Assembly (NCBI GenBank): GCA_020080175.1
Contig: JAGHQL010000123.1
Coordinates: forward strand, 1-64,000
Length of the DNA: 64,000 nt
Reading direction: 5' to 3'
Source: Glutinoglossum americanum
Taxonomy: Eukaryota; Ascomycota; Geoglossomycetes; Geoglossales; Geoglossaceae
Shown here: piece by piece, positions 1-64,000 of the stretch
Numbering within the stretch: position 1 is the stretch's first letter
How the letters are laid out: the number at the start of each line of letters is the position of its first letter
Notes under the pieces: generated by a model
The model's database searches: none
The model's input: only the letters and a program-made list of their open reading frames with translations
Told to the model about the DNA's origin: nothing
Translations under genes and position numbers: made by a program

Positions 1-32
<32 letters not shown>

Positions 33-750
33 TGACTTTTTTTTTCCCCAAAAAACGCCGTGGGGTGGGGGGAGGGGGGGGGCCTATGAGAAAAAATTAA
101 AAAAAAATAAAATTCAAAAATAAAATTGCCCTTCTTCGGTATTCATTAGTTTTTTTTTTTTTTCGTTGGGGTTGGGACCTTTTATTTTTCGAGCCAGAGG
201 GGAGGAAGAAAAAAAAGTCACAAACCTTCTGGAGCGATGCTGGAAGTTGAGGAGTAAGGGGGGGGAAATCAAAAGGTGGAGGGGGGAGGGGGTGGTTACT
301 CGATTCACAGAAAAATAATAATAATAATAATAATACGCGCCTTTCTCATCGTCACTCGAGATTAATACCTTCATTCTGCAGCTAAGCCACAACTCTCTCT
401 CTCTCTCTCTCTCGCACGCTATCTCTCATACAATCCTTCACCAACCTCTCATATTGCACCGTCATCTGCAACACAAACATGCCTCTCTCTCCCCTCTCGC
501 TTTTCCCCACACTATTTACCACATAACAAAATAAAAAAGGGGGGTTAGGTAAGTAGGTAGATACTTTCCGGGTTGTTAGAGGGGGGGGGGAAAGTATGGT
601 TGGTTGTTTTGGCTGTTGTTTGATCTGGGGGTTAAGAGCGCAGTATGATAGAGCAATCCGCCCAAGAGTAGTAGACACCGTGGTTACAAGACCAGGAAAC
701 GAAAAGGAAAAGAAAAAGGAAAAGAGAAAGGATAGATAGACAAGACATCC
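1..750. other. Low-complexity 3' flank, no gene seen
   Basis: The stretch opens with about 30 A residues, followed by G-runs near 61-82, an (ATA)n tract at about 308-334, a (CT)n tract at about 391-412 and an (AAAAGG)n-like tract at about 698-731. Short open frames here encode only low-complexity peptides. It lies downstream of the minus-strand cyclin gene and probably carries its 3' end. The initial A-run may mark a scaffold end. Confidence 0.7.
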
Positions 751-3131
751 CTATAAGATACCCTCCCACATCCCTGGTCCCGGTGTGGTTCTGATTCCCA
801 TCGTGACCTCCTCACCACAACACGCACGCTTCCTGCCCATCTCCTTCTGCAGCGGTAGCCTGCGAGGCGACAGCCGCGTCGGTGACTGAGCACGTTTCAC
901 TTCCATCTCTGTTGGGTAGACGGTGGGCTGGGAGTGCGAATCCAAGGGGTCCGACATGCCTGCCCGTTCTTTCTGATCCCTGCTGCAGGCAATCAGATTT
1001 CGTACTTGTTGATGTAGCGCGGAAAAGTCATCCGAGGTACGGCCACGTTTTCGCCCGTTTGCGGTTGGAGAGTCGCACGCAAGTTGAACAGGACGTTGCC
1101 GATGGATGAGTCCATCCCTCAAGCTACGAGCGGCCTCTTTTGCGGCGTCCCTCCGACGGCACGGCATCGGGTTCTGGCGGGGAGTGCTCAAGGAGAAGTT
1201 TGAAAAGTCCGGAATCGGACCTGGAGCACTCGTATACGACTCGGGTGATGACATGAAATCCATAGACCCAAGGTAGGTCAAATCCTCTGTAGATGCAATG
1301 GGGATAAAGCTCTTCAGGGCCTCTTCCCGGCCTCGCAGTTTAGCGCTCCGACAAGTCGCCTGAATAGCCAATTTGGCCTGATTCGGCGCGCAAATCGAAG
1401 ATGCCACGGACGAGATCGAAGAAGAACGTGAAGACCTTGAAGAAGTATCCGAGACCATGGATTCTGGGGAGGAGCTCGACGAGCAGGTCCTTGCCAAAGA
1501 GGAGCGTCGATAACCTGGACCATGCTGGCGGGATTGGCATGAAGGCGAGTTGTTGACCGTTAGAGCAGGGTTGACGGTCTGCATGGGTAATGAGGACCAT
1601 CGGTCTATGGTGGTACGTGCAGTACAGACGTTGTGTGCGTGAGCCATCGCCGCTCCGATAGATGATCTTCTCACGCTGGGACAATAAGAAGTAACACTCG
1701 CTGCAGGAGTATTAAATCCGACCGTCGGAGGAGTGAGTTGAGGCGTTGGTAGTGTTGCGATTGGAAGTGGTTGAATTAGAGCGTCGAAGGCAGCAGGCGG
1801 GGTCTCCAAAGAGCGGTGGATATTGTGATGCACCGGCGTTGGCGTAGAGTCGGTGGTGGCGCCACCAGGGCTGTAACGGCCACTGCTGGGCGTCGACGTA
1901 GACGATAGTGTGGTCATGTCTGATAGTGACTTGAGTCCCGCTCCGCTACGGGAGGTGAGACTTGTATCGTCCAACTCCACCGTATCCAGATCCGGAGTCA
2001 ATATAGGGATTACAGAGCTCCAATCCGGCTTATTTTCCTCGATCCGGAAGGGTGATGAATCTGGCGAGGACGGGGGAGGCGCAGAGGGTGTGTACTTGAG
2101 AACTATATCGGTCCACCGCTGGAAGACAGTTTCCGAAATGTGAAGCCGCCAGTTGACGGCAGAGAGGAACGTCATCTCATTCAAGTTGATTTCCTGGGTG
2201 TTGAGTCCTGATATCTTGCTCCATGCACGAGCGGAATAGTTCCGATCCTGTAGATATTTGGATGCCAAGATCAATGCAGCTAGAAACATCCGGCGGCCGC
2301 ACTGCAAAGCTCTGAGAGCTTGACCATCTTCCGGTTGCTCCATGGTGAAGTCATGGTTTGGCACGTGAGGCCTAAGCACGATCAAGTAGTAGAGAGCAAC
2401 CTGTAGAGTAGAGTAGCTTGTCCGCGATCGCCGCAGTGTTTCTTGTATGAAGGTCCTCAGGGGAAGTACCCCTTTGCCACCTAGAGAACTATCGTTCCGA
2501 CAAGCAACTACCGAAAGGGGCCAGATAACCTCAACTATCTGGGCAGCGGAGTCTTCCCGAAGGGTAAATTTAGCAGGCTTCCTCACTTGGGTTTTTAGAC
2601 ATGGGCGACCTTACCGACTAGGTTGTCGACAAAATTGACCTTTCGGTCGCTCTGCCGTCGGAGCGGTGGTGGCTGGAAGTGGCACCCTGTAGTAGACTCA
2701 CAATCCAGCCCTGCGCGACTGTTTCGCCTGGTATGTTTCCGGTGTTCTAACGGAACAGTGCTCTCCGGAATCGGAGTGGGATCGGGTTTCGAGCGACAAT
2801 CATCTGCAGCGATTTCAGGTGCGATGCGGAAATCCTTACCCGGACACCTTCGGAGGGCTCTCGAAATGCTATTCGGTGCAAGGTCGTGGGCGGGTAGGTA
2901 AGAGTCGCCACAACTATATGCATCGACACTATCGGTTTCCCAAACGATCTGCAGGGAGTTTGTTGACGAAGTGGAGGCTTGTGATGATGCGCCATCGGTA
3001 GAAAATACAGAGGATGAAGAAGAGGAGGCAGAGGAAGATATCGATGAGGCGTAAGGATGATTGTTGGGAGGCGCTGACGCGTGTGAAAAAGTAACAAAGC
3101 CCATAGTGTAGGAAATAAAATCAAGTAACAC
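751..3131 (-). CDS. Pho85-type cyclin (PCL/PclA-like)
   Basis: Predicted cyclin partner of a Pho85-like kinase, which would link nutrient state to the cell cycle. Two exons, 3131-2615 and 2552-751, join across a 62-bp GT-AG intron in phase 1 to give about 772 residues. The join restores the family sequence FVDNLVG/DSAAQIVEVIWPLSV at the start of the cyclin box (about residues 165-300), which includes RTFIQETLRRSRTSY and LALASKYLQDRNYS-like helices. The N-terminal part and the roughly 470-residue C-terminal part are Ser/Pro/Thr-rich and look disordered, as in fungal PCL proteins. A second Met at residue 10 (3104) is an equally good start. The family is clear from the cyclin box; which PCL subgroup it belongs to is inference. 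Confidence 0.85.
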
Positions 3132-6100
3132 CGTGTGAATGCCTGTAAGAGATAAGGAGTGAGAGGAGATTGGGGGGTTAAGTGTTGAAACCCTTTAGGC
3201 CGTGACCGTGACCTGTGGAGTGACTAGTGTGGGGTGACCTTTTTTTTTACCGTTGCGACTAAACCGTTCGAATATTTCCAGGACCGTGTTCTTCCGTCTT
3301 TAGGGTTGTTGAGGTGACGGGTGACCTCGAGTTTAGGGCAATTTCCAGTTTTGGTGAATGAGGTATTGTTGGGATCCTTTTACCGTGTAGTAATTAAATC
3401 GCGTATCGGGGAGGTTTATGCGCCAAAAAGGCGTGTAAACAAACACGAGGAGAGTCCGAAGGAACCTATGAAATCGTTTAGGACCTCAGAGGAAGGAATT
3501 ATCCTTACGAGTTCTTCGGGGTGCGTTGAATGGTTCGAAACTGGAAAGATGCGAAAACTCGAAATCGACCGAAACGCCGCCTAAACTTTCGACAGAGACA
3601 AACTCCAGTCACCGTCTGTACAGATCTAACCGTTGTGACCTAACTCGAAGCCTTATCGCAACGCCCTCAGAATAGATACAAGCCTCGCCGACAACAAAGT
3701 CGTAAAGCGCGTATGCAGATCGAGAACTAGCGAATTTCTAGCAAGGAGCCTCCGAGGAAACAGTGACAATTATATCTGAATAGCCGGTGACTGGAGCGAA
3801 GAGGTATGAGTTGATAAACATGTTGCTGGCAAGTATTCGACGATGGAAAGGTGTTAAGATCCCGATGACTTGTCGAAGTACTTAGGAAGTTGCCGATGCT
3901 ATCATATAGAATTCCGTATGCGCTATAAGCAACAAGCGGAGGCGACTGAAACTTGAGACTATGACGCGCAGGATGAATGAGTGGAGATATGGGATCGTTG
4001 TTGCCGCTTGACCTTAGTATAGCAAAACTCCAGCTGTGGAAAGGCTGGAGGCCGCCGCGGCAAAGGTACGCAACCCGACGGAGTGACTAACAGAGAACCC
4101 TGAGCCGACGGAGGAAAGATTCAGGGAGCTTTAGGAAAAAACGATGAGGTTGGAGTGGCGATTAAAAAAAACTAGAAATCAAATGACGAAGACGTCGAAT
4201 TGTAAGTCGGAGACAAGGAGGGAATGACTGGATGCGGATGAGTCTTTTTCGGAGGGGGCGCGGCAAGCACAGGCCTGGAAGGAGGAGGTTTGTCTCAAAC
4301 GCGACCGACTGACGCTTGGATGCCTTGGAGCTCAGCGAGCTTTGCAAACCGTCGTAATTTAAGAGACGTTTTGGGGTTTCTGCGATGGAGGGGGGGTGGG
4401 TATATTCCGATGTGGTGGTGGGCGAGGTAGTGTTGACAAAAAAGGCAGAGAAGATCACGAAACAACAATCGGAGCGGAGAGGATATCGACGAAAATTGCA
4501 GAACCGAGAGAGGAGCAGGTCCGAGTAGAGTCTGGAGAGAGGGCTAATCGAGTGGCGGAGTGCGGACCTCAATGAGTCGCTCTAGGAGCTTTTATCTCGA
4601 CCATCTTCGCCGTACTGGAAGAGAGGGAGCAAGCATCGGTCGCGGGCCCCCTTCGGGTTTTGTTAGTAACTAACCAGAGCGACTGAGCGGGGGAGGGAGT
4701 GACTCTCAGTTGCTGGCATGGCAGGAATCGCCTAGCTCGCACACACCCAACCAAAGGGACCAAAGGGAGGGCCCGCCTATTCTGAGCCCGCACACCCACA
4801 CGCACACAGGCTCGCTACTACTTACACCGCGCTGCACAGCATACATTGCAATAAATCGGGCCCCCGTCAAATTGTTTTTCTTTTCACAGCCGTGTCTAAT
4901 TCCGCAGCAAGCCCCCGCCAGCCTCTCACCAAGTCACTGAGAAACCCCCATATTTTTGTCGCCATCGCTTCGTGACACACGACGAGTTCACTCCACCGGC
5001 CGTCGCTCACGCCAGAGCGGCTGTACTGTTTGCCACTTCGCCCTCGTCACTGGGTGGTGGTTTGGAGAGCAACACTCGTTGCGCTTAGAGAGGGCAGCGG
5101 GAGTCACTCCTGGGCGATTAATCGCCTCTGGCTAGCCTGCTACTGGGTCGGCATAACCCGCTGTGACATCGAAGTTACTCCGGCTCATCATCGAGGTAAG
5201 GACCCCATATCTTCCGTTGGGTTGGCATTGATTGCTGCGTCACAGCCCAAATTCCCATCAAACTGATCAACCTCGTCCGTCCACCCTGCGACTCCCTTTC
5301 TTACCCTTACCCTTGAGATCTCATCTCGTCCAATAATGGCAGTCCTAGCTCGTAGAACAATGGCCGCCTTCCCCGCTTCCATGCAGCTGAGGCGCTGCTG
5401 ATTCGCTGGCCAAAACTACCTTGCAGCGCTCGATCATGGCGAGGTCGGCGTCCTGGGATGCGCAACCCTGAGCTCAAACGCTCCGAAACAGGATGCTTCG
5501 TACATGGCGGCGCTCTCTGTCCGACCGTGGGTTCATGTGCCCATGTTGGTCCACGTTTGAGAACCTTCTTTGTGTGCCAACCAAATTACCAGCCTCGCGA
5601 TGAGTCAAAGGTCCCTAATTAGGCTGCAAGCGGACCACATCTCGCAAAGCGAAAAAAGCATTATCATATGACGCGCACAAATCAGCTCGTTGCAAGCTTT
5701 GCACGCCGAGCCGATGCGCCACTGGGGAAAAAGCGATGAGAGTGGCAATTTCCCGGGCGGCCTCCGGGCCACTCCTCCCCAGACCAAGATGGATGATGCA
5801 TTGAACATTTCTGATGCTGCCTGCCTCTCTAGCCTCCGAACGATGGGGCCAGTCCAGATCGTGTCGCTTAAGGTGTGGTTACGCAACTGGGAAACAACGC
5901 CCTCTCCAGCCTCGTTGGCATAGCCCTTTCGAGATCTCCATGCTTATTCCTCAGTTAATCATCAGCCATCGCGAGGCACCCGATGGAACGACCAAGGAAA
6001 AAGGCTGTGTCCGTCTCAGCTCTGCCCTGACTAAGAATTGACTCGGGAATCAGGGCATATTTGCGACAGGAAGGTGTGGAGAGAACGAAAAACTGAACCA

Positions 6101-7686
6101 TTCGAGGGTTGCCTAAAGTCCCGGCGTTGGCTTACGCCGCTCGGATACGCGATCGGTTCAAGAAGGGGGACTCTTTGTTCCGGACTCCAGAATTCGCCCC
6201 ACCAGGCGGGAAAGCTTGCGATTCGTGACACGAAGAGCAGATGTCAAACTAATACGACTATATCTAGAACAAAGGCCAACAAATCCAACAGATCTGGGAA
6301 CTATGACTCGCAACAGTACACTTCGGGCACGGCGGCTCCGTGGAGGAGCACAAGGCGGGCCGTCCGTCAAGGCGTAAAGGAGGCATTAGTAAGGATACCG
6401 GGTACACCGCCAACAACGACACTCTAACGTACTTTTTCCCAATCGCAGACATCATGAGGATCCACATACATACACTAACACCTAGTTCCGGATGGCGGAA
6501 TAATTCTTGACCACCAGACGAACCATACGAACCATACGACCCCATCACTCATTCTTATTCATGCGCCCCATCCCTTCCAGGCTTAGCTCATCGCCTGGAA
6601 GGAATGGAAAGCAAGTCCCTAGTCCCGGGCCATTTTGCAGAGTCCAGACCGCTTCTTTTTCTTGATCCTTGCGGCGGGGTAAAAACGGACAACGAACAGC
6701 TGCAATAAAGATTTTTTTTTTTTTTTTCAAACCAACCATATGATTGAAAAAAAATCTTCGTGAGCATCAGGGCAGAGGAACACCACACTTCCCTAGGTGC
6801 CACAGAGCGCATGGATAAAAGGGCTGTTATTGTCGGCTAGATGGAAATAAAGTAAACCAAGGACCTTCAAAGTCACTGAGATTTCAGGAACCGGGGTTCC
6901 ATGCAGTAGATATTATACAGCGCGATGGCCCGAAAAGGCGAGAGTTGGCATTTACAAACCCAATGTTGCCCTTTATGTATCGAGCCGCACTCTACATGCC
7001 CTTGCCAAATATCTAGAAATTCATAACCTTAACAATATGGAATACGTTACCCGAGGATGAGGGATTAACCTAGCACATATGGAAAGTAAAAATAAAAATT
7101 AATAGCATTGAAATATTAAAAAAAAAAAACATCCCCCTCGTTCAACCTTATCGCCGGTCAACATCAGCCAGTTCGCCCCTGTTATTCGAGATAATGGAAA
7201 ATGCCTTGCAGGATAGAGAGACATTAAAACACCAAGCTTCCCGGACCAGGTCCCCTCCCCGGAAAAAAAAAAAAGAGATGTGGCTAGCTAAATTCTTAAG
7301 ATCGGAAAATATTGGAAAGTAGCAATAGGTAATATATCATGGGATCTAGACCGAGCTCCTCCCGATCACCCAAGGGTCGAAGAGGGATTTAAAAAAAAAA
7401 AAAAGAGGGACCAGCCTGAATTTTTTCTTTCTCGCGCGGGGGGGGCGGGTCCTGCCCTGTCCGCCGATAGATCGATATATATCGACCCCTGTACATAACC
7501 GCTGTCAAAAACGTCTTGAGGTAAAGTGGGAAAAAACAGTCTCCAAAATAAGTCACGGGTTGGTTGGGTTGCACGGGGAGGGAAGAGGAGGATGGCCATA
7601 GCGAAGCAGAGTAAGGCAGAGCAGAGCAGAGCAGAGCAGAACACCCCTCCGAAAAAAAAAAAAAAAAAACCTCGGATAGATTTCAC
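3132..7686. other. 4.5-kb region without a recognisable gene
   Basis: This lies between the 5' end of the cyclin gene and the 3' end of the Zn2Cys6 regulator. Open frames are short (136 codons or fewer), overlap on both strands and resemble no family I know. Base composition up to about 6.5 kb is balanced, with no sign of RIP. From about 6.7 to 7.7 kb it becomes A/T-rich, with A or T runs at about 6711-6727, 7119-7129, 7263-7274, 7390-7404 and 7652-7669, and a (GCAGA)n tract at about 7618-7640. The part near 3.1-5 kb is presumably the promoter and leader of the cyclin gene. A non-coding RNA or decayed gene cannot be excluded. Confidence 0.5.
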
Positions 7687-10600
7687 TCAAACACCAACTC
7701 CGCTTTCCATCTCGCTCAGTAAAATCTCGAGGAGGTCGTAGCCCCCGACGTCCGGTCCCACTTCCGTCTGCGTGACCCCTTCGCCGTAGGGCGTGTTCAG
7801 CAGGTTATCCAAGGGGAGCGCCAGCCAATCGGGGATGTACCCGCTGTCGTCGAGGCTGAAGCTGGGCGTATAGCTCTGGGCTTGGCTGTTCTCCACGGCG
7901 CCTCCAGCGCTGCTGGTACCGTTCTCGTAGGAGGGCGTGAACACGAAGGACGGCGGCGGCATGATGGAGACGTTTGGGTCGACGACGTCGATGGATTCGG
8001 TTGATATGCCAACTAGCGGGTTCGGTGTCGAGCGGCCATCTAGGCCATTGGCTGCAGCGCTCCCGTTGAGGCCGCTCATGTCGTAAGCCCCTCCGCTCCA
8101 TTGCTGATAGCCTGATTGCGGAAGGGCGTGAGCCTGTGCAAAGCGTTGCGGGGTTTGGTGACGACCAGTATTGGGGGCCGGGCTGTGACTGTCCCGTCTA
8201 CTAGCGCCGTTGCCGTGGTTCCCGGCCATGCGTACGAAACGGGCGCGAATTCGTTGGGTTCTGACACAGTAGGTCAGCGATATTGTTATAAGATATCGTG
8301 CGTGGGCGGGTGAAACTTACAGTGTGTCAAGCAAGTCAGCAAACCTATTGCCGAGATGAACATCGTCTACAATGCAATTGCGTAGGGCACTGATAGCACG
8401 ATCCATCAAGCTAAGGGATATCGCAACTTCATCTTCCTTTGCACCAAGGGCAAATGTCTAAACATACCAAGCGAATTAACAATTGGCTCAGGATGGGAGA
8501 CAACGTCCTAGCCCAAGGGGTGAAGGGCACCCGCTTGGGGTGGGGAAGCGGAGGGTAGAGGTTAGTATACCTTTAGTAGAAACATGGCGCCGCTGATGAT
8601 CCTAAAATAGGTTCGAACTGGTGCATGCTTCAGATAATCACCAGGCAACAACCCTTCAACCACAATCTGTAGAAGACTTCTGCTAGCATCAACCACCTCT
8701 TTCACGTATTCTTGATCCCCACCATACAGACCTATCAGGGTTGAAAACGGTACACTGCTAAAAGTTCGAGGGTTTGGCGAAATCCCCCCTGATGAAGAAG
8801 CGGGGTTGGTAGTCTGGATATACGCATTGTTACTAGCGTTGTTGGTGCACCTCTCCACAACAGCTTGAAGCGCTAGCGAGTTGATATATACCCTAAGATA
8901 CTCGTATTCGATATTTAAAATATGGCGCATGTGGGTGGGAACTACGCTTTTGTTAATGGGACCAAGTTGCAGTATCCTAAGGAATCACTCACTATTGAGC
9001 TTATCGAAATCATGTCGCCAACCTCTTAACAAAGGCTGAAAATGCTCAAGCATTGCTACATATCTGCTGCTCCTGATCAACTCTCTTGTTTGCTTCCTCG
9101 ATGGAAATAGTAACTCGTTGCCACTTTTTAATAGGGTAGTTAGTTCAATCCAGGCCGCCATTGTGTCCTCTAGTTCATCGTCCGTTCTTGGCGGGCCTTC
9201 TTTGTGTTTCTGTTGAATCTGCTGCCTCTCGCCAAAGCTTTGTCCTGGAGTCTTGAAAAATGCAGAGTTTGAAATATGGCGTGGGACCATGTTCGTCCAT
9301 CCCAGCCTCCCAGAGAGCTGCGTGACGTAGACCAATAAAAGTTTCTGCACTCGATGAGCGCGACGGCGGTACGCTGGGTATTCAAACTCTGGGCGATACA
9401 TTTCTCCGCCGAAGCTTGTGGTATCATCTATGTCATCAAACACCCCAAGTTCGAAAGACAGGGCAAGGGCGTTGCCAAGGAGCATCCAACACATTCGGTC
9501 GCTGCGGCGATTAGCCTATGGGCAAGATTATCGAGTGGGCTTGCGACAAACCTTCTCCATGCCGGCTCTAACCAATTTTCTATTCTTTTCCCCCCTATCC
9601 CTTCGAAAGTCCGTCTCTCACTACTTCCACCATCTCCGTCAGCAGTATCCGCGCTAAACCTGTTGAGATTTGTGTGATCTTTAATGATTAGCTCGTGAGC
9701 GTCATCTCCGGGTGGGAAATGAAGAGCGCGAGGGTGCCATTCCGTTAGAAGCATCAACCCTTCTACAGTTCCTAAGGTTCTAAGGCTGCCTTTCCTGAGA
9801 CCTCTCCATGGCGCCGTGGTAGAGCTTTGTACCTCTCCGTCCTCGTCACCACCGGCACCGCAGAAACCGCCACCCTTCCTCATAATTAGCTGTGCGTTGC
9901 AATTAGTCTCTAGCAATGGGACTTACAAATTGTTCTTGGCCCCACACCATTCGTTCGATCATGCCGCGAAGGTATCCCCAAAGTTTTTCATGAACAGCGA
10001 ATGATCGTGACATACTTCCTGGTCCAGGGATCGTCATATACCGGGAGGATATTGTGAGGATGGTCAATGTTCTATAGCGTAAATTAGTACTGGGCTTTGG
10101 GAGACAATAAGCACTGTAACTCACAGTATCGGTTCTTCAGCGAGGAGGGTTGGGTGTGCGGATGGAGAGTGGAACGGCGGTGGTGAAATAGGGGTTAAAG
10201 GGGCAAGATAGGTGTAGAAACTAACGGATAGACCTTTCTTAGTGACCGTGGTGTAGTTGGGTTGTGTTAAGGTGATACGTACTAGTCAATATACGATACC
10301 GCTTCGCGTGCAGTAAACCAACCTGCTCTAACAAATCGGAATTTTGACCAAGCCCTCAACGCAATCTGAAGTCCGTCGCTTTGATCTGCAGTGCTTTCAG
10401 ACCCTTGGGCAAGGGCCTCACTACCGCTGGTAAGAGCTGGGTCGATGGGTGGATCCCTCGGCGCCGGCCGTGGGGGAGGCATTGCTCTTGAATTTGTGCT
10501 AGACGCAACTCCGGAGGCCCTTTGATCGCTGGCACCGACAGGAGATGTCGAGTAAGACCCCGAGGTGGCAACAGCGGCCTGCGGAGGGTTTGTGCTACCC

Positions 10601-11405
10601 TGACTCCCGGATCTTCTATGACCAATGTCCCCGCTTTGGCCTGCTGCCTCGAATAGCAGGTTCAATGCGTCGTGTCCATTGTACACTTCAGTGTGGAGGA
10701 GAGCCTCTGCCGTAGGGTTTGTGAGATGGTGGTCTTCATCGCCTACATCGGCTGAATCGGAGCGTTTCATGTTTGTTTTTGAGGGATATGGATGCGCACG
10801 AGAGGGGCCATTTTGCTGGGGCAGTAGGGAGGTTTGTGCGTCGACTGCAGGTCGCCGGAGAGGCTGGTTACAGCCGATAGAGCCTCCAGGAGTTAGTGGC
10901 TGCTGTGGGAGGGTGGTAGGCAAGGGCGGTGTATATGTCGACGGAGGTGCCAGAGGAAAACTCGAGACCGACGACTGGCGACCTGCCCTTGCGGGCGATG
11001 TGTCGTCACTACTTCCGCGCAGCCTTTTCCTACCATTCCGAATCTCGTATTCATCCACACCCTCTTCGTACTCGCCCTCGCCATCATCAGCAGGCTTTCG
11101 TTTCCTTCTCGTAGCGGAAAAATAGCAATCTTTACTTTCTCGCCGACACCTTACGCAAGGCGGATCGTGAGGGTTATCAACGCTACCCAGATCACACCGG
11201 ACCTTGCGCCGACGACAGGGAATACCTGTGATATATTAGCGACTGTTCTGAGGACATAATAAGGCAAGATATTTTCACAAGCCTGGTAAACTCGACGATG
11301 GGCCGACTGGGTTGGTGGTTGAGCGTTGGCGTTAGCGTTAGCGTTAGCGGAGGAGGAAGAGCCCGGATTGTCGAATGCGATTTGAGAGGCAGCGGAAGTG
11401 GCCAT
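7687..11405 (-). CDS. Zn2Cys6 transcription factor with fungal_trans domain
   Basis: Nuclear DNA-binding regulator. Nine exons give 1079 residues: 11405-11279, 11225-10283, 10220-10125, 10071-9927, 9889-9552, 9501-8993, 8941-8571, 8457-8321 and 8260-7687, all joined in phase by GT-AG introns. The first intron splits the zinc cluster; joining it gives Cys43-X2-Cys46-X6-Cys53-X12-Cys66-X2-Cys69-X6-Cys76, a complete binuclear cluster, followed by a basic stretch (RRKRK). An Ala-Asn repeat precedes it. The middle region (about 330-860) has hallmarks of the fungal_trans domain ([26 protein letters not shown]). The C-terminal tail is Ser/Gly/Asn-rich and acidic, probably an activation region. Intron 4 is only 37 bp. 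The gene is divergent from TRM44 across about 212 bp. The target pathway cannot be read from sequence. Confidence 0.92.
11318..11352. repeat. (GTTAGC)n hexanucleotide tract in coding sequence
   Basis: Imperfect copies of GCGTTA/GCGTTG encode the alternating Ala-Asn run just before the zinc cluster of the minus-strand regulator. The six-base unit keeps the frame, so copy number can vary without breaking the gene. Confidence 0.8.
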
Positions 11406-11617
11406 CTCCACTAATACGGAGCTATGGGACGTTATGGAGCTCTTTTGGTTATACCGTCGATATACCGACGACAACCGCTTGGTGATCACCGAATGAAGCG
11501 TGGCGGGGTTTAGCGTGAAAGCCGCCCGCCGGGTAACAAACACATCCTAGTGCCCTAGAAATTGTGCTACTCTGTATGAACTCTTAGAGCGCGCTACACT
11601 GTTTCATCTGAGAGTCT
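11406..11617. promoter_or_regulatory. Divergent promoter, Zn2Cys6 regulator / TRM44
   Basis: About 212 bp separate the two divergent start codons, so both promoters must lie here or extend into the genes. I see no clear TATA box. Nothing suggests the two genes are functionally linked. Confidence 0.5.
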
Positions 11618-13222
11618 GTGCCGATGTCTTCTCCACCTGCTCTGGTGGCCGTCGGGTTACTTGAGCCTGCTATCGTCCAGGGAGACGAAACATGGCAGCC
11701 AGTTTTTGAGCGGCAATGCGACTTCCAACCAACAATATTTTCTGGCGTGATGATGAATCTTATTAAAAACCCCAATATTAACTCTAACCACCTATTCAGG
11801 GCGGATATCTTGTACGACAGCCTGGGCGAGCTAGGTGCGCCGGCCTGTGATGCAGCTACTCCGGTCAATGCGATTGATGCACGCCCTCGGGAGACGAGAA
11901 TTTCAGGCTTCAGTTGCAAACGGACACTTGTGCGTCTTCTAATACCAAGAAATCCGCAGCTGGACAGAGCCTTGGTGCAAACGTGTCATATCTTGCAGTC
12001 CAGTACCCAAAGTGAAGAGAAGACATTGGTCGTGTACCTACCACACGTCGACGGCGCAGAAGAAATACCCTTTTATCATCCCGCTGTGTACGGGATCGCG
12101 TTCCTTCATATATGGAACCTAGCTGAGGCTGAAGCAGGAAAGATATCAATTCATTACAAGCTTTTTCGCGATTCTACGACCGATTCAGCACAGGATAGAA
12201 TCGACCCTAGTTTGGAGCGCATAGCCTTTCATCTTATATCCACCGTCCACAAACATGGGAAAGGCGTAAAAGCCGGTTATACGAAACGAGTTTGCCATGA
12301 CCGGGTAATCCCACAGCAGCGACTTCAAGACACTTATAGTAGGTTGAAGATAAGCCATGCAAAGCGGCTCATACAGAATTGGGCAGAGCAGACGGATCCA
12401 ACAAAGCATGTATTCGAAGATTTAGGGATTGCTGCATTCCTTATCGAACTCTGGAGGGATATGTACACATGGAGAGCAGAATGCTCCTCGGAATGTGAAA
12501 GAAAAGAAGAGTCACGAAACTCAGTTTGGAATGCTGCGGTCCTAAAACCCAGGTTTCCTGGATTTGTTGACATCGGTTGCGGCAACGGTATATTAGTGGA
12601 GATTCTTAAGAGGGAGGGATATTCTGGCTGGGGTTTCGACGCTCGCAGACGAAAGACATGGGATACATTCACGGAAGATGTTCAGGCCGGCTTAAAACAG
12701 ATGGTGTTAGTACCCAAGATTCTAGGAGACCAGCCATTCCTCAGAGAAGAGGGGATTCCCCATGGTCAATTGATGGAGCCCTTGCCACCTCAGGAGCGTG
12801 TAGGCATACATGATGGCACTTTTCCACACGGCACATTCATCATCTCCAATCATGCAGATGAGCTCACAGGTTGGACACCGCTCATTGCGTCACTGTCAGA
12901 ATCGCCATTCCTCATCATACCCTGTTGCTCTCACGATCTGTCAGGGGCTAGGTTTCGGGCGCCTGCTAAATCTGATGACCGGGGCAAACAGCCTTCAGCG
13001 TATGCTTCCCTTATCTACTGGGTGGAGAGACTTGCAAGAGATGCTGGGTGGGAAGTTGAAAGAGAGGTACTGAGGATTCCAAGCACCCGGAATATTGCAT
13101 TAATTGGGAGAAGACGGCAAAATATTAGCATTCCATTGTCGGATATCTTGCAAAGAGAAGGAGGTGGGGGTGGTTGGGTGGATAGAGCATTGGCATTAAC
13201 CAGGAAAAAAAATGATCATTAA
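11618..13222 (+). CDS. TRM44: tRNA (uracil-2'-O)-methyltransferase Trm44
   Basis: Trm44 uses S-adenosylmethionine to methylate the 2'-O of U44 in cytosolic tRNA-Ser. Single exon of 534 residues; Met3 could also be the start. The SAM-binding motif I reads FVDIGCGNGILVEIL at about 316-330, followed by GWGFDARRRKTW. Later family landmarks are FIISNHADELTGWTP and FLIIPCCSHDLSGARF (around 410-450), and a C-terminal LARDAGWEVEREVLRIPSTRN stretch. Length fits fungal Trm44. The gene shares a short divergent promoter with the minus-strand regulator, and its 3' end is followed by 330 bp of spacer before the lipase gene. Confidence 0.93.
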   Translation: MPMSSPPALVAVGLLEPAIVQGDETWQPVFERQCDFQPTIFSGVMMNLIKNPNINSNHLFRADILYDSLGELGAPACDAATPVNAIDARPRETRISGFSCKRTLVRLLIPRNPQLDRALVQTCHILQSSTQSEEKTLVVYLPHVDGAEEIPFYHPAVYGIAFLHIWNLAEAEAGKISIHYKLFRDSTTDSAQDRIDPSLERIAFHLISTVHKHGKGVKAGYTKRVCHDRVIPQQRLQDTYSRLKISHAKRLIQNWAEQTDPTKHVFEDLGIAAFLIELWRDMYTWRAECSSECERKEESRNSVWNAAVLKPRFPGFVDIGCGNGILVEILKREGYSGWGFDARRRKTWDTFTEDVQAGLKQMVLVPKILGDQPFLREEGIPHGQLMEPLPPQERVGIHDGTFPHGTFIISNHADELTGWTPLIASLSESPFLIIPCCSHDLSGARFRAPAKSDDRGKQPSAYASLIYWVERLARDAGWEVEREVLRIPSTRNIALIGRRRQNISIPLSDILQREGGGGGWVDRALALTRKKNDH

Positions 13223-13554
13223 AAAAGTGCGAAATATAATTGGTGCTATCGATCTGTAAATCGATTTGACAAGATTCTCGCGATTTCATTCCACTGGTTG
13301 GATTTCGGATTTCCAAGCCCCAGAAATGTTTGGAGCCTAGGCCGGTTCGAAATCACATGCAATTTGTTGGATCCGCATGACGCGCCGGCGGTCAATATTA
13401 ACCAAATACCCTGAGCCTGCGCCTTCGACTTTGATTTTAAGAAAACTGATATATTTGGTTATTGATCGTGCCAGGCTTCCCGTGGCAAACCCTCATGTCG
13501 GATGGATCTTCGATTATTCGCCGTGCTTGTTAGCTTCATTTTTGCAGGATTACT
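13223..13554. other. Spacer, TRM44 to lipase gene
   Basis: Presumed TRM44 terminator region and lipase promoter. A small open frame (13377-13574) overlaps the lipase start codon in another frame and could act as an upstream ORF, but I see no further support for it. Confidence 0.5.
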
Positions 13555-16500
13555 ATGGCAGGCATTCGGGATGAAGAACACGGGGTTTCTCCCGTTGACG
13601 TGGACCCTCACGGTCTCCGACGGCCAGACCCAGTGAGGACTCTGCTACCCTCGCCGATAGCATCTATTGTCAGTCTTGCAACTAGGTCGTCGTCTATTTA
13701 TCTCCGAATAGGCACGTTTATTGGCGGATTAGCTCTTGATGGCGCAAGAATCACGACTCTCACTAGCCTGGAGATTGGTCGCTCAATGGTTGAAGGTGTT
13801 TTATTGAGAGCAGGGCGAGATGTTGCTAGCCGGAGCAGTGGACAAATGGGCAAATTGGAAGCCGAGAACGTTCTCGAAAAGAGCATTATATATTTGCATT
13901 CGACTTTCACTAAGGCGTCTTTTGTTGCATCGACAGGATTCAGTGTATCCTCCGCGGCACTCCTTTCCGCATCGTCATTGTCGATGCACCTACTCTATGC
14001 GCTGGACTCTATCTTAGGTTCTACTGAGTCTTCCCGTGCTATTGCCTCTATTATTACCCTTATACGGCATGAGTTTCGGAACCCGGAAACCGGGGCAAAG
14101 GGTGAACGCGTTGGAGTTGCCGACCTTCTGATTGGAATTAGTGGGCTCGCGTTGGTTCAGGGATGGTGTAGGAATAGAACAGAGAGGTTGGTTAGGGAAA
14201 GCTGTACCGAAGAAGCTGTCTGGGACGTTGTTGTGCTCGATAACGGGCGAAGAGCAGATGTTGTCGCAGTCAATAGCAAAGACCAAACAGGGGAAATCAG
14301 GCAAGAAGTTGACGGAAGGGAAGGGGTTGTTGGCCCATGGAAAAAGAAACGGGCGACCTCCTTTGTGTCGACGACTGGAGGTCCAGAGGTCATTCAAGCT
14401 ATTGAGCATATGGAAGACTCATCTGAACCTGTTTCGTCAATCGAATCTCAAGATCAGAGCGTTGAAGATACGTGGCCAGAAAGAGAACTCTCTCAGCATC
14501 TCATGGCGCAGCTACCATCAAATGCAAAAGTATCCGTTACTACTTCGATTAGAACGACCAAGACGGTAACCGTGGAAGTACTCGGCGCCGAGCCTCCGGA
14601 TCTGTCTCCTCCCCCCGGTGCAGTCATTATTGAAGAGAGCTCTCACTATAGATCGGCGGTGAATACTGAGGCAAACACGGACGCAGCCTTTGCTAGCGCT
14701 TCACCGGACACATATTCTCCTCGATATCGGGTTGTGTATCAGATCACACGGAATAAGTCTCGGCGAGCTAGCATAGGAGGCGAAGGAGATGCTGTCCTCG
14801 AGTTTGGTGAACAGATTAGCCCCCATGTGACCGGCGATTCGGTGCTCGCAGTTCGTGGATCTCTCTTACCTGCAACAGGCAATGATGGAGGGATCCATGA
14901 GAACGTCTCCAAAGGGGTTCGACCGTGGCACCACCGAACGGCTCCTAGAACCCCACTAGCGAAGGCCCGAAAGCCAAACGAATTTCACCCCGATATTCCC
15001 AGTAGTAAAGAGTCGGAATCCATACGCAAAAGTAATACTGCAAATCAAAAGCGACCCAGAAAACCGGTGAGCTCGTCGTCCTCCCACAACGCGTCTGACG
15101 AGGCAGAAAAGGGTAAAACGTCCAAACGGAAATCTTCACTCCCAAAGACTTCCCATAAGGCGGCATCTGAGAAGACCGAGAAAATGAAGACTCTCAGACG
15201 CGCTTTTAGGAAAGGGACATCTAGTACGGCCCTAGCCAACCTATGGGGAAAAGAGAGCCCTTCCGACACCGTACAAAATGCGCGCAAGGGAAAGGAGCAA
15301 AGGCCTCCATGGGGATCTAGCCAAGGGCAATTCTCAAATAAATCGAATACTGGCTCGTCCTTACCAGTACCCCAGTGGCAGTCGAGCTTGGCAATGAGTA
15401 AGGATCTACCAAGAGCCCCGCCACGCGGCAATCCGAACTACTTCTCCTCCAGAGATCTCGGCCAGGGGCCGGGTATATATAGGAGCCCTTCAGGAGCAAG
15501 TTACTACTCGATACACGAAAGACGTCGAGACTCGCTGGTGTCGCAGACAGACACGTATTCGATACAGCCTGCTGAGCAACTACAGCCAGGCTCACCTAGC
15601 CACCTCGGGAAACACGCAAAATCATCCAGCTCTTTGCTTAGAGCGAAGTCAGCAAAGGATGTAACAGTGAGTGCGGTGGAATTGCCGGCCCGGACACTCT
15701 CGAAAAACCACCGGAGATCTAAGTCGTATGCTCCTAGCATATGCACACTCCATACCAATGACTCGGAGACTTCTCTTGCGTTGGTAAACCCGCACCCTAA
15801 AAGCGCCTTCGATGACCATTCTGCCATTATGTCACTGAACCGTAGTGGTTATGTCCCTAACCTATTCCCTCAGTCGCATTTTGTACACAATATTGTTCGC
15901 TTCATGCGCTTTGCCTCTGCGAGTTATGGTTCTAATTTCTTACGGCTGATGGGTATCACATCTCAAAAACGAGTCGATTCTACTGATGCCGACACGCTGT
16001 GCCACCCTGAGCAACACGACTCCTTTGCGAGGCACGTAGGATTGCCTGCCTCAACAATCTTGGTTTCGTCTCATCTTGATCCGCAGGGAGGATCCAACTC
16101 TACTGGAGAAACCGACACGGGCGTACCCATGGTACATTTCGTGTCCCTCGATCACTCGTCTAAAGCCGTCGTCTTGACTTGTCGTGGTACTCTTGGATTC
16201 GAAGATGTCCTTACAGACCTTAGCTGCGAGTATGATGATATCGTTTGGAGACACAGAACGTATAAAGTGCATAAAGGCATGCATGCGTCGGCGAGAAAAC
16301 TCTTAGAAGGTGGTGGGGGGAAAGTGATGTCAACAATTCAAGTGGCTTTAGAGGAATATCCTGAGTACGGTCTTATTTTGTGCGGCCACTCGCTAGGAGC
16401 AGGAGTCACCGCGATACTATCTATCCTACTTTCAGAACCAGACGTGACAGGTCTATCAGGTTCTGCTTTCGTGACGACGCCCTCTCCATCTGAAACTCCG

Positions 16501-17181
16501 TTGCTCATGAGCTCGGCGACAAACCGGCAAAAACACAGCCCGTCAACCCCTCAAAGACTCTTCTGGTTACCAGGAGGAAGACCCATTCACACGTACGCCT
16601 ATGGGCCTCCTGGTACTGTTTCCTCATCACTCCGAATCGCTACACGGGGACTGATAACGACCATCGTAAACGGTCAAGACCTCGTTCCTCATCTCTCCCT
16701 CGGAGTTCTCCACGACCTCCAGGGTGTAGCCTTGGCATTCAAGACCGACACCTCAGGCGCCAAAAGCGAAATCCGCAAGAGGTTCTGGGCAGGGCTCACT
16801 GGCGGACTCACGGGCGAACTTTTTGGCCAGCCATGCGGGCGTGTTGGCGAGGAGAATGACGACTGGGCTTTATCTGCATTGAAAAGTTTGCGGGTTAATA
16901 TGCTCTCTACTAAACTAATGCCGCCGGGTGAAGTCTTTGTCATAGAGACCATGCCGGTCTTACAGCGAGATGCATTTACCCCTAGGGGTTCAGCGACTGC
17001 GGATGGATATCCGAGGCTGGGCCGACCAGCTACAAGAGCAGTGCTGAAGCTTATAAAAGATGTAGATGGGAAGTTTGGAGAAGTGAGGTTCGGTGGGTCT
17101 ATGTTGGGGGATCACAGCCCTGGGCGGTACGAGAGGAGTTTAAGTGCGTTGGGGAAAGGGGTTCTTGGTGATGAGGGCTAG
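13555..17181 (+). CDS. Class 3 lipase (sn-1 diacylglycerol-lipase-like)
   Basis: Predicted serine lipase acting on acylglycerols at a membrane. Single exon of 1208 residues. The alpha/beta-hydrolase core is in the C-terminal third. The nucleophile elbow GHSLGAG places Ser946; Asp1042 in NGQDLVPHLS and His1187 in GDHSPGRY are the likely remaining triad members. Upstream landmarks VVLTCRGTLGFEDVLTDL and HKGMHASA fit the class 3 fold. The N-terminal region (about 30-215) has hydrophobic stretches that could anchor it. Residues about 370-790 are Ser/Arg/Lys-rich and probably disordered, with many potential phosphosites. Family is confident; the substrate is inferred. Confidence 0.88.
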   Translation: MAGIRDEEHGVSPVDVDPHGLRRPDPVRTLLPSPIASIVSLATRSSSIYLRIGTFIGGLALDGARITTLTSLEIGRSMVEGVLLRAGRDVASRSSGQMGKLEAENVLEKSIIYLHSTFTKASFVASTGFSVSSAALLSASSLSMHLLYALDSILGSTESSRAIASIITLIRHEFRNPETGAKGERVGVADLLIGISGLALVQGWCRNRTERLVRESCTEEAVWDVVVLDNGRRADVVAVNSKDQTGEIRQEVDGREGVVGPWKKKRATSFVSTTGGPEVIQAIEHMEDSSEPVSSIESQDQSVEDTWPERELSQHLMAQLPSNAKVSVTTSIRTTKTVTVEVLGAEPPDLSPPPGAVIIEESSHYRSAVNTEANTDAAFASASPDTYSPRYRVVYQITRNKSRRASIGGEGDAVLEFGEQISPHVTGDSVLAVRGSLLPATGNDGGIHENVSKGVRPWHHRTAPRTPLAKARKPNEFHPDIPSSKESESIRKSNTANQKRPRKPVSSSSSHNASDEAEKGKTSKRKSSLPKTSHKAASEKTEKMKTLRRAFRKGTSSTALANLWGKESPSDTVQNARKGKEQRPPWGSSQGQFSNKSNTGSSLPVPQWQSSLAMSKDLPRAPPRGNPNYFSSRDLGQGPGIYRSPSGASYYSIHERRRDSLVSQTDTYSIQPAEQLQPGSPSHLGKHAKSSSSLLRAKSAKDVTVSAVELPARTLSKNHRRSKSYAPSICTLHTNDSETSLALVNPHPKSAFDDHSAIMSLNRSGYVPNLFPQSHFVHNIVRFMRFASASYGSNFLRLMGITSQKRVDSTDADTLCHPEQHDSFARHVGLPASTILVSSHLDPQGGSNSTGETDTGVPMVHFVSLDHSSKAVVLTCRGTLGFEDVLTDLSCEYDDIVWRHRTYKVHKGMHASARKLLEGGGGKVMSTIQVALEEYPEYGLILCGHSLGAGVTAILSILLSEPDVTGLSGSAFVTTPSPSETPLLMSSATNRQKHSPSTPQRLFWLPGGRPIHTYAYGPPGTVSSSLRIATRGLITTIVNGQDLVPHLSLGVLHDLQGVALAFKTDTSGAKSEIRKRFWAGLTGGLTGELFGQPCGRVGEENDDWALSALKSLRVNMLSTKLMPPGEVFVIETMPVLQRDAFTPRGSATADGYPRLGRPATRAVLKLIKDVDGKFGEVRFGGSMLGDHSPGRYERSLSALGKGVLGDEG

Positions 17182-18199
17182 TTCGAGTTGGTCCAGTTCT
17201 CATATGAGATGAATGACTATCAGGAGTATATGGTTAGAGGGCACACCCTCGAAGACCACCATTATATCACAGTGCATATATTCAGGAGGGACTCCCATAA
17301 CCATAGGCCTATCTCAAACACCACCATGGTGCCAAGTTTGTATATACCCGAAAGACTTCTATAACTATTAGGCCAGGGAATGGGGAAAGCAACAACACAC
17401 TTGAAAAGCAGCAAGCGGGTCGAGGTTTGAAGTCACGATATTCTGGTAAACTCTTCGTAGCATCCGAATAAATAAAACGAAAAGCCGTGGTAATTGAGAA
17501 AATTATCCCTTTAAAAAATAGCCTGAAAATAATAGTAGCGATAATAGGCCAATAAGAAAGGATTCAGTGCGTTATCTATATTCTTTTAGTCACATAGTAG
17601 AAACCTTTGGGCTTTCAACCCGTCAGCCACCCTCGCTCAACGCGAGCAAAACGTACCAATCATAGCTATTTGCCTCAAATGATAGAGGAGATTGGCTACA
17701 TTTCACATTAGAACTTATGTAGCTCTAGCCTGCTTGTGTTATAGAACGTCTCGTTATGATGAGAATAGCGGTTCATGGAATCCCCATGTTCTCTGCGGGG
17801 CATGTCTTTCTATCCCGTTTCATCCGTTTTTCGAGCGTGGGCTGTTACCGTAGCAACATCATCACACAAACTCTTGCACTTAGCCCAGTTCGTACTAGCT
17901 CATCCTTCCGAAACCACCCACCACATCGCCTCCGAAACTACCCGAAGGAAACGCTCTGGGAAATTTGCTTTTTAGCTTATCCCGCCCAACGAATTCACGC
18001 TGGGCCTTTTTCGCAGCAAAAAAAAAAACCCTTTTTAATTTTTTTTGAGGGGCTGCTCGTTGTACTTGTACGCTTTGTACACCATCTCTTTCCTCAGCTC
18101 ATAATACGTACGTTGGTGATCGCGAATTACATTCATTTATTCGAAATCTCTTTTTTTAATTGGTCCTGGGGTCTGGAACTCGCCACTGGCTAAGGAACC
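17182..18199. other. 1-kb spacer, lipase gene to FUM1
   Basis: No gene recognised. It contains a degenerate MITE-like stretch (listed separately) and A/T-rich sequence. The 3' half, about 17.75-18.2 kb, is pyrimidine-rich and presumably the FUM1 promoter and leader. Confidence 0.5.
17296..17510. mobile_element. Degenerate MITE-like element (one good terminus)
   Basis: The end GCCGTGGTAATTGAG...TTATCCCT (17484-17510) and the AATAAATAAA stretch before it closely match the right end of the element at 56.26-56.55 kb. The opposite end is only weakly recognisable near 17308-17328 (CTATCTCAAACACCACCATG). I read it as an older, decayed copy of the same short non-coding family. Confidence 0.4.
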
Positions 18200-20360
18200 A
18201 TGACGATGCTTGGGTTGTCGCGGTTCGCTGTCAACCGAAGGGGCTCGGTCGGTGGTGCCTTTGCACATGCTGCTGCGAGGCTGGCAGCTGCACCGGTTTC
18301 GAGGCCTAGGTTTGCTTCCTCTGCGATTGCGTGGTGGGGTGGTGAGATGATTGTCGGGCGGAGGTCGACAGGACATAAATCCCGGGGGTCTTCTTTTACT
18401 CACTTAAGGAATGGTTCATTGTCGGACCTTCGAGTCGAGAGAGGGTTTAGTACGAGTATTGCGAAGATGGTAGGGTGCTTTCTTTTTTTCTTTTGTAATT
18501 TGGTAATTCTGCTGGGGAGGAGGGTTACCGCTGTAATATTGGGTGTACTGAGATAGCGGCTTTGTGTTGGACCCTTTTGCTAACTTGCGCGGGGCTGACA
18601 ACAGACCACCGAAACCAGGACAGAAAGCGACGCTTTTGGGGAGATTCAGGTGAGACCGATTTTAAATAGTAATTAATGGTCCCCATTTTCTTCGGGATCC
18701 GTGGGCTAACCTAAATCTTCGATAGGTGCCCGCGGACAAATACTGGGGAGCCCAGACAGAGCGGTACGATACCCGTCCTTCAACACCGATATGATTTCAG
18801 ACATTCATGGAGTGACTGCTTCGCCTATCGCTGGGCTATATGCCTAAAATATCATTAGCTATGCGCTGAGAGGATCCGTTTGGCGCTGATTTTTGAATTG
18901 ACAGGTCGTTGGAGAACTTTAAAATTAATCAACCGCAAGACCGTATGCCCCCACCGGTCGTTAGGGCATTTGGAATTCTCAAGGGTGCCGCTGCAATAGT
19001 GAATGTGACGTTTGGCCTTGGTAAAGCTCCTCCCTCCTCCAACTTCGGTGCAGCCTTTTACATGTTGGAAATAAAGGCTAATTTCTATTAAAGACCCGAA
19101 GATAGGCAAGGCAATAGAGCAAGCAGCAGCCGAAGTTGCTTCCTTGAAGCTGGTCGATCATTTCCCTCTCGTAGTATGGCAGACTGGCTCTGGGACACAG
19201 TCCAACATGAATGCGAATGAAGTCATCTCGAATAGGGCGATCGAAATTCTTGGAGGAACGATGGGGACGAAAAAGCCGGTGCACCCTAACGACCATGTCA
19301 ATATGTCCGCCTCGTCGAATGATAGCTTTCCGACTGTGATGCACATCGCGGCTGTTTTAGAGATTGAGGAGCAGCTCCTGCCGTCGCTGAGGAGCCTGAG
19401 AGATGCTTTGCAGAAAAAGAGCGAGCAGTTTGAAAAGATTATCAAGATTGGTCGCACGCATCTTCAAGACGCTACGCCTTTGACTCTGGGACAGGAATTT
19501 TCTGGTTACGTTGCACAACTTGACCTGGGAATTGAGCGCGTGACAGCTACTCTCCCGCACCTTCGGCTTCTGGCTCAAGGTGGTACAGCTGTCGGAACTG
19601 GTATCAACACATTTGTGGGGTTTGCGGAAGCAATTGCCGCTGAAATCACAAAGATGACAGGGACAGAATTCAAGACAGCCCCGAACAAGTTCGAATCCCT
19701 GGCTACTCATGATGCTATCGTGGAGGCGTCAGGGTCGCTAAATACCCTTGCCTGCTCCCTCTTCAAGATTGCCCAAGACGTCCGCTTTTTAGGATCGGGT
19801 CCTCGATGCGGGCTTGGTGAGTTGCGGCTTCCCGAGAATGAGCCCGGCTCCTCCATCATGCCCGGCAAAGTCAATCCCACGCAGTGCGAAGCTTTGACAA
19901 TGGTATGCGCCCAGGTTATGGGCAATCACACAGCAGTCACGGTTTCTGGAATGAGTGGGCAGTTTGAGCTCAATGTCTTCAAGCCTGTATTAATCAGAAA
20001 CCTATTGCACAGCATAAGGATTTTAAGCGATGCGATGAGGAGTTTCGAGAAGAACCTGGTTGTGGGGATAGAGGCTGATGAGAAGAGAATTGCATCCCTG
20101 TTGAATGAAAGGTAAGGGGAACCCATCTGATCAGGGTGGCATGGGAGCTGCTGACAGATTGGTATAGTCTTATGCTTGTTACTTGTTTGAATCCCGTCAT
20201 CGGATATGACATGGCATCGAAGGTTGCTAAGAACGCTCATAAAAAAGGAACCACGCTGAAGGAGAGCGCGATGGAGCTGAAGGCCTTGAGTGGAGAGGAT
20301 TTCGACAAGTATGTCAGGCCGGAGTTGATGATTCACCCAAGTGATAAGTCGAAGCTCTAG
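18200..20360 (+). CDS. FUM1: Fumarate hydratase, class II
   Basis: Fumarase interconverts fumarate and L-malate in the mitochondrial TCA cycle and, as a second pool, in the cytosol and nucleus. Six exons: 18200-18469, 18605-18649, 18726-18763, 18905-19020, 19094-20111 and 20168-20360, all in phase, giving 559 residues. The first 90 residues are Arg/Ser-rich without acidic clusters and form a mitochondrial presequence; exon 1 ends exactly at Met90. The mature part carries [46 protein letters not shown] and the family signature [11 protein letters not shown] (from residue 408). The C-terminus [11 protein letters not shown] is intact. Met90 would start a protein of the right length for a cytosolic form. 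Confidence 0.97.
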
Positions 20361-20556
20361 AGCTGGGCCGGGAGTCACGTCTAAAGCTTAAATATTAAGA
20401 GAAAGCCAGCGAAAGCGTGCTGTATATATCCTCTCAACTATCCTTTAAGTACGCCGAACTTATTTTGTGATCGGAAATATCCGGCTCAAGCACGTGATCA
20501 AGTCATAAACCATCGGCTTGTCGCGTTATCGGATCGCGTCTGTCTGACCGATGTAA

Positions 20557-24303
<3,747 letters not shown>

Positions 24304-25442
24304 ATTAATTTTAGAAGGAGATGGAACCCTTGGAGTGGTTTCCGTCTATCCGCGGTAGACATCGGCGTTTAGATGGATGGGTGGCTACGACGGGATCGGT
24401 ATGGATATTGCAAAACGAAGCAAGGAATTTATCGCTTGGTGTTGGATTGAGAGATGGATGGGTGGATGTATTTCAGTTTTGATTTGAATATACCCACCAC
24501 CGTTTTTACCGGCTCCGCTCCTAGCCGAAGATACGTACGAGGTACGTAGTGGCATACTCGCTCAAGGGGGGGTCTATCCGTCCACTTTAAATTGAAAGTG
24601 CAGGTGTCATGGCTGAAGAGTCTAGACGCGTATCTAGCTTATATACTCCTTGTACATAACGCTAAGAATTCACCGCCGCATCACGGTGCCCCTAGCTATT
24701 TCTCCACTCTGTACAGGCGCTTATATCGCCTGCCCCCTTTCCTGTAATCATAATTCACGCTCGGGTAGATACTAGGAGGCTAGCCTGACGGACTGATGTC
24801 CCCGATAACATCAGGGCCTATGACCTTGGCCCCTAGCCTCCCTCATATATAGGTTTATAGATCATTGGCGTGCGCCCATTGGCGGGTCTTGGGCAAATAG
24901 CCTAGAGCGTATCGCTTTGTAAGTATTGATTTATACGTCGAGTTGGACCGTCAACCCGACCCGAGAAAACCGTTGAACTCAAACAAAACGAACGGTTTAA
25001 TTTCTTGATTCTGGTATATTTTTTTTTCTTCCCTTCTTTCGCATACTTGTATCGGATATGTTAGAAAAAAAAGCGGAAAAATAAGATTGGAAAAAGGAAA
25101 TCCCCAATTACTCCCGAAAGGTAGAGAGAAAAAGACATCCGGGAAGAACAAATGAACAAAAAAAACGGTAAGCGGGAAGCACCCTCGGGCATAAAAAGTT
25201 TTTCTGCGGTGCGAATAACGATTCACGCCGGATAAAAACTTTAAAAGAAGCTTGGTGGATCTAAAAAAAGGGATGAGCTCTTATTCTCCAGTGAGGTCCA
25301 TTCACCTACCAACCAACCCCAAGATAATGTAAGAACCCCATTATTCAGGATCTCATCCAAAGCATAGAACAATTCATATCTAAAACCTCTCGCGCCCCAC
25401 TTTTCATGCATCGTCGTCGAATCATCACCAGCATTAACCCCC
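24304..25442. other. Convergent spacer, SMC5 / nimA
   Basis: 3' flanks of two convergent genes. A/T-rich from about 25.0 kb. I see no gene, RNA or repeat family. Confidence 0.6.
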
Positions 25443-27824
25443 TTATCTCAGCAGCCTCCTAACTCCTTTCCCACCCCGGTGCAGGAAGGGACTCGGCATC
25501 TCATCCCTCTCTGGATCCCACACGGCAACCTCTTTCTCTGCCATCTTAGATGCGAGTTTGATCTCGCCACCAGCCATCGTCTGTCGTTTCACAGCGATAT
25601 TCGTTCTTGCAGTAGTAAGTTCGGCGCTATTGTCCCCGCTGGTTCCTAGGACGGATACAGGTCGTCCCCCAGCCCTGGCTTGGGCCAACTCAACAAGCGT
25701 TCGTCCTTTTAACATATTGTTCTTGGTGACGACTTTGTGAATGTCGTCGTTCGTAGTCAACGGGTTGAAGGCAGCTTTCTTAGAGGGCCTTCGTACAGGG
25801 GATCCGCCGTCGTTAGCAGCAACAAGGTTAGCCGAAGACGGGATCCTTGATAACCGACGATTGGGCGAGGTATGTTTCTTCTCGATGAGAACCTCGTTGT
25901 TTGTCGTCTGAGGGGCCCGAAAGTCGGCTTGCGAAGGAAACGAGGTTACCGGCCCTTTTGGTAGCGCAAAAAAGCTATGCTGGCTGTTGGGTCTAGGTAG
26001 CTGCGGCAGTGCTTTCTGGTTAAGCAGATTTGGTCGGGTGGGAGACTTGAAGCTTTTACCAGTAATTGATTTTTGCCGTGTAGGAGATGGGGGTGCGTTT
26101 TCATCTTCCTCCTCGTCATCTGACGGGATTAGAAGACTCGGAGCCCACTTTTGCTCCGCGGCAGCTGCAAAGATATTCCTACCAGATCCGAATCTAGCAC
26201 TAGACCGACGCGGAGAAAGGGACAGCGAAGCAATAGACATCGGCGACGGTTCCCCCATCTGAACATCCATTGGAGAACCGACATACATAGTCTGAGAGCG
26301 ACCGAATGGGGTCCGTGAGCCTTTCTTCTGTAGCTGGGTATGTTGTGGGGCGGGTGACTCTACTGAGAAGCCGCCTATTGACAGACTAGTCAGGTCCGTT
26401 TGTGACGGAAAGTCTGTATCTCCGTTGGTGCTCACGGAAGACGTTGGAATATCAGATTTTCTGTCTGGCAGAGATGGCTGTTTTGCCATACTAAAGCTCT
26501 GCATTCTTCTCTCGGTTTCCACCTCTACCTTTTCCAGTAATTCGATATCATAGTTCTTGCGAAGCCTCTCTACTTCAAGCTGTACTTGGCGGTCAATCTC
26601 CAAACGTGCCTTCACCTCCCATTCGCGTCTGACTGCTTCCTCTACCTCATACCGCAGCCTCTCTTTCCCCGCTTCTATGTTCGCGAGTTTGTCCTCCCAC
26701 TCTTTAAGTTTCTGTAGTGCAAGTTCTTCCTTTGACTTCAATGCTCGGCCGAGCTCAACGACTTCACGCTCTTTTCGCATTAGCTTTACAACTGGCATGT
26801 TCAGTAACTGTGCGGTATCTGGCCTTTTTGTCGGGTTGACCTGTAAGCATTTTGCAATAACGCCCTGCAATTCCGGAGAGTAGAAATGCGGTAATGGAGG
26901 AAACCGCCCGGACTTGATTTTTTCAACCAGGTGGAAGTGGGTCTTTGCGTTGAAAGGGGGCTCCTTGGCGCAAAGCTCGTAGACGATGCATCCCAACGCC
27001 CAAATGTCAGAATGCAACGTGTAGCGCTCCGCAGCACAAATCTCTGGCGACATATAGAATGGTGTGCCAACATAGGTAGATGCGAAGTCATGCGAATGCA
27101 TGATTTTCGAGAGACCAAAGTCACCTAGTTTGACGGAGTTGTCTTCACCGAGAAACACTATGATGGATTGGAGTTAGCGCCCGCCAACTAAACCCTAACG
27201 GGAATAACTATACCATTCTCTGGCTTCAAGTCACGGTGAAGGATCATAACTTGAGTTTTTCCAGCTACGGTCGGTGGCTTGATTTGACCCCCAGTTCCCA
27301 TGAAGTCCATTCCGACCTCTGGAGGGTCCACTCCATAGTGACATCTATAAAGTGCCGTGACAAGTTGTGCAAATATGCTCCATACGAATTCCTCTGTCGC
27401 AACTTTATTCTTTAGCTTTAACTCCCTGATGACACGGCCTAGGTCCCCGTTCCCGCAGTATTCCATGTACAGGTGGAGGTCTTGTGAAGCTTTGAGATGC
27501 TCTCGCTGATAGTACGCGACAATATTCGGGTGACGGAGTGAACTTAGGATCTGGAATTCAGCATGGAGTTGTTCTCTCTCCTTCTGGGACATCCGGATGT
27601 AATTTATTTCCTTGCGACACAGCACCTAGAAGATTAATGGTCAATTGAATTCGACATCCAACAAGTGGGTCGTGGTGAGCTTACTTGGCCATCGCTCTTC
27701 CGCTGGACCTTGCGGATCACACCGAAGGACCCGTGTCCTGGTCGTTGTCAATTCAACTGCTCGCGTTGAAGGGTATTCACAGACACCAACCTATCTTCTC
27801 CAAGATCTCGTAGTCCTCAGACAT
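25443..27824 (-). CDS. nimA: NIMA-family mitotic serine/threonine kinase
   Basis: NIMA promotes entry into mitosis in filamentous fungi. Four exons: 27824-27791, 27737-27685, 27625-27214 and 27157-25443, in phase, giving 737 residues. The kinase domain starts at once: MSEDYEILEKIG, then G-H-G-S-F-G-V (glycine loop 12-18), Lys34 in LCRKEI, catalytic HRDLKPEN at 159-166, DFG at 179-181 and the activation segment STYVGTPFYMSPE. A loop of about 30 residues (from YGVDPPEVG) before the catalytic loop is, as I recall, usual in fungal NIMA kinases. A coiled coil (about 300-400) follows, then a long Ser/Pro-rich tail with CDK-like S/T-P sites. It shares a divergent promoter with UBP6. Confidence 0.95.
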
Positions 27825-28207
27825 ATTTAGAGAACTAATTGCCTTTTTGTTTAGGACGAAAGGCGGAGCACAACAGTTATCGAAAAGCAGTAGAGGACTC
27901 AAGGCCCATTGGTGATTGGAAGAACGAAAGAAGTCTGGAGGCAGTGTACCTGGGGGATTGTCGAAAAGAAGCTCGTGTGTGGCTTGCTCCTAAGTCGTGT
28001 TATGTCAATAATATTGCCCTGGCAACACAACCGAAAACCTGGGCTTTGCAAGAGCCGCAGCATCACGTGATATTAATATTTACCTCTTTGGGCGACTTCC
28101 AAAATCCGAAGTGTTTGCCTCTTTGTGGGAGCATCTTCAGCCCACAACTAACTGTTCCGCACGCCCGAAAGTCTTATTCGAATACCACATAAGCACAAAG
28201 CCTAGCC
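27825..28207. promoter_or_regulatory. Divergent nimA / UBP6 promoter with TCACGTGA box
   Basis: 383 bp lie between the divergent start codons. The palindromic box ATCACGTGAT occurs at about 28064-28073, roughly 135 bp upstream of the UBP6 ATG; CACGTG is the core bound by bHLH factors such as Cbf1. Which gene it controls is unknown. Confidence 0.5.
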
Positions 28208-30143
28208 ATGACGACTATACCAGGTGAGTCTTTTTATGCCTCCGCTCGGGATCGCCCCCGCTGACCACACCGACACAAGTCATCGTCAAGCACTCTGGCA
28301 AACGCCATAATATCGACTTGGACCCTGAATCACCTGCTGAGGTTTTTAAATATCAGCTATACTCTGTCACAGGCGTTGAGCCCGCCCGTCAGAAAATCCT
28401 GGTTAAAGGTGGCCAGCTCAAGGATGACACCGACCTCTCGGCCCTGGGGATTAAACCCGGCCACACATTTATGATGATGGGCACACCTAGCGAGGGTGCT
28501 GCGGATATAATTGCCCAACCCAAAGAGAAAACCCGATTTGTAGAGGACATGACAGACGCAGAGGTGGCAAAATCTGGGGCCGCGATTCCAGCAGGGTTAC
28601 AAAACTTGGGAAATACGTGTTACCTGAACTCTACACTTCAGGCTTTGAGATCTGTGCCGGAGTTGCAAGAAGAGCTCGCAAAGTATAGGCCTTTATCTGA
28701 TGCAGGTCCCGCTTCGGGCGCCGCTTCTAGCTCTTCACTTGCCTCCCTCAGCGCCTTGGGTCTCGGTGGTCTAGGTGGCACGATGGACCTCACGGCCGCA
28801 TTGCGAGACCTGTACAAGCAAATGTCCGAGACGCAGGAGGGATTCCCTCCTCTCATGTTCCTGAATGCTCTCCGAACTGCATTTCCCCAGTTTGCGCAAA
28901 AAGCGAAAAGCCATAATGGGTATGCTCAGCAGGACGCTGAAGAGGCCTGGTCACAGATTGTTTCTCAGCTGCGACAGAAGCTCAAAATCAAGGTTACTCC
29001 GGCTAGCGGTGAATCCTCTACACAAAGTAGCTCCGAGATTTCATTCATCGACAAGTATCTAGCCGGTAAATTCGAAACTATTCTCGAATGTGACGAGCCC
29101 CAGACAAAAGAGCTTGGCGAAGAACCGGTAAAAGGCGAGGATGCATTCTTGAAGCTGGATTGCCACATTTCCACGACCATCAACCACCTTCGAGATGGTA
29201 TCCTCGCTGGCCTTGAGGAGAAAATCGAAAAAGCATCACCCAGTCTTGAACGAAATGCACTCTACACTAAGAAATCTCGCATCTCTAGACTACCGAAATA
29301 TTTAACTGTACACTTTGTTCGCTTCTTCTGGAAGAAGGATGCGCAAAAGAAGGCGAAGATTATGCGCAAGGTGTCATTTCAACATGAATTAGATGTGGTG
29401 GAATTCTGCACTGAAGAGCTAAAGACTCTCTTGGCTCCTGTAAGAGATAAGGTTCGTGAGATTCGGAAAGAAGAACAAGATGATGAAAGAGCACGAAAAC
29501 GACAGAAGCGGATGCAAAAAATTGAACAAGAAGTGAAGATGGAGGAAGCACGCCTAGGCAAACGCCCAACGGATGAGAAGAGTACAGACAGGAAGGAAAC
29601 TTCCAAGACCAAGGCCGGTGGTGCGAGCTCATCAGCTACAGGAGGTGACGTTGAAATGCCCGATGTTGTTTACAAGACAGACGCCGAGGTCGAGGCCGAG
29701 CGTGCTGCATCCATCCTCGCATTGAAGAAAGAACTCGTCGCTTTGGTTGACCCTTCACTGGCGGCAGACGATGGTGGGAACAAATCCGGTCTTTACGAGC
29801 TTAGGGGTGTCATCACGCACCAGGGAGCCAGCGCTGACAGCGGCCACTACACCGCCTACGTCAAGAAAGAAGGCCGCATGGATCCTAAGACCAGCAAGAG
29901 AGGTGAGGAAGACGGGAGCTGGTGGTGGTTCAACGATGATAAAGTCTCGGAGGTGCCGGGAGATAAGATTGAGACTTTGTCTGGGGGCGGTATAACTTCT
30001 CCGTTCCTTCGTCTCCTATATTCACAGCTATCCTATGTTTTTCGATTAACTAACTAATATTTTATTAAATAGGGGAGAGCCATTCCGCACTGATCCTGCT
30101 ATACCGCGCCATCTCATTGCCAACACCCCCCGAGGAGAAATAA
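28208..30143 (+). CDS. UBP6: Proteasome-associated ubiquitin hydrolase Ubp6
   Basis: Ubp6/USP14 removes ubiquitin from substrates docked at the 26S proteasome lid. Three exons: 28208-28223, 28280-29989 and 30073-30143, giving 598 residues. The first exon encodes only five codons; the start MTTIPVIVKHSGK follows the N-terminal ubiquitin-like domain (about 1-80, with KILVKGGQLKDDTDL), which docks on Rpn1. The USP domain begins with GLQNLGNTCYLNS, putting the catalytic Cys at 119; the His box is DSGHYTAYV with His528. Between them is a Lys/Glu-rich insertion (about 390-470). The C-terminal exon restores the ESHSALILLYR end of the USP fold. Length suits the family. Confidence 0.95.
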
Positions 30144-30640
30144 GATAATCAAACCCACTGTCTACCCTCAAATGCGAGGGGGTGAGCCCAAAGAACACAC
30201 CGTTGTACCCCCTTATTGCTCGCATTGCCTAGTAGACTAAGATTATGAATAAAGAAAAAAGCATATTATATTTAGACGTCCCTTGTCGCTAGTGTCTGGT
30301 ACTGAGATAGTTGTGCATTCATGAAGTATCGACGCGGAGACACAGACCACCATCGCAGGCATTTAAGCCATATGTTACATACAGAGTATGTACACAGCCT
30401 CGTAACCTCGCCAACCCGGAACCCACATAACCCTTGGCGGAGGGCCAGGCAATCATGTGTGAATATATACCCCCGGCGGAAGTTATCCATCGCATCATTC
30501 GCGAATTATTCCGCTGCGCCGTCATTCAGACAGCTACGCAGAGAGCGGGGAGGCATTAGCAGCGCAAGCCCCCACCAAATCGCATTACCCAGTTCATCAT
30601 AGAACTCGAGGTACTTGTATACCGAGGGTAATAACGGTGG
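30144..30640. other. Convergent spacer, UBP6 / small membrane protein gene
   Basis: 3' flanks of two convergent genes. Small overlapping frames have no recognisable content. Confidence 0.6.
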
Positions 30641-30964
30641 TCACCTTCCCCCTTCCGTCCTCCCCCTAACCTCCTCAACCCTCTTCAAAATCCCATCTCT
30701 CCTCTCAACAAGCTTCCTTCTCATCCCCAGCAGGGCCTCGAGTTTCTCCTCATCCGGGACTTCGGTCTTTTGGCGATGCGCCTGTTCCGCACAAAAAGCG
30801 CTTAGTCAGGACCAAGGGTTGAGTTGGATGAGGAAGATAGATAGGCATACCTGCTGGACATCCCTCCGCGTTTTCAAGCCTGCGCCATACAATGTGCCCA
30901 TGACTGTAATGGCGGCGACGGAAGCTGTGAGGATTAATCGGCGGAGTTTGGGGTTAGTGGACAT
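30641..30964 (-). CDS. Small single-span membrane protein (84 aa), unknown function
   Basis: Two exons, 30964-30851 and 30781-30641, join in phase 0 across a 69-bp GT-AG intron. The protein starts MSTNPKLRRLILTASVAA, has one hydrophobic span (about 10-28), then KTRRDVQQ and a charged C-terminal helix rich in Glu, Arg and Lys ending RTEGGR. The layout (short basic N-terminus, one span, amphipathic or coiled-coil tail) is seen in small fungal mitochondrial inner-membrane proteins, but I cannot name it. The clean intron and codon phase argue for a real gene. An upstream in-frame Met (31024) exists, but the MSTNP start fits a small membrane protein better. Confidence 0.7.
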
Positions 30965-31422
30965 TTTTCTTTCGAGTCGGGGATAGGTTAGTTGAAAATG
31001 CTTGAGAGGGAGAGAAAGGCGCAACTAACGAACCAATAAAACCCTTCATTAGAGAATCAATCCATAGGCGATAAAAACTTCGAATCTTAAAAATCCATGT
31101 AAGCACCCTAAAGGGTGAATGACTATAAGTGGGTTTCATATTTTTATTTTTTTAATCTAGAAGAGGCCGACTAGTATTGTAATATACATGCAAGGATATG
31201 AGCAATCCAAGGTTGAACGTCCAATGGAAAAAAAAGTTGAAATAAAATACTTTCCAGTAGAAAAGAATCATATCAAAAATACAGCCCAAAGGGCAGGTCC
31301 GAGTCCAAAACCAAGAGCACTCAGTATCCTAGTCCGACCTCTCGAGTTTCAACGCCATGACCAGGTGAGATCCTACCCATATAACAAACTCCTATCAATC
31401 CAATGTTTGTGAGGGGAAGAAT
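30965..31422. other. Spacer between two minus-strand genes
   Basis: Contains the 3' end of MTC5 and the promoter of the 84-aa membrane protein. A/T-rich, with no feature recognised. Confidence 0.55.
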
Positions 31423-34400
31423 TCATCCGCGTAAAGGGATAGTCTTCGTTCTCCCACCGTTGAACAGTACGCGGCTCAGCCCTCTTTCCAATCCGCCCCA
31501 ATCCTCTAAACCTATATCTTCCCACTCCATAATTCCTCGCTCTTTCTCCCTTGTGGCCCCATTGATAGAACTCCAAGGTCTGAGGTCCTCCGGCTCTACG
31601 ACCGCATCGAATCTACACAGGCATTCACAGCCCATAGGGCAACCGACCTCGCTCTTTACAAACCACCGGCGATGGCAGTTTGAATGTGCTGCGTGGCCGC
31701 AGCTTAGGCATGGGGCATACAAGCCCTGAATGACCTCCTTGCATACGCTACATTGCATCATACTCTGTTCGGTCTCACATAACTCGCACTCTCCGCTTGC
31801 CCCTCCGGCATGTGTGCCCTCTAGGGGGGACTCACACTTGATGCAATGCCCACCAAGGTCAAGCCCAGGCCATATGTGGGTCATGGCAGCATCGGCCTTC
31901 CTTCTCCCAAGAGAGATCAGGCCCTCACCTTCTATCTCCTCACTAAAATAACCTTTCAGTCCGTTGAACTTCAGAATCTCGAGTCGCTGGAGTTGCAAAT
32001 TCCAGATGTATAACAGTTCCGCATAGGACTCTCTATATCCTTTGTACCTCAAACTCTTCTTAGGGTCGAGTAATGGTACGCTAACACAACCTTCGTCATC
32101 AAACATATTTTGATTTTTCATTGTGATCCGGATCCTAGGTTCCTTAACTTCGCCTTCCTCAGCCTCGTCGCTCGAATAAGTGGCGTTCGAACTGGTTGCC
32201 ATTTCTCTGGCCCCAGGACCAAAAACCGTGTTTGCACCCCACGTAACGCCGCCAGGGGCAATATTTCCGAGCATATTTTCTACTGGACTTACTTTCTTCT
32301 TCTCCATTGGGGGGGAAGAGCTCAGGGTGTTAGTGTAGGGCCGCGAGATATTGGTAGCGAGATTCGTCGTGGAGTTGGTGCGTTTTGACATGTGCTGTTC
32401 CGGTGAATTTGAAAGGCTTTGGCTGTGCAACTCGTTCAGGTCACCGCTTGTGCGCGGTGGTTTGGAAATAAGGGGTGGTGTGGTTCCAGTCGAGTAAGGT
32501 GTGACCGGATCACTGCCCCAAAGGCCGTTGGAGGACCCAACGGAGCCATGAGTGCCGATGGGGGTTGTTGACGGTCTGGGGGAAGGCGGAACGGAAAACG
32601 TAGGTTGGTATAGGCTCCACGCAACGTCTGCAGATGGAAAATAGTCTAGAGAAAAGGCAGGACTTTTCATTGACATGGGTATCGCCTGGACACATTAGCG
32701 TGGTTGACTGAGGTTGGGGAAAGGAAATTTCGTACATGCTGTGCAAGTCGCATCATGGCGTTTGACACGCCTTCCTTCGCAGCTGGCTCACTGAAGACGC
32801 TTGCCAGCATTGCTAACATTTGGATGTTTGCCTGCCGCTCGAAGTACTGAAACCTGGTATTGCCATAAGTTTTAACTCCCAGGAGGTTTCTTGTAACGTG
32901 CTCACAATGCATCGATGAACCACCTTCCACCAAGTGGGTGTCTCCCCCATTTCACTCGCCCCATGAGGCCGGTGTTGTCGATTCCCTCTTCGAATTCAAG
33001 GTGCAGTCCGCTATCCCGCCTCCTTACTGTGTCAGCCGCTCGCCGTGCAATAACGAGGATAGGTTCTCGACGATGAGGCTGGGGCATGATCTCTAGCGGC
33101 ACCTCATTATGTAGGATCAGCCTAGCAAACTCCCATACGTCCACTAGATCCTGGGCGCCATGCTTTGCAGCTACCCTAGCATTATGTGCACATACGTCCG
33201 GTCCATTACCATAAATAGTGTATTCTTCCGCTAATTCTTTCTTTGCAGGCAAGAGATACTCGAAGCTATGGATAGAGATAGTGTTCTTCGGCTTCATCGC
33301 AACTGTTTTGTTGTTTGCTGTGCCAGTGCCTCCAGAGCGCTGTGATCGGTCGGTAGACTGTGTCCGCCGAAAGCGCTTCCCAATGATTGGGTGATTGCGC
33401 CATGCCGGGGATACGTTGTACCTAGCTGGGAGACCGGGATCACTATCAGAAAAACCCGAAGATCCAGAGGAAGACGCAAAGGAGTCATCGGATGAGTCGT
33501 ATCCATCCTCTTCTGTCCCGTCAATGGATGCAAGCTTTCGTTTTGGACCTGGAGACCCCGCGTGGAGACGCCCAAAACCCTCAAATATCTTGCCTCGGGA
33601 GGAGCGGTCTGTATCTTTAAGTACTAGTGCACTGAGCAAAGACTTTGTCTTGTCTTCCTTCGGGGGAAAAAAGCAGACGAGTTTGCCAGTCACAGAGAAT
33701 GATGCTCCACAGGCTTTGGGTAATGGAACATTAGCGTTTTTGTTTACCGCTCCGAACAGTCCAATCCCCAACATATCTAGGTCTTGCGAATGAGACCCGG
33801 AGGGGTCAGCAGCAAGTCCTTCTTCATCGCTCGAGCTATCATCCACTTCAATCTCCGCCCCGCTGATTCGGTCATGTTCGTCTCTAAGCCACGCAGTGCT
33901 GTCTTCCAGTCCTCGCTCACCTAAAAGATAGCACAAGACTGCTTCTAGACAACCCCTCTTTCTTGAAGCGTAGCCGTCTGCTATGGCATGGAGATCACGG
34001 TAGACTATCTCTAAAGCCTCATCGGATATCGAGGTAGTCTTCTCAAGCTTGAATTCCGGCGCAGAGGTTTCCGGATAATCGGCTGGAAACTTAATTTCTA
34101 ATTGGATGTAAACCGGCTTCTTCCCAGCACCCCACGGTCCATTCATAGACACGGTTGCCGTTCGGTTCATGATACTGACTTCCTCAAATGCAGCTTTGCT
34201 GAATTTAGCGCCCACATGCGTTATCTCATCTACAAGGCTCTCAGGAGCATCCCAAGTTGCGCTTGAAGGTGTGTGTGGAGACATGAGAGGGGGCCTCCCA
34301 TGCATGCTCCCGTGTCGGCCCAAGCCCAGTTCGGGTAATCGTTTCCCTATCTTGACACCTTTCATCCATGATATTGGATTTATCTCCTTCCGAACGGTTC

Positions 34401-35771
34401 TCCTAGCTTGCATTCCCACCCCAGCCCGTCCCTCTAACCATCCCCTAGTGGGGGGATACGGTGGTTTGGCCATGGCGGCGCCAAGAGCTCCGCGCAATGT
34501 ACCGCCAATTCCTTGTTCGCCTGTGAAATGTAACTCTGACGGTGGATTTGTTTGATTGCTTTGACCTGGCTTTGCCGTTTCATCTCGGAAGGTCCTGTAG
34601 GCCGCGTTTCTACGAGTGACCGCCAACCCTTTGCGTACCTCTTTTCCTTTCACGTAACCAACCTCCGCCAAGATCTTCTCACTAACTCTATGTAGGCGCA
34701 GATCGCGATCCATTCCCCAAGAGACAAGATGGAACTCTCGATTGTCGATACCATCATCTATATTTCCTCTCGGCCTCCATAAAACTTCTTTGACCTGGTC
34801 TTGATGCCCATGAAACTTATGCACCGGCTCCACCTCGCCATCAACAGGTGTGCCTGCACCAAGCCGGCGATCATAAAGATGTAAATCGTTATTTTCCCGT
34901 TGCGGCATAGCAAGGAGCCCTGTCCCGAACGGAGTATGCCTAGCCCGCCACACAGGAAATGGTGTCCTGATAACTCGTTCTGGTGTGTCTTTAGGATTGG
35001 AATAATCCCAGAATTTCACAGTCTTATCAAGTGAGCATGTAACGACAGCAGTGGGTCTTGTTCGGTTCCAGTCTAGGCCATATATCTTCGTTTCATGTGC
35101 ATCGATAGACCTTAGTGGGTATGCGCCCTTTCTCTTATCCCAAATCCGCAAGTACCTATCGTGTGAGGACGCAACAATGTTGGAGTCCTGACGATTCCAT
35201 TTAACTTGCGTCGCTCCAGCAAACCAGTCACAAAATGACATTGCCGGCCTTGCTGGACGCCTAAGGTCCCAGCAATGTACGAAACTATCCACAGCACATG
35301 TCACCAGTAAGTCTGGCTCATGAGCGGAGAAGTTGATATCCGTGATAGCTCGCGTGTGAGCGTGTAGGACGTGCTCTATTGGGCTGTGTGACGAAGCGGC
35401 AAGATTCCATACAAGAGCCTTTTGGTTCGAGGTACTCACTACCCAGAAGTCTCGAGCAGGGAACGGGGACCATTGCACGTCCGCAACCTCCCAGGCTGTA
35501 AGATGAGGAAGGTGCCGTGGTTGCTCATATGGAGAGTCTAAGTCAACAATGTGGAGACCTTGACGCCTAGCCAGAATGTGCCATGTCAGTGATATCTACT
35601 AGAAATAGCTATAGTTGGCATTCGGAGCACTAACGATGCAAGCACGACATCACGACCGCAAGGTGAAATTGACATCGACCCCACGGGCTGATCTACTCTT
35701 ATTGACATGTCCACATTGAAGGTTGTACTATCAAAAGCTGACGCGAGCGTGTTCTGCGTTTCCGACTCCAT
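31423..35771 (-). CDS. MTC5: Mtc5/Sea3 (WDR59 homologue), SEA complex subunit
   Basis: WDR59/Mtc5 belongs to the SEACAT (GATOR2) arm at the vacuole, which controls TORC1 in response to amino acids. Four exons: 35771-35635, 35566-32906, 32853-32736 and 32685-31423, giving 1392 residues; an upstream in-frame Met (35810) would add 13. The N-terminal WD40 propeller (about 50-340) has repeats such as HLVTCAVDSFVHCWDLR-like units. An RWD domain follows (about 440-540: INRTATVSMNGPWG, KFPADYPETSAPEF). The middle is Ser-rich and acidic. The C-terminus has a Cys/His zinc-binding module (about 1255-1330: CIKCESP, CELCETE, CSVCKEV, CLSCGHAAHSNCH). The domain order is diagnostic. It is divergent from UBC13. 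Confidence 0.93.
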
Positions 35772-36457
35772 CTTGACAATCCGTAGGCAAACGTAGATAT
35801 CTCCCTTCAATGCACGGACGGACCTGCCTGTCGCCCATCCAGGCCCGGCAAGTGCTCAGTAACGCGATTATGGTGGCTAACCGGAATTATTCAAACAGCC
35901 TCGACTATCATGGTGTGAGGGCGTCCGGAGACCGCAACAAGATGCCAAAAACGATGGCCGGGAAGCAAGAATGGGTAAATGAGACTGTCGAGGCGCGACT
36001 ACTGATATATCCGTCGAGTATTATTCATTGACCAAAGTTTTTTGCAATCCGGTATCTGAGGTCAGAGCAGATAGTGCTCTTAGCAGCCACAGACATGAGA
36101 ATAAAAGGATAGATATATTTCAATCTTATATGAGTCCGAAAATATTCTAACAGCCCTGTACTTTGGTCTGTACCTTTCGCATCCTGCGACCGGGTAACCG
36201 CATGTTACACGATCCACGTGCTCTTTGCGGGGTGCATTTCATGAGAACAAAACAACCCCACTGTCTTGCTAAGCTTGTTGAGCCTTGTCTATATTTGCTC
36301 AGCATCTCTGATTCTGAAGCTTCACCTGCGTCAAAAGCCACGAACTGAAAATAGGTTCTGAGCTAGTCTCGTCCGAACCCTTCTAGTTTGACTTCGTGGG
36401 CGATTCCGCCCAAACAGACCCTTTCAAAATCCCTCCTAACTTCACATTAAAGTCAGC
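35772..36457. promoter_or_regulatory. Divergent MTC5 / UBC13 promoter region
   Basis: 686 bp between divergent start codons. A CACGTG core occurs at about 36214-36219. No other recognisable element. Confidence 0.45.
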
Positions 36458-37109
36458 ATGGCTTTACCGAAGAGAATCATCAAAGAGACGGAACGCCTAA
36501 TGGCCGAACCGTACGTATTCATTATCTATTGTGTATAGCTACTCTTCCCAGCCCTCCGTCTTTTCTATAAGCTGATAGATAAGCAAAAGAGTCCCAGGAA
36601 TCAGTGCAGTCCCTCATGAAGACAACCTCAGATACTTCGACGTATCGATCCACGGGCCATCACAGTCTCCGTACGAAGGTGAGTTTAAGGGGTGAACCTA
36701 TTAGGCGTACTTCCAATGAGCTAACGAGTGGTTGTTGTCTCAGGCGGCATCTTCAAACTCGAACTCTTCCTTCCTGACGACTATCCTATGACTCCTCCTA
36801 AGATACGCTTCCTCACAAAGATCTATCACCCAAATATTGATAAGCTGGGTCGTATTTGCCTCGATGTTCTCAAGAGTAAGTCGAACTTCAAGATTAACAG
36901 GTCCACTAGACTTGCTGGCTGACCATCAAACAGGTAACTGGTCCCCCGCCCTTCAGATTCGGACGATTCTGCTCTCGATTCAAGCCTTGTTGGGCGCGCC
37001 GAACCCCGATGACCCCTTGGCCAATGATGTAGCGCAGAGGTGGAAGGAAGATGAGCCTGCAGCAATCGAGACAGCAAGGGAATGGACGCGAACACACGCC
37101 ATCGCATAA
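36458..37109 (+). CDS. UBC13: Ubiquitin-conjugating enzyme E2 N (Ubc13)
   Basis: Ubc13 pairs with an Mms2-type variant E2 to build K63-linked ubiquitin chains, chiefly on PCNA in post-replication repair. Four exons: 36458-36510, 36590-36678, 36744-36875 and 36934-37109, giving 149 residues, the usual length. The sequence starts [15 protein letters not shown]. It includes [20 protein letters not shown] and [13 protein letters not shown] with catalytic Cys86. The C-terminal part [15 protein letters not shown] is typical of Ubc13. All four splice junctions are GT-AG and restore conserved sequence. Confidence 0.97.
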
Positions 37110-37789
37110 ATAGGTGTCGGGCATGGCTCTGGGGACGGCTAGTGATTCTGGCCTGGGGCGCAAGGTCGTGTCCAATAGAAGGGAGTTATATTTCCTTAAT
37201 TGTCCCACGAATCTTTAACCGTGCCTCTCTTGTCTACCGTGAGCATATCGATGGTTTAAGCAAATAGATCGCCAAATCTCGTGTCGCTCTATAGCAAGTT
37301 ACGCCAACATGTGAACACCTATGTTTTTTTCGTAATAAGTTTCCTTTACTAGGTGGACTTAGAAACCACACTTACAATGGCGACACTGTTAGGAACGCTG
37401 GAATAGGGAGACCTATTAAAGTACACGATTGAAGAGGCATTTGCGCAGTCCCCCATCCCCCATCCCCCCTCTTTTCCTATTAATATCCTAAGGCTATTGT
37501 GTTTTTTACGTGCATATAATGTAACAATGCTTCCTAGTCGCGACAGAAAGCCTCACCAGATTTTCACCCCGGACGGAAAGGGGAGTTCTTGGACACGAAA
37601 CGAGAACTTCCATCCCCCGACGGTTCATGATAGAGGGACTACGAGCGAATATGATGATGCATGCAATAGCTTGACTTGCGCACCCTATCTCCTTTTTAGA
37701 TACCTCCATGACTCGGCTAGCTCCAAGCAAGATACTAGCCCTACTGTCTATTTTGGAGACTCTGTTGCAGGTTTATCGAGAGCTCCGAG
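37110..37789. other. Spacer, UBC13 to Cys-rich orphan gene
   Basis: No gene recognised. A frame at 37497-37877 overlaps the start of the next gene in another phase and looks like a shadow. A C-rich tract occurs at about 37449-37471. Confidence 0.5.
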
Positions 37790-38958
37790 ATGCTGCCTCA
37801 GCCTGAGGCGAATGGTGACCGGTCATCGTCGGAATCCACCGCATCTTTTGAAAACGCTCCCGCGCCTACAGCCATAACCCGATCTGGATTTTCCAGTTAC
37901 GACCTATTGAGCGCTTTGCGGGAGATGGACGAACTTGCCCCTGAGCAACCCCACGTCTGTAGGAGCCCCAGGCTAAGCTCAGATGAAGATTTCCAAATGT
38001 GTGTCCAGTCATCCCTATTGTATCCTATCTGACCATCGGAATTACTCTTGAATAAGTAACTCTGTTTGAGACTGATACTACCTCTGATTTGCTACTGACT
38101 GGCCACTCACAATCTAGAGAGCAACTCCCTGCGGTTTCTGAGGAACCTACTACAATCAACAAGTTTGACATCGATAACACAGCCAAAACTCGCAAAGTTC
38201 CTCTTTGGCAAAAGATGGAGAACAAAGTCGTTGTCACGAGAGTCAAGAAAGCTAAAGAGCTTTTGAACTACAAGAAGCAGATAATGCAAAGCTCCATCGA
38301 GGAGGCAGATGGGGAATCGCCCAAAGGCGAAGGATTTGTTGATCAAGAGGTCAGTTTAAAGTTCTTCTCATTTCAGATCATCCCACACCATGAGTTTCTT
38401 CCGCACCATATACAAAAAAGGCTCACGTTAGCCTTTTCATTGAGCTTTAGCTGACACCAACTCCACACTCGCGCAGATATGGAAACTTCGAGAGGAACTT
38501 GGTGCCTATGCGATTACGTACGGCGTCTGCGACTCCCGTCCTCCCCACCCAGGCCACCACCAAACTTGGACCTCTAGAAATCTTCGCTGCACTGTGTGTA
38601 CTACCAACTGCGGTATCTGTAATATCGCATGCTGCAAATACAATGAAGCAAGGATTTCAGAGCGTGAGGCGTATCTTGGATCCGAGGAGATGATGGCTGC
38701 AACGAGGGTCATCAACCGAATTCATGTCTACCTTCAAACAGGCTTTGACCTACCGACTTTCTTGAAATGCACAGAATGTAAAACCATCGTCTGCCCGAAC
38801 TGCTGTGGCCAATGCCCGGTAAAGATGTGCAAGGACCTCAGATGCAATGTAGGTACATCCGCTCCTAAGTCCACTAAGTCTCAGTACTAATACTACCGCA
38901 GAAATGCTGCAAAGATCCATGGCAGAGATGCAAGTGGCACGATGACGAAGACGAGTAG
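37790..38958 (+). CDS. Cysteine-rich, probably zinc-binding fungal protein, unknown function
   Basis: Four exons: 37790-38019, 38118-38349, 38477-38848 and 38902-38958, in phase, giving about 296 residues. The N-terminal half is Ser/acid-rich. The middle (KVPLWQKMENK and following) is Lys-rich and helical. The C-terminal part has many cysteines in CxxC spacing: CTVC, CGIC, CTEC, CPNC and CKD-x-RC-x-KCC, ending with WQRCKWHDDEDE. This suggests several zinc sites or a knuckle array. I do not recognise the family. The first intron is less certain: an alternative acceptor at 38078 is out of phase, whereas the CTGAC-containing acceptor used here keeps the frame. The last three exons are well supported. 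Confidence 0.72.
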
Positions 38959-39424
38959 TAGCCGCGCTAGGCATAAGAATCGCTCACAAAGCTGCAGCCG
39001 ATAGATCTTGCTTAAATGTGAGGGAGGACTCTGGATACCAATGGCGAGAGAGGCTGAGGCAAAAATTTGCTGGGTAGTTTCGTTTGTCGTCTTGCGGAAA
39101 ATGCTCTTTTTCAACAAGCTGCATGAGCGGACGGCATGAGCGTCCGGCTAATGTAGAAGTCTGCCATACACCTTAGAGCCTGTATGTAATTTCGTACTCT
39201 TTACCTCTAGTAGGACGGCTCCACTGTTTCACTATCGACGCCTAAGTCACGACGTACTTCGAATGCCGCTTGCCCTAAGCCTTTGCCCTAAAATGGACTG
39301 CGCTCCGGTCACATGACTCGCTAAGCCGCAACAACCAGATCCACGAAACGCTGACATTGCGACGTAGGACTAACGAACTTCGACGACAACCTCGCACCAG
39401 CGTACGTATTATACGTCACTAAAA
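38959..39424. other. Spacer, Cys-rich orphan gene to RPL24
   Basis: Terminator region of the orphan gene and the RPL24 promoter. No TATA box or other named element is evident. Confidence 0.5.
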
Positions 39425-40191
39425 ATGCGTACTTACGACGACACATTCAGTGGTCAGAAGATCTACCCTGGCAAGGTCCGCTCCCATTTTGTTTTGCGCC
39501 GCCTTCAATGCGGGGGATGTCTCAAAGAGGATGCTGATGCTGATGGGTTTTGTGTGAATCAAGGGAAAACTCTATGTCCGTGGCGACAGCAAGATCTTCC
39601 GCTTTCAGAATGGCAAGAGCGAGAGCTTGTTCCTGCAGAGAAAAAACCCGAGGCGGATCGCATGGACTGTTCTCTTCCGACGACAACACAAGAAAGGCAT
39701 TTCTGAGGTTAGCAGTGCTCCCCAACTGTGACCGAGACCTAGCTTTGGCCCCCTCGGTGGGAGGAATTGGATGGGAGGGCTGGTGGATTTTTAGCAGACT
39801 ACGCAGTCAGCCTACTGGAGTCCCATCGCCCAGCGCCTCAGGGATCTCGTTCGATGCGAATATATCGATCAACAGTGGCTAACCAAATTCTCTCCACAAA
39901 CAGGAAGTTGCCAAGAAACGTACCCGCCGCACTGTAAAGCACCAGCGAGCCATCGTCGGCGCCTCCCTAGACGTCATCAAAGAGCGCCGCTCGCAGCGCC
40001 CCGAAGCTCGCGCCGCTGCTCGCCAGGCTGCCATCAAGCAAGGCAAAGAGAAGAAGGCTGCGGAGGAGAGCAAGAAGAAACTAGAGAAGGCGAAGTCAGC
40101 AGCAAGCGCGGCAAGAGGACAGGTGGGCAAGATCCAGAGCAAACAAGGGGCGAAGGGCGCACCAACCAAGGTCAGCGCCCGGAGTCGTTAG
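39425..40191 (+). CDS. RPL24: Ribosomal protein eL24 (L24e)
   Basis: Component of the 60S subunit that contributes to an intersubunit bridge. Three exons: 39425-39475, 39564-39707 and 39904-40191, giving 160 residues. The start [17 protein letters not shown], then [14 protein letters not shown] and [19 protein letters not shown], identify L24e. The C-terminal third is Lys/Ala/Glu-rich. The N-terminal Cys pair of the archaeal zinc ribbon is absent; this fits fungal L24 proteins as I know them. Introns of 88 and 196 bp are long for the window, which is common in ribosomal protein genes; the second has a clear CTAAC branch point near 39880. Confidence 0.97.
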
Positions 40192-42421
40192 GTGGCTTTG
40201 GTGGAGTTTTCGCCTTGTGGAGAGGAAAGTAGGGCCGGGGGGAGACTGGGTTGTGAGATCTTCCTTTGCTGTTCTCTAAATCTGGGGAAATAGGGAGGAC
40301 TGCTACATATCGTGGATCAAGGAATTTCAACTGGAAACGGAGAGGTGACAATAAGGCATACAGTCTAACTGTTCCCCTCCATCGCACAATAAAGGCTCTC
40401 CTGGATCCATCAATGTCCCACTAACTGTGAAGTCTCTTCCGAGAATCCCGGCCTTCACACCTCACGACTAAAGAGGAGCCCCCAAGCACGGTGTCACATC
40501 TGCATTTGAACCCCCATTCCACTCTCCAGTTCAAAACTGCCTTCGACAATTCCAACCCCATCACATCCTGATCCTACCCATATCATGTAAGACGGCAAAG
40601 TTATCGCAATCTATCTCCGCAGAACCCAACCTCCTACGTGTCCACCCCCCCAAACCTAAGCCAAAAAAACAAGAACTATCCTAGCTAGGTTTACACGCCT
40701 TCGTATTCCCAAAAAATCACCGATACTCACAGCAAAACATTCTGGATATTTTCTCTCCTCCCCCTCCGCCCCCAGACTAGCTGTGTGTAGGCACATATAT
40801 TGTATGAATATCTGCCCAACCCTCGTTGTTGCTATTTTGTGGAAAATACTGGGTGAGTCAGGTGATGCGACGCCAATGCCGGGTGATGATGCTCACCTAT
40901 GCTCACCTATATCCCCAAGTCCCACCACTCACCTAGCCTCACCCCGAGCCGAAAACGGCACCCTCCGAAGTGGTATTTTGAAACCGTGGAGCCTAAAATG
41001 GATTTCGAGAAAGAGTCTGTGCCGCCCCTCTCTAAATGCTAGAAATGAAGACCAGTGCTCTGTTGTCTGTCTCTTAGACCTTTTTGTCTGTCGCTACTCT
41101 AACTTCATTTATTCTACCCTCGAACTATTGAGGGCTAAAAAGAAAACTATGTCCCAAGAGTATCAGGTATGTGCTATGGCTAATAGCTACAAAAGAACTC
41201 ACTAAGAGAAAGATTCTATTTGTCAGTGCACAGAGTCGCAAGATGCAGAGCGCAAGCACGGGCTAGCATGTGGCCTGTATTCAAACCAAGCTTCTTTTCC
41301 AACCAACGAAGTTAATTCTTTAACCTTTATCGGTCAACACCCTCTTATATTATCTAATAAAAGCTACCCAGTAGCCTCATACCTACCCTACTACTCAGCT
41401 TAGCCTCCCAGCTACCTCGCCAAACTTCCTGCCAAGCCGTGATGTCAGATTCTCGAAGGTGTCACGGACGCTCGAAGTGGTTGAAACTGCTGAAAGAGGT
41501 GCTCGCAGGCGCTCATAGGTAGGTTCTCGAGTTCGAGTGGGTGTCACGGCCTGGCTAGAGGCTTAACGGAGCCACCGGGTGATAGAGTGGGGTAGTGGAA
41601 TAGGTAGGAGGCCGTGGGGCCATTCTATTGGATAGGCTATGTACAAGAGATGTGTTGACCGATGGAGGTTGAAGAATCAACTCCGTCGGTCAGAAAAGGA
41701 GCTCGCGGGCTTGGCTCGAGCCCAGACCACATGCTGATCCGTGCTCGCGAGCTCCGCCCCTTGCGGCTCTGCGCCGTGACAAGTTGGTACCACTTTAAAA
41801 GGTAAGCCAGCTGAGAAAGTAAAATGGGTAACATTTAGTGATAATTTCTATTTCGCCAGAGGTGGTAACGAAGAGAATAGTTGCTGAAAACAATTCCTTG
41901 ATATACAAACTGTAGGTATGCATGGCATTGTTGGGGATCAACTCTTCGCAACTTGGGGCTAGAACATATTTGCTTTTTAAGGTCCAGTCTAGGCTTTCCA
42001 TAAAGTTGACACCAAACGTCTCACTCACCCACAACTAGGCCGTCACGAGCCCATTCCTATCCTCGAGACCTCCGCTCAAGACTTTGTCATTCGTCCTATC
42101 ACTTTCCAGTTCGTTTAAACCCTTCACAATGTGGCTGAAGCCACGCAACAATGCGAATGACCAGCAAGTGACGGTAACGCAGCATCTTCAGCTGCCCTCA
42201 TACTCGACGGAAGAAGTTAAAATTGATTTACCCCGCAGTGGTAACAAGCATTTCGACCATCACACTATGCTAATGCAGCAGTTCTCGCTTTTGTTTGGCA
42301 GCCCTACGCGCTCCTCTGAAAGTACCAATTCCAATTATTGCGCTATGATCAATATCTCGGAGAAGAGCCGAGTTTTTACATCTCCGAAGGCTATTGTACA
42401 CATTTCTGAGCTGTGACTTTG
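40192..42421. other. 2.2-kb accessory spacer
   Basis: No intact gene. It holds the LTR-like relic at 41542-41781. A 95-codon frame from 42129 (starting MWLKPRNNANDQQV) lies just upstream of the membrane protein gene in another frame and ends before its ATG. I found no splice that links it in phase, so it is either a long upstream ORF or an unrecognised first exon. Confidence 0.5.
41542..41781. mobile_element. Solo-LTR-like relic (240 bp)
   Basis: The element begins TGTCACGGC and ends GCCGTGACA, a 9-bp inverted terminal repeat with TG...CA ends, as in LTRs of fungal Ty3-like elements. The five flanking bases do not match, so no target-site duplication is visible, and no internal coding region remains. 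A second TGTCACGG occurs about 80 bp upstream (near 41460). It looks like an old fossil; a short inverted-repeat element is the alternative reading. Confidence 0.5.
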
Positions 42422-44341
42422 ATGGCAAACCCCAGCATCAACGAATGGCCAGACTGTCCGAAGCAGTTGGCAGGCAGGTCCTCAAGGCTGTCTCAAATCT
42501 TAACTAACATCATACTCATATCTTTGGCATCACTCTTCTTCATCTTTGCCGGCCTCGTTGCAAGGAACAATGGCGTTCCCTCTAACAAAGTTGAAGCCAG
42601 GCTGTCCGAGGCAGCACATTACGTGAGTACATCCAAGTATCCTCCATAACTACAATTTATTAATATATGCAACTAGGGTCCAACGATCTTTTCGATTATG
42701 TTCGCTGCTATTGTCGGCCGAGCCCTCAAATCAATCTGTCTTTGGAGACTGCAAGAAGGCGAATATATCGGTCTTCTTGATGCGCTGCTTGGGAGCACGA
42801 CATTTACGAACACCATCACAACACAAGTCAGTCTTCGATCGCTGCACTTCGTCGGAGTCTTACTGGTCCTTTTATGGGCACTCTCTCCTATTGGCGGTCA
42901 AGCCTCGCTGCGAGTTCTCAGCTTTGAACCCCACCCCATCACCAATTCCGCAACTTTGCAGTATATGGACACGAATAGCTCCTATGAAGCCTATATGGCC
43001 GCGGATACGGGTAGTCAACTCTCTCCAGTTGACGCTCTTTTTCTTTCCGCATTGGCCGCTCCACCCACAACGAAAGCCTCGAGCTCGGACACTTGGGGAA
43101 ACCTGAAGATTCCAATGCTGGAGACCATCCCCGGATATTCTGAAAAACGAGCGCAAACTTGGCTCTCCGTTGATGCAGGAAATACAAATTCAACTCTTAC
43201 ATATTCTTCTCTTCTCGGGGTTCCCATCGCAAACATACCCAGTCGCGGAAACACGACATTCAACCTGGAGACGTCATACTGGGTCCTGAACTGCTCACCC
43301 CTGGAACCTGTAGACTCCTATGCGGACATGAATAACTTACTGAATAATACCGGAAGTACTGTTCCTGACTGGGTGGCCTCTTGGGGCGGCATAAATTCCA
43401 CGACTCTAGAGGTTACACCCTCAGGTGAGTTTCGATGCAATGCCATAGATCCACAAATGCCTCCCCGGACGATACAATACGTAAGTTATGACAGCTATCT
43501 CGGCTTCGGAAGTAATCCTGGCACAAAGGCAACTTGCACTGTCCGAACTTCATACGTGGAGCTTTCAGTGTCATGCAGAGGCTGGGACTGCAACGTTGGC
43601 AAAATACGACAATCGACCCTACCGCACCAACCCACCTGGTATACGGGACTAGATAACTGCAATGGCTACGGTCCTACGCCGGCGTTTTCGTGGTATGCTG
43701 CATACTTTGCTCGAATTATCGCTGGTGTCCACGGCGCCGAGCCAACGGCGTTGCAGTTATATTTCATCAACCCCGCGAATCCATTCAATATTTCGGCAAT
43801 CTATTCTATGCCACCGCTATACAGCGTAGGCAGTCAGTCCTTTGCCATAAGCTTGGCGCAGCTGCTAAATACATACTGGATTGCGAGCGTGGGAACGGAA
43901 GCTCTTGTCCTTGGGCATCCTGCAAACTTCACTGCTCTGAGTTTCCTCGCTCTAAAAGCGACACGATTCTTGCACACCACAGCAACAATCACAGTGAACG
44001 AGGAGGTTATGGTCTGTCACTGGGGCTGGCTGATCGCGCTGCTCATCGCTACTTTCGCGATGTTTCTCGCGGCCGTGGCAAAGCTGGTCATCGATCTTCA
44101 AATATGGATACCAACCCTCTCCATGAACATATCGACTATCGCAAGGAACAATCCTTGTTTTACTCTACCTCATAGCGGCTCGGCCCTGAGCGACTCCAAA
44201 CGATCCAGACTGCTAAGAGATATGAAGGCGAGATTTGGCGACGTGGCACCTGGGGATCAGGTGGGTTACCTGATGGCTGGAGATTGTTATGAAGATGGAG
44301 GTCATGTCTTGAGGTTCCAGAAAAACCGGTATTACCGTTAG
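42422..44341 (+). CDS. Multi-span fungal membrane protein, unknown function
   Basis: Two exons, 42422-42622 and 42677-44341, join in phase across a 54-bp intron to give 621 residues. Hydrophobic spans lie at about 24-46, 68-88, 118-140 and near 540-565 (HWGWLIALLIATFAMFLAAV). Between the third and last spans is a region of about 390 residues with many N-x-S/T sites and several Cys, so it probably faces the cell surface or a lumen. The sequences GPTIFSIMFAAIVGRALKS and LLWALSPIGGQASLR resemble a large family of uncharacterised Pezizomycotina membrane proteins. The C-terminal cytosolic tail is short and basic. No catalytic motif is evident. Confidence 0.78.
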
Positions 44342-45811
44342 GCAGTGGATGAGAATGGAGAATGAAAGATGACCTCGCCCTGTACAGGGATTTATGAAGA
44401 CTCGGAAGGTGAAGATAAGCTACAGGAATGGAGCTCCGACGGCTACAAGAATCTGGGGGGGGCTGCAGATCCATTTTGGGCGTTAGATCCTGATTTTGCC
44501 AGTATGCCAAAATTGTCCCGTCCGAGCCGTTTCCTAGTGATAGATAGTACAGAAGCCCAGCTGCAAAAGTTTTCAGAATTTCACTTAGGCTTTACCCCGC
44601 TAAAATCTAGTTAAAAGTCAAGTTGAGCCTTCGCCCGACCTTCGCGTACGAGACATTTTGGTGGGGGTGTGCAGTTAAGGCTACGGTCGTCTCCTATACC
44701 TACTTATGGTAGCATTTGGCGGCTGCCTTGCAGAAAGATCCAGGATGATAGCCTGCAAAATTATTAGCACAAGGATAGAGGAGTCTCAAAGCAGGCACGG
44801 AACACATCTACGCGAAGCCAAGGGAAGAAATCAAAGAGATTCACAGCTAAGATATATTCTCCGTCTGGGTTCTGCGGTACGCGAAGTTGTGTCGCCGCGA
44901 TGGGATACCTGGGGCGAGCGCACTCACCCCAGTTAGCGCTGCAGAAAGAGCTTTCAGAAGCTCTACAAGCTCAAGTGCTGGCGTGATCTGTAGTTCTCCA
45001 ATAGTCAAATAAAGATGACGCCTCGCCTTTGGCGGTAGCGATAAGACTGCGAAGGATGCTATTTGCAAACCCATATGGAGTTCTCTGTACCTAATAGTGG
45101 CTCATATATCCTATCGAACTGCACCTGCGGAGGCGAGGTAGGATTGTAAAAGAAAATAGCAAGCAAAACAAGTATATGACCCTAAATGTCAGAACCGTCG
45201 ACCGGGATGCTGTTGAGGCTCATTGGGTAGCCGTCCATCCCCCTCCCTGCTTTCTTCCCACTTCTCCCTACTACGTCTTCCCTGATAGCGTTATACAGTA
45301 TAGAGCATCGAGTGTAGACAACCGGGCTTTTGGTTGCGTCAAAGAGACTTCAGCTTGATTATAAGAGGTATTTGCACATTTCCCTAGTCTTTCAAGTCTA
45401 TGAACGCTAAGTTCTAGGCACCCCGGGCTCACCCGAGCTTAGGACGGCGACGCTCACCCACTGGAACGGGAAAGGAAACCGCGCAAATGAGGGTAGATAT
45501 TCATTCTGTAGGTATGTACGAAGTATGCAGTATGCAACCAGGGGGCGATGGCGAGCGGGGCAGCACTATATAATATTCGACAACGACACCCCCGCAATAA
45601 CAACGGTCGTTCATTCACCAATTCATAAGCTCTCGTTCCCATTTCAATCGCTCACTTTATCCAAAAAAAAACTCAGGGCAGATATCCATCGCCGTCACTC
45701 TCCTCATAACCCTTGAGAATTAGATACATAGTCACTTCTTCACCGGGTCGAGAGAGACGGTTAGCGGGAGGTTCAAAGGCACCCAGAGCAATAATTAAGA
45801 ACGCCGACACT
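44342..45811. other. 1.5-kb spacer without a recognisable gene
   Basis: Short frames on both strands (for example 44847-45074 minus) have no family resemblance. The last 300 bp presumably carry the peroxiredoxin promoter and leader. Confidence 0.5.
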
Positions 45812-46754
45812 ATGAGTGGACTCAAAGCCGGTGATAAGTTCCCTGAGGGCGTGGTTTTTAAGTACGTATTCCGCTCTATATCTTGTTACCTCCATACCTT
45901 TACCTCCCACATATACCTATCTGCCTGTCCTCCTCTCCTTCGTTCAACTTCCGCAAACACCACACTCCACACCACAATCACGAACACCTCCATATTCCCT
46001 ACTCCCTCTATCATCACCTCGCTAACCCCAAAAAGCTACATCCCCTACACCCCCGAGAAATCCTCCCTCTCCGCCTGCGGAATCCCCCAGTCCTACCCCG
46101 CCTCCGAGCGTTTCGCCGGAAAAAAAGTGATCCTCATCTCCACCCCCGGGGCGTTCACGCCTGGATGCCATCAGCGCCGTACGCACGCTTCCTTTCCCTT
46201 CCCCTTCCCCCCCCCCAAAAAAAAAAAAAAAACACCACAGCCCGCTCACCTAGAAGACGGAACGAGCGCAACAGACCTCCCGGGCTACTTGAACAACTTG
46301 CCATCCCTGGAAGCCCAAGGTGTCGACATCATCGCGGTGATAGCGTACAATGACCCCTGGGTCATGAGCGCGTGGGGGAAGGCGAACAACGTGTACGGCA
46401 ACTACGTCGTCTGTCTTCCCCCCTACCAATCAATATCCATAACAGATAGGCGGCTGATGCGTGGCTCTGTGGCGCGCAGATCTTCCTCACCGACCCCTCG
46501 ATCAAATTCTCCAAATCCATCGGCTGGACGAACGGCGAGAGGACGGCGAGGTATGTGATTGTGCTTGAGGATGGGGTTGTGAAGTACGCGGCTAGGGAGA
46601 CGGGGAGCGAGGTTATCGTGAGTTCCCCCCCCCTTCCGTTTTTATGTTTTTATGTTTGTATGTGGGTTTAGGAGTGGTGGGGTTCTTGGCTGATCTACGG
46701 GGTTTTTTTTGGGGATAGGCGACGAGTGTGGAGACTGTGTCGTCGAAGTTGTGA
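45812..46754 (+). CDS. PMP20: Peroxisomal peroxiredoxin (Prx5/Pmp20 type)
   Basis: Thiol peroxidase that reduces H2O2 and alkyl hydroperoxides. Five exons: 45812-45861, 46036-46178, 46254-46405, 46480-46617 and 46719-46754, giving 172 residues. The core reads MSGLKAGDKFPEGVVF, ISTPGAFTPGCH (peroxidatic Cys61), VIAYNDPWVMSAW and KFSKSIGWTNGERTARYV. The final 36-bp exon encodes ATSVETVSSKL and so ends in SKL, a canonical PTS1 signal for peroxisome import. The second intron holds C- and A-runs; its acceptor at 46253 was chosen for phase, and the exon 3 end could also be 46408. Homologues include the Aspergillus allergen Asp f 3. Confidence 0.88.
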
Positions 46755-47072
46755 GGCGGTATGGGAGGGGAGGGGAAGGGAGGAAGAGGTTTAACTTGAT
46801 GACGTTCACCTATCGATCCGGTGTTTGCTCAACCGGCTTGTGAAAGGCTGATCAGAATTAATACAACAATCGCATCCATCTGCGGGAATCTTCAGTTGTG
46901 TTAAAATTCTATCTAGCGCATTAATACCATTTTTCCCGTAATCCTGCTTTCAACCCCACAGCGCTACGTCCACCCACCCACGCCACCTCACCAATTCGCA
47001 CGAGCCAACTGAACAGTAAACCGGACAAGACAACCAAAGCCTAATGACGCTGTACGCACATACATACACACC
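46755..47072. other. Convergent spacer, peroxiredoxin gene / POP1
   Basis: 3' flanks of two convergent genes. Nothing else seen. Confidence 0.6.
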
Positions 47073-50019
47073 CTAACTGACCTCCCACCTCCCCAGCCTC
47101 CCAACTCCACCCCCCGCCTCCCTGACGATGCACAACCTCTTCCCCTCCCCACCACCCCCCACCTTCCCAAACGCCAAACACCCAACCCCGATCCCCCTCC
47201 CCTCACCGAGGCTAAAATTCCCGCTCGTCACGAACCCAATCAGATCGCCCTCCCCCGGAACGACAGGGTAATCCGCGTCTCCCGCCTGAGGCACGTCGAG
47301 GTCTCCACTGCGACGGGCAGGGGGGCCCGCGAGGAGGGAGGAGGCCAACGCCTGGAGGGGGTGGGGGCGGTGGTGGGCCTCCCTACCGCCAGCGGCGCCG
47401 AGGTGTTTATTATTATTATTACTATTACTCTTCCTCGCGGGATCCTGGGGGAGCAGCGAGAGCCAATTCCGTCGCAGTTCCGGGTCGGAAGTCGGGAGGC
47501 GGTATATCCGCGCGCAGTCCTGGGGCCGGCCGCGGGTGAGGAGGGTGATTTTGGCGGTGAAGAAGGCGGTTGCGAGGGCTTCTTTTGGGAGGGCGGCGAG
47601 GGAGGGGGGGAGGCGGGTTGGGTTGCGGAGGGCGAGTGAGGCGAGGGGGGTGGGGAGGTGCCAGATGTCGAGGGGTGGGGAGGGTGATGCGGGTGCTGCT
47701 GGATTTTTTGGGGCGGCCGAGGTTGAGCCCGCGAGGTGGAGCGGCAGCTTAGGTTGATCTTCTGTAGGCGGCTGACTCTCGGTACTAGCCGGTTTCAGCA
47801 CTCTCTCCCAATCGCAACCCCATCCGATTCCAATTTCACCCTTCATCTCTTTGCTCAATGGAATGCTTCCCCACTCGGTCCGCTTCCCCTTTGGCCTCCT
47901 CTCCCACTCACCCCTCCGTCTCTCCCTCTCTTGTTCCTCCCATTCCCATCCCGCACGGGTGCCCGGGTAGTCTCCCGGAAACCAAGGGGTCCCCGTCTCA
48001 AAGGCTGCTTGCCTAATTTCCCGAAGACCGCCGAATCTGGGGTTTCCGCCGGAGGACAGCGGGTAATGAACGAGCGAGTACCACATGGGTAGCACACATT
48101 TCCAGGGTAGGAGCAGTGTCCACTTGCCCTGGCCTCCTCCGCTTCCTTGGGTAGAAGCGGATGGCCGTCGTGAAGCCAAAAGTAGGATCGGAATCCGAGG
48201 GTCTGAAGGGAGAGGGTCGGGGTAGGCTCCTGGCATAGCCATGCCTTTACGGCGATTGATGCTCTTCTGGCTTGCCAGTAATCTACTCGCCTCCAATCTA
48301 CGGAGGCGGGTAAAAAGAGCCGGTGGGGATTGTGTGTGGTCGGGAGGCCACGTAGAGAGGATATTTAGCAAATCTTCCTCCGCTTGTGGCTGGCTTGCTG
48401 CAGACGGCTGCGATATGGCTCGCGGAGGGTAGTGGAGCCGAGGGTCAGATACGTCGAAGCCGAGTAATGCATTTTCAGGGAGGCTGGCGGGATTAACGTG
48501 AGGCGCGAGAGAGCTCCAAACCTGGCCGGGACTTTGGGGGCTTGCCGTGTCCCCTCGTTGAATACCTATCGGTTTTAGTGCTCCCAGAAGGGCCTCTGTG
48601 GAACCCGGGCCCTTAATCTCAATACTGCCGATATCAAAGCGTAGATCTTCAACCGTGACCAGTGGTCGCTGCATCTTTGCCACGGCAACAATTTCGTTCC
48701 ACAGCTGCAGGAAAGCAGACGGATGGATTCGGATGAAAACTTTTCTCCGGAGTGGCCTCACTTTCTCTGGCTTCTTCATGGCGTCCACTGTTTCAACATC
48801 CAGCATCTCCACATCCCCCAATGCTTCACCAGGAGCACACCACACAATCAGGGCTGGTGCGATGGGCTTGGTGGGCCATTCACCCCTTGCGAACAGCCAG
48901 CCCTCCCAACTTCTCCTTCCGGCCTTCCACTTTTCCCTCATCTTAACGTTGGCATTCAACCCATCGGCGATTTCCTGGACGCCCACCCCAAGAGCCTTCA
49001 AAAGCCCTTCGAGGGTCGCCTCTACCCCCTCTAAGCCAATCGTAGACATGTAGCTCATATCCCACACCACAGCTCCTCTCAAACCCGTTGCGCGGTGAGT
49101 TGGTCGGTAGCTCTTCTCCGTAGGTGTAATCGGGATAGCGAACCTCCACAGAGGAGATTTTGGGAGGGTCATATGTGCCCGCTTTGCATGGAATATGTGT
49201 GTAGGAAGCCAAGTCTTGTTGACTTGACGCTTTCGAAACTTCGCTGCAGGCTTGGGAGGGTTGGCAAGCGCATCGGGAGGGGTCCTTTTCGCCTTCGCAG
49301 GTCGCGGTTTAGCCTCCCTGTGCTCTTCTGAGCTTCCCTTTGCATCCTTAAGGGACTTTTTCCGAGCTTTGGCGCGTTTTGCCAGCCCGTGTAGTCGTTT
49401 GGCTGTTTCAAGGCGGAGGCGCATATGCGACGAGGGTACACGCCGACGTGCAACAACCGTAGGGGTATTATCTTCCACCATCTATTGCAGATCATCATCA
49501 GCTCTGCTCAGAACCAGAACCGTTTTGTCGGCCTCTCCCCAACTCAAAAGATAGAGCTACGAACCTCCTTCTCCGCCCTGGGTCTCAGCCTCTTTGGTAC
49601 GAGCTTCACATTATGGCTAGCCGTCCGCCGTCGCATATCCCTCGGAACCTGTTGGAAAGCTCGTCTCGTTGAACCTTTCCTGTATCATCATCAATAGCTA
49701 GCTTGTTAGCCTCCGCGTGTCAACGTAAACCGTGGAAACCGCACTTCGACCTCGCCATCCCTTCCTCCAGCGCTCTGATCTCAAATTCCCTGGCCTGTAC
49801 AAAGGCATTGACGTCAAGCTTTCCAGATTTCAGCGCCTTGTCCGAGGTCTGCGTAGCAATCTCACGCGCGTCGAGGGTTTTGGCGCGTTTACGCTGTCGA
49901 GCATTACTGAGATTATTCTCAGGTTCCTTGCCCGGGTGTTGTTTCCGCTTCAGCTTGGCTGTTGCATCGGGAGGAGCATTGGAGCCACCTCCAGTCTTTC
50001 CGCCCTTGGTTGTTACCAT
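47073..50019 (-). CDS. POP1: RNase P/MRP protein subunit Pop1
   Basis: Largest protein of RNase P and RNase MRP, needed for 5' processing of tRNA and for pre-rRNA cleavage. Three exons: 50019-49745, 49679-49565 and 49481-47073, in phase, giving 932 residues. The exon 1-2 join restores the Pop1 hallmark RAFQQVPRDMRRRTASHN, followed by KRLRPRAEKE and then, after intron 2, SSHMRLRLETAKRLHGLAKRA. THIFHAKRAHM and the POPLD region near 560-640 (KWTLLLPWKCVLPMWYSLVHYP) complete the family pattern. The C-terminal fifth is very G/C-rich, with an Asn run from an (ATT)n-like tract at about 47408-47425. It is divergent from RAX1. Confidence 0.94.
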
Positions 50020-51917
50020 TTCTCCGAGTTGAGCTTCCCGGTTAACTCAAGCTGGCTGACGATATGATGCCTTTCTGCCATCGACGGGACCTTTGACCTC
50101 CCGCTTACCTTTTTGGGCTTAGCGATCCAGAGAACGGGCAATGAATGTTACGCCGTCGAATCCACCCCCGCAACCCAGGAAATTAAAACCGTCTATTTGG
50201 AAATTCCTCGGCTTGAGAACAACTCTATAACTCCACTACGCGGTTGTAGAAATATTCCCGCTTGCTTGCTTGCTTTTTGTACTTGGAAGAGCTAAGTCTG
50301 TGCAATCAATTTGAGTGTTACCGACAGCCGCCATGAGCAAAAGACAATCCGGCATGGTGGTACCCGGACGGCAACTCGACATATACTGATTGATTACCAG
50401 GCTACCATCATGGAGTCGCTGGGATATTGGTCGATGGTCTCTCCGGCACTGCATACAAGCACTTTCGATCGGCTCAACCCTGTCGTCCAACCTATAGATC
50501 GGGGCCCGTGCAACGCAAATGACGAAAAACCGATCAGTAATCGGGCAAGCCCCTGAGTAGTCTTGTAGTTTGTTTTCCAGCTTTTCCCCGAGTGAATCCT
50601 GCCCCAGAGGGTCCGATCGCCCGTTCGCGTCTGGGGCCAAAAGTTCTCACGAAACAGACCAAGATTAGCGATGCAGACCTGGGTTTTCATTTTATTTACC
50701 CGGATGCCACAGAGAGTATACCAGAATGCCATTTCATTCAGTCTGCCGGGTTCACCAAGGAGACCATAATGGTAAATGACCATCAACGTCGCGGTTTCAC
50801 CGAAACTATCAACAAAGACCAAGAAATTCCAAAGAACGGGCCTTGAACGCTTACTTGGCAGCGATAGCAGTTACAACTGTATATAACGCTGATAAATATC
50901 ACCAATAGTAAAGCATGACGGCAGCAGCTCCCTGAAGATCGACCAACACACCAACACAAAGCAAAGTCTCCATCAAGCGAGTCCCTCAGATAGCTAGTCC
51001 CCAGAGCACATACAGCATACATACATACATACATCCAACGACCTCCCAATCCAGCACTTTCGCACCCAAGAAGATGCTCTAAAATCGTATGCATACATCC
51101 AGCCCGCTCCGATACAGATAGCCCCGCGTTCCCCCCAGTAGACACAGATACGCAAAGACCAAGGACCCATAGTAGCTTTTGCTTCTGCAAGCCGAGACAA
51201 AGAGACGCCGCCACGCAACGCACCCCACCCATTCGGGGCGCTCCTCCCGCCCTCCCTTCCTCCCCTCGCATCCCCGCAACAAAAAAAAAACTGCTCAGGT
51301 TGCATGGTGCGCCGGAGCTGCGTGGATCGTCGCCCTGCTCTCCCTCCCCTTCTTTTTTTTTTTTTTTCCACGTAAACGATCCGTCCCGTTCATGCGCGTT
51401 CTTGTGCTCCGAGATGCCGGGGGGCTGACCGCCGTGCGGTACAAGAGGCTAGAGACCGGACGGGCTACGTCCTTGTTGCGATGGCGGCCTGGGAAAACTA
51501 AAAAAAAAAAAAAAAAATTCTAAACCCCGCCGATTCGCCATTGGGAAGCAAACGAAACGGCAAGTGCGGTGGCTTGGGGAGTGGGGATCTGGGTAATCTG
51601 GTGCGGTTGTTAGCGTTCGTGGTACGGATCCCCGGCGCAATTAGTCCCTTGCTGTTGATTTGTGGTTCCTGTGTTATCACGAGCTGTTATGGTGGGAGCT
51701 CCCTGGTGTGCGTCTGCCCTTGCGTGCTTAAAGCTCGGGGTCGATCCCTATGGTGAATCGGGGACCATCTTCACGCTTTGGTTTTCACCCTCGTCAACAT
51801 CCATAGCATCGCTCCTTCCTGGTTCGGGCGTTTTCTGTCACTTCGGCCGTTGTGGTGTCTTGATACCTAACTACACCCTCTCTCTGCCTTGCAGGATCAA
51901 TATATTGTGGAGCAGAA
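50020..51917. other. 1.9-kb divergent region, POP1 / RAX1
   Basis: No gene recognised. It contains a (CATA)n microsatellite at about 51013-51037, C-rich tracts, and A/T homopolymers near 51282-51291, 51352-51368 and 51500-51517. A 142-codon minus-strand frame at 50394-50822 has no known relatives. The RAX1-proximal half probably includes its leader, perhaps with an intron. Confidence 0.5.
51013..51037. repeat. (CATA)n microsatellite
   Basis: Tandem CATA units read directly in the sequence, in the POP1/RAX1 intergenic region. Confidence 0.8.
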
Positions 51918-53522
51918 ATGGTGTATTCCCTCTACTACCGTCGTCCAGCCCGTGTGGAGTCTACGGTCGTTGACAATCCTTCAATTCGAGATCCTACCAG
52001 CCGCTCTACTACGTCTGGCAGTTCAGGTGTATCTCGAGGCATTCCTAATGCATTGTCTTTTGATAAGATTATCGAGAATGGCACATGTCCAGTAGGTCCT
52101 TTCTCCATTGCCTTATGTTTACGCGGCATGTTACTACATGATTCACCTCAACCAAGCCTCTCCGCATATGCTATCCGCGGCTGCTCCCCATTTAAGCTCT
52201 CAAGGCTGACATGGCATGTCATAGCCTTGCACTGTTCGCGACTTTATGAACTATCTCAAGTACATTGAATATGCTGCCGAAAACCTTCAGTTCTTCCTCT
52301 GGTATAAGGACTACTGCAAGCGCTTCGACCAGCTTGACGGTGCTAAGAAAGCACTCGCTCCCGTATGGACCGCCGCTCAGGTCGATGCTGAGACGACGGC
52401 CGCTCAGTCTCTGGCTACAAGTCAGTCCAAAAGCCGTGATGCCGCTGCTGTTTTTGGAGGCACCATATTTGCAACCGGCCCCAAAAGCCCCGGCAGCGAA
52501 CCGGCAGGAGATCCTTTTGCAACTCCTCCCAGGTCCGCAGCTGGTGATTCTCGCACCGACCTTGAACGTGCCTCTGTATCTGTGTGGGAAGTCAGCTCAG
52601 TCGAGGCGGTCTCCGAGTCAACTAAAGGCTACAGCAAAGCTGCCGCTGGCGCCTTTGAAAACGCTAATTTGAACTGGCAACCATGTATGTCCATACTACA
52701 CAAGTACCCTCTAGCTTGCGATTATGTTAATGAGGTTTCATAGTCACCATTCAACCATTCCGTGACGAAATTGCTCGCATTATTGCTACGTACATTGCCG
52801 AAGGATCTCCCCGCGAACTCAACCTCTCTGCTCGCGAACGCATTGCGGTTCTCCACGCCCTTAGGAACACTACACACCCTTCTACCTTAACCAGCGTTAT
52901 GAAAAGCGTTGAGGAATCCCTCCGCTATCAAGCTCACCCGAACTTCATCCGCTGGACCATTTGTAATGGTAATCGTCCCCGTGTAATATTTGCACGTTGT
53001 TTGGGCGTTGGCGGTATTATCTTTGGATCTGTGGCTGCTCTCCTTCTCACATTGAGTCGTGCTGGTCGCGGATGGAGAGCCCTCGCAGCTATTGGGTGGA
53101 TGATTGGATTTGCCACACTTGTCGCCGCTTGGAAAGGCATGTGCGTTGTAAGCATCATCACCCCCTTTACCAGCGGCGTGCTGCCCTAACATTATCGATA
53201 GGTCTTGCACGGTATGCATCACCGGCACTTGCGCCCCTGGGAACTCTTTGTCAAAGACAACGAAGGACCTGAATACGAGCTCAAGAAAGACTCCCTCGAT
53301 AGCACCGGCACTGGTAATAGTTATGAGGATGAGCCCTGGGTTGTCAAGTATGAAAAACGCAACATCGTTCGTAAGATCTTCGACCGAGAAGTCTGGATCC
53401 AAGAACCTGCACTCCGACAAATTCAGGATACGATCTTTGTGCAAGCTGTCCTCTCAGCCTTTGTCGTGACGGCTATTCTTACGGGCATCTTTGTCGCTAT
53501 CCCTCGCGCCGGCATGTTCTAG
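51918..53522 (+). CDS. RAX1: Rax1-like RGS-domain membrane protein
   Basis: Rax1 proteins combine an RGS-like domain with C-terminal membrane spans; in yeast Rax1 is a bud-site landmark. Four exons: 51918-52091, 52225-52684, 52744-53147 and 53202-53522, giving 452 residues (yeast Rax1 is similar). The RGS-like domain runs from about 45 to 270, beginning SFDKIIENGTCP and CTVRDFMNYLKY..AENLQFFLWYKDY. It is interrupted by a Ser/Ala/Pro-rich insert (about 115-195) and resumes with PFRDEIARIIATYI. Hydrophobic spans follow at about 297-318, 325-343 and 427-448, separated by a charged loop. In fungi the family is linked to polarity and G-protein signalling; its precise role here is inferred. Confidence 0.85.
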
Positions 53523-54079
53523 ACTCGTTGGCATTTTCTGCTCGAAAAAAAAAACCTATTTTTTTTATATAGATTTTTGTCCAGCTTTTATTGGATTCAC
53601 AAAGTCCGCTCGAGCCTTCATTGTCGTTTTTTTTTTTTTTTTTTTTTTGTTGAGAAAAAAAAAAGGCATTCGCTACGAATTCTCTCCCACTCTTTATTTT
53701 TTTTTTAATTTTACTTGTATGAGTCAACGGACCATATGGGCATTGAAACAACAGAAATTGGATGGTATCCTGAGGCGGTTTACTGTGGGAAATTTTTCTT
53801 CATGGATAAAATAGAGCATGGAGGGGGTTGGGAAATTATCTTCTGGTTGGTGGGGTTGGGCTTCTAGGTGGAATTTTTATAATGTGCTCGCTGCTAGGCT
53901 TATGGGATGGTGCTCAGAATCGAAACCGGATATTTCTCTCCGCGCTGGATCGTTGGCCACTACTTGGGTTCCTCTCACGCCGTCAAGGAACTGACATCGA
54001 CACACCACATTCGTATCTGAACGCACGTTCTATTTCCCATCTGAATAAAAATAAAACAAAATATCTTCCATCCCTCCGC
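53523..54079. other. Homopolymer-rich spacer after RAX1
   Basis: 3' flank of RAX1 with long T and A runs (about 53546-53570, 53627-53650 and 53696-53710). No gene recognised. Confidence 0.6.
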
Positions 54080-55825
54080 TCACTCCCTCAATACCTCCCT
54101 CCCAACCTCCACAGCCACCCCAACAAGCCTCTCCGCGGTCTCCAAGCTCGTACCCAAATGCACCACAGCCCCAAGAAACACCCCCACCTCCCCTGGCGCA
54201 TAGTCGATCATAAACCCCCTCGGCCACTAGCCTCCTCGCGATCTCCTTAGTCAGCCTCGCGTTCCGCGCCGAATCCCCCAGGACCCCTCCGGGGGCGTGG
54301 CAGAAGCACACCTGGAGGCACGGCGGCGGGTTTTCGCTCACGAGGAGGAGGTCCGGGGACGCGAGGTGGGAGGCCGTGGCGAAGCCGGTGTCGATTTTGG
54401 CGCCGTGGCCGGAGAGGCCGTGGTAGATCCACCCGAGGGCGAGCTTGGGGGAGTCGCCCTTGGAGGGTCAGGTCCGCGAGGTCCCAGACCTCCTGGTCGC
54501 CGCTCGCCGCCCCGTTTTCGCGGCGGTCAGCTTTGCCGCACCCCCCGGGTTCTTCGTCGGGGTCGCCGTGGAAGAGGTACGCTGCCGGGAGGGTGTTGGC
54601 TCTCCAGAATCTTCTGGGGTCCGCGGTCAGGAGGAACGAGCACGTTACGGGTACGCCCGGCATCTTGTGCGGGCTCGCCGTCGGGCTGTCTGCGTGTTCG
54701 GGGCCGCGCATCTTGTGTCGGTGCTTTTCTGAGAAGACTATGGAACCGCCCCACGACGCGTCGATGTGGAACCAGAGGTTCTCTCGCCGGCAGAGCTCCG
54801 CGATCTCCTGGAGGAGGCCGTAGGCCCCTAGAACCGTCGTGCCTGCTGTAGCATTGACGTAAAATGGAGTAGGGCCTTCCGTTCGCGCTTTGTTAATGAG
54901 CCTGTCTAGTTCAGCGACTCTCATCCGGCCCTGTGAGTCGACGGGAACCGGCCAGGCGTTCGAACCCCCTATGCCACATATCTGGGCCGCTTTTTCATGA
55001 GAGTAGTGTCCGTGGGCGCTTGTAAACATCACAAATCTTTTGCCAGACACACCCTCGCTTTTTGTGCCTGGAAATAGTACATTACATGCGATCACAAGGG
55101 CGGTGGCGTTGGAAGCTGAGCCACCGGGTTGAGTGACCCCGCCGGCGTGCGGGCCGGCAAGACCGAAGAGAGATGCAAAGGCACGAGTAGTGGCCTTTTC
55201 GATGACGGTCAGGGCAGGGGAAACCTGGTAGACGTGCAGCTAGTCGTTTAAACTGGAATGTTAGTGTTGCTGTGATAGAGCGATTGGGGATATAGGAGAC
55301 CTACATTCGTATTCAATACCGCCAATATTAGTTCGGACACCACACCGACGGCATTGGTCGATGCATAAAGCTTATGCATGAATCCCTGGTCCCACGTGTT
55401 TACGCTGTAAAGGAGGATACGCTCCAAGATGTCCAGTAAACCATCTTTGCCCTTTCCCTCTGAGGGGAGCTGGAAATCCAGCAATTGCACCAACCTCTTC
55501 GGTGGATGGTACTCTACGAGCGATAGTGGCTTTGGAGTGGTGGTTCCGTTGGAGATTTCAGGGTCAGCGCGCGCGATGAAGGGGAGGATGAGAGATTGGA
55601 CGGCAGTCAGAAGTTATGTATGAAAGCCTGGTTAGCCGGTAGCCAGACTGGATTGGAGGTCTGCGCAGAACTTGCTGGGCATTGCAATCCAAGCAGGACC
55701 CAGAACAGAGGAAAGATCCCGCAACTCACATCGCTAACTTCATCCGCTCTATTCATGTATGGCTGGGCGCCCGCCTTGGTTCCATTTGTCGCACTCACCA
55801 CATGTACTCCGTTTGTTGCGTCCAT
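54080..55825 (-). pseudogene. Damaged PLP-dependent group II decarboxylase gene
   Basis: Homologous to fungal group II amino-acid decarboxylases (2,4-diaminobutyrate / aromatic amino acid type). Recognisable parts run from MDATNGVHVVSATNG (55825), through DILERILLYSVNTWDQGF, a clean intron at 55304-55240 and LHVYQVSPALTVIEKATTRAFA, to GGSASNATALV, HGHYSHEKAAQICGIG, HIDASWGGS and the PLP-lysine segment SPHKMPGVPVTCSF. Three problems argue that it is broken. The first intron has a donor at 55729 but no acceptor that keeps frame. Near 54456-54462 the frame shifts where orthologues have extra codons after DLTLQ. Near 54214-54219 a G-run again changes frame before FMIDYAPG. The last two could be assembly errors; all three together favour decay. 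The conserved end is at 54080. Confidence 0.6.
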
Positions 55826-56260
55826 CGCGGTTCTGCCAGTACCTGGACATGGCTGTTGCCAAAGTGTATACAACCTCTACTTGCCGCGGGGCCACGCCAT
55901 AGTTGTGCCCACTCTTGCTTGGTAGTACATTTAGAACCTGATCCCCACCCCCGGTGCAAACTCTAGGCCAATTTTGTGCCGAAGGAGAGCATCTGTAGCT
56001 GCCTAACGCTTGCCTTACCTTCAAGCTGGCGGTGGATCCCCGTGGGTCTCCCGCTGCTATCAACGTATCGTGTGAGACCTCAATAAAGAGGCCACCATCA
56101 CATGCATACGAGACGGCGTGGCGAGGCCCGGTTTTAGCGTAGTGACTGGCAAATAAAAACCCAAAATGCAATTCCCTCTAGATATTAACTATTTGAGAAT
56201 GTTCCCTCCTTCAGCGCCCTACCGGCCACCCCCTAAAGAATTGGAGTCATGATTCTTTTT

Positions 56261-56545
56261 AGGGATAATTTCTCAAATACCACGGCCCTTCATTTCATTT
56301 CCTTGAATTTCACAAAAAGTCTACTAGGGTACTATGGTTTTAGCTTTGGCCCGCTCACTGCTTTCGAGTGTATTGCTTTCCCCTCTCCTTGCATTCTCTT
56401 GGGACGTGCCTAGTGGGAACATATGCGCCATGATGCGACGATGGTCCACGGGGGCGCGCCCTCCAATCATAATCATATACCCTAGCAAATTTTGTGTAGT
56501 ATCCCAGTAAATAAATAAAGTCGTGGTATTTAAGAAATTATCCCT
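56261..56545. mobile_element. MITE, hAT-like, 285 bp
   Basis: The left end (56261-56286) AGGGATAATTTCTCAAATAC and the right end (complement of 56520-56545) agree at about 24 of 26 positions as inverted terminal repeats. Flanks carry TCTTTTT on both sides, compatible with a 7-8-bp target duplication, although the T-run makes this weak. There is no coding capacity. The right end is shared with the copy near 17.5 kb. Confidence 0.65.
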
Positions 56546-57607
56546 TCTTTTTTATCACTGGATGGTAGATACGCACCCTCCCAAATTCGAACCCTGCAAT
56601 AGTTTGCGGAAACCGCTTGTTGGCTATTGCACCTAACCTCGTCTTATTGTGGGGCCCTTTCGCTAGCTCTTGTTAAGCATTTTAACTTTCGTACACAGCG
56701 GGGCTAAACTTCAATGCTCCGTTCTCGGGTTCTTCAATTCTAGTTTTGTGCAACCATGTAATCGAAATCTCCTGCACCAACTCTGCCCGCCTTTGTCCGG
56801 AGACCCCGCAATGAGAGGCCACCAGCACATCAGCAACTATAAGCTCTACATATTACTCAATACTTCGTGCACCGTAGTGTAACCGCACGGGGTATGTTTA
56901 TTCGGATACTTGCAGCTACATGTTAAATTGTTTTCTAGTTGATCGAAATGCTGTGTACGAGACGCCCGGATAACTCGGTATTTTCCCCCAGGTACACAAT
57001 CCTATTGACCTAGTGTAATAAGCCGTCGAAAATGCTGTTGGACCATCTTTTGACACAGCTTGGTGTCAAAACACTCGAGGTGGCAGAGCGAGCCGATCCT
57101 GCGTTACACGCTTGATCCCTGAGGGGAAGGATACGCTTCTGCAACACCCCCGAAAGAACTGAAATGCTGCACGCTCGTCTCAACATCAAGCCGGATGGTG
57201 TTTAGCAAGGCGGCGGATGTAACCACCCCTTTATCAAGGCTCCAGCTTGCCAGATGGTCTATGGTCCCGTTTCGCTGGCTGGAGGGCTTTCCCGAGTATT
57301 AGCCTACTGGCCTCTCTCTTGTATCTGTTATCCAAATTGAATGATCGTCTAAGAGATGCTAACAGCCCTATCTTTGGTCTTGCCAATGTTAAAAGCAACT
57401 TCTCTAGTGCCGAATGCGTCAAATCGAACTTTAGAATACTAGTAATCGCTAAAGCGGCCTCTACCGAGCAACTAAAGCACCGAGGCATGGCGCTACGGGG
57501 TCTCGGCTAAGCTTTTAGTTAAGCAGTAAACTCCCTGCTCCATAACTAGATATTAGTGGCCAAAGCCTAAGTAAGAAAGGCCGCAGCCCCCGGAAACGTA
57601 GTGCCAA

Positions 57608-57627
57608 GTTCCATCACGTGATGGAAC
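57608..57627. promoter_or_regulatory. 20-bp perfect palindrome centred on CACGTG
   Basis: The half-site GTTCCATCAC is followed at once by its exact complement GTGATGGAAC. It sits about 236 bp upstream of the M20 hydrolase ATG. A perfect dyad of this length with a bHLH-type core is a plausible regulator-binding site; no second copy was found at the neighbouring genes. Confidence 0.5.
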
Positions 57628-57862
57628 ATGCGGACCAAACGCACACTCCGAGAGACAATGATATCGTTTCATCCTAAGCGCGAGACTTTAGTTTGATCTG
57701 GTGAACTCCAAAAGGAAGCCTAAGAGCCTCAATTACCATACCTTAACGCTTCAGGGTTTTGGGGGTGCACGGTTTCTGGTATCTCTTTGGATTATTTTAT
57801 GAGTTTGTTTTCTTTTCGCACTCTACAGCCTTGGGCCTGTTGCGTATCAAATCACCATTAGG

Positions 57863-59217
57863 ATGACTGAACCAGCTGCCCCCTCGGGAAAACCCGAGAT
57901 CTCAAAGCTCATTGCCCAGTATAGACCAGATATGAGCCCCTATGAAGACCTATATCGCAAACTCCATGCTAATCCTGAGCTCTCTCTCCAGGAGGGTACA
58001 ACAGCCGCGGAAGTAGCAAGCCGCTTAAGATCACTAGGCCTCGAAGTCCGAATGAGCATTGGTGGGCATGGCGTCGTTGGGATTTTCAGGAACGGAATAG
58101 GAAAGACTGTGCTTCTGAGAGCCGAGCTGGACGCGCTTCCCGTGCAGGAGCAGACCGGTTTGGAGTTTGCAAGTACAAAAAGAATGGTTGACGTAGCAGA
58201 CAATGTGGAAAAACCTGTAATGCACGCCTGTGGCCATGACCTGCACATGTCGTCTCTCCTCGCAGCCTCAAAACTTCTATATTCGTGTCGAGATTTCTGG
58301 GCCGGCACACTCCTCATCCTCTTCCAACCAAACGAAGAGCATGGCGCCGGCGCACAAGCTATGGTCGATGATGGGCTATACGATGAGGGGAGACATGCTA
58401 TTCCGAAACCAGATGTCGTCCTCGGCGGCCACGTCATATCCATGCGATCAGGCAGAGTCGGCACCCGTAAAGGCCCCTTCAACAGCGCAGCAAACAGCTA
58501 CAAAGCCGTACTCTACGGTCGCGGCGGCCACGGAAGCCGGCCACACATGACTATAGACCCCGTCGTGCTGGCGTGTAGCACAGTCTTGAAGCTACAAACC
58601 ATCGTGAGCCGCGAGTCGGACCCGCAAGAGCCTGTTGTCGTGACAGTTGGAGCCTTGCATGCCGGCGAGGCCGAAAACGTCATCAGTGAAGAAGCAACCC
58701 TGTGGATCAACACTAGGGCATTCAGTATCCGTTCACGAGACCGCACCAAAGCAGCAATCGACCGTATCATTAACGCCGAATGCCAGGCAGCCGGCTCCCC
58801 AAAACCTCCCCTGATAGAAGCAACTGGCTTCTTTCCCCTGCTCTACAACGACGAAGCAACCACCGAGGTCGTTTCACAAGCTTTCGAGGCCCATTTCGGC
58901 AAGTCCTTCGACCCCAACTCGCCGGCCTCGATGGGTAGTGAGGATTTTGCGAATTTGGCGGATCCGGTATCGGCGCCGGGGTGCTTCTGGAATTATGGAG
59001 GGATTGACCCGCAGCTGTGGGACGATGCGAAGGAGAGGGGGAAGCTCGAGGAAATTCCCGGTATTTTCACGGATAACTTTTTGACTTGCGCTGGCGTTAC
59101 GAAGGCTGATTTTCCCATGCAGGCAATCACAATCCGTTCTTCGCACCTGTTCTTCAGCCATCTCTAACCGTTGCTATTGATGCGTATGCTACGGCAGCTC
59201 TAGCTTTCCTACTCTAA
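57863..59217 (+). CDS. M20 family amidohydrolase (N-acyl-amino-acid hydrolase type)
   Basis: Metal-dependent hydrolase of the M20D group, which removes acyl groups from N-acyl or conjugated amino acids. Two exons, 57863-59060 and 59123-59217, give 430 residues; the short intron restores the normal C-terminus (PGNHNPFFAPVLQPSL) that simple read-through would lose. The metal-binding HACGHDLHMS begins at His121, and NEEHGAGAQAMVDDGLYD follows with catalytic Glu158 or Glu159. The dimerisation domain contains GRGGHGSRPHMTIDPV, and the final ligand region reads ASMGSEDFANL. No signal peptide, so probably cytosolic. The substrate is unknown; the neighbours suggest specialised metabolism. Confidence 0.9.
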
Positions 59218-59424
59218 AACACATGCTCTTCGTGTGTACAATGTGCCTTGGAATATGAAGCGAAAGTTTCTTGTGAATTGCTGTAGTAATGGCCTACACA
59301 AGGTATAAATGGGAGTTAGGCGGCATTGGAAGAGTGACCATATAAAGCTTGCCGAAAGATAAAGCAAATAGAAATCGTGACCGTCAACCTAAGCTTTGTT
59401 TCACCCCCTATCTGCCTATCTAAT
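59218..59424. other. Convergent spacer, M20 hydrolase / 2OG oxygenase
   Basis: 207 bp between convergent stop codons; shared 3' flank. Confidence 0.6.
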
Positions 59425-60404
59425 CTAGCCAGCCTGCGCCCACATCTCCTGAAGATTATGCTCTGGCCTCAAAAAATATGAAATATAGTAACGTTTCGCA
59501 AACCCGTCAACTGGCTGTGTGACACGATGTAGTGGCGAGTGGAGCCTGTTCCCAGAGAGCCGCTGCAGCGAGTTTGCGACATTAATAAGAGCACATCCAG
59601 GTACAGGCGCAGTGAAAGCCCATTTCTTTGCCTCGGGTAGCTCTGCATGCAACCCCCACTGGTCGTAGAATAACAACGTGAATGTGCCACTATCGGTGTG
59701 CTTATTATCACCGACTTGGCCCTTGCTGGCTAGCGATGGTTCATAGATCAGCTTTAGTCCAGAATCGCTGGATTCGGTTTGGCGGTGGTGCTTTTCGAGG
59801 CGGTCGTTCTTATCTAGCCCTAGAGAATCGGAGAGACAAGAAAGCATTGTTAGACAGGCGGAATGGCTAAGTTCGGAGAACTTTCTGAGCATGTCGGCGT
59901 TATCGCCGAGGACGCCGGGGAGCGGAGTTCTTCCTTTGACAATTTCGTCGTATGCCATCTAGAAGAAAAGGTCAGAAGCAGCCCAAAACTAGGGAGTTGT
60001 GCAGACCCACCTCGAAAGTCTCATCGCAATCACTCGTCTTGTAGCTTGGTAAAAATACCTCAGTACCTACTTCGGAGCATGGTGTTATTGCTCATGGCTT
60101 ACCCGCGATCCTGAGATGGTTTCTGTCCCTCTCTGTAATCTGAGACCTTCAACTGGTGGGGCTGGTCGAAATATTTCTCAGATACACTGTAGACACCCGG
60201 TAAGTCTGCCAGCAACTGCATTGCGGAGGGGTCATTCCGGAGATCGAGGTAGAAGAGACCAGGATACTGGGCGGCTCTGAGCAGCTTCTCAATCTCAGTA
60301 GACTCTCGAGTCGCCAGGAGTGCAAGGTCAACGGTTTCGAGGACCGCGACGTCGATTAGCTCGTGGTTGGCCAAGGCCGTGGACGTAACAGCGTTTTGAG
60401 CCAT
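59425..60404 (-). CDS. 2-oxoglutarate/Fe(II)-dependent oxygenase (IPNS-like)
   Basis: Non-haem iron oxygenase that would couple 2-oxoglutarate decarboxylation to hydroxylation, desaturation or ring formation. Three exons: 60404-60103, 60044-60011 and 59958-59425, in phase, giving 289 residues. The N-terminal DIOX_N-like part has IEKLLRAAQYPGLFYLDL. The core has HTDSGTF with iron ligands His199 and Asp201, the distal His in HSPLHRVTQP, and RYYISYFLRP for 2-oxoglutarate binding. The 34-bp middle exon uses the acceptor before CTACAAG; a nearer AG would bring a stop. At 289 residues it is short for the family (usually 310-370), mainly in the loop between domains. It is convergent with the M20 gene. 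Confidence 0.85.
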
Positions 60405-61879
60405 TCAGGTAGAAGGATCCGAGTTGGAATATAGGAGTGGAGTTCAATCTGCAACTATGGGTGTTGACTGATGTTTGACAAAAGTGAAGATGTAAAACCT
60501 GCTTTACTGCCCGATTGGCGCTCCCTATATTTGTAGCCGTCGAAAACATGGTGTACTGATACTAGGGAGTAGTTAGTGTAGACAAGGCCGAAAGAGACCA
60601 CTGCATTCTTTGGCAGGGGACGTTATTGATATAGGTCACACTGCGGAAACCCTACGTTTTGCTAGGTTGATCAAGACGAGCGGATTTCAAATAGTGAGAT
60701 AAGGTCAAGGGCGAGTTTGGGGACAAGTGGAAGCTGTTTGATACAGAGGCGTCGAGCAGCACTCTACTAACGTGTCAGTTTTATGCAGAAAAGGATATGC
60801 ATACATGACTATCAGCACAGAGAGTTTGGGAATCCTACCACAAAGGAAAAGCTCCGTGCCCTGATGACCATCTTCGAATCCTGCATCAATCTCCATTTCA
60901 AGCGTGTTGATTCAAGCTTGTAATTTCCCTGCCGCATTTCCCGCTTTTGAGCAGACTATTGTGCAACCACTAACGACCCCCTCTTCCTAAAGCCCCGTTG
61001 CTAACCGCACCCAGTTCAAGTCGCTGGATGAGGTTCCACAAATTCTTATGAGCTTCGAGAGTTCTCGATTAAAAGGTTAAAAGCGGAGCCGAAGAGGGTA
61101 CCGGGACGTGTCATGTACCCGATTTACGTGTTACGGGGTAGCGGGAACTAGCTGTTTGTGTGACTAGGTTTGTTCCACAACAACCAACAGACGCTGAGTT
61201 TCTCTCGCCTCGAACTTCGGCTGCTGAGAGTAGCAACACAACATCGTCGAACTGTTTATCAGGCGGACTAGGTTGATACCGTAGACTGCCCGATAGCTGT
61301 GCAACTATGCAGCTCCGCAATACCCGCTGCATGGTCCACCATGCGGCTAGATACATTCGGAGCTTAGGGGGTCTCGGGGACAATTTGTGTAGCTACCAAT
61401 ACCAACTATGTGGTTCCTCCAGTGTTGGATTCACCATGGTCTGACAACAATGTTACCTAGCCCCTCTTGCTTTGCAACATGTCTGTATAGTACGTACATC
61501 GCTTTTCTCCCCGAAATGTGTTTATGTGGAGAATTCTTGCAATACTATTAGTAGAAGGTACAGCACTTTTGTGTCCTCCTGGCTAAAGGGTGTTATCCAG
61601 ATTGGGGAGGATGTTTATTCGGGTACATCAAGCTAGCCTTTGGTAGTGTAGGTGACATAGAAAGTGGCGTAGACAGTTAGAAAAAAAGATGATGGCAGTG
61701 TCCTAGAGCTCCCAGAGATATGAATTTGAACATGGAGGCAATTTCAAGCGTCGGCAGAGCTTCGATGTGAATAATGGGGGGACTGAGGTGTTCAAATTTG
61801 CTAAAGCGGCAGTTGCCGCTACCACCCAGGGCCTCTATCATAAAGCAGCCATGCGTCACTCCTTATGCATCACAGCTTG
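60405..61879. other. 1.5-kb gene-poor spacer
   Basis: Promoter side of the oxygenase gene and 3' flank of the synthetase-like gene. Short frames at 60705-60896 (-) and 61111-61383 (-) show no recognisable family; they may be gene relics. Confidence 0.5.
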
Positions 61880-63245
61880 TCATGCAGAGATGTCAGGATA
61901 ACCCAACATGTCAACCTCCTGCCACTCCTTGCTCTCTCCATATGCCTTATGGATTGGATCCAATAATTGATTGAACGCGTCAGCAATAGCCATATTCAAC
62001 GCAAAATGAGAGAGCTCATTCTCGGCAAGATCCTGCTCGATCTCTTTGTAAGACTTGTAGTGTTTATACCCGCGTCCATTTCCCCCTCCTGTCTCAACAG
62101 TGAAGACTGTGCCTTCCGGAGCATCCCTACTACAGAATGGCTGCTGATCGGGCAGAGCTTCTGCAGGATCCCGACCCTGTAATCTCTCAAGCCGAAGCTC
62201 GCTGATAGGGATTAAGATGTCTCTCAGAGAAGCCAAGACACCGTTTTCGGCGACGTTATTCCCCCGATCATCAGCTTCGCTAATCTTCTTGGTGACTGCA
62301 TCTGGGCTGTCGAGAATCATGATCTTGGTATTCGGGGGACTTGAGGACGACATCTTCTCGCCCAGACAGTTTGGGAGCATTGGGTTCATTATATGCGCAC
62401 GTCTCTCATACCCAAGCTGCGGAAGATATCGTTCGGCGAACGCGAAAATGCGGGCCTGCAAGCAAAATTAGCCTGTCATGAAAGAGCACGTCTTGCGGCG
62501 TGGATAAGTTTACCTGGTCTTCACCACCGAATTGGATGTCGACCCCAAGGTGTTCCTCTGCCAACGTTTGCAATCCAGGACAGAGCATTGGACTGAGGAT
62601 ATTTGGGTTATAACTCCGGTCCCAAGCGTCCCTTACAGCCTGCTGAGGTACGAGTGTACATAGCCTCCATTGATCGGAGATAAATTCTAAGTTTGTCTGA
62701 TAGGTTGATTCTTGCACAAAGCGCACCCTTGAAGAGGGAATTCCGATCGCCTCGAGGGCTGCCATTATGGTGAACTTATAGTAATGCATGCGCTGCAGCA
62801 CCTGCTCCATTGGATACTTGACGTTGTCCAGGAATGAATAGACATCGAGAAGCAATACCACAACCTATCATTCATTAGGCAAATGCGAGTGGGAATCATT
62901 AAATAAGTGGGTCATTAATCACCTCTACTCCTGCTTCCAAAAAATCCACAAACTTTAGCAATGGGACAAAGTACCCTATGTGTGCTGGCTACCATCTCAG
63001 CACCTAATCAATGTGTTTCGACTGATATCTGCCCTCACGTTTTCCTGTAGGCGATGTTGCTTCACAAAATGTTAGGTTGATATCGTTGGAACTAAACAGA
63101 TAATTCACGTACCCCAGAGACATTTCAGTGTCTTGCCTTTGGTTTCGAGGGCGGCCTTGATCAACTCCGCACCATGAACGTCTTCTGCTGGTAGTCTCCG
63201 AGTGATGAGGTTGAATCTCTCCTCTATGCTTAGTATACTAGCCAT
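61880..63245 (-). CDS. Divergent tyrosyl-tRNA-synthetase-like protein
   Basis: Class I synthetase of the eukaryotic/cytosolic TyrRS type, without a C-terminal EMAPII domain. Five exons: 63245-63113, 63059-63039, 62984-62924, 62864-62514 and 62455-61880. It starts MASILSIEERFNLITRRL; an upstream in-frame Met at 63299 is possible. HIGH-type motif PTGKPHIGYF, QFGGEDQ and GEKMSSSS (about 223-227) are present, so ATP binding looks kept. Against human TyrRS, pocket residues differ: Leu43 for Tyr39, Cys167 for Tyr166 and Ala174 for Asp173. Exon 3 has five T where the reading frame needs six (near 62938-62942), so the gene is either frameshifted or misassembled. An acceptor 4 bp upstream (exon from 62988) restores frame (381 aa) but replaces the HIGH motif. 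This looks like a paralogue, not the housekeeping enzyme. Confidence 0.75.
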
Positions 63246-63816
63246 TATTTGGGGTAGAGATAATTTGAGAGAAGGATAGAATTCTGGATTCCAATCCAAT
63301 GGTTTTATGCGGACATAGCAGCAATGGTAGCAGCTATATAACTAACGTTTACGAGGCAAAGTCTGTCAAGCTAAGGTCTGTACTACCCACACCTGCTTTC
63401 GCTCCTGAGGAGTAGCATGTTGGCTGATTGTTACATCCGCACCCCTCCAGGTTAGACGCCCTGCGTTTGCCCTATTGAGGTCATACTCTAATTCTCATGA
63501 GCCAATTACGCCCCATGCAAAGGTTGCCAAATTGCCTCTGGTAGTCAAGACGGCAGAGGGAATGGGCCGAAGGTAACACGGGTTTTCACCAATAATCTAC
63601 CTTTTGGTCTAAGATATGAGAGCCCACGCAGACAAAAATTTGTTACCAGCCTTGCCCTCTGATACCGGTCCTGCAGGTAATCTACACACCAGGCACGGGC
63701 CAAGTCAGCCATCCCGCGCAATAAGAGAAAATTGCCATTGTGCATATATTACTGCATGTCATCTAGCCTCCCCCGTTAGCATCTGGACTGCACAAACCGA
63801 ACTTAGCACGCACGGC
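63246..63816. other. Divergent spacer, TyrRS-like gene / P450-like gene
   Basis: About 570 bp with no gene recognised; presumably the promoters of the two flanking divergent genes. Confidence 0.5.
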
Positions 63817-64000
63817 ATGCCTGCCAATATCAATATCGATACGTCTTTTATCTTGCTAGCACTCTCCATCACCATTCTCACACTCACACTTATCCAAGCA
63901 TATGAGCTCTGGGCGACATACTCTCTAGGAACTAGGGCTAAGAGGAGAGAAGCCAAGTTGCCGCCGCGTGGCCCAATATCTAAGAATTCGTTCAACGAAA
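63817..64000 (+). CDS. N-terminus of a membrane-anchored protein, possibly a cytochrome P450 (partial)
   Basis: An open frame from ATG 63817 runs off the window after 61 codons. It begins MPANINIDTSFILLALSITI, a single hydrophobic anchor (about 9-28), then YELWATYSLGTRAKRREAKL and a Pro-rich hinge (LPPRGPISK). Anchor, basic linker and Pro-rich segment is the usual start of microsomal fungal P450s. The heme-binding part lies outside the window, so the family is inference; other anchored oxidoreductases would fit too. Confidence 0.45.
   Translation, partial: MPANINIDTSFILLALSITILTLTLIQAYELWATYSLGTRAKRREAKLPPRGPISKNSFNE

Follow-up and report, generated by a model that had tools for sequence, protein, structure and literature searches.

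A divergent tyrosyl-tRNA synthetase paralogue in Glutinoglossum americanum as a candidate amino-acid-activating ligase of specialised metabolism

We analysed a 64,000-nucleotide stretch of the genome of the fungus Glutinoglossum americanum (contig JAGHQL010000123.1, positions 1 to 64,000; the window), which carries an extra, strongly altered copy of tyrosyl-tRNA synthetase (TyrRS). The reading that we favour, with a probability of roughly one half (about 0.52), is that this paralogue is a TyrRS-derived amino-acid-activating ligase of specialised metabolism that works in a small oxidative pathway. Among several readings, a biosynthetic role explains the data best, but it is unproven. Loss of the preference for tyrosine is well supported by the sequence, and charging of tRNA-Tyr is doubtful.

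Gene structure, family and origin of the paralogue

The paralogue is encoded on the minus strand from 63245 to 61880 by five exons separated by four GT-AG introns of 53-58 nt. Its frame is intact and uninterrupted over 380 codons (380 aa), from an ATG at 63245 to a stop codon that ends at 61880:

63113..63245, minus strand: exon 1, with the start ATG (63245-63243) and the Leu43 codon (63119-63117)
63039..63059, minus strand: exon 2, encoding A45-T-S-P-T-G-K, the first half of the HIGH-like motif
62923..62984, minus strand: exon 3, encoding PHIGYF and following residues, the second half of the HIGH-like motif
62514..62864, minus strand: exon 4, encoding Leu78, Tyr81, Cys167 (62582-62580), Gln171, Ala174 (62561-62559) and QFGGEDQ
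61880..62455, minus strand: exon 5, encoding the KMSSSS loop and the C-terminal domain, with the lysine-rich tail of cytosolic TyrRS missing

The coordinates 61880..63245 given in a first-pass annotation of this DNA are exact, and the PTGKPHIGYF, QFGGEDQ and KMSSSS elements that it had named are all present.

The protein is of the eukaryotic type. Its closest solved structures are 2dlc from yeast (E=3e-78) and 1n3l from human (E=3e-72), followed by archaeal TyrRSs. The aligned stretches of the yeast and human enzymes are 44.5% and 42.6% identical to it, respectively; for the fungus's own cytosolic TyrRS, which itself is 61% identical to yeast, the figure is 39.5%. It matches PF00579 (class I tRNA-synt_1b) with 123.6 bits against a cut-off of 21.1, and no other domain family. 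The cut-offs of two curated TyrRS equivalog models are missed by the paralogue (PRK08560, 129.9 vs 220; TIGR00234, 91.8 vs 113.8); these models are meant for prokaryote annotation, and the fungus's own cytosolic enzyme nevertheless passes both (259 and 203.9, respectively).

Searched with PF00579, the 25.8 Mb, 317-contig genome yielded nine matches spread over five contigs, which we read as five genes: a canonical cytosolic TyrRS with Y40, Y167, Q171 and D174 (contig C256), a mitochondrial-type TyrRS with a YPLLQAWD motif (C81), TrpRSs on C5 and C120, and the paralogue in the window. With the paralogue protein as query, the matches in the genome were the paralogue itself and C256 only. Because canonical cytosolic and mitochondrial-type TyrRSs exist elsewhere in the genome, the copy in the window is an extra gene, and we rejected its identity as the housekeeping enzyme.

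Intron 1 is common to the paralogue and the own cytosolic TyrRS, lying in the same position after a Trp codon and in the same phase (1). In a tree of 28 rows, the paralogue branches next to the pair formed by the own and yeast cytosolic TyrRSs (96/88). Its branch is very long (1.59 vs 0.5 and 0.25), which makes its placement uncertain. These data agree with a duplication in the fungal lineage and rapid divergence afterwards. A bacterial or viral origin is unsupported, given the clustering with the yeast and own enzymes and the common intron position, and no relative of the paralogue was confirmed among the viral contigs scanned.

Amino-acid pocket and ATP site

A MAFFT alignment brought together the paralogue, the own cytosolic TyrRS and stretches of the TyrRSs of human (1n3l) and yeast (2dlc), and the pocket was defined by 13 contact positions of human TyrRS from its resveratrol complex, 4Q93, as listed in the accessible part of PMC6207623. 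All 13 are identical in the human, yeast and own cytosolic enzymes. Five are kept in the paralogue (T42, L72, Q170, Q182 and I191) and eight are changed, namely Y39L, G41A, A43S, A74L, H77Y, Y166C, D173A and V152, the last being alignment-dependent since it is gapped in the human/yeast/own alignment and aligned to Ala in alignments that contain archaeal sequences. The first-pass annotation, aligning by eye, had equated Leu43, Cys167, Gln171 and Ala174 with human Tyr39, Tyr166, Gln170 and Asp173; the MAFFT alignment agrees with this assignment and places neither Tyr nor Asp of the paralogue at the phenol-binding columns, and the changes stand. In human TyrRS, Tyr39 and Asp173 bind the phenol OH of tyrosine and Tyr166 binds its amino group.

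For a wider comparison, a scan of genome contigs provided 30 archaeal TyrRS loci, two of which contained stops and were removed (L018 and L038). The remaining 28, together with three eukaryotic sequences, make up a 31-TyrRS comparison set, and leaving out four short ones (L031, L040, L041 and L042) gives the near-full-length set of 27 that was used for the tree and the column test. The archaeal comparators were found via QFGG-type and RAHLMNPM-type patterns and their conservation there is partly by construction; the patterns overlap the pocket columns only at Gln182 and the ATP columns at 184, 185, 187 and 214. Y39, G41, A74 and H77 are invariant in the 30 of 30 comparison TyrRSs, eukaryotic and archaeal, that cover them, as are Y166, D173 and R189 in 31 of 31, and every one of these residues is altered in the paralogue.

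At the ATP site, all 14 motif positions, which we chose from the HIGH-like, GG-DQ and KMSKS motifs, are identical to human TyrRS. The contrast between pocket and ATP columns is significant (Fisher p=0.0016, using the 13 ATP columns that are invariant in human, yeast and own TyrRS). Among 46 columns invariant in the 27 comparators, the paralogue alters 13; six of the comparators, each tested against the rest, alter 0, 0, 1, 1, 2 and 5 columns. The alterations fall on 7 of 11 pocket columns (one of the seven being the alignment-dependent V152) vs 6 of 35 columns elsewhere (Fisher p=0.006). With only the human, yeast and own enzymes as reference the contrast is weaker (8/13 pocket vs 43/128 other invariant columns, p=0.067) and we therefore conclude that the paralogue has diverged widely and that the pocket does not stand alone.

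We take Tyr39 and Asp173 of human TyrRS to correspond to Tyr32 and Asp158 of Methanocaldococcus jannaschii TyrRS. The latter two hydrogen-bond the phenol OH of tyrosine, and their replacement favours substrates larger than tyrosine, according to the accessible text of PMC9499402, in which engineered archaeal TyrRS variants carry mutations at these same two contacts. Unlike the paralogue, such variants are laboratory-made, and they still charge tRNA. With both phenol partners replaced, the sequence supports well the earlier proposal that the paralogue has lost its preference for tyrosine. The equivalent of Tyr166, which is Cys in the paralogue, is normally left alone in engineered archaeal variants.

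Altogether, the paralogue resembles eukaryotic cytosolic TyrRSs (2dlc, 1n3l and C256) in its PF00579 domain, its 39-45% identity, its ATP motifs and, for the own copy, the position of intron 1, and differs from them in Y39L, G41A, A74L, H77Y, Y166C and D173A and in tRNA-side residues and a tail that are altered or lost. Two of the three options of the first-pass annotation are disfavoured by this combination. An antibiotic-resistant spare copy, that is, a second housekeeping TyrRS that withstands an inhibitor which the fungus produces or encounters in nature, would suit the logic of self-resistance for an extra copy near possible biosynthetic genes; we regard it as the least probable of the readings, given that comparator-invariant residues are replaced rather than tuned (Y39L, Y166C, D173A and H77Y), that the tRNA side is altered as well and that no PKS/NRPS-type core gene was found among the neighbours examined. 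A decaying duplicate that has yet to acquire a stop codon would account for the long branch, and a nearby PLP decarboxylase gene looks frame-disrupted, but this reading is very unlikely in view of the intact frame with its four introns, the full conservation of the 14 ATP-motif positions and the concentration of changes in one site. In simulations of neutral change of the own TyrRS coding sequence down to 64% residue retention, which ignore indels, only 2 of 1000 runs stayed free of stops (mean 5.9 stops), compared with 3 per 1000 at 70% retention and 42 at 80%, and the rarity of stop-free runs makes simple decay unlikely.

The tRNA side

Positions 189/190, the CP1 motif and the lysine-rich tail, which we take to be parts of the enzyme that contact tRNA, are changed together with the pocket. 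R189 (31/31 comparison TyrRSs) and K190 (29/31, His in two) have become Ala and Arg in the paralogue, the CP1 motif KKAGAE is missing with a deletion of three residues, and K310, invariant in the 27 comparators, is Asn. None of the three frames in the roughly 480 nt that follow the stop codon encodes a lysine-rich C-terminal tail. Changes or losses at positions 189/190, in KKAGAE and in the lysine-rich tail make charging of tRNA-Tyr by the paralogue doubtful. The C-terminal domain is largely retained and may still bind tRNA. Yeast Asp321 is presumably an anticodon contact, and the residue that matches it is absent in the paralogue and also in the own cytosolic TyrRS (C256, L011 about 4000-5313); as the housekeeping enzyme likewise does without it, we regard its loss as non-diagnostic and gave it no weight. 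Yeast Phe296, which we take to be a second anticodon contact, lies outside the aligned yeast stretch.

The most credible of the rival readings, although still unlikely, is that the paralogue charges tRNA with an amino acid other than tyrosine and thereby feeds a tRNA-dependent transferase, as VlmL does, or an unusual decoding. The retained C-terminal domain agrees with this, and synthetase paralogues are known to act through tRNA in roles other than translation: the accessible part of PMC2922099 describes VlmL and the AspRS-MprF fusions, the latter being fungal. Unlike the paralogue, these are class II enzymes, and they charge tRNA. Against tRNA charging stand R189A, K190R, the loss of KKAGAE with its three-residue deletion and the absence of the lysine-rich tail, as well as the outcome of a search for two families of transferases that use aminoacyl-tRNA or are related to such enzymes. 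Neither LPG_synthase_C (PF09924, the MprF-type family) nor Acetyltransf_6 (PF13480) was matched at E<=0.001 in this genome, in a search that could miss exon-split genes; of 14 genomes, the controls match in 7 and 10, respectively.

Joint changes of the pocket and the tRNA side would also arise if the paralogue were idle or non-biosynthetic, as a sensor of amino acids or nucleotides or as an RNA-binding protein, and moonlighting relatives of synthetases exist. We consider this quite unlikely, since all 14 ATP-motif positions examined are kept in the paralogue, which would not be required of a non-catalytic protein.

Neighbouring genes and a model for the paralogue

The following genes lie beside the paralogue or beyond the end of the window:

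57863..59167, plus strand: M20-family amidohydrolase, single exon (start codon chosen by us), with N-alpha-acyl-glutamine aminoacylase (6slf) as closest solved structure
59425..60404, minus strand: 2OG-Fe(II) oxygenase, intact, 289 aa (exons 60404-60103, 60044-60011 and 59958-59425)
63613..64000, plus strand: first part of a haem-oxygenase-like gene (PF14518, Haem_oxygenas_2), divergent from the paralogue and extending past the window
L009 6026-9829 and L010 6862-8695: HET, DUF7580-subtilase and NACHT genes

The last exon of the 2OG-Fe(II) oxygenase, searched alone against PDB sequences, matches thymine dioxygenase and plant oxygenases. A reading of this gene as broken was dropped, as the three-exon model closes the frame. 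The open frame of the PF14518 gene runs over 813 codons with a provisional start codon (C28:63613-66054; L009 1614-4055), and its protein had no match among PDB sequences at E<=1. Relatives in the haem-oxygenase-like superfamily are often diiron enzymes. The presence of these three genes together beside the paralogue, noticed after the fact, looks non-accidental given the numbers of matches to these families genome-wide: the PF14518 gene is the sole match to its family in the 25.8 Mb genome, and 2OG-FeII_Oxy and M20_dimer have at least six and at least four matches, respectively. No transporter, regulator, PKS or NRPS was found among the ORFs run against Pfam (a minority of those in the window), and no cupin among the scanned ORFs.

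Further left, the PLP decarboxylase gene (PF00282; 54247-55613, minus strand) has its C-terminal half in other frames without visible introns, and a Redoxin-family (peroxiredoxin-like) gene lies at 45710-46558 on the plus strand. Beyond the PF14518 gene, towards the contig end, the HET domain, the DUF7580-subtilase fusion and the NACHT domain with ankyrin-like repeats (repeats identified by eye) form a stretch that looks like a self/non-self recognition neighbourhood.

The oxygenase, hydrolase and PF14518 genes favour the remaining option of the first-pass annotation, that of a synthetase turned biosynthetic enzyme. In our model, a cytosolic-type TyrRS was duplicated and the duplicate became an amino-acid-activating enzyme, which would bind ATP as TyrRS does through the kept HIGH-like, GG-DQ and KMSSS motifs and would activate an amino acid other than tyrosine as the aminoacyl-adenylate. 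Because Gln170 and the glutamines of QFGG-DQ are kept, the substrate is probably still an alpha-amino acid; because both phenol partners are lost, its side chain would be hydrophobic or para-substituted and not that of tyrosine. The substrate would thus probably lack a phenol OH and be either hydrophobic or a para-substituted aromatic. The aminoacyl group would be passed to a small-molecule nucleophile, an amine or a hydroxyl, instead of tRNA-Tyr. Oxidation of the substrate or the product may fall to the neighbouring 2OG-Fe(II) oxygenase and the haem-oxygenase-like protein, and the M20 hydrolase may trim an acyl or amide bond. We infer the substrate class, the independence of tRNA, the product and the membership of the neighbouring genes in one pathway.

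Known systems offer analogies for such a ligase. In the accessible part of PMC11705231, MetRS-like domains adenylate amino acids for the synthesis of small molecules, and some gene neighbourhoods of MetRS-like synthetases contain 2OG oxygenases and oxygenases of the haem-oxygenase superfamily, as the available text of PMC2922099 reports. By analogy, the paralogue would share with the MetRS-like/cupin hydrazine synthetases the adenylation of an amino acid by a synthetase paralogue and, in some neighbourhoods, the same types of oxygenase. Unlike the paralogue, which is TyrRS-derived and fungal, these enzymes are MetRS-derived and bacterial and occur with a cupin and an N-hydroxylase; the paralogue contains PF00579 only, and the scanned ORFs include no cupin. 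The mycothiol cysteine ligase MshC, a class I paralogue, is thought to work without tRNA, joining an aminoacyl-adenylate to an amine (PMC2922099, accessible part); it differs from the paralogue in being CysRS-derived and bacterial and in having a known substrate, cysteine. In its logic, the paralogue may be comparable to MshC and to the bacterial MetRS-like hydrazine synthetases.

In the open-licence literature, no fungal TyrRS paralogue of this kind was recognised among the matches listed, as judged from titles and abstract openings. Few cases are known in which a synthetase paralogue was recruited as a ligase, and those that we found described are mostly bacterial. We tentatively speculate that a natural eukaryotic TyrRS here lost recognition of tyrosine and tRNA-Tyr and became a ligase that acts by itself on another amino acid, possibly a non-proteinogenic one, forming with the 2OG oxygenase and the haem-oxygenase-like iron enzyme the core of an NRPS-free pathway; it would then be to TyrRS what the MetRS-like hydrazine synthetases of bacteria are to MetRS. 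The paralogue sequence is ready for direct assay with a panel of amino acids. If our model is correct, a eukaryotic TyrRS-derived ligase would widen the range of fungal pathways that mining based on PKS and NRPS genes overlooks, and its pocket would show a natural re-specification of an enzyme that has been widely re-engineered for unnatural amino acids.
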